Shown piece after piece: positions 1 through 64,000 of a stretch of DNA of 64,000 nt. Origin of the DNA: Mangifera indica (lineage: Eukaryota > Streptophyta > Magnoliopsida > Sapindales > Anacardiaceae). The stretch covers positions 14,880,001 through 14,944,000 of the forward strand of contig NC_058147.1 in assembly GCF_011075055.1 (NCBI RefSeq), given 5' to 3'. Both the position numbers and the translations under genes were made by a program. A model generated the notes under the pieces. The model made no database searches. It worked only from the letters and a program-made list of their open reading frames with translations, and was not told where the DNA came from. The first letter of the stretch is position 1, and each line of letters opens with the position of its first letter.

Positions 1-1293
1 ACATTTTAAGAGAATTCAATGGAACTGGAAAGATAATAATATAAAAGACACTGTCAATAGAAGCTAATTTTGGTTTATGTCTAAATTCACCTTGAATTTG
101 GACACTACCAACTTGATAAAGAGCTTATAGGTCACACACATATTAGGGCTGATTCAAACCCAGAGGCAAGGATTTTATGCTGATAATCCTGGTGCTTAAG
201 AAAAAGAAAAACTGTGAATAGGTTGGGTTTCCCCAATGGATTAAGAGAACTTGGTTTGATTATGTCTTGACAAAAATGCACAACCATGCATCTTAATATG
301 CCAATCGTGACTTGGCAGTGATGGTGTCGACCATACAAATGCATTGCACAAGTAGGTGACCTTTTGGCATCTTACACATAATATCAATAATATCCATAAA
401 CCATATAAGTGTTCTATTCTTGAAAAAATGTGTTGCTTTCAGATGTTTCCTCATGATCCTAAATGCCCATCCAAATATTTCGATACCTAGTACCTAATCT
501 CTGATGGTAGTGTCATCTCAAATGACTAATGTTAAATGATGTACATTGACATCCTGGATGTCTAGTGAAACTATGAGACATCCTTGATGTGTCTACCCAA
601 TACACTTTCTAGTCAAGTTTTAGGTAAGCATACCCTAGCACAAGAGGAGTAAAACCCTAGTTCTCTCTTAATATCACATAAGCATCCTAAATGCTAAGAT
701 ATCCAGCATCAATGCATGCACGAGCATCTTAGATACTAAGGCACCCTATACTAGTACATAATAATAAATTGGTACCAATGTCACCTAGATTGGCCCTAAT
801 GCTTTTACTATCACACTACACACAATTCGATGGCTAAAATAAGATAACACGTTATTTTCAATTATCAACTCAAAATCACTATGATTGAGGTTTATGTTAT
901 CCTTCATATAGTCAGATACCCCCAAAATACTCAATTAACTTATTCTGCCTTTGTTAGGGCCAAAATATTCTTATTACCCATATTCTCCTCCATTAGGGGT
1001 AAAATAGTCATTTTACATCTATGGATAACTCTATGCAAATTTCCCAAATACATATGGTTGTATACACTTCTTACACTGGCATGTGGTCTCAACCCTCACA
1101 CATGAGCATGTAACATTCTTTCACAGGCATCATACATGATCGTGTGTCTCATACCACAAAGGCATATGCATTCCCTTGCATCTACTCGCTTCTTCAATCT
1201 AAACATATGGAAAACTATTTATGCATAAAGATACATGAACATGTTTACTTCCCCACATGTTCGCAAATAAATCTTTTTACTCAATCATCATAG
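1..1293. other. Degenerate repeat-derived DNA, no gene seen
   Basis: No convincing coding region. Bases 118-200 resemble 13246-13320 inside the copia 3' LTR (shared stretch around 'ataggtcacaca'), so this is probably copia LTR debris. Bases 500-1260 look like antisense gypsy LTR material (repeated 'catcctggatgtc'-type motifs as in the LTRs near 2600 and 8500), but I cannot align them securely. Confidence 0.35.
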
Positions 1294-1789
1294 TGTTAGG
1301 GTAGTGCCCTAAAGCTAATTGTCACAATTAATATTTAAACTTTTTGAATTTATCAAAGCCTTCAAACTTATATTTTAACAAAAATATATAGTCATATCTA
1401 TTGAGGTCATCAGTAAATGTGACGAAGGTAGGCTTCCCTATATTTAGTATGCATTGTCATGGCCCACACACATCACTGTGAACGATCTCTAATAATTTTA
1501 TCTCCTTTTCACTTTGTCTAATGAAGGGTTCTTTGGCCATCTTACCCAATTGGCATGATTTACATTCATCATAAGATTAGAAGTCAAATAATTGCAAGAC
1601 TTTTGTTCAAAAAGTCTTAATATATGTTTTAGTTTTATGTGGCTTAGCTTAACATACCTTTGATATTTGGTATTCAGTTCATTTATTTTCAAATGTTTAT
1701 TATTTGGCACATTGAGAATTTTTTAATTAATGAGATAAATTACAATTTCAAATGTCAAATCAATTGGCTTTAGGGTATTTGCCCTAACA
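1294..1789 (-). pseudogene. Ty1/copia integrase fragment flanked by inverted LTR starts
   Basis: On the minus strand, about 1735-1340 encodes a GAG-pre-integrase/integrase remnant: an LNTKYQ...HI stretch, a degenerate zinc-binding region, and FVTFTDDLNR near 1398, the same integrase motif as at 9905-9940. Both ends carry the start of a copia LTR in opposite orientation: 'tgttagggtagtgcccta' on plus from 1294, and its inverted counterpart ending 'ccctaaca' at 1789. The gag and RT parts are missing. It is a rearranged remnant without coding capacity. Confidence 0.6.
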
Positions 1790-1805
1790 TGAGCCACATT
1801 AAAGG

Positions 1806-3044
1806 AAAGGTAGGCAAATTTCTATCCTTCTTTGTTATGTATCGCCATGTTCTATCAATATTGTGTTTGATCTGCTTTAGATTAGTTATATTATAGTGAT
1901 CTTCAAATAAATATGTATGATTGATATGCATGAATATGATTATAATGATGATAAAATACTAAGAATATGCATGAATTATTTATGTTCATTACTAGTTGTA
2001 TTGATCACTGGGTTTATGGATGTTTTGGAGTGGTTTTGGTAAACTAAATACATTTAGAGGAGTCTTAGATAAATTTTAGATATTTATGTGTAAAATCATT
2101 ATCAAAGATGACATGAATCTACAAGATATAGTGGCGGGGGATGCCCATCATAAGAAAGGTAAAATGGTCATCTTGGCGTGAGAAAGAAGATGGCATACAT
2201 ATGCGTGTGTGGGGTAGTTTAGTATATACACGGGGAGTTGGAAAAAGAACACATGTAATTAGGGTTAGAGAAGGATGGTCATCATTCCTCATCCAAGAAC
2301 GATCATCCCTCATCCCTCAGTATAGAACAATTATCCCCAGTGTGATAAGGTAAGTCATACCGAAGGCTTGGAAATAATGGTTTTACCTTCCGTACATTGG
2401 CAAAGGATTTAAGAGACATTTACGACATCCATTTTGATTAGGGTTAGGGAAAAAGGTGTCTTAAATGTTTGATTCAATGATATACTAGTTACAAAAGACG
2501 TCTAGGATGTCCAAATGGTTTACTTATGGGTGTAAGAGGCGTATGGGACATTCTACTAAAGAACAATATAAGTAATGAGTTGTTGATTATAAGAGACATC
2601 TCAAATGTCTACTTGGCAAGCATTTGGGACGCTGAATTACAAGGTTGTCTAGGATATTCCAAGAATGCTCAATAATTTATGTTTTTACTGGGTGTCTTGT
2701 CACTCATGTGTTTCTTGTTAATTGCATGTAAACTCAATAGTGAGGTAGGCAGGGAGGCTAGTGGATCAACTCACCGACGACATGACCATTATAACGAATG
2801 CCTTTTTTATTTATTTAATTCTATTTTTGGGGTTGCTCCATGCATATTATTATTTAGAAAAAAAAAAAGTGTTAGTTAGACATTCGACTTATTAGAACCA
2901 TTACTTTATTTTAATAAAGTTTATTGAGATATTTTATGAATTAGTTTTCTCGTAATAGATATGTAGGAAGATTTTTGTGGCATGCATGACACACCATCTC
3001 CAAAAATTACTCTTAAAGGTATGGTCTGGAGATGAGGTGTTACA
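1806..3044 (+). repeat. 5' LTR of gypsy element 1 (5'-truncated)
   Basis: It aligns by eye with 7940-9124 plus 9605-9636, for example 'atattgtgtttgatct' and 'aaataaatatgtatga'. It ends 'ggtgttaca' at 3044, just before the primer site. The start is missing, because the 3' LTR has a further 5' part from 7559. Confidence 0.8.
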
Positions 3045-3049
3045 TTTTT

Positions 3050-3066
3050 TAGTATCAAAGCATGAA
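3050..3066 (+). promoter_or_regulatory. Primer binding site of gypsy element 1
   Basis: 'TAGTATCAAAGC' follows the LTR end within a few bases. It is a diverged form of the TGGTATCAGAGC site, complementary to the 3' end of initiator tRNA-Met, used by most plant LTR elements. Confidence 0.6.
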
Positions 3067-3179
3067 ATGTGTAAATGGTTTTAAAAAGTTTAGGTACATA
3101 AGTATGATGTCTTACTTAATTTTGATCCCTTTGACAACTTGACTACTATGAGTATTATACCTACTTTAATGATTGTTGT

Positions 3180-4200
3180 TATTATGTTGAGCCTTAGGAT
3201 GGTTTCTTTGTAAAGAGAAAGGAAAAATAAAGAAGTCCAACCATTTGAATGTTATTCCAGAGGAAAGTCACTCTAAGACTATTGCACCTACGTTAACACT
3301 TACATTGGCCCTAATACTAGCACTAGCACTTGCTCCAACACTAGCCTTGACATTAAGAATGGTTGAGCTGTCTGAGATTAGAAATATTATGTAGAAAGTG
3401 CTAAGGGAGCACTGTGAGATTTTTGCTAGTATGGAAAATGCAACAAAGGCATTAGTAGTCTTGGGTGAACATCTAACTGCCCAATAACCTATTCAGCCTT
3501 TAGGATAATTGATGTTATATATGAAGGTTAGATACACCAAATCTATGGGTTAGTTAACAGATATCAACAACTAGATTTCATGAACCTAATTGAGGCTCTC
3601 AAATAGTTAGATGTTATAGAGGAGGTCATGACTATGTTCACTATGCTTAACTAAGAAAAGGTCAAGTATATTGCATATCTACTTAAAGGGGATGTTAAGG
3701 CTTAATGTAACTTGTATGTACAACTCGCTTTATAAAGAACATGACATAGGCTGACTTTAGAAGAGTTTTCAATAAGGAGTACCAATCGAAAGATAACATG
3801 AGGTCTCGTAATTGGGAGTTTTTTAGTATGAAATAAAGTAATACGATAGTCTAAGAGTTCTCAACCTGCTTTAACACTCTCATTATATATGTGCTCAATG
3901 TGACCGACATAGTCTGGGGTAAGATGAAAATGTTTGTTTAGAGGCTCTGAATTGATTTTGCTGAAAAAGTGATGGTAGGGGATCATACCCTTACCACTTA
4001 TTCTGAGACCCCATACAACACCCTGAAAGTAAAGATTATACTGGACAAGATGGAAAGAGAGAGAAAGGGGCTCCAGTATGTAGGAGGTATGGTCATTAAC
4101 ATCTAAAAGAATATAAAGCTAGATATAGGGTATGTTTCAAATGTAATCAATTGAGCCATTTCGTTAGAGAGTGTCCTAACAGAACTGACTAACATTGGTA
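3180..4200 (+). pseudogene. gag remnant of gypsy element 1
   Basis: Frame-shifted remains of a retrotransposon Gag. A CCHC zinc knuckle (CFKCNQLSHFVREC) is readable at about 4135-4175. Upstream stretches resemble the retrotransposon gag domain (VKYIAYLLKGDVKA near 3660). Stops interrupt every frame. Confidence 0.65.
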
Positions 4201-4269
4201 CCTATACATGCACCTATTGAGTGATAGGGAGATGGTGGACAAGTTTAAGTCTATATAGTGGCTCAAGCA

Positions 4270-7200
4270 CAAGTTAAGGCTAATCCAACTATAGTGATTA
4301 CTTAGTTGTTTTTTCATGCTATACTAATTTATGCATTGATTTATTCGGGTGTTGCACATAGTTTCATAGCTCAAGATTGGTATAGAGACTTGGGTTAAAG
4401 CCCATAACAGTTAATCATATTAGTATTGAGATGCCAGATAGTGATAAGATATTGAGTGACATTATGTTTTTGGGATAAACGGTGTTACTACGGGGTTGAG
4501 AGCTGCTAGTAGATTTGATTGTGTTTGAGATGCCCAATTTCATTATGATCTTAGGTATGGACTTTCTTAGTAAGTATAAAGTTAAGATTGACTGTAAAAA
4601 GAAAAAGGTCAAGTACTTAGTACAATAATTAGTAGTGTCAAAGCCTATAAGATATTAAAGAAGCATATGTGGGTAATAGAGTCAATGTAGAGTTAGCCTT
4701 GAGTATGGGAGGCACTATAGTAGTCTATAAGTTTTTAAGTGTATTTCTAGATAATTTGTCAAGGATAACACTAAAGAGAAAGGTGGAATTCAATATTAAA
4801 CTAATTCTTGGGATTACTCTAATATCTAAAACACCTTATTGTATAGCTCCTATAAAGTTACAAGAATCAAAGAAATAGTTACAAAAGCTGATTGATTATG
4901 GGTTTATCTGACCAAGTTATTCACCATGAAGTGTACTAATCTCTTCGCTAAAAAGAATGATGGATCGATGCCAATGTGTATTAATTATCGAGAGTTAAAC
5001 AAGGTGATAATACATATACCTACTGTCGAGGATTGATAATTTATTTGATTAGTTCAAAGGTGTTTTGGTGTTCTCAAAATCTAAAGTTGAGATACCATCA
5101 AGTACAAATAACTAAGAGAGATATATCAAAGACTACCTTTAGAACTTGTTATGAGCATTATGAGTTTTTGGTAATAACTTTTAACTTGACTAATACTCTA
5201 GCAGTGTTCATGGATCTTATGAATAGGGTATTCCAAGAATGGTTGGAGAGTTTTATTGTGTTGTTCATCGATAACATATTGGTATACCTTTAGACTTGAG
5301 AGGATTATCAACAGTATCTAAAACTAGTATTACAGAGGTTGAGGGATAAACATTATACGCCAAGTTCTCTAAGTGTGAATTTTAGTTGGATCAGATGACG
5401 TTTTTAGGACATATGGTATCAGTTGAATACATATTGGTATATCCAAGTAAAATCAAAGTTGCAATGGTATGGCAAAGACTGAGGTTAGCCAAAGAGGTTT
5501 GGAGTTTTCTTGGATTGATCAGTTACTATCAACAATTCATAGAGGGTTTCTCTAAATTAGCATTTCACTGGCAATGTTAACTCTTTAGGATGTATATTTC
5601 TAGTAGTCTCTAGGTTGTAAGGATAGTTTCTAGACACTAAAACAGAGGTTAACTGCAACCCTAGTTTTGACTTTAGTGATTGATGGTAAAGAGTATGACT
5701 TGTATGCAGATGCACCACATCAAAGACTTAGGTGGCATTGATGTAATGATGCAAGGTGATTGCATATGCCTCCCGCTAGTTGAAAGACTATAAAGGTAGA
5801 TATCCATCCCATGATTTGGAATTGGCTATTGTGGTTTTTGCTCTTAAGATTTGGCACCACTATTTGCATTGGGTGAAGACCAATATGCACATCAACTATA
5901 AAAGTTTAAAATATTTCTTTACTCAACAAGAATTGAATATGAGACAACATTAGTGGCTAGAGTTGATTAAGTATTATGATGTGGACATCATATATTATCC
6001 AAGTAGAGCTAATGCAATGGCCAATGTACTAAGTCAAAAAGTAGCATTGTCCTAGGTGGTTGCACCCTCTAAGTTACAATAGAACATCTTACATGAGTAG
6101 ATTAAGGTGGTTATAAGATTGATGGCTAGGTTGGATATCAGGTCGACCCTATTTGATTAAAATCGAGCTAGACAAACCATCAATAAGTGGTGTACATAAA
6201 TGATATATCAAGTTATTAATGGATTGGAGCTAGATTTTAGAATGTTGGATGAACTTTTGAAATTTTGAGACAAGGTCTGTGTTCCTTAGGAAGACAATAT
6301 AAAGACTTAGATTTTGACCCAAGCCATAGTGCGTTTTACATAACCCTCCTGAGAGTGTAAAAAATGTATCAAGACCTAAAAAGATATATGAAAAAGACAA
6401 TAGTGGATTTCATATTGAGATATATGATTTGTCAGTAGGTCAAGGGTAAGCATCAATAACTATTCAGATTATTATAACCCTTAACTAATCTCGAGTAGAA
6501 ATGGGAAAAGGTCTTAATGGATTTTATGGTGGGACTATTGAAGATCAGAGGATATAATGCTTTATAAGTCATAGTAGATCTGTTGACCAAGTCGGTACAC
6601 TTTATTTTAGTAAAAGACAACATATATGTTAACCAGATAGGGCGAATCGATATTAGAGATATGGTGAGGCTCCATGGGGTACCTAAGAGGATTATGTCAG
6701 ATAAAGACACTTGGTTGGCTTCAGCTTTCTAGCAAGGCGTATAAAAGGCATTAGGCACATGCCTATCTTTCAGTACTACTTATCACGAAGACATGCTGAA
6801 AATGTGTTGCTTAGTTTATGAGGTAAATTAGATAGATGTTTTACGTCTGATAGAGTTCATATATAATAAAAGCTATTATGTAACTATTCAGATGGCTTCT
6901 TATGAGGAATTATATAGGATAAGATTTTGGTCTTCACTATATTAGGATGATAAAGGAGAAAAAGATAAGTTGACAAGGGCTTTGGAACCTAAGATAACCT
7001 AATAGAAGATTGACCAGGCCAGGCTTATTCGAGAATAGATAAGACAAGCCTAGAATCGACAAAAGAGTTATGTTGATTAAAGGAGAGGTGATCTTGAGTT
7101 CGAGGTGGGTAAACAAATCTTTGTAAAGATTGCTTTGTACCACAATGTAATAAGGTTTAAATGAAAAAGGAAGTTAACACCTTACTATATTGGGATGTAT

Positions 7201-7530
7201 AAAGTAGTAAGGAGGATGACAAGGTAGCTTATAGACTTGTATTACTAGCAAGCATAAGATATATTCATAATATGCTTCTTGTATCATTGCTACATAAGTG
7301 TTTGGGTGACCTATCCCAAGTTATTCAATTCAAAGATATAGAGTTTGAGGATAGTTTGGCTTATGAGGAGTGCTCGATATGGAATATGGATAGACAAATT
7401 AAAACACTTAGGTGTCGACAGATTCTTTTAGTAAAGGTGTATTGGCAAAACCATCAAACTGAAGAAGCTATATATGAGATTGAGGAGGATACAAGGCAAA
7501 AATACTCACAATTGTTTGAGTGAATTTCGA
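4270..7530 (+). pseudogene. pol remnant of gypsy element 1 (PR-RT-RH-INT-chromo tail)
   Basis: Aspartic protease remnant near 4330 (the DSG site reads YSG), with a readable stretch at 4540-4600. RT is at 4880-5580: 5033-5293 includes FIDNILVYL where the active site YIDD/FIDD would be, so it has lost a catalytic Asp. The FLGH and SYYQQFI motifs at 5386-5580 mark the RT end. RNase H remains (PSRANAMA-like) lie near 5995. Integrase is scattered over 6300-7000. The tail at 7272-7523 has the LDRQIKTLR and VKVYWQNHQTEEA motifs. Multiple stops make it non-functional. Confidence 0.75.
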
Positions 7531-7558
7531 GGACAAAATTCTTTTAAAGAGGAGGAAA

Positions 7559-9636
7559 TGTAGCAACTTCAAGTACATTTGAAGGTAATCTAGTCTTTTG
7601 GTTTGATCCGAGTCTTCCAAGAGGTTTGACTATTTGAATTTTCAAAGTCAAAGAAAAGTCAAACACCCATCCCTATAAGTTAGCAATTTCAAATCTTGCT
7701 CACTCAATTTTTTTAGTGTAAATCATGGGGATGTCCATTCCACTTGAAGGGACAGTCATCCCAAACATGTTTTTCAAACAATTGTAAAACTCTCCCTTGT
7801 GCTTGAATTAGGGTTACACATTTTAACCCTAAACTTAATTTCCATAAGGAGCAGTAAGGACTTGAAAATGTTGGGAGCCGCTAGAGATCACCATTGGAAT
7901 CTCATCATGTGAAGATTTGATTAACATCGGAGGAAATTTAGGTGAATTTCTTTTTCTCTCTCTTATGTAATACCATGTTTTATCGATATTGTGTTTGATC
8001 TAATTTAGATTAGTTGTATTATAGTGATTTTCAAATAAATATGTATGATTTATCCATATGAATATGATTATGATGATGATAGAATACTAAAATATGCATG
8101 AATTGTTTATGTTTGTTATTGGTTGCATTGATTATTGGGCTTATGGGTGTTTTATAGTGGTTTTTGTGAACTAAATAAGTTAAAGGGAGTCCTAGATAAA
8201 TTATGGATATTTAGGGCATAAAATCATTCCTAAGATGACATGAATCTGTAAGGTGCAATGGTGGTGGACATCCATCCCAAGAAGGGTGAGACAGTTATCC
8301 TAATGTGAGGAAGAAAATGACGTACACATGCATGTATGAGGTAGTTTAGTAAAGGGACGCATGTAATTAGGGTTAGAGGAGGACTATCCCTATAGTGATA
8401 TGTTAAGTCATACCGACGGCCTAGAAATAATTGTTTTACCCTCTATATGTCAACAAGGGATGTAAGAGACATTTGGGGCGTCCATTTCGATTAGGGTCAG
8501 GGAAAGAGGCCTTTGGGACATCTAATTCAATGATATACTAGTTATAAGAGATGTTTAAGACGTCCAAATGATTTACCTATGAGTGTAAAAGGCATTTGGG
8601 ACATCCATTATGATCTTTGATAGGTGTAAAAGGCATTTTGAACGTCATACTTAGGAACAGTATGAGTATTAAATTGTTGATTATAAGAGGCGTTTGTAAA
8701 GTCCATTTGGCAAGTGTTTGGGACGCCGAATTACATACAAAGAGAGATAGTTGGGTTGTCCAAGGATATTCCAAGAATGCTCAATAATTTATTTGTTTAC
8801 TATATGTCTTGTCACTCATGCATTTCTTGTTGATTGAAGGTAGAAGTTATAGCGGGGTAAGCAAGGAGGCTAGCAGATCAATTCACTGATGGCACACCAT
8901 CATAATAGATGTTTTCTTTATTTATTTAATTATATTTTTGGTGTTGCTCCATGCATATATATATATTTTTTAAAGAGGTGTTAGTTGGACATTTGACTTA
9001 TTTGAACCATTACTTTATTTTAATAAATTTTATTAAGGTATTTCATCAATTAGTTTTCTCATAATACATATGTGTGAAGATTTTATTGGCATACTTGACA
9101 CGCCATCTCCAAAAATTACTATTAAGGGGCGTTTGATTTGAGTAATGTTTTATTACCAAAAAAGGGAAATTACCTTAAAGATAAATTACTAAAAAACTTA
9201 CTGGATATAAATTATTACTATGTTTGATGAAATTTGGTAGACATAAATAATTATTGTGTTTGGTTAAAGGTAATAAAAGAATGCTAGTAAATTATTTTAC
9301 TTAAATACCTTTAAATATAATTATTTTTATATTATTTGTTATATTAATTAAAAACAAATTTATTTTTGTCTCAAAAATTAATAAATAATAATATAATTAT
9401 AATAAAATCAAGATTACATTAGTAATCTTTTAATACCTAAGGTAAAGGTGGTAATCATATTACCACCTATATTATTTATCACGTCAGTATTGGTAATAGA
9501 AAATTATCATAATCTTTTATTACTGACAAACCAAACAAAATAATATAAGTAATAAAAGATAGATTACCAAGGTAATATTTAAATTCCTGAAACTAAACGA
9601 CCTCTTAAGGGTATAGTCTAGAGATAAGGTGTTATA
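7559..9636 (+). repeat. 3' LTR of gypsy element 1
   Basis: It begins TGTAGCAACTTC right after a purine-rich tract (aaagaggaggaaa, 7546-7558) and ends 'ggtgttata' at 9636, matching the end of the 5' copy. It contains a 480-bp MITE at 9125-9604 that is absent from the 5' LTR. Confidence 0.8.
9125..9604. mobile_element. MITE, Tourist/PIF-Harbinger-like, inside an LTR
   Basis: An insertion unique to the 3' LTR. The left end 'aggggcgtttgatttgag' and the inverted right end 'gaggtcgtttagtttcag' form imperfect terminal inverted repeats. TTA (or TTAA) flanks both sides (9122-9124 and 9605-9607), while the empty site in the 5' LTR (about 3014) has it once. It has no coding capacity. The TTA duplication and G-rich TIR fit a PIF/Harbinger-type MITE; the superfamily is inferred. 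Confidence 0.75.
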
Positions 9637-9639
9637 AAA

Positions 9640-12256
9640 ACTAAACATCTTGATCTGAACACCAAATATCTGCAACATTACAGGCTTAGTCATATAGGAT
9701 CAAAATGTATTTTGAAACTTTACAAAGTATGGTTTTACGATCATTTGACCTAAAGTCTTATAGTAAATGTGAATCATGTCTTTTAGGCAAGATGATCAAT
9801 TCACCCTTTATTAGACACAGTGAAAGAGCAACTGAATTATTAGGCATCATTCATAACAATGTATGTGGACCCCTAATAGTGTATGCCATGAATAGGTATT
9901 CCTACTTTGTGACATTTACTAATGATCTCAATAGATATGGTTATGTGTATCTAATGAAACACAAGTCTGACTACTTTGAAAAATTCAAAGAATTCAAAAG
10001 TGAATTAGAAAAATAGACTAGAAATAGTATAAAGATCCTTTGAAGTGATTAAAGAGGTGAATACTTGTCTATTGAGATCGGAGATTACCTAAAGGAATAT
10101 GGGATAATATCATAACTCACTCTTCATAGTACACCACAACATAATGGTGAATTTGAATGGAGGAATAGAACTTTGATAGACACAGTTAGATTTATGATAA
10201 GCTTTACTGATTTACCTATCTCATTCTAGGGATATACTTTAGAAACAGTTACGCATACACTAAACCAAGGCCCGTCTAAGTCTATGGGTAAAACTCTCTA
10301 TTAGTTGTGGATTGAATGAAAGTCTAATTTAAAATATCTAAAAGCTTAGCGCAGTGAGGCTTTTGTCAAGAAATTGACTTTGAACAAGTGAAGTTCCAAA
10401 TCAGAAAGATTTATGTTTGTGTGGTATCTTAAGGAAACCAAGGGATACTACTTTTATCACCCAAATGAGTAAAAAGTCTTCATTGCTCAGGCTAGAGTTT
10501 TCTTATTAAAAGAGCTTATTTATAGAAAAATGAATGGGAGGAAGATTGAACATGAGGAAGTTTAGGCACCACCAGATACCACATATATATGGCAAAAGGG
10601 TATGCCACCTTAAGAGGTTGAATATCATAAGAAGGTTTCTACATAATCAACTCAACATACACATGAGCAATATAGACCTAATTGAGCACATCGCAAGCCA
10701 AAGAGATTTGGTTATCTTTTCACTCAGCATGACGATGTATTGGTCATTTAAGATGACAAACCTAGGACTTACCAAAATGCTATCTCGGATCTCAACTCTA
10801 CTAAATGGTTTAAAGCCGTGAAATTCAAAACAGATTCCACATACCAAAACTAAGTATAGACTCTAGTAGATTAACGCGTTAGCTGTAAATAGGTCTTCAA
10901 AAAGAAAACTAACATGGAAGGTAACATGTATATCTATAAGGCATAATTGGTTGTAAAAGGTTTCATGCAAAAGTATGGTATAGACTATGACAAAATGTTT
11001 TCACCAGTTGTGATGTTGAAGTTTATTTGTAATATGCTTGCAATAGTTGCATACCATGGCTATAAAATCTGGCAAATCGAGGTCAAAATTGTTTTCCTAA
11101 ATAGAAACCTAGTAGAGAATATGTATATGGCATAACTCATGGTTTTATTCTTGATGGACAAGCGAATAAGATATGTAAGTTGTAAAGATCTATTTATGGA
11201 ATTAAACAAGCTTTTAAGAGTTGGAACATTAGTTTTGACAAAATTGTGAGAGAATTCAGATTCATCAAAATTGAAGATAAGTCATATGTGTATAAGAAAG
11301 TTAGTGGAAGCAAAATAGTACTTATGATGTTATATGTTGATGACAAATTAATTATCAAGAATGATATACCAAACTTGCAATTAGTAAAAACTTGGCTATC
11401 CTAATGCTTCTCCATGAAAACCTTAGAAAAAACAGTCTATATCCTTGGAATAAAGATCAACAAAGATAGGTCACATAGGTTGTTTGGACTGAGTCAAAGC
11501 ACATACATTGAAAAAGTACTAAAGAGATTTAGCATGGAAGAATCCAAAAGAGGTTACCTTACAATAAGTCATAGCGTATATCTCTAGTGAAATATGTCCT
11601 AACACACAAGAAGATAGAGATAAGATGAAACGGATCCTTTACACTTCTACGATAGGATCAATCATGCACATCATGTTATATTTGAGGATTGATGTCTCAT
11701 ATGCTTTAAGCATTTGTAGTAAATATCAATTGGATCTAGGGGAGCATCACTAGATGGCTATCAAGAACATTCTAAAGTACCTCAAAAGGATTAAAGATAT
11801 GTTCTTGCTTTATGAAGGAGAATTTGAGCTTATTGTATAATGATATAATGATGCTAGTTTCCAAGTAAAACATTGTAGCTTGTTTTCAACCAAGTCCTAA
11901 TATATTGCTTTGTTAGATACGACAAAAGAAGCAATGTGGATTAGGAAGTTTGTCACAGAACATAGGGTGGGTGGTTTCATATATAGAAAATCCTATAAAA
12001 CTCTGTTGCGACAACAACTGAATGATAACACAAGCAAAGGAGCCATGGTCTCACCACTGATCCAAACACATATTTAAGAGATACCACTTGATTAGAGAAA
12101 TCATTTAGTATGGAGATATGCAGGTAGGAAGAGTAGGTACTAATAACAATTTAGTTGACCCATTGACAAAGCCTCTATTGCAATAGAAACATGATAGGCA
12201 TATAACCTCATATAGCATTAGATATATTCTGATTGGCTATAGTGCAAATAAAAGAT
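9640..12256 (+). pseudogene. Ty1/copia pol remnant (INT-RT-RNase H)
   Basis: It starts within the GAG-pre-integrase region (NTKYLQH...LSHIGSKC, about 9662-9705). The integrase core at 9705-10016 includes CESCLLGKM, NVCGP and FVTFTNDLNRYGY. RT remains are at 10940-11580 (KGFMQKYGIDYDK...FSPVV at 10950-11000; VDDKL near 11335). RNase H remains run from 11700 to 12180 (LVDPLTKPL near 12150). Gag, protease and the 5' LTR are absent. The left edge abuts the gypsy 3' LTR. Numerous stops and frameshifts. Confidence 0.8.
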
Positions 12257-13880
12257 TGTTAGGATAATGCCCTAGAGCCAGTCATTGTAATTAATATTTA
12301 ATGTAATTTTTTGTATTTAATTAATAAAATGGTATTTATATTATCTATAAATTATAATAGATAGATAATTATAGCGAGAGTAGTTAAAATGTGACAAAGG
12401 TATTCATGCTTGGCACCTGAACATGAGAACCCTATGAGTACATTAGATGGCTATTCTTGAAACATTCATAACTCTAATATTACCATGGCCAAGGGCACGC
12501 ATAATAGTGATGGAGTTATCATAATATTGAATAACCTCATTGGAAGATGATAGTAGTTCTCACATGTCAAAGTTGTTTATTGATGACTTGGTGCAATACA
12601 TGGGTGTATGCTATAGATGTGTCCATTAGATCGACCCACCAAGAGGATCTCATATAGATAGTTACTCTAGTGTTTGTGAAAAATATCTTCTTAGTGAACG
12701 GAGGTACATGTGATCCATAGACTTGAGGTCACCAAACTGTTTTGTATAATGATTGATATAGTTTAACACCAGCCTAATGTAGTTTAGTTAGAGGATTACT
12801 AAAAAGGTGGTGATTGGCTATATCGAGATCTGTATGAAAGCTATAATAGATCAAAAAAAGATTCATCACTCTCGAGCACGAGAACTGATATCTCTATTAA
12901 GACTTACTAACAAATGTCAATGACCAATTAAATTTGTGATCATAGTGGAAATGAGTTGATACTCGATTCAATATTATTCAATCATTGAGAAAAGTCAATC
13001 TATTTAATTCGAGGAAATTTAAGGGAGACACTTAATTTATACCTAAGCCTTGAAGAGATATCTTATGATGAAATAATCGAATTGTATGAGTAACCATATC
13101 ATTAACAAGTTAAAAGAAGTAACACACTAACCTCTACTAATTAGGTGGTCATGATGTCTTACTAGAGACCAGTCTTGGTCTATATCCAAAAGAAAGTTAG
13201 GTCGAAAGCTTAACACTAATCCGATGGCTATTGACTTAGTAGAGAACCTATAGGTCACACATAAAAGAGTTGATGAACTCTAGAGGTATAAGGATTATCC
13301 AAGTTGGATTTGGTTCAAATTCTGGATTGAGAATCTAAAGACTTGAAAAGGTCTACGGACTCGAAATATATTTTAATATATTTTAAGACATTAGTGTAAT
13401 AATCCTGAGTTACCGGGGTGTATTCAATAATGGTGGGATTGAGTCGGATTGACTCAAATCCACATCATCTAATTTGAAATTCAAATTACAATGATATGGG
13501 ATTTCATCTTAATTTTATCAAATATATAATCCTATGAATAATGAGAATTAAGTGAAATATATATGCATTTAAGAGACGTTGACTAAATGTACAACACTTG
13601 TGAGTTATACATTCATGCGCATAGGTGGGACAATTCCCACCTAAGTTATGCATACCTCGGACATTGTTTTGTCCTACGAATGCATGAAGATGTTGCCTGG
13701 GACATGTTCAAGTCCTAAGTGACAGATATAATTTTTTGTTTTTGCATGTGTGTATATATATATTGGTACTTCCTCACTTTAAATAGTATAGATATTGTTA
13801 TTTTTATAATATTTTTCAACCTTAGCAATAACACAGAAAGATCCTTCCCTCTCACCTAAAGTTGTCCTTTGGTTCTAACA
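12257..13880 (+). repeat. 3' LTR of the copia remnant (1.6 kb)
   Basis: It starts TGTTAGGATAATGCCC and ends GGTTCTAACA, so TGTTAG...CTAACA terminal inversions are present. It follows directly on the copia RNase H tail. No 5' partner is seen, although fragments of the same LTR family occur at 118-200 and 1294. Confidence 0.7.
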
Positions 13881-14106
13881 AGCCATGAGCCCTTTATAGT
13901 TGTTGCTTCATTTGGATATCAATGAGTAGGCCTATGTTTGGTACTAATAGCAACTTCTTTATGACCTTTCTCTATCAATAAAAGACGAAAGAGTCGTGTA
14001 ATACCTTCAGGTACGTTTTAGGGGTATTTATGTCTTTTGACCCTGTTTTAGGATATTTCCAATTTTAAATATAGATATATATATATATTCACATGTATGT
14101 GTGTGT

Positions 14107-14108
<2 letters not shown>
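13881..14108. other. No gene seen; repeat-like
   Basis: Non-coding DNA between the copia LTR and a microsatellite. I see no ORF or recognised element. Confidence 0.4.

Positions 14109-14179
<71 letters not shown>
14109..14179. repeat. (TA)n microsatellite
   Basis: About 70 bases of uninterrupted TA dinucleotides, followed by A/G-rich DNA to 14310. It produces a spurious Ile/Tyr-rich open frame on the minus strand. Confidence 0.97.
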
Positions 14180-14182
<3 letters not shown>

Positions 14183-14309
14183 AATAAAAAAATAAAAGAA
14201 AAAAGAAAAGAAATAAAGATTATATATAGATATGCATAAAGAAATAAAAAAAAAAAAAAAGAGAAAAAGAAAGAAAAGGAAATAAAGATTATATAAAGAG
14301 AGAAAAGTC

Positions 14310-15000
14310 AAAAAAAGCAACTTCCACCCTTTTTTCCATCATCTTTTGTTTGCTTCCAGATTTTCAGTTTTTTTAGAATACTTTCTAAACACTTTTAGTG
14401 ATGCGTTTATTTTAAAAGAAAAATATATATATATAGACGCTCCGGATATTAATTCGTAACATTTCTCTTTCGATGGGTAGTACTTCTATGGAGGGGTGTT
14501 ACAAGTCGCCCATGTAGGTATATCTAATTAACACCTTATGTTTGTTCTGCATGTTTATGAGCTAATCTTAGTATAGAGATGATCTAGAAAGGGGTTTTGC
14601 GAATAGTTTGATATTAAATTAAATTTTTAATTTATTAGTCCACTATTGAAGATTATAAAATCCCTACACGTAGTAGGGTTAGCTTCGAATTGAATTAAAC
14701 TAGAGCTTCTCAAAAAGGTGTTCGAGCTTGACTCATTTAAGAGGAATTGAGCTCAAGTTTTAAGCTCAGCTTGGTACTAAAATTACATCATTTTAATATG
14801 TATTTGTCAAAACAATAATGTTTTAGTTGATTTATATTGAATTTTTCAGGCTCAAACTTGATAAGCTAAACACATGTAAAACTTGAGCTCAAGCTTGAGT
14901 TAAAAAATATTAAACTCCCAGGCTCAAGCTCCAACTCGAGGTTGAACTCAAACTGTTTGATTTTAGCTAAACTCAAACCCAGCCCTACGTGACAACATGA
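14310..15000. other. Probable gypsy LTR end plus an AGCTTGAG-rich repeat
   Basis: 'ggaggggtgttaca' ending near 14512 resembles a gypsy LTR 3' end. Bases 14680-14990 are rich in gctcaagctt/ttgagctc motifs, like the MITE-like repeat at 44571-45011. No gene. Confidence 0.4.
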
Positions 15001-16825
15001 TTTCTGAATAGCCAATCCATAACATAAACTTTCTCAACAAAACAAGCCATAAAATTGTCCAAAGTTAAGGGTCATCGTACTTACCACACTTCTGGCGACA
15101 AAGCAAGTCTTCATATGGCAAAGATAAATTTTTGGTAATCCTTTAATCTACTTAAGCTCCTTTTGCTTCAAAATCATGCTCAATCTCTCTTTGCTCTAGA
15201 AAATATGATAAAATAATAAGCCAAAAAGTCTAGTATTGTTTTGTTTTTGCTAGAAAAATGCCTTCCACGGTCATGTGCTTGCATACAAACAAGCATGTGA
15301 GTCGTTATCTATTAATGGTAGATTTTCAAAACCATTGTAAAACAATTCCTTATCCAAAATTAAAATTCATTAAATACACATGGGCATGTATTTCTCTCAA
15401 ACTTAGCCATTTTTACACACTTTATAATAAATGACCATTTTGCCCTTACCAACAGCCATACGAGCTTGTGAACTCTCTCACAAAATCACGCATAAACAAA
15501 ATCATATAACATAATGCAATAAGTACAATAATGAGCTCGTAAGTTATTGTAAGTTGTTTGTGAGTTATTGCACATACCAATCCATCAAAACCCAACACCA
15601 GACCATTAGGGCCAACTCACAAACAACCTACAATAACTCAAAACAACACCTTCAAGGAAATGAGCACGATAGAAAGACATAATAGACTGTTAAAACCCTC
15701 TAAACATGAATACTAAACTGAGCATAAATGACACCAATAATTCCATAAGCACAAAGAGGAACTCAGAGAGACGACCTAAAAGACAAACTACAAGGAAGAG
15801 AAAGCAAGGGATGCAAAAAGGAAAACCAAAAGGACAACAAAACTAGCAAGGTTAGATGATGGGGAAAGATTGAGGAGGGGAGGGAAGGTGAGAGGTTATC
15901 GTAGATGATAATAGCCCAAGAGAGGTCATAATACAGGGCTAGTAATGGGATGAGACTGAGTGGAAAGGGACTACAATTAATTTAAAGAGAAGTTAGAGAA
16001 CATTCTCTCTCTAAAAACGAGTGGAATTATCTAAGAAGGATTTGAAATCCAAATCTTGCTAGTTCGAATGTATTTTTCTTTTTAGATGTCTTATAAATGC
16101 AAGAGACAAAAACACGAGGTAGAGAAGAGGAAAAAGCAAATATAAGAGAGTTTGTTTCAACTATTATAGCAATTTTGTTATAATATGCAACTATCAATAA
16201 TCACATCTCGGACCTAGACATTCCAATTATCTAATCAAACCACTTTAAATATCTTGTGTCCTATTTCTTTATCTCTAGGTTTCATGTAATTATCATATAG
16301 TAGTACACATTAGAGTATTGTTAGATTGTAGTCGTCACTACTTTAGCCTTTCTTATATAATACTCGAAATTGTATATATTAATTAGTGATGAGAAATTGC
16401 ATCAACTGTTATATTAAATGTCATATGCTACAATTTTTAGTTATGGAACATGTAGAGCTTAGAATAGTATAGATGCATATAAATTTGGAAACCATAAAAA
16501 ATTACTTACCACAAAAAAAGGAACCCATAAAATTTCAAACAATATGTTTTCTAGTTGTGATTCTTCCCCATTCTATATTAATAGTAAATATTCTAGTTTG
16601 ATACTAGCAATTGTTTTTTCTACACAATTTTTCATCGTGTATGTTGGTATGAGCTTGTATAGAGTGTGCTATCTAGTCAAGATGAGTTTAGGTTGTTCCC
16701 TATAACCTCCTCATGGCTTGGTTTGTTTTCGTAAATCATAACTAGAATCACAATCAATAATAAGAAATTTTCATTTATGTTAATTTAAACTTTATATAGA
16801 TGTTGATTAGATGGTTTATGAGTAT
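15001..16825. other. Non-coding DNA with one strong hairpin, no gene seen
   Basis: No coding region is supported. Parts (15360-15640) look like antisense gypsy LTR DNA. An inverted repeat lies at 15543-15637 and is listed separately. Confidence 0.4.
15543..15637. repeat. Inverted repeat / hairpin
   Basis: Arms 15543-15566 and 15614-15637 are reverse complements over 24 bases with a single mismatch, separated by 47 bases. In RNA this would form a stable stem-loop. Confidence 0.85.
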
Positions 16826-17023
16826 GTTAAAGATTACAATTAGTTCGACTTTCTTTTTTTATAACCGAGGACCCTATCTGTACTTTTTGGATAGATAAAT
16901 CTGAGATACAATGAACAGTTTATAAATTTGTTAAAGTTTACAATTAGTTCAATTTTTTTGTGATAATCATGAACCCCATCCATATTTATTGAACGGATAA
17001 ACTTAGGACACAATGACCAGACC
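16826..17023. repeat. Two-copy tandem duplication, about 105-bp period
   Basis: Copy 1 (16826-16913) and copy 2 (about 16931-17023) share 'gttaaag', 'tacaattagttc' and 'acaatgac/aac' in the same order, with scattered substitutions and small indels. Confidence 0.7.
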
Positions 17024-17881
17024 CACAATCATTACATTAGATAAATCAAGGTTTTACAAACATGACAGAGACTCAAATTGAAGTCTTCACTTTAGAAGTT
17101 TTAATACTCCACCAATTTTGCTAATATTTGAAGTCAATTAAACTTTTGATCATTGATATTATAAAATAGCAATATTAATGCAGAACATTGTTTAAAATTA
17201 GAACATATGGAAGAAAGTTAAGACTTAGTTACATATGTCTTGGCTAGAAAAAAAGTTTAAATACCACATATGCCTTGACCTAAAAGAAAGTTTTACCACC
17301 AGTGAATGTGTTGACAACTTTTGTTTTTTCGGTATGTTTTTATATTCACCACCACCAGTGTATGTAGGAAACCGTATGGCTGTTTCTAGACAAGTTTTAC
17401 CCATTATTTTGTATTTTTTCTTTTTCAGTTGCACAGTTACACTTCAATGGTTTCCCTTGGTACTGAAAGATTAATTTCAAATTATAATTTATCATCTTAT
17501 ATATTTAGTATTTCAGTATTAATCACAGCTACTGAAAATCAGATGATATGAAAATGAATTAACACTGTTAAAGCTGGAAAATAATTTTCTGATCAGCAAT
17601 TTTTATTAGCATACACTTATTAATCATCCATTTCAGTAAACATGTATAAATAAAAGATGCATTTATTATCATCCAATTTTGAGATTTGAGCCATAAAAAT
17701 CAGCTATCATCAATCAAGGACATTTTGACCATCCCACTTCTTTTTTCCTGGAAAAGCTAAACAAATATAATCTATGCGGAAAAATCTGCTGGTAATCTGG
17801 TTCACCAACATTACATGAATGGTCTGATAACAAGAAATATATGTTCTAAGAAGCACATGATTACGTCCTGATATAAGAGTT
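17024..17881 (-). other. 3' flank and probable 3' UTR of the DUF2499 gene
   Basis: No separate gene seen. The stretch directly below the stop codon (about 17640-17881) is where the 3' UTR of the minus-strand gene should lie. No poly(A) signal stands out enough to place the end. Confidence 0.4.
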
Positions 17882-17989
17882 TTAGAGATTTTGAGAGCGG
17901 TCCTGGGATGATTTGTAGATGCGAAATGCAGCATAGCACATAGTAACATTACCTATCACTGTAAGAGCAGCTTGAAGGGCCACCAATAC
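17882..17989 (-). CDS. DUF2499 gene exon 7 (stop codon)
   Basis: Acceptor TTTAG. It encodes [14 protein letters not shown] through FRIYKSSQ and ends TAA at 17884-17882. It joins exon 6 in phase 0. Confidence 0.9.
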   Translation of the reverse strand, partial: VLVALQAALTVIGNVTMCYAAFRIYKSSQDRSQNL

Positions 17990-20900
17990 CTAAACATCAT
18001 AAATTTAACACGTCATTTGGGATATTTTATCTTAGAAGAATCACTCTCTTTTAATCGAGCACAAGGGCACAGAAATGCAATGTTCAACAAAACAGTGTAA
18101 TCTTCAATGGAAATAACTAAGGTCCTTAGATATTCATATGTAAAACTATAGAAATAGAACTACGCATAGCACAAATAATCACTTTAATCTGAATATAGTG
18201 GATTGAGAAATGCCCATACTCAAATGTAATGCCAGTATATAATGATTGCTGAATAAGTTTGTGTATATATATGATTAGATGCTCAAAAACAGAATCACAA
18301 GGGAGTAATTATACTAATAATCTTGTTTTGTCAGTCAAACAATACCTGAAAATGAAGTAGTTTGTTTAACATAAAACTGATCCAAACCCCTCTTCCCGTG
18401 ATATTGTGTAAAAATCTGAAACCATATTGACTTAAAATTTATTCAGCCTAGAAGAGATTCATCTTTGTCCAAGCTTTATGAATCCATTGAAAATATGATT
18501 TGATTCATGTTGTTGTATCATTTTGATTTGTCAAGAAAATAATACTTTTATGCACCAAAAGAAGAAAATGTGATATTCCAAGGTTAACCAAGCCTCAGAA
18601 TCGCTTCCAACTTGAGGAGATCTGATTTGTCCAAAACTGGGTTTCATACACTAAAAATAACCAACCCCAGTTTAATACAAGACATCAATAGCTGAAGAAC
18701 TGACACACTTCTAATGAAATCCAAAAACGACATTGACTGAACCCTAAAATCAACACAAACACCAATATGCAAGTGTAATTCCATACCCAGCACAAGCAAA
18801 GGTCATTACAGCTGCCAAGTACTTGTGAATATGATATACCTATCAAAGTTTATGTAAGGAAGAAAAAAGGGAAGAGGGTGACAGCTTCACGTTACTGCAA
18901 TGCAATGATGGGGGATCCAACTGTTTTCGGAAAGAAATATGGGAAATTTGAGGACAACGCGTGGCAACAGAGGATTGAAGGAATAAAAACAGAATTGAGA
19001 GAAATATTGTATAAAGAGAATGAAGATTGAAAAAGAAAACACAGAGAGTTTTTGACAGCTAACAAAGGGGAGGCCACCAGCACCTCAAATAGCTCAATTT
19101 ATGCTGTTTTCCTGTTGAGTTTTATTCCTTTTGTAAATCTGGTTGTAGCAGTGAATTGTCTAGGCTGTTATACTGCTTAGTCCGTAAAGAAACCCATGTT
19201 ATCAGAGTATAATTCTCAGTTGGTTGCTTGTTGGTTTCCTGCTGTGTTGTGTGAGTAAATTTCTGCAGATTAGCCCAGCTGTTGCAGTGTTATGGTCGAT
19301 TTCCAAAAGAGGTGCGTATCAAAGTGGTATCAGAGATATTGGTAAATTGGGATATGGTAAACACAAGGATGGAGACAAGGGTGAAAAAGTTAGAGAAAGA
19401 TGTGGCTGTGTTAGAGACCTACAAATCCAACTACTACACTCCAGTGATATCACACACACAGACAAGCAATTCTGTCTGAAAATATGATGAGAAATCAATA
19501 TTATTAATTGGAAAACTAGCCTCCAGGGTGGCAGCCTCAAGGTGGCATGCTGGACAGTGATTAGGCAACCAAACAGAACACAAACAAAAATGAAATGCTA
19601 GCAACAGGAGGTGCCAGAACCTCCCCAAAGGTCATAGCCTCCCTCTTTACTATTTTTCCTGATTCTTCTCTTTTTATCAATGTCTTCCGTGTCCTATTAA
19701 TATAATGGCTGGTTGGTGCCCAATTTCATCCCTTTCCTTAGATTCTCCACCTGTGTTTGCCTTGAGTCATGTTAAATGTTGCCACCTCATCTTGAGGCAA
19801 ATATCCCCTGCTCTTGCTTATATGCTCCTTCTCTTGCACCCAAAGTCTTAACATTATCCCATTATCCCACCCAACAAGAGCCACCTTGTCCCTAAGTTGG
19901 AAGTGAGGAAAATGAACATTAATTGCATTTTGTAATTCAAATGGGGTTTCACCTTATACATGTCTATAAAAGCAATTCCTAGGAGAACTCCAAGTTTGAA
20001 CCCACTGTATGAGTAAAGCCATGAATCAAACTTCCCAACTTTAGACTTCCTAACTCAGTACATGCATACCATATGCTAATGATTGTCAATTCATTTGGCT
20101 TGACTTTATCAACTTGTCGATAGCCCTCAATGACATTTAGGACTCCTTCAATTTCTTTTAGGACTTTATCACAAGATGCAATCCTTTTTCCCATGCTATG
20201 AATAGATGGGCACATGACATAAGAAAATTTCCTATTTTTTGTGACTAAAAGCTCCACCTCCCTAGCAACATCAACTTAGAGATCTAATATATTGAGTGTC
20301 GTAACTAAAGAACTATATTTTGTTGCTAGGATTTTTTATAAGTGAGGAATAATTGGCTCACCCGCAAGCGTTTAAGAAAATATTGCAAAAAGCACATAAC
20401 TTTTTCTATATCACAAAACGCAAATATTGAATTCTTTCTAAGTAAACCAACATTGTTTATTTAAGGCCTAACAAACAAACTGCAGGTCTCATGATTCTTG
20501 CACCTGTGGGGGTAATAATGAGCACATAAAATTTTCCAACCATAAAATATAGATAGATGACCTTCAACAATCATTGGAAAGTAACCAAATTCATGGAATG
20601 TAAATACTTTACTCTTCTCTAACAATAACTCAAATCCTTGTTCTAAATTCTTTGATCTAAAGCAGTGTTTCTTAACTATAGTGTATGTTATGATATTTGG
20701 AAAATGAATTAATTCCTTAAGCTCTTTCAAAATCTTCCATGCTTCTTTCAATCAATCTACCTTAGAATCCCATTTATAAGAATATTATGCGTAATTATTT
20801 GAGGAACAAATCCATACCTCTACGAATTTTTTAATAACATTATGGCATTATTTGCATGGCCATTAAAGTCCATTAATCATTAATCGTAGCCACTCAAAGC

Positions 20901-23900
20901 TTTTTCATTAAACATAGCCTTTGAATGTGATGATAAGCACATCCTAGTGGTAACAACAAATCTCTCTGAAACTCAAAGTGAACATATACCCACTATTAGA
21001 GGTTTGGGTACCTGTCAATTCAATGCTCAACAAGGTACAGAAATGCAGCTCTTTTCGAGTCCTCATCACCAAATAGAGTGTTAGAAGGAACAAAATTTGT
21101 TACATTAGTAGCTATATGAAATCCAACTTCAAAATTTCCATTAGGAAGAGACGTACGCCATAGTGTATCATAAATGTCCTTACCCCCATCCATAATAAAG
21201 ATGTGCAAATGCCACAAATCAAGCTTGAAAAAAATGGCCAAATCTTCATAACATTGACAATGGCAATGGTGGAAAGCATGTCAAAACTCGAGCAGAAAAT
21301 GGCCCTATATCTATGTCATTCAGTTCTTGGTAGTGATAAATGGCAAAGGAATCATGGCCATCTATTAGTTGGTCTTTAATAAATATGACATGTGAGATTT
21401 GAGGGCAGTTGAGAAACTAAAAGTAGTTTGACTCGGTGAGTTTGTGGCATTTAAATGATAAGTGGGTAACGAAGTATGGGATTGAATGGAAGTTTTGTAG
21501 GTTGAATGGAGAATTAGATGTTGGATCTGGGTGAGAGTTTGTATTTGGGTTTGGGTTTATATTGTTATTAAAAGATATGGGTTGGGAATTAATGTTTGGG
21601 CTTAGGTTATCACAAAAGGGCATGTCATGGGTTGGGGTGAAACAATTAGGTTTAGGGACAGGACTAATGATTAGGCGTGGTTTTGATTAAAATGCAATCG
21701 GGCTTGGTTGATATTGATTAGAGTTGGTATGATAAATTGGGCTTGGGCTTGGATTATAAGTATCTGGGTTGATGATGTATTTTGAAGTGGTGAGTCAGGT
21801 TGGGTTATAAGACTTAGATCTCTAATGACAAAAGCTCATGATAGTCAAGCAAATGAACAATTTCTGGTAATAAGGCTTCCCCGAAAACAACTAAATTACC
21901 CTAGAATCTATCGAATCACCCTTTTGGACCACCATGGACTTTGTAATTTCTTTGGAATTTATCAATTCGTGGTCAGAATTGTCAGAATCTATTGATTTCA
22001 CCTTCTAGTCATTGGAATCTATTGCTTTTCACTAGAAACTCTCATCTCAACAAAATCAGTTCCACTCTTCTCCACTAGATCGACTTCTCTCCTCGCTTCT
22101 CATTGCTCCCAATCAAAATGATATCGTCGTCTAATTTATCCTCGTCCACCAGTAACATCACCAACCATTTGAATTTATGATCATGATTGGATTTGAGTTT
22201 GTCTTCATAATGGAGACAAATTCCTTTCTTTGACATACATCAAGCTTCCAATTTTTTCAATCGTTGAAACCACAATCAACTCCCATTCTCATCCAACATG
22301 AAATTGATTTGTCCCACACTTGTACTTATTTGATACCAATGTTTAAAACCTGTAAATCCAAATACTACAATCTAGTAACATCACACACAAACAAGCAATT
22401 CCATCTAGAAATAGGATAGGAAATCAATATTATTAATTGGAAACCAACCTCTACAACAGTGGCCTCAAGGTGATCAAGCAACAAAGCAGAACATGAATAG
22501 AAATGAAATTTTGGTGACTAGAGATGTCAGATCATTCCCTAAAGCCATGGCCTCCCTTTTTACTATTTTCTTGATTCTTCCCTTTTTTCAATTGCCTTAT
22601 TATCCTGAATATATAGTGGCTGGTTTGTGCCCAATTACATCCATTTCCTCAAATTCTCCACATGTTGTTTCCTTCTTAGACATGCCTAATGGTGCCACGT
22701 CATCTTGAGGCAAATATCCCTCTTGCTTACATGCTTCTTCCATTGCATTGAAGGTCTTAATGGGCTAAAATAAAGGATTTCATTGAGTTAATCAAAACAT
22801 TCATGGATGATATAAGGGAACACATAATGAAAAAGAGAAGTAGCAAAGGTATGGAACTGGAAGGATTGAAACCAACATGAGAAGTTTCCATCCAAAATTC
22901 GATGCTCGCCCCAGAACAGACACTAGTTTTTAGAGACAAGTGGCAATGGAAGCCAAGCAAGTCGAAATGAATTTCAGACCAAGAAGTTAGAGCTTTTGAT
23001 TTTCAATGGTAATGGTTCTCTTGGTTTTGTATTCTAAATAAAGAGATATTTCTCTGTAAACCTAATTCAAACGTTTGTCTGGAAGGCGCAACATTGACAT
23101 GGTTTCAATCGGTGGAATCTAGAGCTTCCATTTCCAATTGGGATGAACTTAAATCGGCTATGTTGCTTTAATTTTGATCAATGCAACTGGGAGCCTTATT
23201 GAGCAACTCATGGCAATCCGAATATGGGGAATTGTCAGCGAATATCAAAAGAGGTTCGAGAAGAAAGTGACAACTTCACGTGACAACAATGCAATGATAA
23301 GGACTCTAACCATTTTTGACAAGAAATATGGGAAATTTAAGAATGGCATATGGCAATAAAGGATTAAGTGAGAAAAAAAACATAATTGAAAGAGACATTG
23401 TATAAAGAGAACAAAGATTCAAGAAGAAAAGGAGAGTTTTTGATAGTTAACAATGACGAGGCCACCAGAACCTCGAATGGTTGGATTTATGTTGTTTTCC
23501 TATTGAGTTTTATTCCTCATGTAAGTAAGTTTATAGAAATGCAATTGTCTAGGTTGTTAACTTGCTTGATCCATATATAAACCTAGATTATCAAAGTTTA
23601 ATTGTTGGTTAGTTCTTGTTAGTTTTCTATTGTGTTGTGTGAGCAAATTTTTGCAGGTTAGCCCGATTGTTACACAGTTTTGTGATCATAGAAGGAGCTT
23701 AACTTTGTTGCTGCAGTGTTTTGGTTAATTTCCAGAAAAGGCATGTATTAGAATATAATGTTCAATCAAACAAAACCACAAACCACATTATAATATTTCA
23801 CATAGTTTTAAATTTTCCCTTTATTACTCAAGCCAGACCTAAGGGGTCTGCCTTCAACAAAGAGCAGTTAGAACAGCTATAGCTTCTCATTGCAAATGCC

Positions 23901-26900
23901 CAACTCAGCTCTACTACCACCACACCTCAGTGTTCAATTGTTCAAAAAGGGGTTATACATGGATTATTGATTCTAATGTGTTCGATCTCATGACTAGTTG
24001 TCATGAATTGTTTAATACTTATAGTCCTTGCTTTGGGAGTTTTAAAATAAGAATTATTGATGGATCCTTATCTTGGGTTGCTAGAAAAGGAATTATTAAA
24101 CTTCAGAATTTGACACTAAATTCTATTTTACATGTCCCAAAACTCACTGGTGATTTAGTGTCAATTAATAAGTTAACAAAGGATTTAAACTGTGCGGCTA
24201 GGTTCTCTCCCATGTGTTTTGAGTTTTAGGATTTACACTCAGCAAAGATGATTAGCAACGCTAAAGAAAGTGAAGGCTTGTACTATTTGTTGGACAATAC
24301 TCAGAAGAATAAAAAAGTTCTATATTTGAAGAGTGAAGATTTTCTTGCTCTCAATAAAATCATGTTATGGCACAATCATCTTGGTCATCCTAGTCTGCCT
24401 TATCTCAAAATTTTGTTTCCCTCTTTATTTCGTAATAAAAATATTCGATCAATTCCTTGTGAAAAACGTCAAATTGCCAAACATACTCATTCTAGTTATC
24501 TCGAACAACCATATAAAAGTTCAAAACCTTTTTCAATGATTCACAATGATATTTGGGGTCCATCAAGAGAAAAGAATATAGCTAGGGCTCAATGGTTTGT
24601 AATATTTATTAATGATCATACCCATGTCTATTGGGTGTTTTTAATGAAAGAAAAGTCTGATATTCAATTCATAATTCCCCAATTTTATAAAATGGTTGAA
24701 ACATAGTTCCGTAGTCAAATTCAAGTTCTGCGCATTGATAATGGTCGAGAATATTTTTCCTCTATTCTCGAAAATTTTTTTAAAGAAAAAACATTGTCCA
24801 CCAAAGTTCTTGTGTGCACACCCCTCAACAAAATGAGATCGCTGAAAGAAAAAATCGTCATTTATTAGGAATAGCCCTTGCTCTTCTTTTTATGCACAAT
24901 CTTCCAAAAACTTTCTGGGGGGAAGCTATTCTTACTAGTGCACATCTTATAAATCGTCTTCCTAGTCATGTCTTAGGTTTCCAAACACCCATAAATCTCA
25001 TGTCAATATTTCCGCATAGTCATTTGCTAAATTCTCTATCTCCTCGAATATTGAGTGCACTGTTTTTGTCCATAATACTGAACCAGCCCATACCAAAACT
25101 GATTGTAAAGTTATTAAGTGTGTCTTCATAGGCTATTCTTACAAATGTTTCAATCCTACACTCAAAAAGACTTTCATTTCCCTTGATGTAACATTTTTTG
25201 AACATATTCCATACTTTCCAAAGCTTATTATTCAGGGGGCGATTGTACAAGAAAATAGCCTTTGAGATCCTTCATCCTCATTCACCTCATTACTTGTTGC
25301 AACTAGCCTTCCTTCTACAGAAAACTTTCCCACTGATACTATTCCTAATGTTATGCCAGACTCTCAAGGTAATTTGGAAATAGGAAAATCATCACTTGAT
25401 CTAATAAATCCCACAAAGCTATGAGTTTATTCACAACGACAAAAACCCCAAATAGTACATGAAGTCACTTCTCAAGAGCATGGTCAATCATCTAACCCAG
25501 GTCAAGATCTTGAACTTATAACTAAGAATGATGATTTGGTAGAAAATACATCCGAACTTGATCCCAAGGAGTAGATTCTATCCAATCCTAACCTAGAGAC
25601 TAGTGGGTTGGACTTACCTATAGCATAAGGAAAAGAGTTCAAAGTTATACCCAACATCCTTTAGCCAATTATATGACATTTAATCATCTCTCTGGAGCCT
25701 TTCTGTTCATGACTGAAAAGTTAGAAGCTGAAAAAGTTCCTAGTAGCATTCAAGAAGCACTTGGCAATCCAAAAAAGAGGGTTGTTGTCCTTGAAGAAAT
25801 GAGGGCATTGAAACTTAATGGAACTTGGGAAAATGTTGATTTGCCAAAGGGGAAGAAGACTCTAGGATGCAAATTGATCAGTACAAAGCTCGTTTGGTGG
25901 CCAAGGGATTTACCCAAACTTTCGGAATAGACTATACCAAAACCTTTGCTCCGATGACTAAGTTGAACACTATTCAAATTATCTTATCAATTGCAGCAAA
26001 CCTTGACTGGCCACTTCATCAACTAGATGCTAAGAACGCATTTCTTAATGGAGATATTGAGGAAGAAGTCTACATGAACCCACCGCTAGGTTTTGAACAA
26101 GATGCTAATCATAAAGTGTGCAGATTGAAGAAATCTCCATATGGACTTAAGCAATCTCCCTGTGTGTGGTTTGATAGATTCTCAAAATTTCTAAAGAAGC
26201 ATGCATATGTTCAAGGCCAAGCTAATCATACTTTATTTATCAAAATCTCACCATCGGGTAAAAGAACTATCTTAATTGTATATGTAGATGACATTATTTT
26301 GACAGGTGATGACTTTGGTGAAATGGAGAAACTCAGGGAAGTTCTTGGTAAGGAATTTGAAATCAAGGATCTCGGACAACTTAAATATTTTCTTGGAATA
26401 GAGGTGGCTAGGAGCAAAGATGGTATATTTGTTTCTCAAAGAGAATATACAATTGATTTGTTAAAAGAAACAGGAATGCTCGGTTGTAGACCTGCATCAT
26501 CTAATATAAATCCTACTTTGAAGTTTGGAAAAGAAGAAAATGGGACACCAGTGGACAAGGGGAGTTATCAGCGTTTATTTGGACGACTAATCTATCTCTC
26601 TTACACCAAACCTGATCTTGCATTTGCAATCAATGTTGTCAATCAGTTTATGCATTCTCCTTAACAGTCACATCTAAATGCAATTAATTAAATTCTAACA
26701 TATTTGAAGACCTGTCCAGGTAAGAGTCTTTTTTAGAAAAAAATGTTGAAAGAGGAGTAGAAGTGTTCACAGATGTAGATTGGGCTAGGTCAATTAATGA
26801 TTGTTGATCTACTTCAGCCTACTACACTAAAGTCTGGGGTAATTTAGTGACATGGAGAAGTGAAAAAACAATCCGTTGTCGCTCGTAGTAGCGCAAAGGC

Positions 26901-29900
26901 AGAATTCAGAGCCTTTGCTCAAGGAGTTTGTTAGCTGATTTGGCTTAAAATGGCGTTAAATGAAATTGACGTGAACTAGGAGAAACCATTGAAGGTTTAC
27001 TGCAATAATAAGGTTGCAATTAATATAGCTCACAATCCGGTGCATCATGATAGAACAAAACATGTTAAGGTTGATAAACATTTTATCAAGGAAAAAATTT
27101 ACTTTGGAGAAGTTTGTATGACCTATATTCCAACGAAACAACAAGTGGCAAATATCTTGACCAAAGGACTACACAAATTAGATTTCGAAGCATTAGTTGA
27201 CAAGCTGGAAATGATCAATATCTATTCACCGGCTTAAGGGTAAGCGTTGACTTATTCCCTTTTCATTGTAATTTGATTTATTTTGTTATTTAGATTTGAT
27301 TCCTGATTTTCTAGAATATTACAGCTAAGAGATTGAGAATGATTTGTTTTTATTTTTCCTTAGTAGTAAATCTATCAATTTCCGTATTTAGTGCTAAAAA
27401 TCTGAGATTTAATTTGGTTGAATAACCCTATTTATATAAGGGTTTCTTTTTTGTTTATTTTTAAAAAAATATAAGAGAGACGTATTCCTCTTCCTCTCCT
27501 AAATTTCTTTATGATCCTATGACTTAAAAGTGGTTTGTTTCAGCGGACGTGACCTTTTTAGAGTCTAAGTCATGTTTTTAAAGTTGCCAATGATAACCAT
27601 CCTATTCCTCTTCCTACACTAGTGTCTACATCCATTCCACCTTCCAAACCCTTGAAAGTTTTCAATCGGCAATAACCTTTGCAAACTCCTAGCACTCTAA
27701 AGCCATCTCCTACTCCATTGTATTTAGCCAGTGATTCTTTTGAATTGCCCATTGCTCTTCACAAAGGTAAACGTTCTTGTACTCAGCATCCCATTGCAAA
27801 TGTTGTCTCCTTGATCACTTTGGTCCTTCTATTCGTTCGTTTGCTTTGTCTCTGTCATCTATATCTATTCCTAGGAATTATCATGAAGCTATGCAAAGTC
27901 TTGATTAGCTGAAGGCAATGAAGGAGGAGATGTCAACACTTCTTACTCGAAATACATGGGACTTGGTACCATTACCTGAGGTAATTCATCCAGTTGCGAG
28001 CAAATGGGTTTTTATTGTGAAGGATCACCCTAATGGTTCTATTGAAAGGTATAAATCACTGTTGGTTGCTAAAGGATATACTCAAGACCCTGGGTATTGA
28101 CTTCTTTGAAACATTCTATCTTGTTGCTTGGCTTAACTCTATTGGTATGCTTGCATCTGTAGTAGTCAATAAAGATTCTCCCATGTCAACTAGATGTCAA
28201 GAATGTGTTTCTTTATGGGGATCTAACTGAAGAGGTTTATATGGAGCAACCGCTTGGATTTGTCGCTCAGGGGTAGACTCATCTTGTATGTAAACTGAAA
28301 AAAGTCATTTATGGTTTGAAACAGAGTCTGAGAGCTTGGTTTGACCAATTCACTTAGGTAGTATTTGCTGCAAGATTTAAACGAAGTCAAGATAATCATT
28401 CAGTCTTTATGCAACATAGCTCATTTGGTATTGTAGTGTTGATTGTATATGTAAATGATATACTATTATCAAGTAGTGATATGATTGGCATTGAGGAAAC
28501 CAAGCGATACTTATAACAACAATTGTTACCAAAAACCTTGAAAATTTAAGGTACTTTCTCAGTATTGAAGTTGCTCATAGTAAACGAGGTGTGGTACTCT
28601 CTCAAAGAAAGTATGCCACGGATCTTCCATAAGAAACAGATCTACTAGGGGCAAAAGCAATAAATGTCCCTATGGAACCTAATCTAGATTTATGAAAAGA
28701 TGATGAAGACTTTGAACTAGTACTCAGTTCAAAAGACTTGTTGGCAAGCTTATTTATCTTATAATGATCAGACCAAACATTGTACATGTTGTAGGGCTGG
28801 TTAGTCAATTTATGGAAAAACCTAAGAAGTGTCATTAGGAAGCTGCTTGTCATATTCTAAGATATGTTAAAAAGTCACCAGGAAAAGAGTTATGCTTTGA
28901 AAAGAATAAACATCTTGATTTAGTTGGTTTTTCATATGCTAATTATGCTGGTGACAAGGTGAACAAAAATTTACATCAAATTATTCTACTTTTGTGGAAA
29001 GTAATCTAGTAACTTGGAGTAAAAAGCTGACAATTCTGTCTAGATCTAGTGTTGAAGCTGAATATCATGCCATGGCTCAAACCACATGTGAACTAATTGG
29101 TTGAAAACACTTTTAGAAGACTTTGGTATTATATATATGGCTCCTATTCCTATGCATTGTGATAATCAAACAACAATTCACATTGCCAATAATCTTGTCT
29201 TCCATGAACAAACAAAGCATATTGAATTTGATTGTCACTTTATGAGGAATGTTGTCACTAGTAAGAAGATTTGTACTCCATTTACACCTTCAAAGGACCA
29301 TATTGCTGATTTGTTCACCAAAACCCTTAAGAAGGATGACTTCACCCAACCGAATAACAAGTTTCACATGATGGACATCTATGCTCCAACTTGAGAGAAA
29401 GTCTTAATAACATTGTTAATAATATATTTTAGGAATATAATTATTTATATATTATTAATAATTAGTTGTTCATTACTATAATTTAGAGTTGCACTATTAG
29501 AGCCTAGTTTATGTAGTATTAAGACACTTATCCTCAATCCAATGATAGTTTTCTTTATAAATAGGGTCTTTAGGTTTCAAAAAAGATGGAGGTAAAAAAT
29601 ATTCTAGGGTTTTGCAATTTGGGAAGCTAACCTTAGCTGATATATGGAGGTCTCCAGCACCTTAAATGGTGGGGAAGTAAGAGGTCTCGGACTCCTCGAA
29701 TAGTCTAGAATGAGAGATCCCAAATTCCTCAAATTATTTGACTTATCCTTGTAACCTTTTGACTAATGAAATAGTTTTATTTTATTGTGCATTTGTGTTT
29801 TTACTTTTTGTTTTAGATGAATTAGGGGCTGAGTTCCTAACAAAATGATATCAAAGCAGTTCGATCTGGGTTTTTTATGAGAGAAATGATCAGAGATGGA

Positions 29901-32900
29901 TGAGGAATTCAAAAAGTCACCGGTTAAAGATGGATTATCGCTAAAAGGTTCTGTCGAAACGAGATCAATAGGAGATGATAATGGTGAAAGGCAAATTGAC
30001 AATAGGAAAACAAATCGGCACAACAATAATGACCGAAGATCTAAAAAGTCATCAGAGTCGACACCGATAAATGGCTAAAAGGAAAAGAAAGGAAAAACAA
30101 AAGGAGAAGAAAAGGAAGTAGCAAAAACAGTGAAGAAGAAAATTTGCAGAAGAATAAGAGAAATGACAAAAAGAAAAGAAGAAAGAAAAAATTTTAAAAG
30201 AGAAAGTTGCATGCGACAACTATAACAAATAACTACAGAAAACTGTGCATAATTGAAAAGTTACAAAAAGAAAGAAATAGAAAATTGTGTCGGTTAATGG
30301 GAAGAAAGTGGAAAAGTGGTAAAAAAGGGGACAGCCGGCTTAAAAAAAGAAGTTTAAAAAAATAGTGGCTAGAAAAAAAAAGAGAAAGCAGTGGCAAGAG
30401 GCAACACAAAATAGTTAAGAAAGTAAAAAACAGTGAATAGAGATAGAATCAGCCAAGAAAAAAAAAGTAGTTTAAAAATATATATATCCAATTTTAAAAA
30501 TAAAAATTATATAAAAAAATAACCAGCTTAAGGACAAGATGGTTTTGAAGGGAAAAGCAATGTTAGGGTTGGGACACTTGTCTTCAATCCAATGGTGGTT
30601 TTGATTATAAATAGGGTCTTTAAGTTTCAAAAGAGAGGGAGGAAAAAAATATTCTAAGGTTTTGTAATTTGAGCAACAAACCTTGGCTGATACATGGAGG
30701 TCTCCAGTGCCTCAAATGACCGAAAAATGGGAGATCCCGGACTACATGAATTATCTAAAATGAAAGGCTCTGAACTCCTCAAATTGTTTGGTTTATCCTT
30801 GTAATCTTTTTATTAATAAAATAGTTTTATTTTATTGTGCATTTCGTGCTTTTATTTTCTATTTTAGATGAATTAGGGGCTAAGTTCCTCACCTTTGCAA
30901 ACCATGGTGGTATGTTCGGATCCTAAGTGCAAAATATAGGATTTGGATTCCACATTAGAAAATATGGGTAACTAGTGTGAGGTTTATATAGCTTTAGACT
31001 CTCTCATCTCAATAGCTAATTTTTTAAATGTAATTCTCTTAAGGTTAATATCAGTTTACATCCTATATTATTAGATTCCTACTTTAGGAGTCTTGTACAT
31101 GTATATATATCAACACATATAAATGAAAAATATCAGATTTTGTTTTTCTAAATTTCAAGATTCCCAGAATAAATAAAATTAAGACTCTTACATTAACTAA
31201 GATTCTTAAAGCAAATAAAACTTTTAAATAACTAGAAAACTAGACTCTGAATGAATTCTCTTGCTCTCTCCACAAGAATTTCCGCCTAATCAAGCCTCAT
31301 GATATTTTGTCAATTAGACATGCCACCAAGCATGCATGTTGGATGGTTGCCACATCGTTTTCCATGCCATACTTGGTTGTCACATCATCGCTTTTGCCTT
31401 TGGCTTGTGTTTTCAACGTTTTCAATGTTTGTCACCCTACAATACTCTTGCCATAGTCCTCCATTATTGGATCACACATTATTGGTAATCTATGGACCAC
31501 ATCAATATTGTTCTCCTAATCCTTACAAGTTTTCCATAATTTTGATCAAGCATTTCATTCATCAAAAAACAATGCACATCTAAATATAGAGTTGTTAACA
31601 TACTAAATATGGCAAAAGTATAGTGATCCCACCTCTTACTCTTTAATTACTTAATGAAATCACTTGGAAATGTGCGAAAAATGAAACATCATAACAATGA
31701 TAGGCATTGTAATTCCGTGGGAGCTAAAATCAGGAAGATAAATACAAATACTTGACTAGTAGTATACAATACATGTCCAACTTAACCTAGTAACATCTAA
31801 TAGTATAATACAATTCAAAGCATTAAAGAAAAAGAACCATTTGATTAAAACCAATTAACAATAGTTTTTTGCTTGTCAATAAATTCATCCCATTACCCAA
31901 AAAAATGTATGGTAAATAAAAAACTTTAAAAAAAAATAGAGCTTACCTCAAGAGACTCGGAATTATAAAAGAAATGCCATGTGCATGCACAAAATGCTCC
32001 ACCAAGTAGGGGTACCTAAACAATAATAGAGAGGAAGAAAAGGGCTTATGAAGAAATCATATCATTTAGATTATTGATTAAAAGAAAAAAAAGTATGCTC
32101 TATAGAAAGTTGTAATCTAAATGGGTCAATACTTATTGTGTAAATAAATCAAAACCTAAAGCCAATCTAAAAGGCTAATGCTCAAAAAATATGAAATATT
32201 CAAAGACAGTACCATCGTTATTAAAGGAAGAAGGAAACTAGAATCAATAGCCATTTGATGAGGGACCAAGGCCTTCAAATCCCAGAGGGAAGCAAAACAA
32301 GCGCATGAAGAGGAACCAAAACACGAAGAGTACACAACGAAACATAAATGACTGAAAAAAGACATAAGGTGATGCCAATTAGCATGTTTTGTTAGAACTA
32401 TAAACGAGGTAGATTAGTTTTTTTCTAAAAGTAGTTATTCTAATCATTGTAAAGATTAGAGGTTGATTTTTGTTAGAACTCATATATATATTTTCCACAG
32501 GAAAAGAGAAAATAAAAAAAGCTGTGACCCAAAGGCAAAATTGGAAGGCTGTCACCTTATTGCAAATCCAACCACTAAGAATATGAAACGTGGCAGAGCA
32601 GGAGAGAATGAAATGGCTGTGGAAAGAGTTGAAAAAGGGAGCAGGTGTGGAAAAAAGGGAGGAAAAAAATCCAGAAGGAGGAAAGGAAGAGGAGAGACCA
32701 GCCTCTCGAATGCTGGAACAGGGGCCTGAGCTGGAGTTCCTTCAGTTCAGTGCATAGTTTCTTTAGTAATTGTATTTTCTGATTTTATATCTTGTTATTT
32801 GCACTCGTTGTAAGCAAGCAGAACACTGGGATATTGAGGCTGTTATTTTGTTTATCATCCAGAATACATTTGAAGCAATTAGTTACCTACTGTTATTATC

Positions 32901-35900
32901 AAATCTTTACAGCCATAACTGTTACATTGTCTTATTTCCGATAAAGTCTGATTGCAGTAGCATTTGAACACCCGCGTCGAAGCCCGTTCGAGTTACCTGA
33001 GCGATAAACGACAGCAGGTACCTAACAATTGGTATCAGAGTGACGATTCTGAGGATGGAAAAAATCGACTTTATCAAAGACGGTGGACGTTGGTGGATTG
33101 TCCGGCGACTAACCCAGTGGGAAATTCGAGAACTGAGGGCTAACAGAGTTTGTCCTCGTTGTGATGGCAAAGAGGAGCCGAACCATGACTGTAAACGCAA
33201 GTCATGGGCTGTTCTGGTGGTGGAAGAGGATGATCCAGATGATGAAGGCATTCTAATTGTGTTTGATAGAGAAACCAAAAAAAGGGAAGCAGAAATAAAG
33301 ATTGAAAATTCTGACGATAAAAAGAGTAGATCGATTATGTCTGGTGCCCAAATAGGAAAATCTGTTGAAGAATCAACAAAATTCGGTGAGAAATACGCAG
33401 AAGTGGAGGCGCCGCAGTTTATTATAGGAAGAGATGGGGAGTTGCAGGAAAACGGATGGTGGAAAGAGACAAGGGAAAAAATGGAAGGAAATAACCCTAC
33501 CCATTTGCTACCCAATCTAAAGACCCGACCCGATCCAAAAATCAGACCCAGCCAGCATAAACCAAGTATTGACTCAACACCCAACCCAATTTTTCATTAA
33601 CTCTTCCACTAACCCAACCAAAATATATGACCCAGGCCCAAATAACCCTTTAACATTTACCCACCCCTTTTCCAATCACTCATCAACAAGGCCAACACCT
33701 ATTTCATATTTAAAAAAACAGATTCTAGCCCAAAATCTTATTTTACAAAAACCTCAATCAACAACCCTACTGGAACTGCTTTTGTATAAGTATTTCACCA
33801 GTTTGACTCGCTTGCAACTCATGGAATCACTCATTTCACAAACACTCTTTCGAAACTTTGCGATCATGCACAAGCTCACCAAGCGTTCGGCTTCAACTAT
33901 TCTGTGCCACGGAAGTGCGCGCTACCTTCGAAGTGCAACTGTCGCACCTATTAGCGGCAACAGTCAATCCGGGGACTCGATATTAGAGAGTGATACCAAA
34001 CTCAGATGGTATTCAGTGTTAACAGCTAGGCAATCGGGTACTGTCTGTTATTCGACTGAATTAAATTGGAAAAAGAATGGTTTGTTTTTGGGCAGCTGGT
34101 ATGAGTCAACTGCAACAGCATCCGACACATCATCCTCACCTCCACCTGAGAAATACGAATATCAAGCGGAGGTTAGTCGACTCATGGACCTTATTGTTAA
34201 TAGCTTGTACAGTAACAAAGAAGTGTTCCTGCGTGAGCTTATTAGCAATGCAAGTGATGCTGTGGACAAGCTGCGGTTTCTTTCTATTACTGAGCCTGAG
34301 CTTTTGAAAGAAGCTGTTGATCTTGACATTCGTATCCAAACTGATACAGATAATGGGCATTACCGACCGACAGATGACAGGTGTGATAGCTTTTTATCTT
34401 TTCTCAAAGAAAATAGAGTGAACATTGTTAAAATTGAAATTCATAGGACCAGCGAAAATTATTCTGATAGCTATAGTGATGGAAAATTTGTCAAAGTTGA
34501 GACTGCAAATGAAGTGTTCACAAACTCTGAGTCTCCCGAGCCTGAAAAGGTAAAGGAAATAGAGGTAAGCGTCGTTGAAGAAGTTGACGAAGAGAAAAAG
34601 GCCAAATCAAAGAAGAAGAAAATTAAGGGGCTACCTCATGAAGGGAATGGGGCTCACGAAGGAAATGGAGCCCATAAAGGAAATGGGACAGATGATGCAT
34701 TGCCACTACCTCCACCAATAATTCCACCAGATTTCACTCCAACAAAGGTGGAACCTGAACCATTTAAGAAAAAGGTGGTGAGGCTTCCAATATCGAAGCG
34801 TGGCCTTGGATCTAAAGGGCAAAAGAGTGTTGTGCTTACAAATCACTTCAGAGTTAATGTTACCAATGTTAATGGTCTCTTCTTCCATTATAGTGTTTCC
34901 CTCTCATATGAGGATGGTCGTCCTGTTGATGGCAAGGGTAATGGAAGACGAGTAATTGACAGAGTGCAAGAGACCTATGATAATGAGTTAGCTGGAGAGG
35001 ACTTTGCATACAATGGGGAGAAGAGTTTATTTACTGTTGGTCCCCTTCCCCGCAATAAGCTAGAGTTTACTGTTATGCTTGAGGAAATTTCATCCAGCAG
35101 AAACAATGGAAATGGAAGTCCTGATGGGTGCGAGAGCCCTAGTGCGAATGATCGAAAGAGAGTACGTCGCCCTTATCGCTCCAAAACTTACAAAGTGGAG
35201 ATCAGCTTTGCTGCAAAAATCCCAATGCAATCTATTGCTAATGCATTACGTGGTCAAGAGTCTGAGAACTCCCAAGAAGCTTTGAGGATTCTGGATATAA
35301 TACTACGACAGCATGCAGCTAAACATGGTTGCCTTCCTATACGACAATCATTCTTTCACAATGATCCGAAAAATTTTGCTGAAGTGGAAGGCCGTGTTCC
35401 GCCCGCCCCAAGGTTAAAAATAGGAAATGGTGAGGATTTCTTTCTTCGAAATGGTTGGTGGAATTTCAATAATAAGAAATTAGTGGAGCCGACAAAGATG
35501 AAACGATGGATTGTTGCAAACTTTTCTGCGCGCTGTGATATTCGTAGCCTTGTTCGTGATCTGAAAAAATGTGGCGATATGAAAGGCTTGAAGGAAGACT
35601 TGCTAGAGGAGCAGCTTGAAGGTGAATCAGAATACAAGTATTCCTCCCATAGTGATCTTGAAGTGCTTAATAAGTGGAAAGGGTTGCCGGATTGCAAATG
35701 GACTTGGGAATCATGCGACAACCTTCAATATCCTTTTCCCCAATCACACCTTGAGGACAAGGTGTCTCTCGATGGGCGGAGAAATGTTAGAACTCATATA
35801 TATATTTTCCACAGGAAAAGAGAAAATAAAAAAAGCTGTGACCCAAAGGCAAAATTGGAAGGCTGTCACCTTATTGCAAATCCAACCACTAAGAATATGA

Positions 35901-38900
35901 AACGTGGCAGAGCAGGAGAGAATGAAATGGCTGTGGAAAGAGTTGAAAAAGGGAGCAGGTGTGGAAAAAAGGGAGGAAAAAAATCCAGAAGGAGGAAAGG
36001 AAGAGGAGAGACCAGCCTCTCGAATGCTGGAACAGGGGCCTGAGCTGGAGTTCCTTCAGTTCAGTGCATAGTTTCTTTAGTAATTGTATTTTCTGATTTT
36101 ATATCTTGTTATTTGCACTCGTTGTAAGCAAGCAGAACACTGGGATATTGAGGCTGTTATTTTGTTTATCATCCAGAATACATTTGAAGCAATTAGTTAC
36201 CTACTGTTATTATCAAATCTTTACAGCCATAACTGTTACATTGTCTTATTTCCGATAAAGTCTGATTGCAGTAGCATTTGAACACCCGCGTCGAAGCCCG
36301 TTCGAGTTACCTGAGCGATAAACGACAGCAGGTACCTAACAATTTTATTTAGGAACATGTTTATAAGTTTAACTAAAGTCAAAGTCCTAATTGAGTTAGT
36401 TTTCTAGTTTATCAAAGCGTCCTAATGTATTTCAAAGTTCTAATGAGGTTGGAAAGATGTTTGGAAGTTGTGTTACAGAGTTCAAGTCTTGATTAAAGTA
36501 AGTTTCCCTAACTAAAAAAAAAAATTAAAGTTAGTTTCCCTTAAGGATAAGTTTCCTAGAGTTTTTGACCTAGGGAAATTAGAGTTTTCTATTCCTAGTA
36601 GGGTTAGTTTCCTTTAATAGTTTCCATGTATTAAGGAATTAGTTTCCTTTAATAGATATCCTTGTATGTTTTAGGAATTAGTTTTCTATTTTAACTACAT
36701 GAATTAGAGGCCTATATAAAGGGGTTTGAATCTTTGTAATTGTAATTAAATTCAATCCATCATCAACAAAATTCATATCTGAGTTTTTTTTTTTTTAAGA
36801 ATTGTTTTGCGATTAATGCATTGAATTCTTGTATATCCTTGTGTCTTATCGAATGATATTAACACTCTTAGTTTTGTAAACAAGATCACAGCCCAATTCA
36901 ACATTTGTCCTGCATCAACAATCCAAATACTTCCAAGAAGACCACAATACGAAGGGGAAATAAGATTTTAAGTAGTCAAAATCATCCTATTATGTTTTGT
37001 CTATTAGTTGCTTTAGTCCATTTTCTCATTGAGGTTGGAAGAAGTTTCACTATCCTTATGACCAGGGCAAGTCTACTTAGAGTTGTGTTACATGGTGTGT
37101 GTAATAAGCCAAATTTGCACAGGTCACTACATTTCACAATTTATTGACTTAATTATAAATAGTAAACCGTTAGAAGCCCAATTCTTATTCAACTAAAACA
37201 AAAAATTAAAACACAAAAATATAATAAACTAAAACTATTTCATCAATCAAAAAATTACAAATATAAACCAAATAATTTGAAGAATTTAGAACCTCCCATT
37301 CCAGACAGTTTGAAGAATCTGGGATCTCTTATTTTCTGACCATTCGAGACGCCAAAGACCTCCCTAAATCAGCCAAGGATGGTTGTCCAATTATAAAACC
37401 TAATATTTTTTCTTCCTCCCCTCTTTTGAAACCTTAAAAACATATTTGTAACGGAGACTTACCGTTAGATTGAAGACAAGTGTCTCAATCCTAATATTTC
37501 TCTTCCCTTCAAAACCACAATGTCCTCAAAGTGGGTAATTTTTTTTTATCATATATATTTTTAAATGTTTTTTCCTTTTTAGCCAATTGTGCCCCACTCA
37601 TTCCCTTGCTTTTTTTTTTTTTTATAATTTTGCCACATGTCCCCTACTTTACAATTCTGCCATCTGTCCACAGTTGTTTCCAGCGCATTGTTTTGCATTT
37701 ACTTTTTTTTTTCCTCACTGTTTATAGTTGTCCCTTCTCTTTTCTTTAATCTTTTTTTCTCTTTCCTTTCTTCTCTACATTTTCTCTCTTCTATCTTCTG
37801 TAATTTTTTTTCTTTCTTCACACTTTTGCCCGTGTTCCCTTTTTTTCTCCTTCTTCTTCTTGTGTTTTCACTTTCTTCTTCTTTTTATTGTTTAGCACTT
37901 CTTCAACATGTACCCACTGACTCATTTCTCTTGGTGATGATTCATCTTCAAGTCAACTTCCTCCATAAACATTTTTCGACGACTCTTCACTTTTTTGGTC
38001 ATCATCTGTATTCCCCATTAAATCAAATGCTCTGATACTATTTTGTTAAGAACTCAGCTCTTATTCAACTAAAACAGAAAATTAAAACACAAAAACATAA
38101 TAAACTAAAACTATTTTATTAATCAAAATATTACAAAGATAAACCGAACAATTCGAAGAGTTTAAAACCTCCCATTCTAGACAATTCGAAGAGTCCGAGA
38201 CCTCCTATTTTTCAGTCATTTAAGGCCTCAGAAACCTCCCAAAATTAGCTAAGGATAGCTGCCCAATTATAAAACCTAATATTTTTTCTTGTTCCCCTTT
38301 TTGAAACCTAAAGAGCGTATTCATAGTAGAGACTTACCCTTAGATTGAGGACAAGTGTTCCAATCCTAACATAAACCTATCCCTTAAAATCATATTAAGA
38401 GAAAACTAAACAAATCATAGTTTATTACAAATGCTTATAATTTAGCGAAATAATTGAAATAAAATATTTCATAGGTCTATAAAATTTTGAATAAACACAA
38501 CTTGATTAAAACATGCTTACCACTCATACTTGATTAATAATGTATCCAAAATTTAGATTGCTCATAAGGAATGTAATGAAACTAGCAGAGATGGAGAAGC
38601 GAAACTCACCATTCCCCACGAAAGACCCTTCCAAGCTTTATAACCAAATTTCTCTCCATATTGCCATACTAAAGCCATAGCAGTAATCCTTTTGAACAGA
38701 AAATTTAGAATCAATTCGCTTTCTTTATTTATTTTTGTCTAGTTTGGGTTAAAATAGTTGAAGAACTTAAAAGTCAAACCCCAAAATATATTGAACTTGA
38801 AATCGTGAATATGTTAATTATTTATACAAAGAGAAATTCATAAAATAGTACAAGTAAACAAAATTATAATAATGAATCTATATAGCTGAATTGTGGTTAG

Positions 38901-40569
38901 CATTTCATTTTCCAAGCAACGATTAGGTTAAACACACATACAAATGTATAGGAAATACCTACTTTCTATCATTTTTTCGCACATCAAACTTAGCATTAAT
39001 ATGAATAAAACAACACACAATTATTAAAATAGTGACAGTTGTGAGAGAAGAAAACCCTAACCATTCAACAACACTGGAGATGTGTACAACCCAGGTGGGC
39101 AAGGACAAGGCATTGGCTGGTTCACTCAATTGCAAAGATGAGGCCAACAACGGCAATTCAGCAGTTGAAGCAGGTCCCACTCCCACCACCATGAAGACCA
39201 AACCAGCTCCAACTAGACCAACAACAGCCTTTACATTATCAAGAATTACAACATTTTTTATGGTTCTTGGAGTCTGAGATTCAGACGAGTCAGAAATAGT
39301 TGCTGGTCTCTTGAAGGCTTCAAGAAGATCTCTCTCACTGGAATTAACTCCAACTACAAACATCAGAAGCCCTAATGCCAGATCATAGTACCTAGAAATA
39401 ATTAAATAATAGAATTATAAGCATAATTTTTGTTGAACTTACTTCATCATGTAGCAGACTACTTTCATATGGAAATATCATCTTGGACATTTTAGTTTCA
39501 ACTTCCTAATCAGTGATAATTTAAAAAAAAAAAAAAAAGATGGATTTTAATCATTCAAAAGTTGCAAAAAGTTTCTCAAGTAGTAAATATCACATATCAT
39601 AATGGAAGCACCTAAACTAAGTCACGAGAATGTTTTGAATAAACAAAGCTAATACATTCGAAACAATTTTCTAACAACCTGACCAGCTATCTGCTCATTT
39701 GGATTTTAAAACAATTCAATATGAAATATCTCAGCAGGACAAAACCGGTAAGATACTTTCGGCTAAAAACTAGGACCCAATAAAAATTAACGGAACAGTT
39801 TCACACTCCCCATACAGTTTATTACTAATTAAAACAGATATAAAGATCTTAATTTGAATCATCTCCAAGTTTTGCAACAATATTTTTCACTCCCCAAGTT
39901 TAGCTATAATTGATGCCACCTCACAGAGCTTTATTAGCATAATTTCTTTGAAATGGATGTTTAATAGACCAGTAGAAAATAGACCACACCTGCTTTTCCT
40001 TCTTGTCACCACTGATCTGTTAAAACTGCACCGAAAACAAATTGCACTCTGAAAGTATTAAGTTTAAAAAAAAAAAAAAAACTGATTAGCCAGTTGACTA
40101 AAAGTTATCCACTAATTATTGCACCAAAATATACAAACAGAACATAAAAAATTAACATCAGTGTGCATATATAAATATTTTAAAATTATAAATCAGAATT
40201 ACCATGTCAAAAGAACTCGAAGACTTCTCTGACACAGATTTGTTCACCAAATGTCTTGTGCTCCTAATTTTCACTTCAAAAATAATAAAAAAATAGAAAA
40301 CCAAAGCAAACCCACGTCAACATTAAAGCCAACTTAAATTAAGACGATATTGAACTGAAGTTATAAAGTCAAAAAAGAAAAGGCACTTGTACCCAGAAAC
40401 TATGAGATAAGTATCATTAAAATCACAATTGAGAAAACAAAATATATGCATTAAAAAAACCTGAAGAAGATGAATGTGAGAGATTTTGGGGAAAGAGCGG
40501 GATGTTACGGTTTGGAGTTAGAAAGGAGAAAATTTTGGCATTCAAATGCCAGTATTGAAGTTGTAGCAT
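17882..40569 (-). CDS. DUF2499 (Ycf49-like) predicted plastid membrane protein, 7 exons
   Basis: CDS exons in order: 40569-40461, 40273-40203, 40048-39990, 39391-39062, 38688-38610, 32015-31947 and 17989-17882. The total is 825 nt, or 274 aa plus stop. Every intron is GT...AG and the phases match. The first ~80 residues are Ser/Arg-rich with few acidic residues, like a chloroplast transit peptide. Next come YYDLALG and [10 protein letters not shown], a hydrophobic segment ([15 protein letters not shown]), and then the conserved DUF2499 core: [14 protein letters not shown], a WKGLSWGM stretch, [10 protein letters not shown] and [13 protein letters not shown]. The family occurs in plants and cyanobacteria and its molecular function is unknown to me. 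Introns 5 (6594 bp) and 6 (13957 bp) are swollen by retrotransposons, yet the coding sequence is undamaged. The start is the first in-frame ATG before the transit-like stretch. Confidence is high for the gene and moderate for the exact N-terminus. Confidence 0.88.
17990..18878 (-). other. Intron 6 of the DUF2499 gene, 3' part
   Basis: Non-repetitive intron sequence between exon 7 and the first retroelement of intron 6. No ORF or element recognised. Confidence 0.6.
18879..19321 (+). repeat. 5' LTR of the outer gypsy element
   Basis: TGACAGC...GTATCA. It is homologous to 23268-23750. Homology may extend a few bases further left. Confidence 0.75.
19325..19335 (+). promoter_or_regulatory. Primer binding site (initiator tRNA-Met type)
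   Basis: TGGTATCAGAG, three bases after the LTR end. A perfect match to the core of the usual plant site. Confidence 0.8.
19409..19853 (-). repeat. 3' LTR of the nested minus-strand element
   Basis: On minus it starts TGTTAAGAC and ends CTCTAACA. Visibly diverged from the 5' copy, so the insertion is not recent. Confidence 0.8.
19854..19925 (-). pseudogene. Chromovirus polyprotein tail (nested element)
   Basis: On minus, [10 protein letters not shown] at 19905-19876 matches the FPxFHLEDKV motif that ends chromovirus integrases, then a purine-rich tract and the 3' LTR. The same tail is present at 35740-35770 in the chimeric element. Confidence 0.6.
19979..20400 (-). pseudogene. Second captured PPR (PLS-class) gene fragment
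   Basis: On minus, [20 protein letters not shown] followed by [15 protein letters not shown] is a typical L-type PPR repeat, preceded by a GYRQVDK remnant. It differs in class from the fragment at 20461-20990, so two PPR donors (or two parts of one) may be present. Confidence 0.65.
20461..20990 (-). pseudogene. Captured PPR (P-class) gene fragment
   Basis: On minus, [14 protein letters not shown] then [29 protein letters not shown] follow the 35-residue pentatricopeptide rhythm (xPNxxTYxxxI...G). Upstream, 20990-20760 has further weak PPR-like codons with frameshifts. PPR proteins bind organellar RNA. This fragment has no start and is broken. Confidence 0.65.
21020..21241 (-). pseudogene. 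Unidentified captured coding segment
   Basis: A minus-strand frame with protein-like composition, including [20 protein letters not shown] and [18 protein letters not shown]. It resembles no retroelement protein and sits between the gag linker and the PPR fragments, so I infer a captured host exon. I do not recognise the donor. Confidence 0.4.
21417..21640 (-). pseudogene. Asn/Pro-rich gag linker (nested element)
   Basis: An open minus-strand stretch rich in Asn, Pro and Ser ([17 protein letters not shown]). It resembles in composition the Asn/Pro/Thr-rich stretch at 33540-33720 of the chimeric element and holds the same position after the zinc knuckle. Confidence 0.45.
22060..22327 (-). pseudogene. 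gag zinc-knuckle remnant (nested element)
   Basis: On minus, a stretch near 22230-22130 reads [19 protein letters not shown] followed by LLVDED, the counterpart of [15 protein letters not shown]...VVEEDD in the element at 33040. The second Cys is Tyr and the last is His, so the knuckle is broken. Confidence 0.55.
22340..22762 (-). repeat. 5' LTR of the nested minus-strand element
   Basis: Aligns with 19409-19853 over its whole length (for example 'aaatcaatattattaattgg' and 'tcatcttgaggcaaatatcc' on plus). It ends ...TTTAAACA on minus, next to the primer site. Confidence 0.8.
23268..23750 (+). repeat. 3' LTR of the outer gypsy element
   Basis: Homologous to the 5' LTR, with an extra ~40 bp near 23675-23715 that the 5' copy lacks. 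It ends at TATTA where the 5' copy has TATCA. Confidence 0.7.
23820..25440 (+). pseudogene. copia A gag end, protease and integrase
   Basis: A gag C-terminus at 23830-23940, then protease [13 protein letters not shown] (23950-23990), where the catalytic DSG is DSN. GAG-pre-integrase follows ([12 protein letters not shown] near 24375), then the integrase core: HNDIWGPS (24541), a DNGREYF stretch (24740) and [13 protein letters not shown] (24818), so the D, D, E catalytic positions are readable. Frameshifts near 24708, 24800 and 25000 break it. Confidence 0.75.
25673..26664 (+). pseudogene. copia A reverse transcriptase, long open stretch
   Basis: The RT N-terminal part ([19 protein letters not shown], 25768) is joined by a small deletion and frame change to a 265-codon open stretch at 25867-26664. 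That stretch has [45 protein letters not shown] and an intact YVDD active site (26281-26292). It ends at a stop after NQFMHSP. This is the best-preserved RT in the window, but it lacks ~10 residues before the [11 protein letters not shown] motif. Confidence 0.85.
26665..27237 (+). pseudogene. copia A RNase H
   Basis: ADWA-like DVDWARS near 26775, then a frameshift. The C-terminal open part 26989-27237 has [32 protein letters not shown] and the final LTKGL motif. Confidence 0.75.
27570..29511 (+). mobile_element. Ty1/copia element B, pol remnant
   Basis: The RT-RNase H half of another copia element. RT starts near 27918 ([18 protein letters not shown]), with [32 protein letters not shown] and [14 protein letters not shown]. 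The active site reads YVND (28448-28459) instead of YVDD. RNase H ends in a clean stretch 29101-29394 ([22 protein letters not shown]). Stops and frameshifts throughout. A 3' LTR may begin at 29416 (TGTTAATAATATA) and is cut at 29512 by a small LTR element. Confidence 0.75.
29512..30893 (+). mobile_element. Small non-autonomous LTR element (TRIM-like), plus orientation
   Basis: LTRs 29512-29842 and 30561-30893 share 'aatagggtcttta', 'atggaggtctccag' and 'ttttattttattgtgcattt'. Next to the 5' LTR is a primer-site-like ATGATATCAAAGCAG (29845-29859), and before the 3' LTR a purine tract 'gaagggaaaagcaa'. The ~700-bp interior is A/G-rich with one short frame (29896-30078) and no pol. Target duplication not convincing (GTTTA versus CTTTG). 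A second, inverted copy of the family is at 37168-38371. Confidence 0.75.
30894..31946. other. Intron 6, exon-6-proximal part; LTR debris, no gene
   Basis: 30905-31090 resembles gypsy LTR sequence (a 'ggattccacattagaaaatatggg' motif typical of plant LTRs). The rest to the splice donor at 31946 shows no element or ORF I trust. Confidence 0.45.
31947..32015 (-). CDS. DUF2499 gene exon 6 (69 nt, isolated between TE-filled introns)
   Basis: Acceptor TTTAG, donor GAG|GTAAGC. It encodes 23 residues including [14 protein letters not shown], the best-conserved part of the family. It lies 6.6 kb from exon 5 and 14 kb from exon 7, and is flanked on both sides by inverted copies of a small LTR element. 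Confidence 0.9.
32016..32465 (-). other. Intron 5, exon-6-proximal part
   Basis: Unique-looking intron sequence between exon 6 and the chimeric LTR element. Nothing else seen. Confidence 0.5.
32466..32470. repeat. Target site duplication, left (ATTTT)
   Basis: Identical to 36342-36346. It marks the integration site of the chimeric LTR element in intron 5. Confidence 0.9.
32471..33027 (+). repeat. 5' LTR of the chimeric element
   Basis: 557 bp, TGTTAGAACTC...GTACCTAACA. I compared it with 35785-36341 and saw no difference. It contains an open frame that recurs at the end of the chimeric ORF through the 3' LTR copy. Confidence 0.95.
33030..33045 (+). promoter_or_regulatory. Primer binding site of the chimeric element
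   Basis: TGGTATCAGAGTGACG, two bases after the LTR end. The first 11 bases match the standard initiator tRNA-Met-complementary site of plant LTR elements. Confidence 0.85.
33040..33600 (+). CDS. Truncated Gag with zinc knuckle (chimeric element ORF1)
   Basis: 186 codons from 33040; an internal ATG at 33055 is equally possible. Residues 34-60 contain [18 protein letters not shown] followed by a spacing of seven to H-x-C, the C-x2-C-x7-H-x-C knuckle of plant chromovirus Gag, then an acidic [11 protein letters not shown] stretch and a Pro/Asn-rich end. The usual ~200-residue capsid part before the knuckle is missing, so this Gag could bind nucleic acid but not assemble alone. It overlaps ORF2 by 32 nt in another frame (+1), reminiscent of gag-pol arrangements. 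Not a host gene: it lies between the LTR and captured sequence. Confidence 0.75.
33569..36043 (+). CDS. Chimeric ORF2: HSP90 N-part, unknown, AGO4 N-part, chromodomain tail
   Basis: 824 codons without a stop. Residues 1-99: Pro/Asn/Thr-rich gag-derived linker. From Met100 (33866): start of a mitochondrial HSP90 (HSP90-6/TRAP1 type), with presequence and then [20 protein letters not shown] and [17 protein letters not shown], keeping the ATP-contacting Glu and Asn but ending near residue 262 before the DxGxGM loop. About 263-355: unidentified acidic/Lys-rich segment. About 356-602: AGO4-clade Argonaute N-terminus, including [24 protein letters not shown] and [12 protein letters not shown]. About 603-675: jump to [22 protein letters not shown] and [12 protein letters not shown], the linker after PAZ, so PAZ is missing and MID/PIWI are absent. 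About 696-739: chromodomain end ([21 protein letters not shown]). The rest is LTR read-through. No catalytic activity is expected; a dominant-negative or siRNA-source role is speculation. Confidence 0.85.
33866..34356 (+). pseudogene. Captured mitochondrial HSP90 (HSP90-6/TRAP1-type) 5' coding part
   Basis: Begins at the apparent native start [10 protein letters not shown], runs through the mitochondrial presequence ([30 protein letters not shown]) and stops in the first third of the GHKL ATPase domain at [13 protein letters not shown]. No intron interrupts these 490 bp, although plant HSP90-6 genes are, to my knowledge, multi-exon. A 5' UTR piece may precede it (33780-33865). Confidence 0.85.
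34357..34632 (+). pseudogene. Unidentified segment of the chimeric ORF, possible third donor
   Basis: Open in frame between the HSP90 and AGO parts. It contains [20 protein letters not shown], then an acidic stretch and the basic run KKAKSKKKK. It belongs to neither neighbour as far as I can tell. I do not recognise it. Confidence 0.4.
34633..35595 (+). pseudogene. Captured AGO4-clade Argonaute fragment with PAZ deleted
   Basis: AGO4-type features: Gly/Asn-rich head, [60 protein letters not shown] and [20 protein letters not shown]. The N domain ends at HNDPKNF and is fused in frame to [13 protein letters not shown], which in AGO4 lies ~300 residues further on, after the PAZ domain. MID is cut after the start and PIWI (with its slicer residues) is absent. 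Intron-free, unlike genomic AGO4 genes. Confidence 0.9.
35640..35784 (+). pseudogene. Chromodomain tail and polypurine tract of the chimeric element
   Basis: [16 protein letters not shown] and [14 protein letters not shown] are the second half of a chromovirus chromodomain and its C-terminal tail. The coding frame flows through the polypurine tract (35774-35784) into the 3' LTR. Confidence 0.8.
35785..36341 (+). repeat. 3' LTR of the chimeric element
   Basis: 557 bp, reads identical to 32471-33027. Followed by ATTTT at 36342-36346, the right copy of the target duplication. Confidence 0.95.
36347..37167. other. Intron 5 middle part; solo-LTR-like sequence, no gene
   Basis: A possible TATA box 'tatataaagggg' (36714-36725) and repeated 'ggaattagtttcc' motifs resemble a plant LTR promoter region. 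No partner copy or clear borders, so this is only a suggestion. Short frames here are not credible genes. Confidence 0.35.
37168..38371 (-). mobile_element. Small non-autonomous LTR element (TRIM-like), minus orientation
   Basis: LTRs 38044-38371 (5') and 37168-37496 (3') on minus, with a perfect TAAAC target duplication (37163-37167 and 38372-38376). Primer-site-like TAGTATCAGAGCA follows the 5' LTR (about 38040-38026). The interior (37497-38043) is pyrimidine-rich on plus, i.e. purine-rich on the element strand, without pol. It belongs to the same family as 29512-30893 in the opposite orientation, across exon 6. Confidence 0.85.
38610..38688 (-). CDS. DUF2499 gene exon 5
   Basis: Acceptor CAAAAG, donor ATG|GTGAGT. 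It encodes [15 protein letters not shown] and WKGLSWGM, typical core residues of the family. Confidence 0.9.
39062..39391 (-). CDS. DUF2499 gene exon 4
   Basis: The largest exon (330 nt), acceptor TTTCTAG, donor GAATG|GTTAGG. It encodes YYDLALG, the hydrophobic segment and the start of the DUF2499 core ([15 protein letters not shown]). The open frame runs on past 39062 into the intron, but the conserved Trp codon is completed by exon 5. Confidence 0.88.
39990..40048 (-). CDS. DUF2499 gene exon 3
   Basis: Acceptor TTTCAG, donor GCAG|GTGTGG. It encodes SAICFRCSF...RRKS and leaves 2 nt that complete an Arg codon with the first G of exon 4. Confidence 0.8.
40203..40273 (-). CDS. DUF2499 gene exon 2
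   Basis: Acceptor GAAG at 40274, donor ATG|GTAATT at 40203/40202. The alternative acceptor ATTAG nearer to it would break the frame. It supplies STRHLVNKS...SSSFDM of the transit region. Confidence 0.75.
40461..40569 (-). CDS. DUF2499 gene exon 1 (start codon)
   Basis: ATG at 40569-40567, 36 codons plus 1 nt, ending at CAG|GT. Ser-rich at the end (LSHSSSS). It forms the first part of the predicted transit peptide. Confidence 0.75.
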
Positions 40570-42235
40570 GTTTGTTTAGATTATCTTCACAAATCAGAAG
40601 CTAGATTTTGGTTATGTTATTGGATGGAGGGAAAAAATGGAGTAATTTTAGAATAAATTTTATTTGCATTCTGTTGGGCTTTCGTAAATTAGGCTCCTGT
40701 GATTCCATTCCTTTGGGCCTGGTCATGTCCTGTCTTCAACAAAATTATTTTGAATTGCCCTCGGTTATGGTTGAAGGTGTTTATAATTTAGTTTAAATTA
40801 AAACTAAATTAAATTATTTAAAAATTGTAAATTGATTTGATTTATAAAATAATTTAATTTAGATTGATAAATTTTAAAAAAATGTTTTAATTTGAATTAT
40901 GATTTTGATAATTTTTAATCTAAAGCATATCATAAACTTTTTTTTTTAAATATATAGGTGGAATGACTATGTTCCATCCAAAGTTTAATTAAAAGACATA
41001 GTCCCACCCTTTAAATTTAAAAAGGATCATTTTCCATCCGTATGTTAAATTTATTAAATTTTTTATAAAATTATTAAAATGATTTTAAAAAAAAAAACCA
41101 TAAAGCCAGATGACACTTTGTTGCCAAAATTTTATTAAATAATTTTTTATATCCCTAATTTATATTAAAAAATGGAAATCTTTACAAAATGATTTCGAGG
41201 TTAAACTTGTCGAAATTGATCAAATTGAAAAATGGAGGCTAGGTGGGAGTCAAAGACTCAATAATCACAACTAAGAGTATGTACAATTTGGTTTCGTCGT
41301 TTTATGAACTTTTTCAAACTAAATTAAAAAAATAGTTTGAAAAATTTTAATCAAACTATTTTAAGTTTCAAACCGAATCAAACTAAAAAATATAATTTCA
41401 TGTAGTTTCAATTACAATTTGGATATATCATTTATAATAAATAATAATTAAATTATAATTATTGAGGACATGAAATAAATATATAATAAAAAATAAAATA
41501 CATAAAAAAATAGACCAAAAGACTCATTCCTACCCAAGGTTTAGTCAACTAATAAAGTCATACCTACTAATTTTAAAAAATCAAAATATTCATGTATAAA
41601 TTATTACTTTAAAAAAATAATTAATTATAAGGATATAAATATCATTTAACTAATAATATTTTTAAAAAATAAAATTTTATTTAATTTTCCTCAATTTGGT
41701 TTTAAAAACATATAATTTCCCTCTATTAGTTTTACTCTTCTTAAAACTAAATGAGTTTTGATGCAGTGAACAATCAAGAGCCAAAATGAAAAAAGAACAG
41801 TGTTTCTTTTATTTTCTATCAAACCTTATTAATTTTTTTTTACATTTATTTTCAGAGCGTTCTTATGTTGGCTGTGAGTGTTTCTTTTGTAAATTTTGGG
41901 ATCTGGGTTTTGTGATATATGTTTTGAGACTTGACTCTCATTCTTTTTTCCTTTGTGGGGTTTGACTTTCCTGCTTTCTGGAGCATTTAGTTTCAATGGG
42001 TTTTCACCCGAAATTTGTTGAATTTGATCCATTGACTCGCCTATGTCAACATTTCTTAATTGGTTTTTTCTCTAAATGGAATTTTTGTATATGAGTTCCT
42101 GATATGGGTTCAAGCTCCAAAAATTTTTGTTTCTTGGGTTCTCGATTGGCTAAAAGGTGAAAAAAAAATGGTTTTTGTTGAACTCTGCTTGATTTTCCTT
42201 ATTCGGTTTTGAGTACAGTTTGATTCTTGAAGCCA
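40570..42235. other. 5' flank of the DUF2499 gene and AT-rich DNA, no gene seen
   Basis: 40570-40800 should hold the promoter and 5' UTR of the minus-strand gene; no box is distinctive. Bases 40960-41100 and 41510-41560 share 'cca(t/c)cc(a)aagttta'-type motifs with the repeat at 58752. 41770-42150 looks like leader or intron sequence without a usable frame. Confidence 0.4.
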
Positions 42236-42236
42236 T

Positions 42237-42560
42237 CCTTTTGAAAACCGGACTAGACCAGTCAGTTCAACCGGTTGAATCGGAAATTGACTTTAAATTC
42301 GGTCTGATTAATATAAAAAATCAGTTTTACTATTGATTCGATCAAATATAATAAAAAATCAGATTTGATCAAATGAATCAGTCAAAAATCTAATTTGATT
42401 GAGTTTGATTTTTAATTTTTTTTAAATTTTAATTATTTTTAAATAATTTGATTATTTTTTATTTTTTTATTATTCTCTGGTTAAATTGGTTGAATCGCTC
42501 GAACCATAAATCAGTGAGACAACCGATTCGATCATCAATCTGATTTTAAAAACATTGGTT
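42237..42560. mobile_element. MITE-like element rich in ACCGGTTGAA motifs
   Basis: The left end 'ttttgaaaaccggactag' and the inverted right end 'tttttaaaatcagattga' are loosely complementary. Inside are 'cagttcaaccggttgaatcgg' and 'aaattggttgaatcgctcg'. Such repeats are common in eudicots. No coding capacity. Borders approximate. Confidence 0.5.
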
Positions 42561-42696
42561 CTTATGCATCTTTTACTGTAGAAACCTGTATCTCATTATG
42601 CCGTAATCTTGTATAAGAAGAGCAGCAGTAGAAAAGATGGGTCTGATTCCATAGTTGATATAAGAGGAATCCATCAATTTTTCATAACTGAAGGAG

Positions 42697-42905
42697 AATA
42701 GGCTTAAAGTACTTGAAGAAGCCTTTGAAAATGGCTCACCCATGAAATCACAAGATATTGAGTCTGAATCTCTTACTAATCACGATGAGTGCTTAGGCCG
42801 ATCACGATCGCCTACAAGACTCCATACTTAACGTGAGTTCTTGCAACCCACTCCCTTTGTTGTGAAGAGAACTTTTTAGTTTGCAAAAATGAGTGAGAAC
42901 GGTTG
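42697..42905 (+). pseudogene. Possible host gene fragment with SRSPTRLH motif
   Basis: A plus frame reads [29 protein letters not shown], a stop, then REFLQPTPFVVKRTF, a stop and KMSENG. The composition is protein-like and unlike any retroelement. The two stops suggest a decayed exon. Donor not recognised. Confidence 0.3.
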
Positions 42906-44570
42906 ATCTCTCGCTCATTTTTTGCCTGAAAAACGAATATAAACGAATCAAAATCATCACTGAAAAGAGAAAAAGTGTCAGCAAGATAGAGATTACAGCA
43001 TTAGATTGAATCGTACAAATGAATGGTCATCGAGAAGAACGGTGGCTGATAAGAGAGAATACAATTGTCAAGGTGTAACTGTAATTTTTTTAAAGATAAG
43101 GAGGCGACTGTAATGAGTAAAAAAATAAAACTTTAATAGGAGAAAAATAAGTTTTCACAACTAAGTTGAGAAAATTTATATATTTTCAAAATTAAAATAA
43201 GAAAAGGGATAAAATTTTATTTTATTTTATTTTAATATTACTTGTTAAATAACATTGTATATCCTTATATCTAATAGATTCTTTTAATAGTAGCAGTTGA
43301 CAAGTAGATATTTAAATTTTCAAAAATTAACAGATATGAGTTTGTCAATAAACTAAACTTTATATGAAAATCAGTCTTTTGGGCGATACAATAAACATAT
43401 AAAGAAAATTGTAAGATAAATATAAAAATCAAGTTATGTAAACTTCTAATTTGTTGTGTTATGTTTAGTTTTTTATAGTTTAACTATCATTTTAAAAACT
43501 ATTAAGACACATATTAAGATTTTAAAATTTTCAAACACCCTTAAACTTTTTTTAATTTCCAAAAACACTCAAAATCATTAATACAACTAAAATTTTTTAA
43601 ATTATAAATATACGAATATGCATTATTAACATCTTTATATATACTTGTACTTGTAATTTTTTTAATTTTTTTTATTGCTTGTTCCAATATTTTGATTCTT
43701 TTTTTATGACAACCAATTTTTAGATTCACCTATTTCAATTCAGTATTATACAATTATATATTTATTTTTAAAGCTATTAAAAGAATATATTCAATTTAAA
43801 TTTCAAAAAGTAATAATAGGAGTAAGTGCGTTTAAGTATTAGTGTATATAAGAGGAATCAAACTCAAAACCGAAATCAAAATCAATTAATTTCTAAGATT
43901 TAGTAAATAAAATTGGAACCAGCTAGGACAGATTCTTAACCAGAACTTACCATTTTGGTTTTGATTCCTCCTAAACTTTTTTTTTTCAACCTCTGCTAGA
44001 AAAAAAATATTCCTCCTAATGTTGTGCTTCTTCATCACAAAAGCAAAATTTTTTTCTTCCTCTCAACACTTTTTCTTCTTCGTCATCTCAATTCAATCTC
44101 ACTCTTCCCAAACAAGCTTTTCTCAATTCATTTCAAAATACCTATAATTGTTTGGCCTTTTATTTTTTTGGGTAAGTTTGACCTTTTAGATTTTGACCCA
44201 AACAAAATTTTCACCCATCGACGACTCCCTAAGCATGACTACCAGGTTATTAACAACATATCACAACCAAGCGACATTGTAGTCTTGCTCAATAATTGTG
44301 TTATCAATTACCATAGATCACTAACAAGGCCACCAAACAACCCATGGATGTTTAACCCAAATCCACTATGAAACAGCACAAATTTGGCCAAACCCCACCA
44401 CCAAACAACACGAATCTTGTTAAAATTCAACATCAATCAATTTAAATTTGGCCATCCAAACACTAATCTACAAAACATTACCAAAAAAAAAAAAAACACC
44501 ATCTCTAAAAGGTTACCCTTTAAAGAGATTGCACATCTAGAAAGTGTCTTATTTACTTGGACTTATATCT
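42906..44570. other. AT-rich non-coding DNA, no gene seen
   Basis: Very A/T-rich, with homopolymer runs. The frame at 44024-44371 is not supported by any recognisable motif. Confidence 0.4.
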
Positions 44571-45011
44571 AAAGGTGGATTCAAGCTAAATTGAGATCAA
44601 ACTTAAGCCAACTTGAGTTTGGATCTACTTGATAAAGTTAAGCTTGAACCTATGCTTAAGCTTGACAAACTCTTTTTAAATTAATTTATGCTTAGCTCGA
44701 CCTAAGGAGAGTTAAGCTCAAGTTTGGCTATAATATCGAGTCAAGGTCAAGCTAAGTTTAGCTTGGAAATGTAGATAAGCCTAAATCAATTAGAATGATG
44801 TCTTTTTTATATGTATTGGTAAAAACAATATCATTCTAGCTTATTCAAATTGAATTTTTTCTGGTTGAGCTTAGAAAACCAAACATCCATAAACTCAAGC
44901 TCAATAATATAAAACCCTTAGGCTCAAGCTTGCCTAAACCAAGCTTGTTTTAAGCTTGTTCAAGTCGAGCTAGCAAATGAACTTAAGCCACCTCAACTTG
45001 AATCCACCCTT
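44571..45011. mobile_element. MITE-like element with GGTGGATTCAAG terminal inverted repeats
   Basis: Left end 'aaaggtggattcaagc', right end (inverted) 'taagggtggattcaagt'. The interior is full of gagctcaagctt-type motifs. No target duplication found. The repeat at 14680-14990 is similar in composition. Confidence 0.6.
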
Positions 45012-45071
45012 ACTGACACCTTTTATTCCCTTGGAAATTATGGTTTGGATAGCTAGAATAGTACTTTGATC

Positions 45072-46200
45072 TTAGAGAGACAATAAATGGAAACCAAGTT
45101 GTGGCATATTACTTGGTTCAAAATCTACAAAACTTGTAAAGAAGCTCTTGAAAGATGTTGTTTTGTTAGTTGTCTTATTCCTCATAGTTAGTCTTGATAT
45201 ACATTTCGATCCTATATGGCCTAACCTACAATGCCACTGATATGTGGTATTCAGATCATTCGATTTTAATAATTTATTATTTTGCACATTAAGAATTTCA
45301 ATATCTAGTTTTAGAATATATAAACTGTTATGCAATTCAGTTGTTTTATAGAGAATATTATTTAAGCTGATAGTTAATCATACCATTAGCAATCAAAAAT
45401 AAATATCCCTTTTTGTCCAAAACAGATACAAAAACTAAGTTTCTAGAAGTTGAAAGAATATAATAATAATTTCTTAATTCTAAAACTAAACTAGAGGGCA
45501 ACCTAAGATAATAAATCCTAACGACTAATGTAGTAATGTGTGCTTCATTTCCAACACGTAGGTTAACCTCTTCTTTGGCGAGCAATTTACTCTGTTGTAG
45601 TCCTTGCATATTAGAACAAATATAAAAGCCACATCCTGTGTCTACAACGCAGGATGAACAAAGAGAATACTTTATCTCAATGGCAAGCATACCTAAAGTA
45701 GAAGCTTTAACTGTTTTCTTCTTCTTGTTCTCTAGAAAGGCCTAACAATATCTCCTCTAGTGACCTGTCTTACCATAATAAAAGTAGACAACCTTTTCCT
45801 TCCTCATACCACCTATAGGTTAAGTAGCAGTATCAGGTTGCTTGCTCACTTTGAGCTTGGGCTTGGGCTTGGGCTTAGCTTTAGCCTTACCTTTGTCCTT
45901 GGCCTTGATTTTTTATGTTTAGGCTTCACCCACAAGCAAATTAGTCAAAGCTACATTTTGTACTTTTTATTCATCCTACTTGAGCATATATAACAACTCC
46001 TTTAAAGGTTTTCTCCTTTCTTTTATTAGGTTAAAATTCATAATGAAATTAGCTCATGATTTAAGGAGGGATTTTAGCACCAAGTCAATGGCAAGCTTAT
46101 TGTCCATGATGAAGCCCAAGCTTATATAACACCTATAGGTATGTCTCGAGGGTGAAATAGTCTTTACAAATGCATTAGGGTGTTTTAAAGGTTAAAATGT
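45072..46200 (-). pseudogene. Ty1/copia gag-protease-GAG-pre-integrase remnant
   Basis: On minus: a degenerate zinc knuckle near 45790-45745 (YFYYGKTGH), a protease with VVDTGCGFYICSNMQGL at about 45648-45600 (DTG site intact), VFVSVLDKKGY, then GAG-pre-integrase (LNTTYQWHCRLGHIGSKC) at 45250-45200. The end at 45072 is a truncation. The same family as the remnants at 1294 and 9640. Confidence 0.75.
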
Positions 46201-46460
46201 GAGTTTTGGATGACACATGATCATGTATAGAGAGCCCATGCCTTTGTGTCATGCCATGTTAGTTGGATAAGATTGATTCCACATGAATTCAAAATTAAGT
46301 TACATATGATCGTATTCAAACATATATCCGTGTGTGGGAAATACATTTTTAGTTTATATATGGCATATCACTGCATGTTTGGGTCGTTATTCAATAATCC
46401 TTAAACTCATAATTTTTCCCCAAAAGGTAAAAAAGGGTAAGTTTAATGGTCAGAATTTTG

Positions 46461-48327
46461 TGTAGTGACTTTGACAACACGTTTTTGGTGACGTGGTGGC
46501 AAGTAAAGAAGAGATAAAAAGGTCTGCATGTGCTATCTTTTGCTATAATTGAGGCAAATGGGAATGTCTTTTTACGCCTGCTTCAATTATATTTGTTGGA
46601 TCCTTGTGGTTTCCCTTGCAAAATGTGTTTTATAACTGTGAATTATGGCTTAAAATTGATACTAATCATGGTGTAAAAGACATGGTTGAGAGCTTTACAA
46701 TTATATGTATATGTATAATCATTTTTTTTTTATTGTTGTTGCCATTATTTATGCATTTTTTTATGAGAGATTGTATTTGTTTAGAATAAGCGAGTGGTAT
46801 TATTAGTATGGTCATAATTCACATGTCAAGGGATGAAATTAATAATGTTTGCATGATTGGAATCGAAGTGGGGACCAAAATAAGAGTAGTTAATATGAAT
46901 TCTAGGTTTACCACACGACTATGTGGTATGGGACACATATCTATATGTGCGATCCCCATAATTCAGGTCAAATTTTCACAACGTTTTGATGACCATAGGA
47001 TATCATTCGCTAGTTAGTAGTCAACTAGAACACGTGGACTTCCCTTGTGTCATATTAACATAACCGTGTGTTGGGTGAAATAACTAAAACACCCTTGAAA
47101 AGTAGTATGATCAAAAAAAGATCAGAAAAAGAAATTAAAATAGATAGTTGAAAGGGCATATGCTCATGTGTGTAGGAAATTAATACACGACGAAATGCCA
47201 TAGGGATTAGTCATGTGCTTAGGAATAAAGAGACACATCTTATGTGTATATAGACATACACTATTGCGTATAGAGCATAATGGAGAAAAGAAAAAGGGAA
47301 TTAGGTTGAGAATTTAAAGGTCATCCCAAGTAACAGTACAAAGAGGTCTAGTATGCAGTAGTATCCTAAATGCCTAAGACTTCAGTCATAGTAAGGCACG
47401 AGATATACCGTAGGGTGGAAGTGAGTGTGAGCTAAGTTAAGTAAAAGCACAAGATGCATGTATGTTAGACATCATAAAATCGTTATGAGGGGGCATAGTG
47501 AATATACAGTCACTACACTTATAGAAAAACCTGATTATGATACAGTTGGTGTAATGAAACAGAAAGATAGCTCACATGACAAAAGTGTCAAATCCCTATA
47601 TCTGATCCAAACCGATCAATATAGTATACAACTTTAGCTACAGTTTTCAAATTTAGATGCTTCCACTGAGTTTGTTAAGTTAGACCAGATAGGAACTAAA
47701 GGAGTGGTTACTTAGTGACTAAAAGAGACAGCTTGACCTGAGAGTTATGACATACAACCTAAATAGTCCCTAGAGTACAGTATGAATACAAAGACAGTAC
47801 ATAAGACTTGTCATCATCTATAAGGAGTTTAATGTAAACTCTAGATGACAAAGTTGCTATGAGTTGAGTTTAATGGCATGTTAAGGATTTCAGTAGAAGT
47901 TATCAGTATAGTCTCTTATTTGTTGAGTATTTTGATCACTCATTTTCCTACTTTCTTGTGTATAGGTATAAGTGATTATGATAGGTACAGGATAAGTGAC
48001 GATCAGAGAGTGTAGAGTTGCAAAGACATTCCCATCATTTCAGTTTTATAAATTTTAGTTCATTGAGATTTTTATGATTGTATTTGACGATACATAGTAT
48101 GATTTTTTTTTAATGATTATGAGACTAGACATCTTTTGAATGCTTTCAATTATTTTTGTGGTAAGGGTATTTTTCATCATTTTGATTATTAATAAATTAT
48201 GTTTATTTAAGTTCTTATAATAGTTTATTTACGAAGTTTTAAATGTTTTAAAAAGTCAAGTATGCTAAATAGTCAATTTAATGATACTTTCCTCTAGAAG
48301 GTAGTAATTCTAGAGCGGAATGTTACA
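46461..48327 (+). repeat. 5' LTR of gypsy element 2
   Basis: Ends 'gcggaatgttaca' at 48327, followed by the diverged primer site TAGTATCAAAGC at 48331. Left border approximate. Confidence 0.7.
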
Positions 48328-48330
48328 AGT

Positions 48331-48345
48331 TAGTATCAAAGCATG
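48331..48345 (+). promoter_or_regulatory. Primer binding site of gypsy element 2
   Basis: TAGTATCAAAGCATG. The same diverged site as in gypsy element 1 at 3050. Confidence 0.6.
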
Positions 48346-48469
48346 ATTTTGGTACCCTAAAGGTGTTTTAAAGTATTTGTGTAGTCAAATTAAATAGGAA
48401 TGTAAGCCCTTCACACCTTGCCGATTGCATTTTTAGCTGATCATTATAAGTTCAATTTTTATGGAGACT

Positions 48470-50100
48470 TGTAGTTGTAGATTTTTTTGGAAAGATAAGG
48501 AGAATCAGAGCCAACACCAGAAACACATAAACAGAAAATCCACAGAGAAGTTAAAGTGAGGGGGTAGTACCTCCAGTTCCCTAAACTGGCCTGAGTACCC
48601 AGGATGTTAAAGACACATTTAGAAAGATGTTCAAAGAGTAGGAAGGTGCTCCAATTTAAGGTAGTGAGTCAACACAGGTATTATCAACGCAAGTATAAAG
48701 ATCAATAGAGGTGACTTTAGTACCAACAGTAGCACCAACCAAGAGTTAGTTTTGTCCCATCTTTAGCCAACCTAGTATGCACCACCCTAAGAAATTTGAT
48801 AGTGCTAAGGATTTGATCGCAATTGAGGAATGGCTAAAATTAGTGGAGAATAGCATGATCTTGTTTGATATGACCGACTAGGAGAGAGTTAGATATGCCA
48901 CATATTTCTTCAAGTCAAATGCAAGAACATGGTAGAACCTGGTCAGAGAGACGACAAAGACTTCTGAGATGTCCTAAACATAATTCATGATAAGATTTGA
49001 GGCCTAGTATCAAAAGGTAGACGTGACTTGCATTAGAGCTCATGAGTTTGTCACCTTAACATAGAGTACAAATACGATAAAGGAATACTCCACCAAATTT
49101 AATCATTTAACGAGGGATGTCCTTAAGATAGCTAACATAAAGGTTAGACAAATGAAGAAATTTGTGTATGGTCTAGATCCCACTATAGCTTGGGATGCCA
49201 TGACAAGTATTTAGTTTCCCCAGACTTACAACGAGGCCTTGACTAGGGCATTAAAGGTAGAGGTTTTTGTGAAGATGATGTATAGCCAGACCTTCACGCA
49301 AACAACATTATCATTAGTACCACTCCCATCATAAACACTAGGATAACAATCAAGTAATTGTACTACTCTGATTTAAAGAGGTCTTCCTTTATAGAAGAAA
49401 GGGAAAAGACCATTCCAACGTAAAGGCAATAAAAAAGGTTGGAAAAACATTAAGAAACAAAGAGGTCATGAGATTCCAACCTGTTAGAGATGTGACAGGT
49501 AATAAAAAATGGAGTGTTTGATAGGGTAGACTATCTGTTACAAGTGTTGTCAGTAAGGGCATATGGCCAAATCTTATCTTGGGGTTCTAGATTGAGTTGA
49601 ATAGCCAGTAGGGGAGACCCACTGCCAGAGTGTACATATCACCCAAAGGCTAGTTGAGGCTAACTTGATAGCAGTTTCTAGTTAGATTTCTTTCCTTGGT
49701 ATTCCTATTTACATTTTGATTGATTGTAATGCTACACATTGTTTTGTAACCAAGAGTTTAGTACAGAGATTAAAAGTACAACTAATCAGGGTAGCCTAGA
49801 GGTTTAAGATAAAGTTACCAGATGGTGGGTCAATAATTAGTGATGAATAATAATGGGACAAGTTATTGATATATAGGACAAACAACTTCTAGTATACCTG
49901 GTAGTGTTTGAGATGTCAGATTTCAACATAATTTTGGGGATAGATTTCCTAGGGAGGAATAGAGTTGAGATTAACTACTACATAAGAAAGTCTGGTTCAA
50001 CCTTGAGAATGAAGACTAGTTCATGTTCAATAAGAGGTGTATCAAGAGTTTATCTTGTCATCGAATTAAATTTATCTTATTCTTGGATGGGTATTTTCAT
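48470..50100 (+). pseudogene. gag and protease of gypsy element 2
   Basis: The Gag domain is readable at 48780-49200: HPKKFDSAKDLIAIEEWLKL, FDMTD, RVRYATYFFKSNARTW, EYSTKFNHLTRDV. A zinc knuckle CYKCCQ(stop)GHMAKS lies near 49535-49575. Protease: LIDCNATHCFVTKSL near 49722 (DSG is DCN) and FNIILGIDFLGRNRVEINY at about 49922-49978, then the frame decays. Confidence 0.7.
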
Positions 50101-50439
50101 TATGACTGAAATTTCTATTATATGAGGATATGATGAAAATATCATTTCGAGAAAGCATGATGCTTTGGATTTCACTCACCTAGGGTATTGAGATTTCTAT
50201 TATGTGAGGTATTCGAAGTAAAGGGCGTAAAAATGATTCGAGTCTTATATAGGGGTATAGATGGAAAGAGTTTCATACTTATTAAATTTAATTAACTAGG
50301 ATTTATATTATGTGAGGTTAATTATGTTTAATAAGAATTCAATTCTCCAATAGAAATTTGATCTAATAGAATCTCTAGATCCTATCTAAAGAGAGTGTAG
50401 GATTCGAATAAAATATTGGAAGCTAATGAGATTATGCAA

Positions 50440-52300
50440 TTAAAAAGGGTTTAAATTGTGATATTTTCAAAAATAGCCAACAACATACTTTTAAGAATAA
50501 TAAGCAACAACGTTTTGACTGGATCAAATTTTATAAATTGGTTGAGAAATCTTAGAATCATTCTAGATTTCAAAAAAAAATTAGCTAGACTTGGAAGCTC
50601 TGCTTCTTATTAACATAGCTTTAGATGTTTCTAACGAAGAATATAAAACGTTCTAAGCATGGGTCGAGGATAATAGAAAAGCTCGAATAAAGAGCTCTAG
50701 ACTAAGCACAAAAATGTTTCAAATGCTTATGACATCCTCGTCAATTTGCAAGAGTTGTAAATGAGAACTCAATAGTATTTGAGTATGAGCTATATGTTTC
50801 ACTCTTTAACATAAGATTGAGTGAAAACATGCCTTTAGATGAACATGTCATAAAGATAATTAGTGCAATGGGTAATTGTATATTTGGGATGTGGTTCTAC
50901 TGAACCGCATTAAAGTGAATTTGATTTTACAGTCCTTCCTACCAAGTTATAAACTGTATATAACTAATTACAATTTGAATCAAATAAAGTAGACACTTTT
51001 AAAGTTGCTTAATAAGCTCCAAGAGTTCTACAAGCGAGAGAAGAAAGATTTTAGACATATGGATGTCTATTTGGCTTCTATTATGAGGGCCAATAAGAGG
51101 CCTAAAAAGTAATAAAAGAAAGGTCCAAATATTGGACCCAAGAAGAGGAATTTTAAAAAAGGTGCCACCAAGAAGGAAAAGGCAAAAAAAAAAAAAAAAT
51201 GAAAGTGTTTCCATTGTTAGTTAGATGGACATTGGAAGATGAATTGTCCTTTATACTTGGAAAACTTTAAAAAGAACAAAACAAGTATGATCCACTATCA
51301 AGTCATTGAATTCAAATTATGTTTTGATTCAGATAATCATTCCTAGATCATAAATTCAACAACTACATCTCATGTATGTGTCTCTATGCAAACATTGCAG
51401 AATAGTTCTATTTTGTCACAAGGTGAGATTATTTTGAAAATGGTAAATGGAGCAAAGGTTGCAACCAAAGCTATAGGAACTTGCCAAGTTAGACTACCAT
51501 CAGGGCACATTTTAAGGCTTTATAATATTTTGTACTTTGCAAAAGCCATTAGAAATATCATTTTTGTTTTCGCATTATATAAGCTTGGTTACAATGTCCA
51601 ATTTAATGGAAATGAATATTTGATATTTTGTGAAAATATTGCAATGGGAAAAACTATAAATAGAAATGGTATGTATTTATTGAAATTGAATGATTATCAT
51701 ATAAATTCTATTACTAATAAAAGAACTCAAAATGATACAAACGCCGAGGTTCTATGACATTATAAATTAGGTCATTTTTTATTAAAAAAAAAGATTAATT
51801 CAACTCAAAAAGAGTGGACTTTTAAGTTTATTGGGTTTTAAACCTTATCCAACATGAATCTTATCTCCAAGGCAAGATAACTAAATCTCCCTTTAAGAGT
51901 AAAGGGGAACGTGCCGAAGAACTATTAGAGTTAATACATACAAATATATATAAACCATTTAATCAAATGGCTAGGAGAGGTTTTCACTTTTTCATTACGT
52001 TTATTGATGATTATTCTCGATATAGGTATCTGTATTTGATGAAATACAAATCAAAATCCTTTAAAAAGTTTATAGAATTAAAAAGTGAAGTAGAGAAACA
52101 AACTGGAAAAAGTGTTAAAATTCTATGATCAGATCATAGAGGAGAATACTTTAGTACAAAATTTCAGGAATTTATGAAAAACAATGGAATTATTTCCTAA
52201 ATGATTCTCTATACACACCTTAACATAATGGTGTATTTGAAAGGAGAAATCGTACTCTATTTGATATGGTACGATCAATGGTAAGTTTCACTAACTTACT
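50440..52300 (+). pseudogene. copia gag, protease and integrase (nested in gypsy 2)
   Basis: Gag (SRFQKK to YKREKKDFRH), zinc knuckle CFHC(stop)LDGHWKMNCP at 51210-51250, protease region at 51386-51757 (LKMVNGAKVATKAIGTCQVR, LPSGHILRLYNILY), integrase FHFFITFIDDYSRYRYLYLM near 51985-52045 and GVFERRNRTL near 52230. Several stops. Confidence 0.7.
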
Positions 52301-52599
52301 AGTGTCATTATAGGGATACGCCTTTCAGACCGTTATACATATCTTGAATTCGGTACCGTCAAAATTAGTCTGGAAAATACCATACAAGTTATCATATTCT
52401 AAATGCCTAAGTCTTAATTATATAAAAATTTGAGGATGTCTAACTTATGTCAAAGTAATTAAATCAAATAAGCTGAATGTTAGATAAGGGAAGGGTTGGC
52501 TCATAGAATATCCTAAAAATAGTTTAGGATATTATTTTTACTTCCTAACTGATTAAAGAATAACGGTCAGTAGAAATGCATATTTTTTCGAGAAAGAGT

Positions 52600-54290
52600 G
52601 CTTGGAAGAAGGTGGTTCAAGAAGAAATATTGAGCTTAATAAAGAGTCTAAAGAGCCTCAAACCAATATCACTAAAGTTGGATCATCTACTCAGCCAACC
52701 TCAATATTTGATATTATGATTCCAACACTAAGATCTTCAAAGGTATCTAGATCTTTAAATAAATACAGTTTTCTTCACGAGCAGGATTTTGAATCTTGCT
52801 TAATTGAAGAAATAGAGCATGGTGATGATCTTAGAAGCTATAAAGAAATTGTACTAGATATAGAATTAGGTAGATGACTAGAAGCAATGAATTATGAAAT
52901 AAAATCCATGCATGCTAATCAAGTCTAGATACTTGTTGATCTATCAGAAGGAATTGTTCCTATTGGTTGTAAGTGGGTTTCTAAGAAAAAGATTGGCAAG
53001 GTTGGATAGATGGAGACTTATCAGACATGGCTAGTAATAAAGGGTTATACTTAGAAACAAAGCTTGGATTATGAGAAAACTTTTTTACTCATGGCTATGA
53101 TTAAATCCATCCGAATAATGATAACTATCATAATATACCATGATTAGGAAATCTAGTGAATTGATGTCAAGATCCTCTTCCTTAATTGATTCATTGAAGA
53201 AAAACATATAAAAGGAACAACATTTTGTATCTGCCTCTAATAAGACATAAGGCATACAAGTTACATTGATCCATTTATGGATTAAAGCATGCTTTCAAAA
53301 GTTGGAACATCCGATTTGATGAAACAATCAAATCACGTGTAAAGGATTCGGATGAATCCTGTGTTTACAAATGGGTTAAAGATCATACCATAACATTTTT
53401 TATATTATTTATAGATGACATATTATTAATGGGTAATGACATTGGGATGATAAATGAGATTAAAATTAGTTATCCAAAACTTTTTTAATGAAAGACTTAA
53501 GAGAAGCGACCTATGTCCTTGAAATCTGTCTATAGAGATATAAAAAAATGATAATTAGATTATCTCAAAAATTGTACATAGAAAAACTGTTGAAAAGGTT
53601 CAACATGAACGACTCGAAAAGAGGACTTTTGAAAATGAAGAGTGACAATAAATGTGTAATGTGTTTTATGCTTCAGCAGTGGGAGGCTTATGTACATAAT
53701 GTTATGTACGAGATCTGATATAGCATTTGTTGTAAATGTTACGAGTAGATATTAAGCCAATCTAAGGGAAAAACATTAGTCAATCGTGAAATCAATCCTT
53801 AAGTACTTAAGAAGGACTAAGGATTTTATTTTGTGTTATGGGGTTTAGAGGTAAACATTCATGTTATTTGAACTCTAATTTCCAGTCAGATATTGATGAT
53901 AAAAAGTCTACATCAACATTCATTTTTATTTATAATAGAGGTACAGTTAGTTGGAAGAGTTTCAAATAGTCAACCACAATTGACTCCATTATAAAAGTTG
54001 GATATAATATCGCTTAAGAAGTAGTAAAAGAGGCTATATTGATACATAAGTTCATATCTGAACTTGGTATGGTTTCAAACATGGCTTATCTGATAACTAT
54101 GTTCTGTGATAATACTAGTGCTATTGCACAAGCAAATGAACCACGGGAGTATCAAAAGTCCACACATATTAAGTGGAAGTATTATATTTTGAGAGAATTC
54201 ATTATAATTGAAGAGATGATAATACAGAAGACAATGTCAGCCAAAAATGTTGTTGATCCACTAACTAAGGTGATAACATTGAAATAGTTG
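52600..54290 (+). pseudogene. copia RT and RNase H (nested in gypsy 2)
   Basis: Connector 52602-52877, RT start (GCKWVSKKKIG near 52970), FIDDILLMGND at 53410 where YVDD is expected (FIDD), and an RNase H end at 54039-54287 with MFCDNTSAIAQAN, HIKWKYYILREFI and VVDPLTKVI. Frameshifts between the blocks. Confidence 0.7.
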
Positions 54291-54348
54291 GACCATCATC
54301 TTGAGAAGATGGGTATGCGATACAATAACGAATGGCTATAGTACTAGT

Positions 54349-55860
54349 GAGAGTTTTATTAGTGTATGCCCTAAGAACATTTATGTCAGTTCCAAGGGCA
54401 TTTTAATCTTGTATGTACATTTATGTGAATTATTAATAAAAGAAATAGTCTTTTTATACGCATAAATTGTATCTTTTATTTGCAATTATATAAAGTATGT
54501 ATGTAAATTATCTAGATGACTCACTTAATATACAAACCAAGTCATTGAATTGTTCTCTATGAACATGACATATCTTGGGCAATTATATCACATAATAGAC
54601 ATATCAAATATCTCCACTGATTGTCATTAGATAACATTAGTACGGGTAACAATGATGGTTATGTCATTATGGTATTAGTATAGATTAACAGTTAAAGAAC
54701 CATTTTTCAAACATGACTAATAGTGATAAGTTACATGGTCACTAAATCATAGTCAATCTCTTATTGTAAGATCATACTAATGTACGAAGTAATCCTTTGA
54801 CTTGAGACATTATGGTCAAATTCAATATGGATACATGTGATTCATATAGTATATATATACGAGGTTAATCAGATCTCATCAAACAAACAATATTGGCTAT
54901 GTGTTATTTGTATATGAAGAAGAATGATGCTCAAGATAAGATCCATTGACTCAAAAAATGTTAGGTTTTGAATATCTGTTGATTCAATCTAGATCTAAGT
55001 TTCGAAGCTAATATTTATAAATATTAAAAATCAAATCTTTAGCTGGAGTATAATGTAAGTCATGCGAAGGATGTTTGTAATGATGAGTTATTAATATTTA
55101 AATCCATGATTTGTATAGAATGGAAATTAAGGCTTCGATGATACATAAGTCTAGAATCAATCTGAATTTGGCAATGGAAGTATATTATCTATATGAAATG
55201 TATGATTAGAGATTTTAGGTTTGATGAAGTATTTCTTTATCATGGTTTAGGGGCTATGACATATTGCTAGATATTTACGATAGTCGTTAAGTTTTTGAAT
55301 GCCTTTTGGATCATTCGATAAAAGACTCACGACTATGTCATGGTAAACCTAAAAGTTCACACTAATAAACCAGGTTCTCAAGAGTGAGGATTGATTATCC
55401 TGGATTAGCTAGAACTTTCCAAAGGATAATAATTTTCATATAAATGTTATATGGGGGGGCAAAGATAACATTTTAAAGGTTATAATGTTAGTGAGATGAA
55501 ACTAGGATGCCTAAAGTATATAATTGATATACATGCATGACAAGTCCACAAATTGAGAATTTGCTAGATAGAAAGAGAATTAACAAATTACATTTTGGCC
55601 TACCAGTATAAAAAGGTGGATTTTAGTTCATTTGAACTAACCTAGTTCTTTTTGAAAAATCCTTTCTCTCACTAAATAAAATAAAAGCTCTCTCATCTCT
55701 CTCTTGTGTCTCTCTTGGCCAAGGTTCAAAGAAATCTTAAAAGTGCAAATTTTTAAGTGTTCTTCAATTGAAAAGCTTTTTTCCATCATCCAATTTTTCA
55801 TAAGAGGCAAAAGAATAGGTAATTTTTCCATCTTTCTCCTTTTGATTTCTTCTCTTTCAC
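54349..55860 (+). repeat. Probable 3' LTR of the nested copia
   Basis: It starts near TGAGAGTTTTATTAGTGTATGCCC, right after the RNase H end motif. The right border is inferred from where gypsy RNase H coding resumes (about 55860). No 5' partner. Confidence 0.5.
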
Positions 55861-57470
55861 TATATATGATATTTGTTTACATTGATCACAAAAGCCTTAG
55901 AAATTTCTTCACTTGGAAAAAGCTTAACATGAGACAAAGGAGATGACTCAAAACTAGTAAAGGATTATGTCGTGATGTCAAGTATCATCCAAGCAAAGCC
56001 AATGTAGTCATAGATACCTTTAGTAGAAAAGTGTTCTTGTCATAGTTGATGGTTCAAAAGGAGATTCAATTAGATCTGGATCGACAGTAGATTGAATTAG
56101 TAAGTGGGGCTTTAGCCAAATGAGAGATCAAATCCATATTACTAGAGAAGATTTAGATAGCTCAGCTTCAAGATGATTAGTATAGCTAGAGAATTTAGAG
56201 AATTCACAATGGATGCGAGTCAGAATTTCAAGAGATAGATAATGTCCTCAAGTTCAGAGACAGAGTGCATATTCTTCCATTGAATGAGTTAAGGTAGAGA
56301 ATTTTTTTGGAGGCTTATAGTTCTCTTTACACAGCCTATCCTAGGGCAATAAAGATGTATTAAGATTTTAAAAAGAGTTTCTGGTGGTCCAACATGAAAA
56401 AAGATATAGGTGAGCACGTGGCCAAATGTCTCACCTATTAGCAGAGTAAGGTTGAACACTAAAAGCCATAAGGATTGCTTCAGCTTTTCAGGGTACCCGA
56501 ATTGAAGTTTAAACATATTTCCATGGAATTCATTGTAGAACTCTTGAAAGTTCAGAGTAAAGTTAATGCGTTTTGGGTAATACCGGACAGGTTGGCTAAG
56601 ATGATGCATTTCTTACCTATTAAAGACCCTTACAAATTAGCTGGAAAAATTATATTTACAAGAGATTATTAGACTATATGTTATGCCCAAGATGATAGTA
56701 TCAAACAAAGACACTAGGTTTGTGTCAGCCTTTTAGAAGAGTTTACACAAATCATTGGGCATTAATTTGGCTTTCAATACAACTTAACACTTATAGACAG
56801 ATAGTTAGACTGAGAAGACTAACCAAGTGTTAGATGACATGTTGAGAACTTTTTGTTTCGGCCATAGGGTGAGTTGGGTTGAGATGTTACGCTTCACCTA
56901 CAATAATAGTTATTAGGCGACAATTTAGATAGCTTCCTGTGAGGCACTTTACGATAGGAGGTGTTGTTCTCCTTGACACTAGGATGATTAGGTGAGAGAT
57001 ATGCCTTAGTACAGTCATTTGGACCAGAGCTAACTCAGAAGATGATTGAGGAGGTTTAGTTGATCAGACTTAGAATGAAATAAGCCTAGGATTAATAGAA
57101 AAGCTATGTCGATCAGAGATGTTGAGATTTAGAGTTCAGTGTGGGTGAAAAGGTTTTCATTAGAGTAACCTTATTTAAGTATATGATAAGGTTCGGGAGA
57201 AAGGGTAAGTTGGCTCTTAAATATATCGGTCCATATGAGATAATGGAGAAGGTTGGTAAGATGGCTTATACGCTTACATTATCGATGAGTATGGATCGAA
57301 TTCATAATGTATTTTATGTTTCGTCATTATGCAAGGATATTAGTGATCTTCACATATGTTAAGGATCGAAGAGATTCAACTATCATAAGATTTGAGTTAT
57401 GAGGAGAGATTGGTTTAGATCCTAGATAAAAGGTCAAACAGCTAAGGATTTGAGTTTGATAGTCGGACTT
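55860..57470 (+). pseudogene. gypsy element 2 RNase H, integrase and tail
   Basis: YIDHKSLRNFFTWKKLNMRQ (about 55873) and DVKYHPSKANVVIDTFSRK (about 55976) mark RNase H. Integrase remains are at 56250-57000 (FWVIPDRLAKMMHFLPIK near 56570). The C-terminus 57141-57362 (GEKVFIRVTLFKYMIRFG, KYIGPYEIMEKVGKMAY, RIHNVFYVSSL) is the Tekay-type tail. Broken by stops. Confidence 0.75.
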
Positions 57471-58751
57471 CTATATAGTGATTGTGACAATGTGTTTATG
57501 GTGATATGGTAATAAGCAAAGAAGAAAGAAGAAGACCTATGTGTGCTGTTTTTTACTATAATTGAGGTAAGTGGGAATACCTCTCTATGCTTGTTTCCAT
57601 TATATTTGTTGGATCCATACGGTTTCCCTTGTAAAGTGAGTTTTATAATTGTGATATATGGTTTAAGATTGATACTAACTGTAATGTATAGGATATGGCC
57701 GAGAACTCTACAATTATATATATATACTCATTTTTTTAGTTATTGTTGCCATTTTTTATGCAATTACTTGATGGGAGATTGTATGTGTTCAACATAAGTG
57801 AGTGGTATTGTTAGTATGGTCATAATTCACATGTCAAGGGATGAAATCAATAGTTTTTTTGTGACTGGAAGTAAAATAGGGATAATAATTATGGCATTTG
57901 GTGTAATTTATATGGTCAAGTGGTGTAGGACCCACATCGTATGTGCGATCTCCATAATTCAAGTCAGAATTTCACAATGTTTTGATGATCATAGGACATC
58001 ATTGATTAGTTAACAGTCAATTAGGACATGTAGACTTCCCGTGTGTCTCATTAGTATGACCGTGTGTTAGGCGAAATGACTGTAATACCTCTAAAAAGTA
58101 GTGCAGTCAAGGAGAGATCATAATAGGAAATTAAAATATATAATTGAAGAGGCACATGCCCATGTTAGCTAGGGCAGATGCCTATGTATGTAGGAAATTA
58201 ACACACGAGGAAATGCCTTGAGGAGTAGTTGTGTGCTTCAAAATAAAAAGACACACCCTTGTGTGTCCACAGACACATACTCATATATATAGAGCAACAT
58301 AAAGAAAAGAGAAATGGAACTAGGTTAAGAATTTAAAGGTTATCCTCAGTAATAGTACAAAGAGCTTGGGTATGTAATAGTACCTCAAGTGCCTTAGAGT
58401 TCAATCATAATAGGGCTCAAAATATACCGTAAGATGAAAGTGAGAGTAAGCTAAGTAAAGTAAAAGCTTAAGATGCATGCATGCTAGACATTATAGGATT
58501 GTTATGAGGAGACACTATAAGTATATAGTCACTACGTCATTCGTAGTAGGACATCAGACCCATAGTAGGGTACCTACTTGAAGTAGAGCTCAGTTAAGAT
58601 ACAACTGGTGTAATGAAACAAAAAGATACTATTTTCTCAAATCCATAGTAGGGTACCTGCTCGAAGGGACACTGTAAGTATACAGTCACATGGCAAAGTG
58701 TCAAATTCTTGTATTTGATCTAGACCTATCGACCCAGTATACAACTTCAAT
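57470..58751 (+). repeat. 3' LTR of gypsy element 2, truncated
   Basis: Parallel to 46461-47650. Homology stops at 58751 ('gttttcaaattt'), where the repeat element begins. It does not resume after that element. Confidence 0.7.
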
Positions 58752-58813
58752 TAGAGTTTTCAAATTTGGTCAAAGAACTTATTTCCACCCGAAGTATACT
58801 ATTTCTCAAATTC

Positions 58814-58883
58814 CCACCCATTAACTTAAAAAATCCCAAAAATCCACCCATTAACTTAAAAAATCCCAAAAATCCACCCATTA
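58814..58883. repeat. 30-bp tandem repeat, 2.3 copies
   Basis: The unit 'ccacccattaacttaaaaaa'+'tcccaaaaat' starts at 58814, 58844 and (partial) 58874. The two full copies are identical. Confidence 0.95.
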
Positions 58884-59104
58884 GTTAATTTGTGTAGTTA
58901 CTGTTTGAGATAAAATCATCATTTTAAAACTTTTATTTAAAAAAAGAATAATTTATCTCCATTTCTTACCTTAATTTTAAAAACTTAGAATTTCCCTCCT
59001 AACTCACTTTAAAAAAGTTAACTTTTAACCCTATTATTTAGTTTTCCTAGGATCATAACAATTGCCCCCTCAAATTTTAAAACATTGCACTTATACCTAA
59101 AAAA

Positions 59105-59985
59105 TTTCGTTTTCTTTTTTCAATGACCATTCTTCTCTATAATTCTCTCGATGCATCATCAACCCCACTAGCGATAAGTCTTCTCCCTTCTCGATAGTTT
59201 TCTGATGTAAAAACCACCAAAATATGATAAAAGTCGATAATATTACATGGATATGTATAGATCACACAGATTTATGTGACAAATTTGTGCTTTGACAAAT
59301 GCACAAATACATTGATTGACGTCACACAAACATGAACCAAGTTTATATGACATTGGCCAACACATTTGTGTGTTGATCGATGCATAGATTTGTTGCATGG
59401 ATCTACTTTTTAAAATTAAGTTAACTTTTGTAAAGTGAGTTAAAGGAAAAATTTTTAGTTTTTAAAACTAAGGTGAAAAATGAAGATAAATAATTCTTTT
59501 TTAAATAACCTGTGTGCCCTGTTTTTATTCCCTTTCTTTTTTTATAGATTATATTGTTTTTATTTTCTCTACAATTCTCTATTATTCTCTTTGATACATC
59601 ATCAACCCCCCCAACAATAAGTCTTCTCCCTCTTCAATAGTTTTTTTATGTGAAAACCACCAAAATCTGATAAAAATCATTGAATATTACACGAATCTAT
59701 GTGAATCACACAAATTTGTGTGACGAATCTGTGCTTCGATAAATGCACAAATGCATTTATTAACATCACACAAACATGAACCAAGTTTGTGTGACATTGG
59801 CCAACATATCTGTGTGTTGATCGATGCATAGATCTATTGCATGGATCTACTAAAATTAAGTTAACTTTTGTAAAGTGAGTTAAAGGAGAAATTGTGAGTT
59901 TTTAAAACTAAGGTGAAAAATGAAGATAAATTATTATTTTTTGAATAGCCTGTGTGCCCTGTCTTTATCCCTTTTTTTCTTTTAT
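59105..59985. repeat. Tandem duplication of about 435 bp
   Basis: Two long units. Both contain 'catcatcaaccc', 'acatgaaccaagttt', 'tgtgtgttgatcgatgcata' and 'gtgtgccctg' in the same order, with moderate divergence. Confidence 0.9.
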
Positions 59986-59990
59986 ATTAT

Positions 59991-60829
59991 ATTATTTTTT
60001 TTTTCTTAGAATTCTATAACTAGGAAAAAAAACCATGTAATAATTAAAGACTGAAGACAAAAGGACAAGTGCAAAGACTTAAAGATGAAGATTTACCTAG
60101 GTTGACCAATTAATCTCCTCTTAGCTCGAGGGATTTGACATTAGTTATGATTGTGTGCTAACACATTTTTATTTTACAATGTAGAATGTATGTGTATGTT
60201 TTATTTTACAAATATCACCAAATCTGCAGCTTCAAATCTGATCAGACTAAATAATAAAACCCTCAAGCTAAATATGAAGTCTAAGCTTTAATTAGTGTTT
60301 TTCAATATGATGTCCTAAGTAAGCCCCTATTTGTTGAAATCTTGTTCGCCATAGGGAAGGATACACTTCTACCTGGTGGAAAATTAGGTGATGATCATGT
60401 TAGGTTTGGATATATTAATGTATTTTGCTTGTTTGCCAAAACAAAGGTGAAATATGTCAAAGGCAAGAGTAGGGAATGCATTTGTTGATGCAATGAGATA
60501 TGTAGTATCTACCTTACTAATACCAAAAGTCACATTTGAGGTCACATGATTTGTTAAGGTAACACCTAGTTTGAGATCATAGGCTTTTGGTGATTAATTT
60601 GAAATTTACCTATTCGATTAATTCGAACTTGTTCATTAAAGTGAAAGGGAGAATTAATGCGATAACACCTCAGTTCACTAGGAGTTAAATAGTGAGAGTT
60701 ATTGGCTTGAGGAAAATAATGGGCACATTTTAATTATTAAATTCTCAATTAAAATGAATATTAATAATTAAATAAAATTAGTGATTCTTTTATCTGTAAA
60801 TTGTAGATCGCATAATCATTATATCAAAT
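59991..60829. other. Non-coding, possibly copia LTR and leader; no gene
   Basis: It lies just upstream of a copia gag fragment and may be its LTR and leader, but I see no partner copy. Confidence 0.35.
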
Positions 60830-61230
60830 CCAAGTATCAATCAATTCTCAAAAAGGAAAATAGGCTCAATAAAGGCAACTTCACTAACTGGTACAAAAAT
60901 CTTCAGATTATTTTACTTTAGGATAAGAGGTTGTATATCCTTAAAGGGTCATTTCCACTTAAACCTGGTCCCAATGCCACCCATGAGGAAAAGATGTTTT
61001 TAATAACTATCTGAATGACTTTGTTGAAGTTTATTACCTTATGTTGACTTCCATGTCACCTGAGCTTTAGAAATAACATAAGGAAATTTATATATAATTT
61101 ATATTTGCACACCTTCGAGAGTTATATGTCACTCATGCAAGGGTTGAATGATATGAGGTGTCAAGTGTGATGCTTGATTGCAAACTCTTTGAAGGAGAAC
61201 AAGTTGGCCTTCATGTGGTCATCTAGATGG
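60830..61230 (+). pseudogene. Ty1/copia gag fragment
   Basis: FTNWYKNLQIILL near 60885, YILKGSFPL, HEEKMFL and LMQGLNDM near 61138 match plant copia Gag (UBN2-type). It stops abruptly where a gypsy protease on the other strand begins. Confidence 0.6.
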
Positions 61231-61232
61231 AA

Positions 61233-61514
61233 CTAGATTTTCTTCTTCCTGTAGTCAATTTTGGCTCTATACCGACTCAAAATGTTCTTACCCAAAATTA
61301 CATCAAAATAGAGCATTTTAAACATAATTAAGTCAGTTTTCATATCTTTACCCTCCAGAGACACTGTTTCATCTAATAACATCTGATTACTAAGAATTTT
61401 ATCCTTATGAAGCATTTCAATGCATATATTGTCAATGGATGTAGGCTCTAATCCTAGCTTTTCAATAATAGCACATGCAATAAAGTTATGAGTGACACCA
61501 AAATCAATTAGCAT
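61233..61514 (-). pseudogene. Ty3/gypsy protease (retropepsin) fragment
   Basis: A 93-codon minus-strand stretch: MLIDFGVTHNFI (DSGATHSFI-like, with the Ser replaced by Phe), then VILGKNILSRYRAKIDYRKK, the standard end of a gypsy protease. Nothing of the rest of that element remains beside it. Confidence 0.75.
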
Positions 61515-61525
61515 ATATAAATAAT

Positions 61526-61940
61526 TGTTAAGGTTAGTGTCTTAGAGCCAATCCCCATAATGATACAAGTTCATTGATAAAAGTCATATTTGTAATTTAT
61601 TGTGGCATTTTTTTATCGATAAAGCATATTAATATATCCTCAAACAAATGAAGAAAATCTTGGTAAGGAGGGAAAAATGAAAAAGAGCATTTAATGCTCT
61701 CTATGGGATTAAGTTAATTGTGTAAATATCTTAGAGGAGTTAGTGAAAATTTTTATATAAATAGCCCCCCTCATCTCTCACATTTGGATAGAACCCCCTT
61801 CCCTTATTAATAAGAAAGCTCACTCTTTCTCTTAATTTGTAGCTTTTATATCTTTTCTTATATTATCAAACAATCTCAACTACATAAATCTTTCATCTTG
61901 TCATTTGTAGTTATAAATTATTCCAGTTATATTTATAACA
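61526..61940 (+). repeat. 5' LTR of the right-edge copia element
   Basis: 415 bp from TGTTAAGGTTAG to TTATAACA, with a 'tatataaatag' TATA-like box at 61754-61764. The partner is not in the window. Confidence 0.65.
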
Positions 61941-62131
61941 CGATATCAGTACCATTTGTTCAGGTAAATCATAATATTAGTAATCTTTCAATTATGTTAT
62001 TATTTTATTTGTATATGACAAATATGGATATCCCAATAATGATATTGGCCTGTTTGCAAAATACAACTTATAGACATTTTAATTTCTGTTATTCTTTTAT
62101 TTAATTTTTCATTTATAATTATATCATATTT

Positions 62132-62510
62132 GTAACCTGAAGTTTGTAAAATCATGAATGTGAACTTAAAGTCCTAAATATCATTAGAGTATTTATTTAT
62201 ATTATAGTAATTATATCCGATTTGTAACTTGTAGTTTATAAAATCATGAGAATATATATAGACCTGAAGTCCAAGTTTCATCAAATTCCAAATATTTCAT
62301 TTGCACCCTAAAGTTTGCATAAGTTATGAAAAGAATTAAATTAAAGTCTGAAATATTATTTAAGTTTAACATACTTTAATATTATGAATATTAATTACAA
62401 AACCAAAAGTTTTATAAATATGAGACAAATGTGAACATGAAGTTCTAACATAATTTTTCTTTATCATATCACTAATTTTCATTACTGTTATCAACTTGTA
62501 GTTGGTGAAA
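62132..62510 (+). repeat. Degenerate ~90-bp tandem repeats in the copia leader
   Basis: About four units start with a variant of 'tttgtaacctgaagtttgtaaaatcatga' (62132, 62220, 62300, 62397). A fifth partial unit (62491) runs into the gag start codon. Confidence 0.65.
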
Positions 62511-63500
62511 ATGGCAAACCTCATAAAATTTCAATATATTGCCCTTCGATTGGATGGAGGAAATTACATTGAATAGGCCTTGGGCACGGTTCTCTATTTA
62601 AAATCTATGAGCTTAGAGAAATAATAAAAGAAAATAATGCATCCCAGTAGGATAAATCTAAGGCTACTATTTTCTTTTGTCACCATATCCACAAAAGATT
62701 ACGAGCATAATATGTAAATATTATAGATCCACTAGAATTATGGAGAAAACTAAAAGAAAGATTTGATCATCAAAATTCAATGACACTACCAATGACACAA
62801 TATGAATGGACTCATTTACGCTAACAAGATTTTAAATTATTAGTGAATATAACTCTACAATCTTTAGAATAGTCTCCCGGATAAGATTATGTGGGGAAAA
62901 AATAACCAAAGAAAACATGTTAGAGAAAACTTTCACCATATTTCATTCCTCAAATATGTTCTTACAGTAGCAATATAGGAAAAGAAATTTTAGAAAATAT
63001 TTGGAATTAATATCCTATTTATTGGTAGGTGAGCAAAACAATGAAGTGTTATTGAAAAACCATCAGAGTCACCTCGTTGGCATTGTGTTGTTCCCTAAAG
63101 TGAATGCAATTACCAGTAGTAGTTATCGTGGGCACAGACGAAATCTTGGACAAAATAAGTTTCGATCCAAAGATGGTCATAATAGAAAATCTTTCCACCA
63201 TAAATAAACCATAGATGAATCAAAATATGATATAGAGTAAACCAGAAAGTCATGAAAATTAATGCTATTAATGTTATAGATGTGGTTCTAAAGAACATTA
63301 GTCACATACTTGTTGTATGCCTAGACATCTGGTGGATTTATACCAAGTATCTATAAAAAATACAGATAAGAAGATTGAATAAAATTGTTTTGATAATCCA
63401 AATCCTACTGATCTACAAAACTTTGATATTTCAGAATTTCTTCAAGATTAAGAAATTGTGTATATTATGTTGTGTAATTAGTACTATGTATTTCTTCCTT
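62511..63500 (+). pseudogene. gag of the right-edge copia element
   Basis: ATG at 62511 (MANLIKFQYIALRLDGGNY). Further on LWRKLKERFDHQNSMTLPM and EWTHLR near 62730-62820, LLVGEQNNEVLLKNHQSH near 63020-63075, and the knuckle CYRCGSKEH(stop)SHTC at 63272-63313. Interrupted by many stops. Confidence 0.7.
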
Positions 63501-63561
63501 TCAAATTTTGTAATAACTAATGTAAATTTTAAAACGAAAGGATATAAACTCCAAAATTGAA

Positions 63562-64000
63562 ATGTTAACTTCAAAAGGTAGTGATGGAAATATGTGTCTA
63601 GTGGATAGTGCAACAATGCAAACAATATTGAAGGAAAAGAAAATCTACTTAACTTTATCACCAATTGAGGCTAAAGTAAACATTATATCTGGATCAATAA
63701 ATCTGATTGAAGGCTTTAGAAGAGTCATGATTTTGCTGAAAAAATGGACCAAATTAAGTATCAATGATGTATTATATTCAAGTAAATCCAAATGAAATCT
63801 ACTTAGTTTTAAAGATATAAGAAATAATGGTTATCATATTGAAACCATAAATGAAAATGGTGTAGAATATCTATGCACAATTGATCATGCCTCCGAAAGA
63901 AGACATGTACTAAGAAAATTGCCCTATTTTATTATTTAGATTGTATTATATAATCATAAAGGCAATTAAAACGTATACAGTATCGAACCAAAAGTTTTTT
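63562..64000 (+). pseudogene. Protease and GAG-pre-integrase start of the right-edge copia element
   Basis: 63562-63795: CLVDSATMQTILKEKKIYL (VDSA/G protease site), INLIEGFRRVMILL, LSINDVLYSSKSK, then a stop and LLSFKDIRNNGYHIETI up to about 63860. Cut by the window end. Confidence 0.7.

Follow-up and report, generated by a model that had tools for sequence, protein, structure and literature searches.

A pol-less LTR retrotransposon family of mango with reassorted host-gene pieces around AGO4, likely assembled by template switching

A family of LTR retrotransposons without pol in mango (Mangifera indica) carries a chain of host-gene pieces that was probably assembled by template switching over several rounds of reverse transcription. 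The member described first lies in the window, as we call the whole 64,000-nucleotide stretch of DNA analysed here, and its host coding pieces, from HSP90-6, IQM3 and AGO4, are enclosed by intact LTRs, as in Bs1-type transduction. Related copies combine the AGO4 piece with other host genes, and sister elements carry IQM3 without AGO4.

Results and Discussion

Structure of the element

The features of the window element are collected in Table 1. Its LTRs end in TG..CA and are identical, and the flanks carry the same five bases. The sequence TGGTATCAGAG after the 5' LTR, which we take to be a primer-binding site of the initiator Met tRNA type, and GGGCGGAGAAA, presumably the purine tract of an LTR element, are both seen in place. 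If plant DNA changes at 1.3e-8 substitutions per site and year, 0 differences over 557 bp put the insertion at about 0.2 million years ago or later. When the genome (391 Mb, 241 contigs) was searched, no full-length LTR match beyond the window's own pair was found among the 40 scored of 99 candidates.

Neither frame gave a Pfam match to protease, reverse transcriptase, RNase H or integrase at E 0.1, and an autonomous Ty3/Gypsy element was ruled out for this reason. A Pack-type DNA transposon was likewise ruled out, as no inverted repeat of at least 30 bp was found within 32000-37000. An earlier note on this DNA had described the identical LTRs with their ATTTT duplication, the primer site and purine tract, the gag zinc knuckle and a coding region lacking reverse transcriptase and integrase, and all of these were found again. 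The chromodomain tail that it named is present as a chromodomain-like tail, whose match to Pfam Chromo (E 0.078, 13.4 bits) lies below the cut-off of 25.1 and whose layout is similar, by eye, to the tails of the class B copies described below.

Table 1. Features of the LTR element in the window (positions of the window)
Feature	Position	Strand	Remarks
Target-site duplication ATTTT, left copy	32466..32470	.	
5' LTR, 557 bp	32471..33027	+	mosaic: left ~190 bp class A, remainder class B (gag-pol chromovirus type)
Candidate primer-binding site TGGTATCAGAG	33030..33040	+	
ORF1, gag remnant	33040..33600	+	zinc knuckle CPRC..HDC; without Pfam match
Second open frame, 824 aa from TTG	33569..36043	+	host-gene pieces and chromodomain tail; ends in 3' LTR
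HSP90-6 piece	33866..34354	+	Met1 to about residue 163
IQM3 piece	34355..34555	+	from about residue 292; borders approximate; also in AGO4-free sisters
Lysine-rich linker	34556..34636	+	borders approximate; contiguous with IQM3 in L046 too
AGO4 N-terminal piece	34637..35380	+	four donor exons joined
AGO4 Mid piece	35372..35587	+	joined to N piece across AATTTTGCT; without PAZ
Chromodomain-like tail	35583..35773	+	AGO4 junction MKG/LKEDLLEEQ
Purine-rich tract GGGCGGAGAAA	35774..35784	+	directly before 3' LTR
3' LTR, 557 bp	35785..36341	+	0 differences from 5' LTR
Target-site duplication ATTTT, right copy	36342..36346	.	

Host-gene pieces in the second frame

The HSP90-6 and IQM3 pieces were identified by protein matching only. 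The former is 88% identical to the mango HSP90-6 protein in an alignment of 170 residues, and a further search matched it to HSP90-6 at 90% with 84% of the query region covered. A PDB search of the second frame returned HSP90 and argonaute matches, and Pfam found ArgoN in it (5.8e-31). HSP90-6 and AGO4, the donors proposed earlier, were thus both matched; the reading with these two donors only was rejected, because IQM3 is a third, previously missed donor lying between them. A likeness of the lysine-rich linker to that of cytosolic HSP90, noted by eye, was dropped, since a PDB search gave 0 matches at E 10.

Copies and cargo sets

At least 15 loci bear AGO4 (60 matches; 40 of 92 candidates scored). 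Among the matches listed, five cargo sets precede it: HSP90-6 and IQM3 at four loci, namely the window and three further loci with this same internal order (L024, L025 and L026); KARI at four (L009, L010, L011 and L035); IQM3 and a CBS protein at three (L031, L032 and L033); a probable SPL protein at two (L036 and L040); and a DUF7815 protein at one (L037). The remaining AGO4-bearing locus, L027, was counted apart from these sets. Pfam supports KARI (L009, L035), CBS (L033), DUF7815 (L037) and the argonaute domains PAZ and ArgoN; on the SPL-like part of L036 and L040, which we assume to be SPL1/SPL12-like, it gave no match.

The AGO4-chromodomain junction MKG/LKEDLLEEQ, exact or one residue off, recurs in 11 of the 15 AGO4 loci among the matches listed (window, L009-L011, L024, L027, L031-L033, L035, L036). 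L025 and L026 have lost it by deletion, and the DNA alignments of L037 and L040 span it with the frame disturbed. PAZ is missing in the window element, the KARI copies and L024-L027. A single frame is open across cargo and AGO4 in 9 of the 15 listed loci (window, L009-L011, L024-L026, L035, L040), with a stop-to-stop length of 1,075 codons in the KARI copies L009-L011. It is interrupted, either inside the cargo or on the way from cargo to AGO4, in L031-L033, L036 and L037, with L027 set aside. In the window element and L024, gag and cargo lie in separate frames. Four loci, the window and L009-L011, were checked for complete LTR pairs and target duplications, which all of them have, the flanks of the latter three being read by eye. 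For most other loci the fetched pieces only were examined, and L040 is bounded on either side by matching LTR pieces.

Origin of the AGO4 piece from mRNA

The donor gene of AGO4 was located at C2:13217861-13220869. The window AGO4 is 96-98% identical to it in the first three exons and 89-94% in the later pieces, and the window N piece lacks three donor introns (559 bp for one, about 80 bp for each of the others). Similarly, five AGO4 exon pieces in L033 and six in L040 are joined without introns (94.8-100% each). The piece therefore consists of donor exons without introns and was captured from spliced mRNA. Capture of host mRNA is supported in this way, intron loss being observed for AGO4 only. 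Because the copies have some differences from the gene in common, the comparison favours a single capture of AGO4 rather than two.

AGO4-free sisters and the order of capture

Two sister elements, L045 and L046, contain an IQM3 piece starting at Met1, the common linker and the chromodomain-like tail without AGO4, and their gag region is related to that of the window family (86-88%). In the C10 element, which is the nearest to the window element in the ORF1 region (94.5%), IQM3 likewise starts at Met1. Capture of IQM3 and AGO4 in one event was rejected, given that L045 and L046 have the one without the other. In addition, the stretch of the window that matches their IQM3-linker block extends up to the AGO4 start, and the two observations together suggest that IQM3 was taken up before AGO4. 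Since AGO4 also stands behind different cargo, serial capture is indicated; we infer that IQM3 probably came first and AGO4 later, with HSP90-6 added in one branch. Between linker and chromodomain, L045 and L046 have a stretch that looks PPR-like by eye; of its 5 pieces submitted to Pfam, the 4 open ones gave nothing above cut-off, and it was therefore not counted as a host gene.

Mosaic LTRs, reassortment and junctions

The window LTR is a mosaic with a breakpoint near position 190. Per 40-bp block, its positions 1-160 are 95-97% identical to the KARI copies K4 and K7 and at most 53% to class B, whereas over positions 201-557 identity to class B is 72-97% and that to class A does not exceed 62%. 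The class B copies resemble gag-pol chromoviruses with broken frames, and in one of them, L019, Pfam found gag, reverse transcriptase, RNase H and the integrase zinc domain above cut-off and the integrase core just below it. Overall identity of the class B copies seen to the right part of the window LTR is only 79-85%, so the actual LTR partner is not among them; it may have been non-autonomous itself.

Other comparisons fit exchange between co-packaged RNAs as well. K4 and K7 have 6 mismatches over positions 601-3500 (99.8% identical), and their LTRs have about 90 differences in each, being about 20% divergent through most of the LTR. Between the window element and K4, dS is 0.06 in AGO4 and the chromodomain against 0.99 in the gag knuckle. 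An AGO4 deletion at AAAGTGGA is common to L024 and L026, whose cargo is HSP90, and to L035, which carries KARI. These comparisons indicate that cargo, AGO4 deletions and LTR parts are reassorted among copies.

The junctions show short stretches shared by both sides. At the AGO4-internal deletions these amount to 9 nt in the window element, 8 nt in the L024 type and 6 nt in the L040 type, for which the window copy stood in on the right side, and to only 3 and 2 exact nt at the two deletions of K4. At the linker-AGO4 junction, L046 and the AGO4 gene have CATGA (5 nt) in common, and L045 differs there. At the HSP90-IQM3 junction, the element equals L046 from AGATAATGGGC onward, where HSP90-6, compared as protein, reads DNG. 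Together with the reassortment, these shared nucleotides fit template switching between co-packaged RNAs.

A model of assembly

In the model that we propose, the reverse transcriptase of a helper would have changed templates among element RNAs and host mRNAs packaged together. Minus-strand DNA would have begun on one RNA, from which the right, class B part of the LTR would derive. It would then have moved to a KARI/AGO4-type RNA at its 3' end, the source of the class A left LTR part, the chromodomain and AGO4 Mid, after which synthesis would have continued along an HSP90/IQM3-type element RNA. The original captures would have been copy-choice jumps onto mRNAs, and the enzymes would have been provided by a gag-pol chromovirus. 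The earlier note had also proposed capture of mRNAs by template switching and movement in trans by means of an autonomous chromovirus. The first proposal gains from the intron loss of AGO4 but not in its original form, because the pieces were not captured together by the window copy: IQM3 with the linker is found in the AGO4-free L045 and L046, AGO4 in 15 loci and HSP90-6 in 4. For the second, recombination with a chromovirus LTR type was found, and the helper enzymes are presumed.

Modular pieces and common deletions could also result from DNA-level exchange between copies, and the host sequence itself might have entered as DNA, by read-through of neighbour genes or by ectopic recombination or gene conversion at element loci. 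We regard this as improbable. In several copies the AGO4 introns are gone and the joins lie at most a few bases away from the splice sites. The LTR pairs of the four chimeras, with 0, 1, 0 and 0 differences, have the full or almost full identity that reverse transcription produces; for AGO4, entry as DNA is largely refuted.

Selection on the cargo

The chimeric proteins or AGO4-derived RNA might have been kept as useful to the element, for instance if they reduced AGO4 or served as a decoy in RNA-directed DNA methylation. The open cargo-AGO4 frames listed above would agree with this, as would 298 exact 24-mers that the window has in common with the AGO4 gene. Moreover, 84 distinct differences from the gene in the AGO4 stretches of seven copies include 0 stops, where about 3 were estimated (0.5-0.9 expected per copy), but this count is partly built in, because the stretches lay inside frames chosen as open. 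Against usefulness stand the broken frames in five loci and the missing PAZ, and common descent already predicts a shared 3' end. The rates point the same way: dN/dS between copies is 0.91 in AGO4 and the chromodomain (204 codons), and the bootstrap medians for the HSP90-IQM3-AGO4 cargo are 0.98, 1.17 and 1.55, with wide 95% intervals that span 0.45 to 4.8. At a dN/dS of 0.11, the gag knuckle is conserved. Usefulness is thus very improbable, and the cargo is most likely passenger sequence.

That a transposon carries a piece of AGO4, which the earlier note found striking, is real as sequence. A function against silencing is not supported, since the cargo evolves in a roughly neutral manner. We hold it very doubtful that the AGO4 module was retained for weakening RNA-directed DNA methylation of the element, through AGO4-derived RNA or a gag-linked AGO4 fragment, while the upstream slot was refilled serially with host mRNAs. 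An assembly artefact, or a host retrogene flanked by two unrelated LTRs by chance, can practically be dismissed, as no support for either was found, LTR pairs and target duplications are present at the four loci checked (L009-L011 flanks by eye) and the structure recurs at 15 loci among the matches listed.

Relation to known elements

The nearest known case, and the textbook example of several host genes in one LTR element, is Bs1 of maize. In the available text it is described as containing a chimeric gene along with parts of three host genes (PMC13317346). The mango element resembles it in having several host-gene segments inside one LTR element; the donors differ, those of Bs1 being an ATPase, a xylan endohydrolase and a beta-1,3-glucanase (PMC13317346). 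Unlike Bs1 as described there, the mango family has different cargo sets behind common AGO4 and chromodomain pieces, and chimeric LTRs. A maize survey counted 425 intact LTR elements with captured gene fragments and, in the part available, identified none in which fragments came from two or more standard nuclear genes (PMC2774510), compared with three in one mango element. Elsewhere 672 and 1,343 captured genes are reported; serial replacement of cargo within one family, as proposed for mango, is not described in the accessible portion of that paper (PMC3726574). Recombination between co-packaged element RNAs with chimeric LTRs is described for ONSEN of Arabidopsis, as pairwise recombinants (PMC5668417), and for BARE-2 (PMC13317346). 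Those joins, in the sections at hand, are between elements, whereas in mango the host-gene pieces reassort as modules too.

No title among the literature matches listed concerned an AGO4-carrying LTR element or a gene-capturing LTR element of mango, and a family that reassorts cargo, deletions and LTR parts around a captured AGO4 appears to be new. One genome here holds apparent intermediates, with IQM3 without AGO4, AGO4 with and without PAZ, five cargo sets and LTRs in mid-exchange, so that mango sequence makes it possible to read in which order, and by what sequence rules, plant LTR elements capture mRNAs. In addition, a locus on contig C4 encodes the annotated Mangifera indica protein LOC123213687 over 829 of 829 residues, so that this annotated protein is the product of a gene-capturing LTR element.

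Surroundings of the element and related loci

Inverted-repeat arms that are approximately 75-76% alike flank the element on both sides in the window, and the element therefore lies inside an older repeat structure. Also in the window is a region of broken frames, which we take to resemble the integrase and reverse transcriptase of Ty1-copia.

Coordinates of the features described in this section
Feature	Sequence	Position
Broken frames	window	23843-26664
Inverted-repeat arm	window	29507-30892
Inverted-repeat arm	window	37184-38376
AGO4-N part	window	34637-35191
KARI-family LTR and following pieces	L016 (C5:797600-807500)	4731-5782
Frame downstream of KARI element	L035	2978-3403
Second AGO4 gene	C9	8343523-8346106
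Second AGO4 gene	C63	173427-176010

When the AGO4-N parts of three of the copies with HSP90-6, IQM3 and AGO4 cargo (the window element, L024 and L026) were compared, they were 11, 16 and 17 bases apart and the estimated dS was 0. Mutation bias is perhaps the cause.

Among the copies carrying KARI and AGO4 cargo, L009 and L010 have nearly identical interiors, and their LTRs are approximately 20% different over most of their length. At L016, a KARI-family LTR is followed by a 300-bp KARI piece in inverted orientation and then by a partial LTR, an arrangement that cDNA self-integration might produce. Judged by eye, the frame downstream of the KARI element at L035 resembles a dsRNA-binding protein, which suggests that this element was inserted near such a gene.

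Two copies with IQM3, CBS protein and AGO4 cargo (L031 and L032) lie 30 kb apart on C18 with the same frames, possibly as a segmental duplication. The second AGO4 gene was found on two contigs with nearly equal exon matches, and these places are possibly a single locus plus its alternative haplotype.
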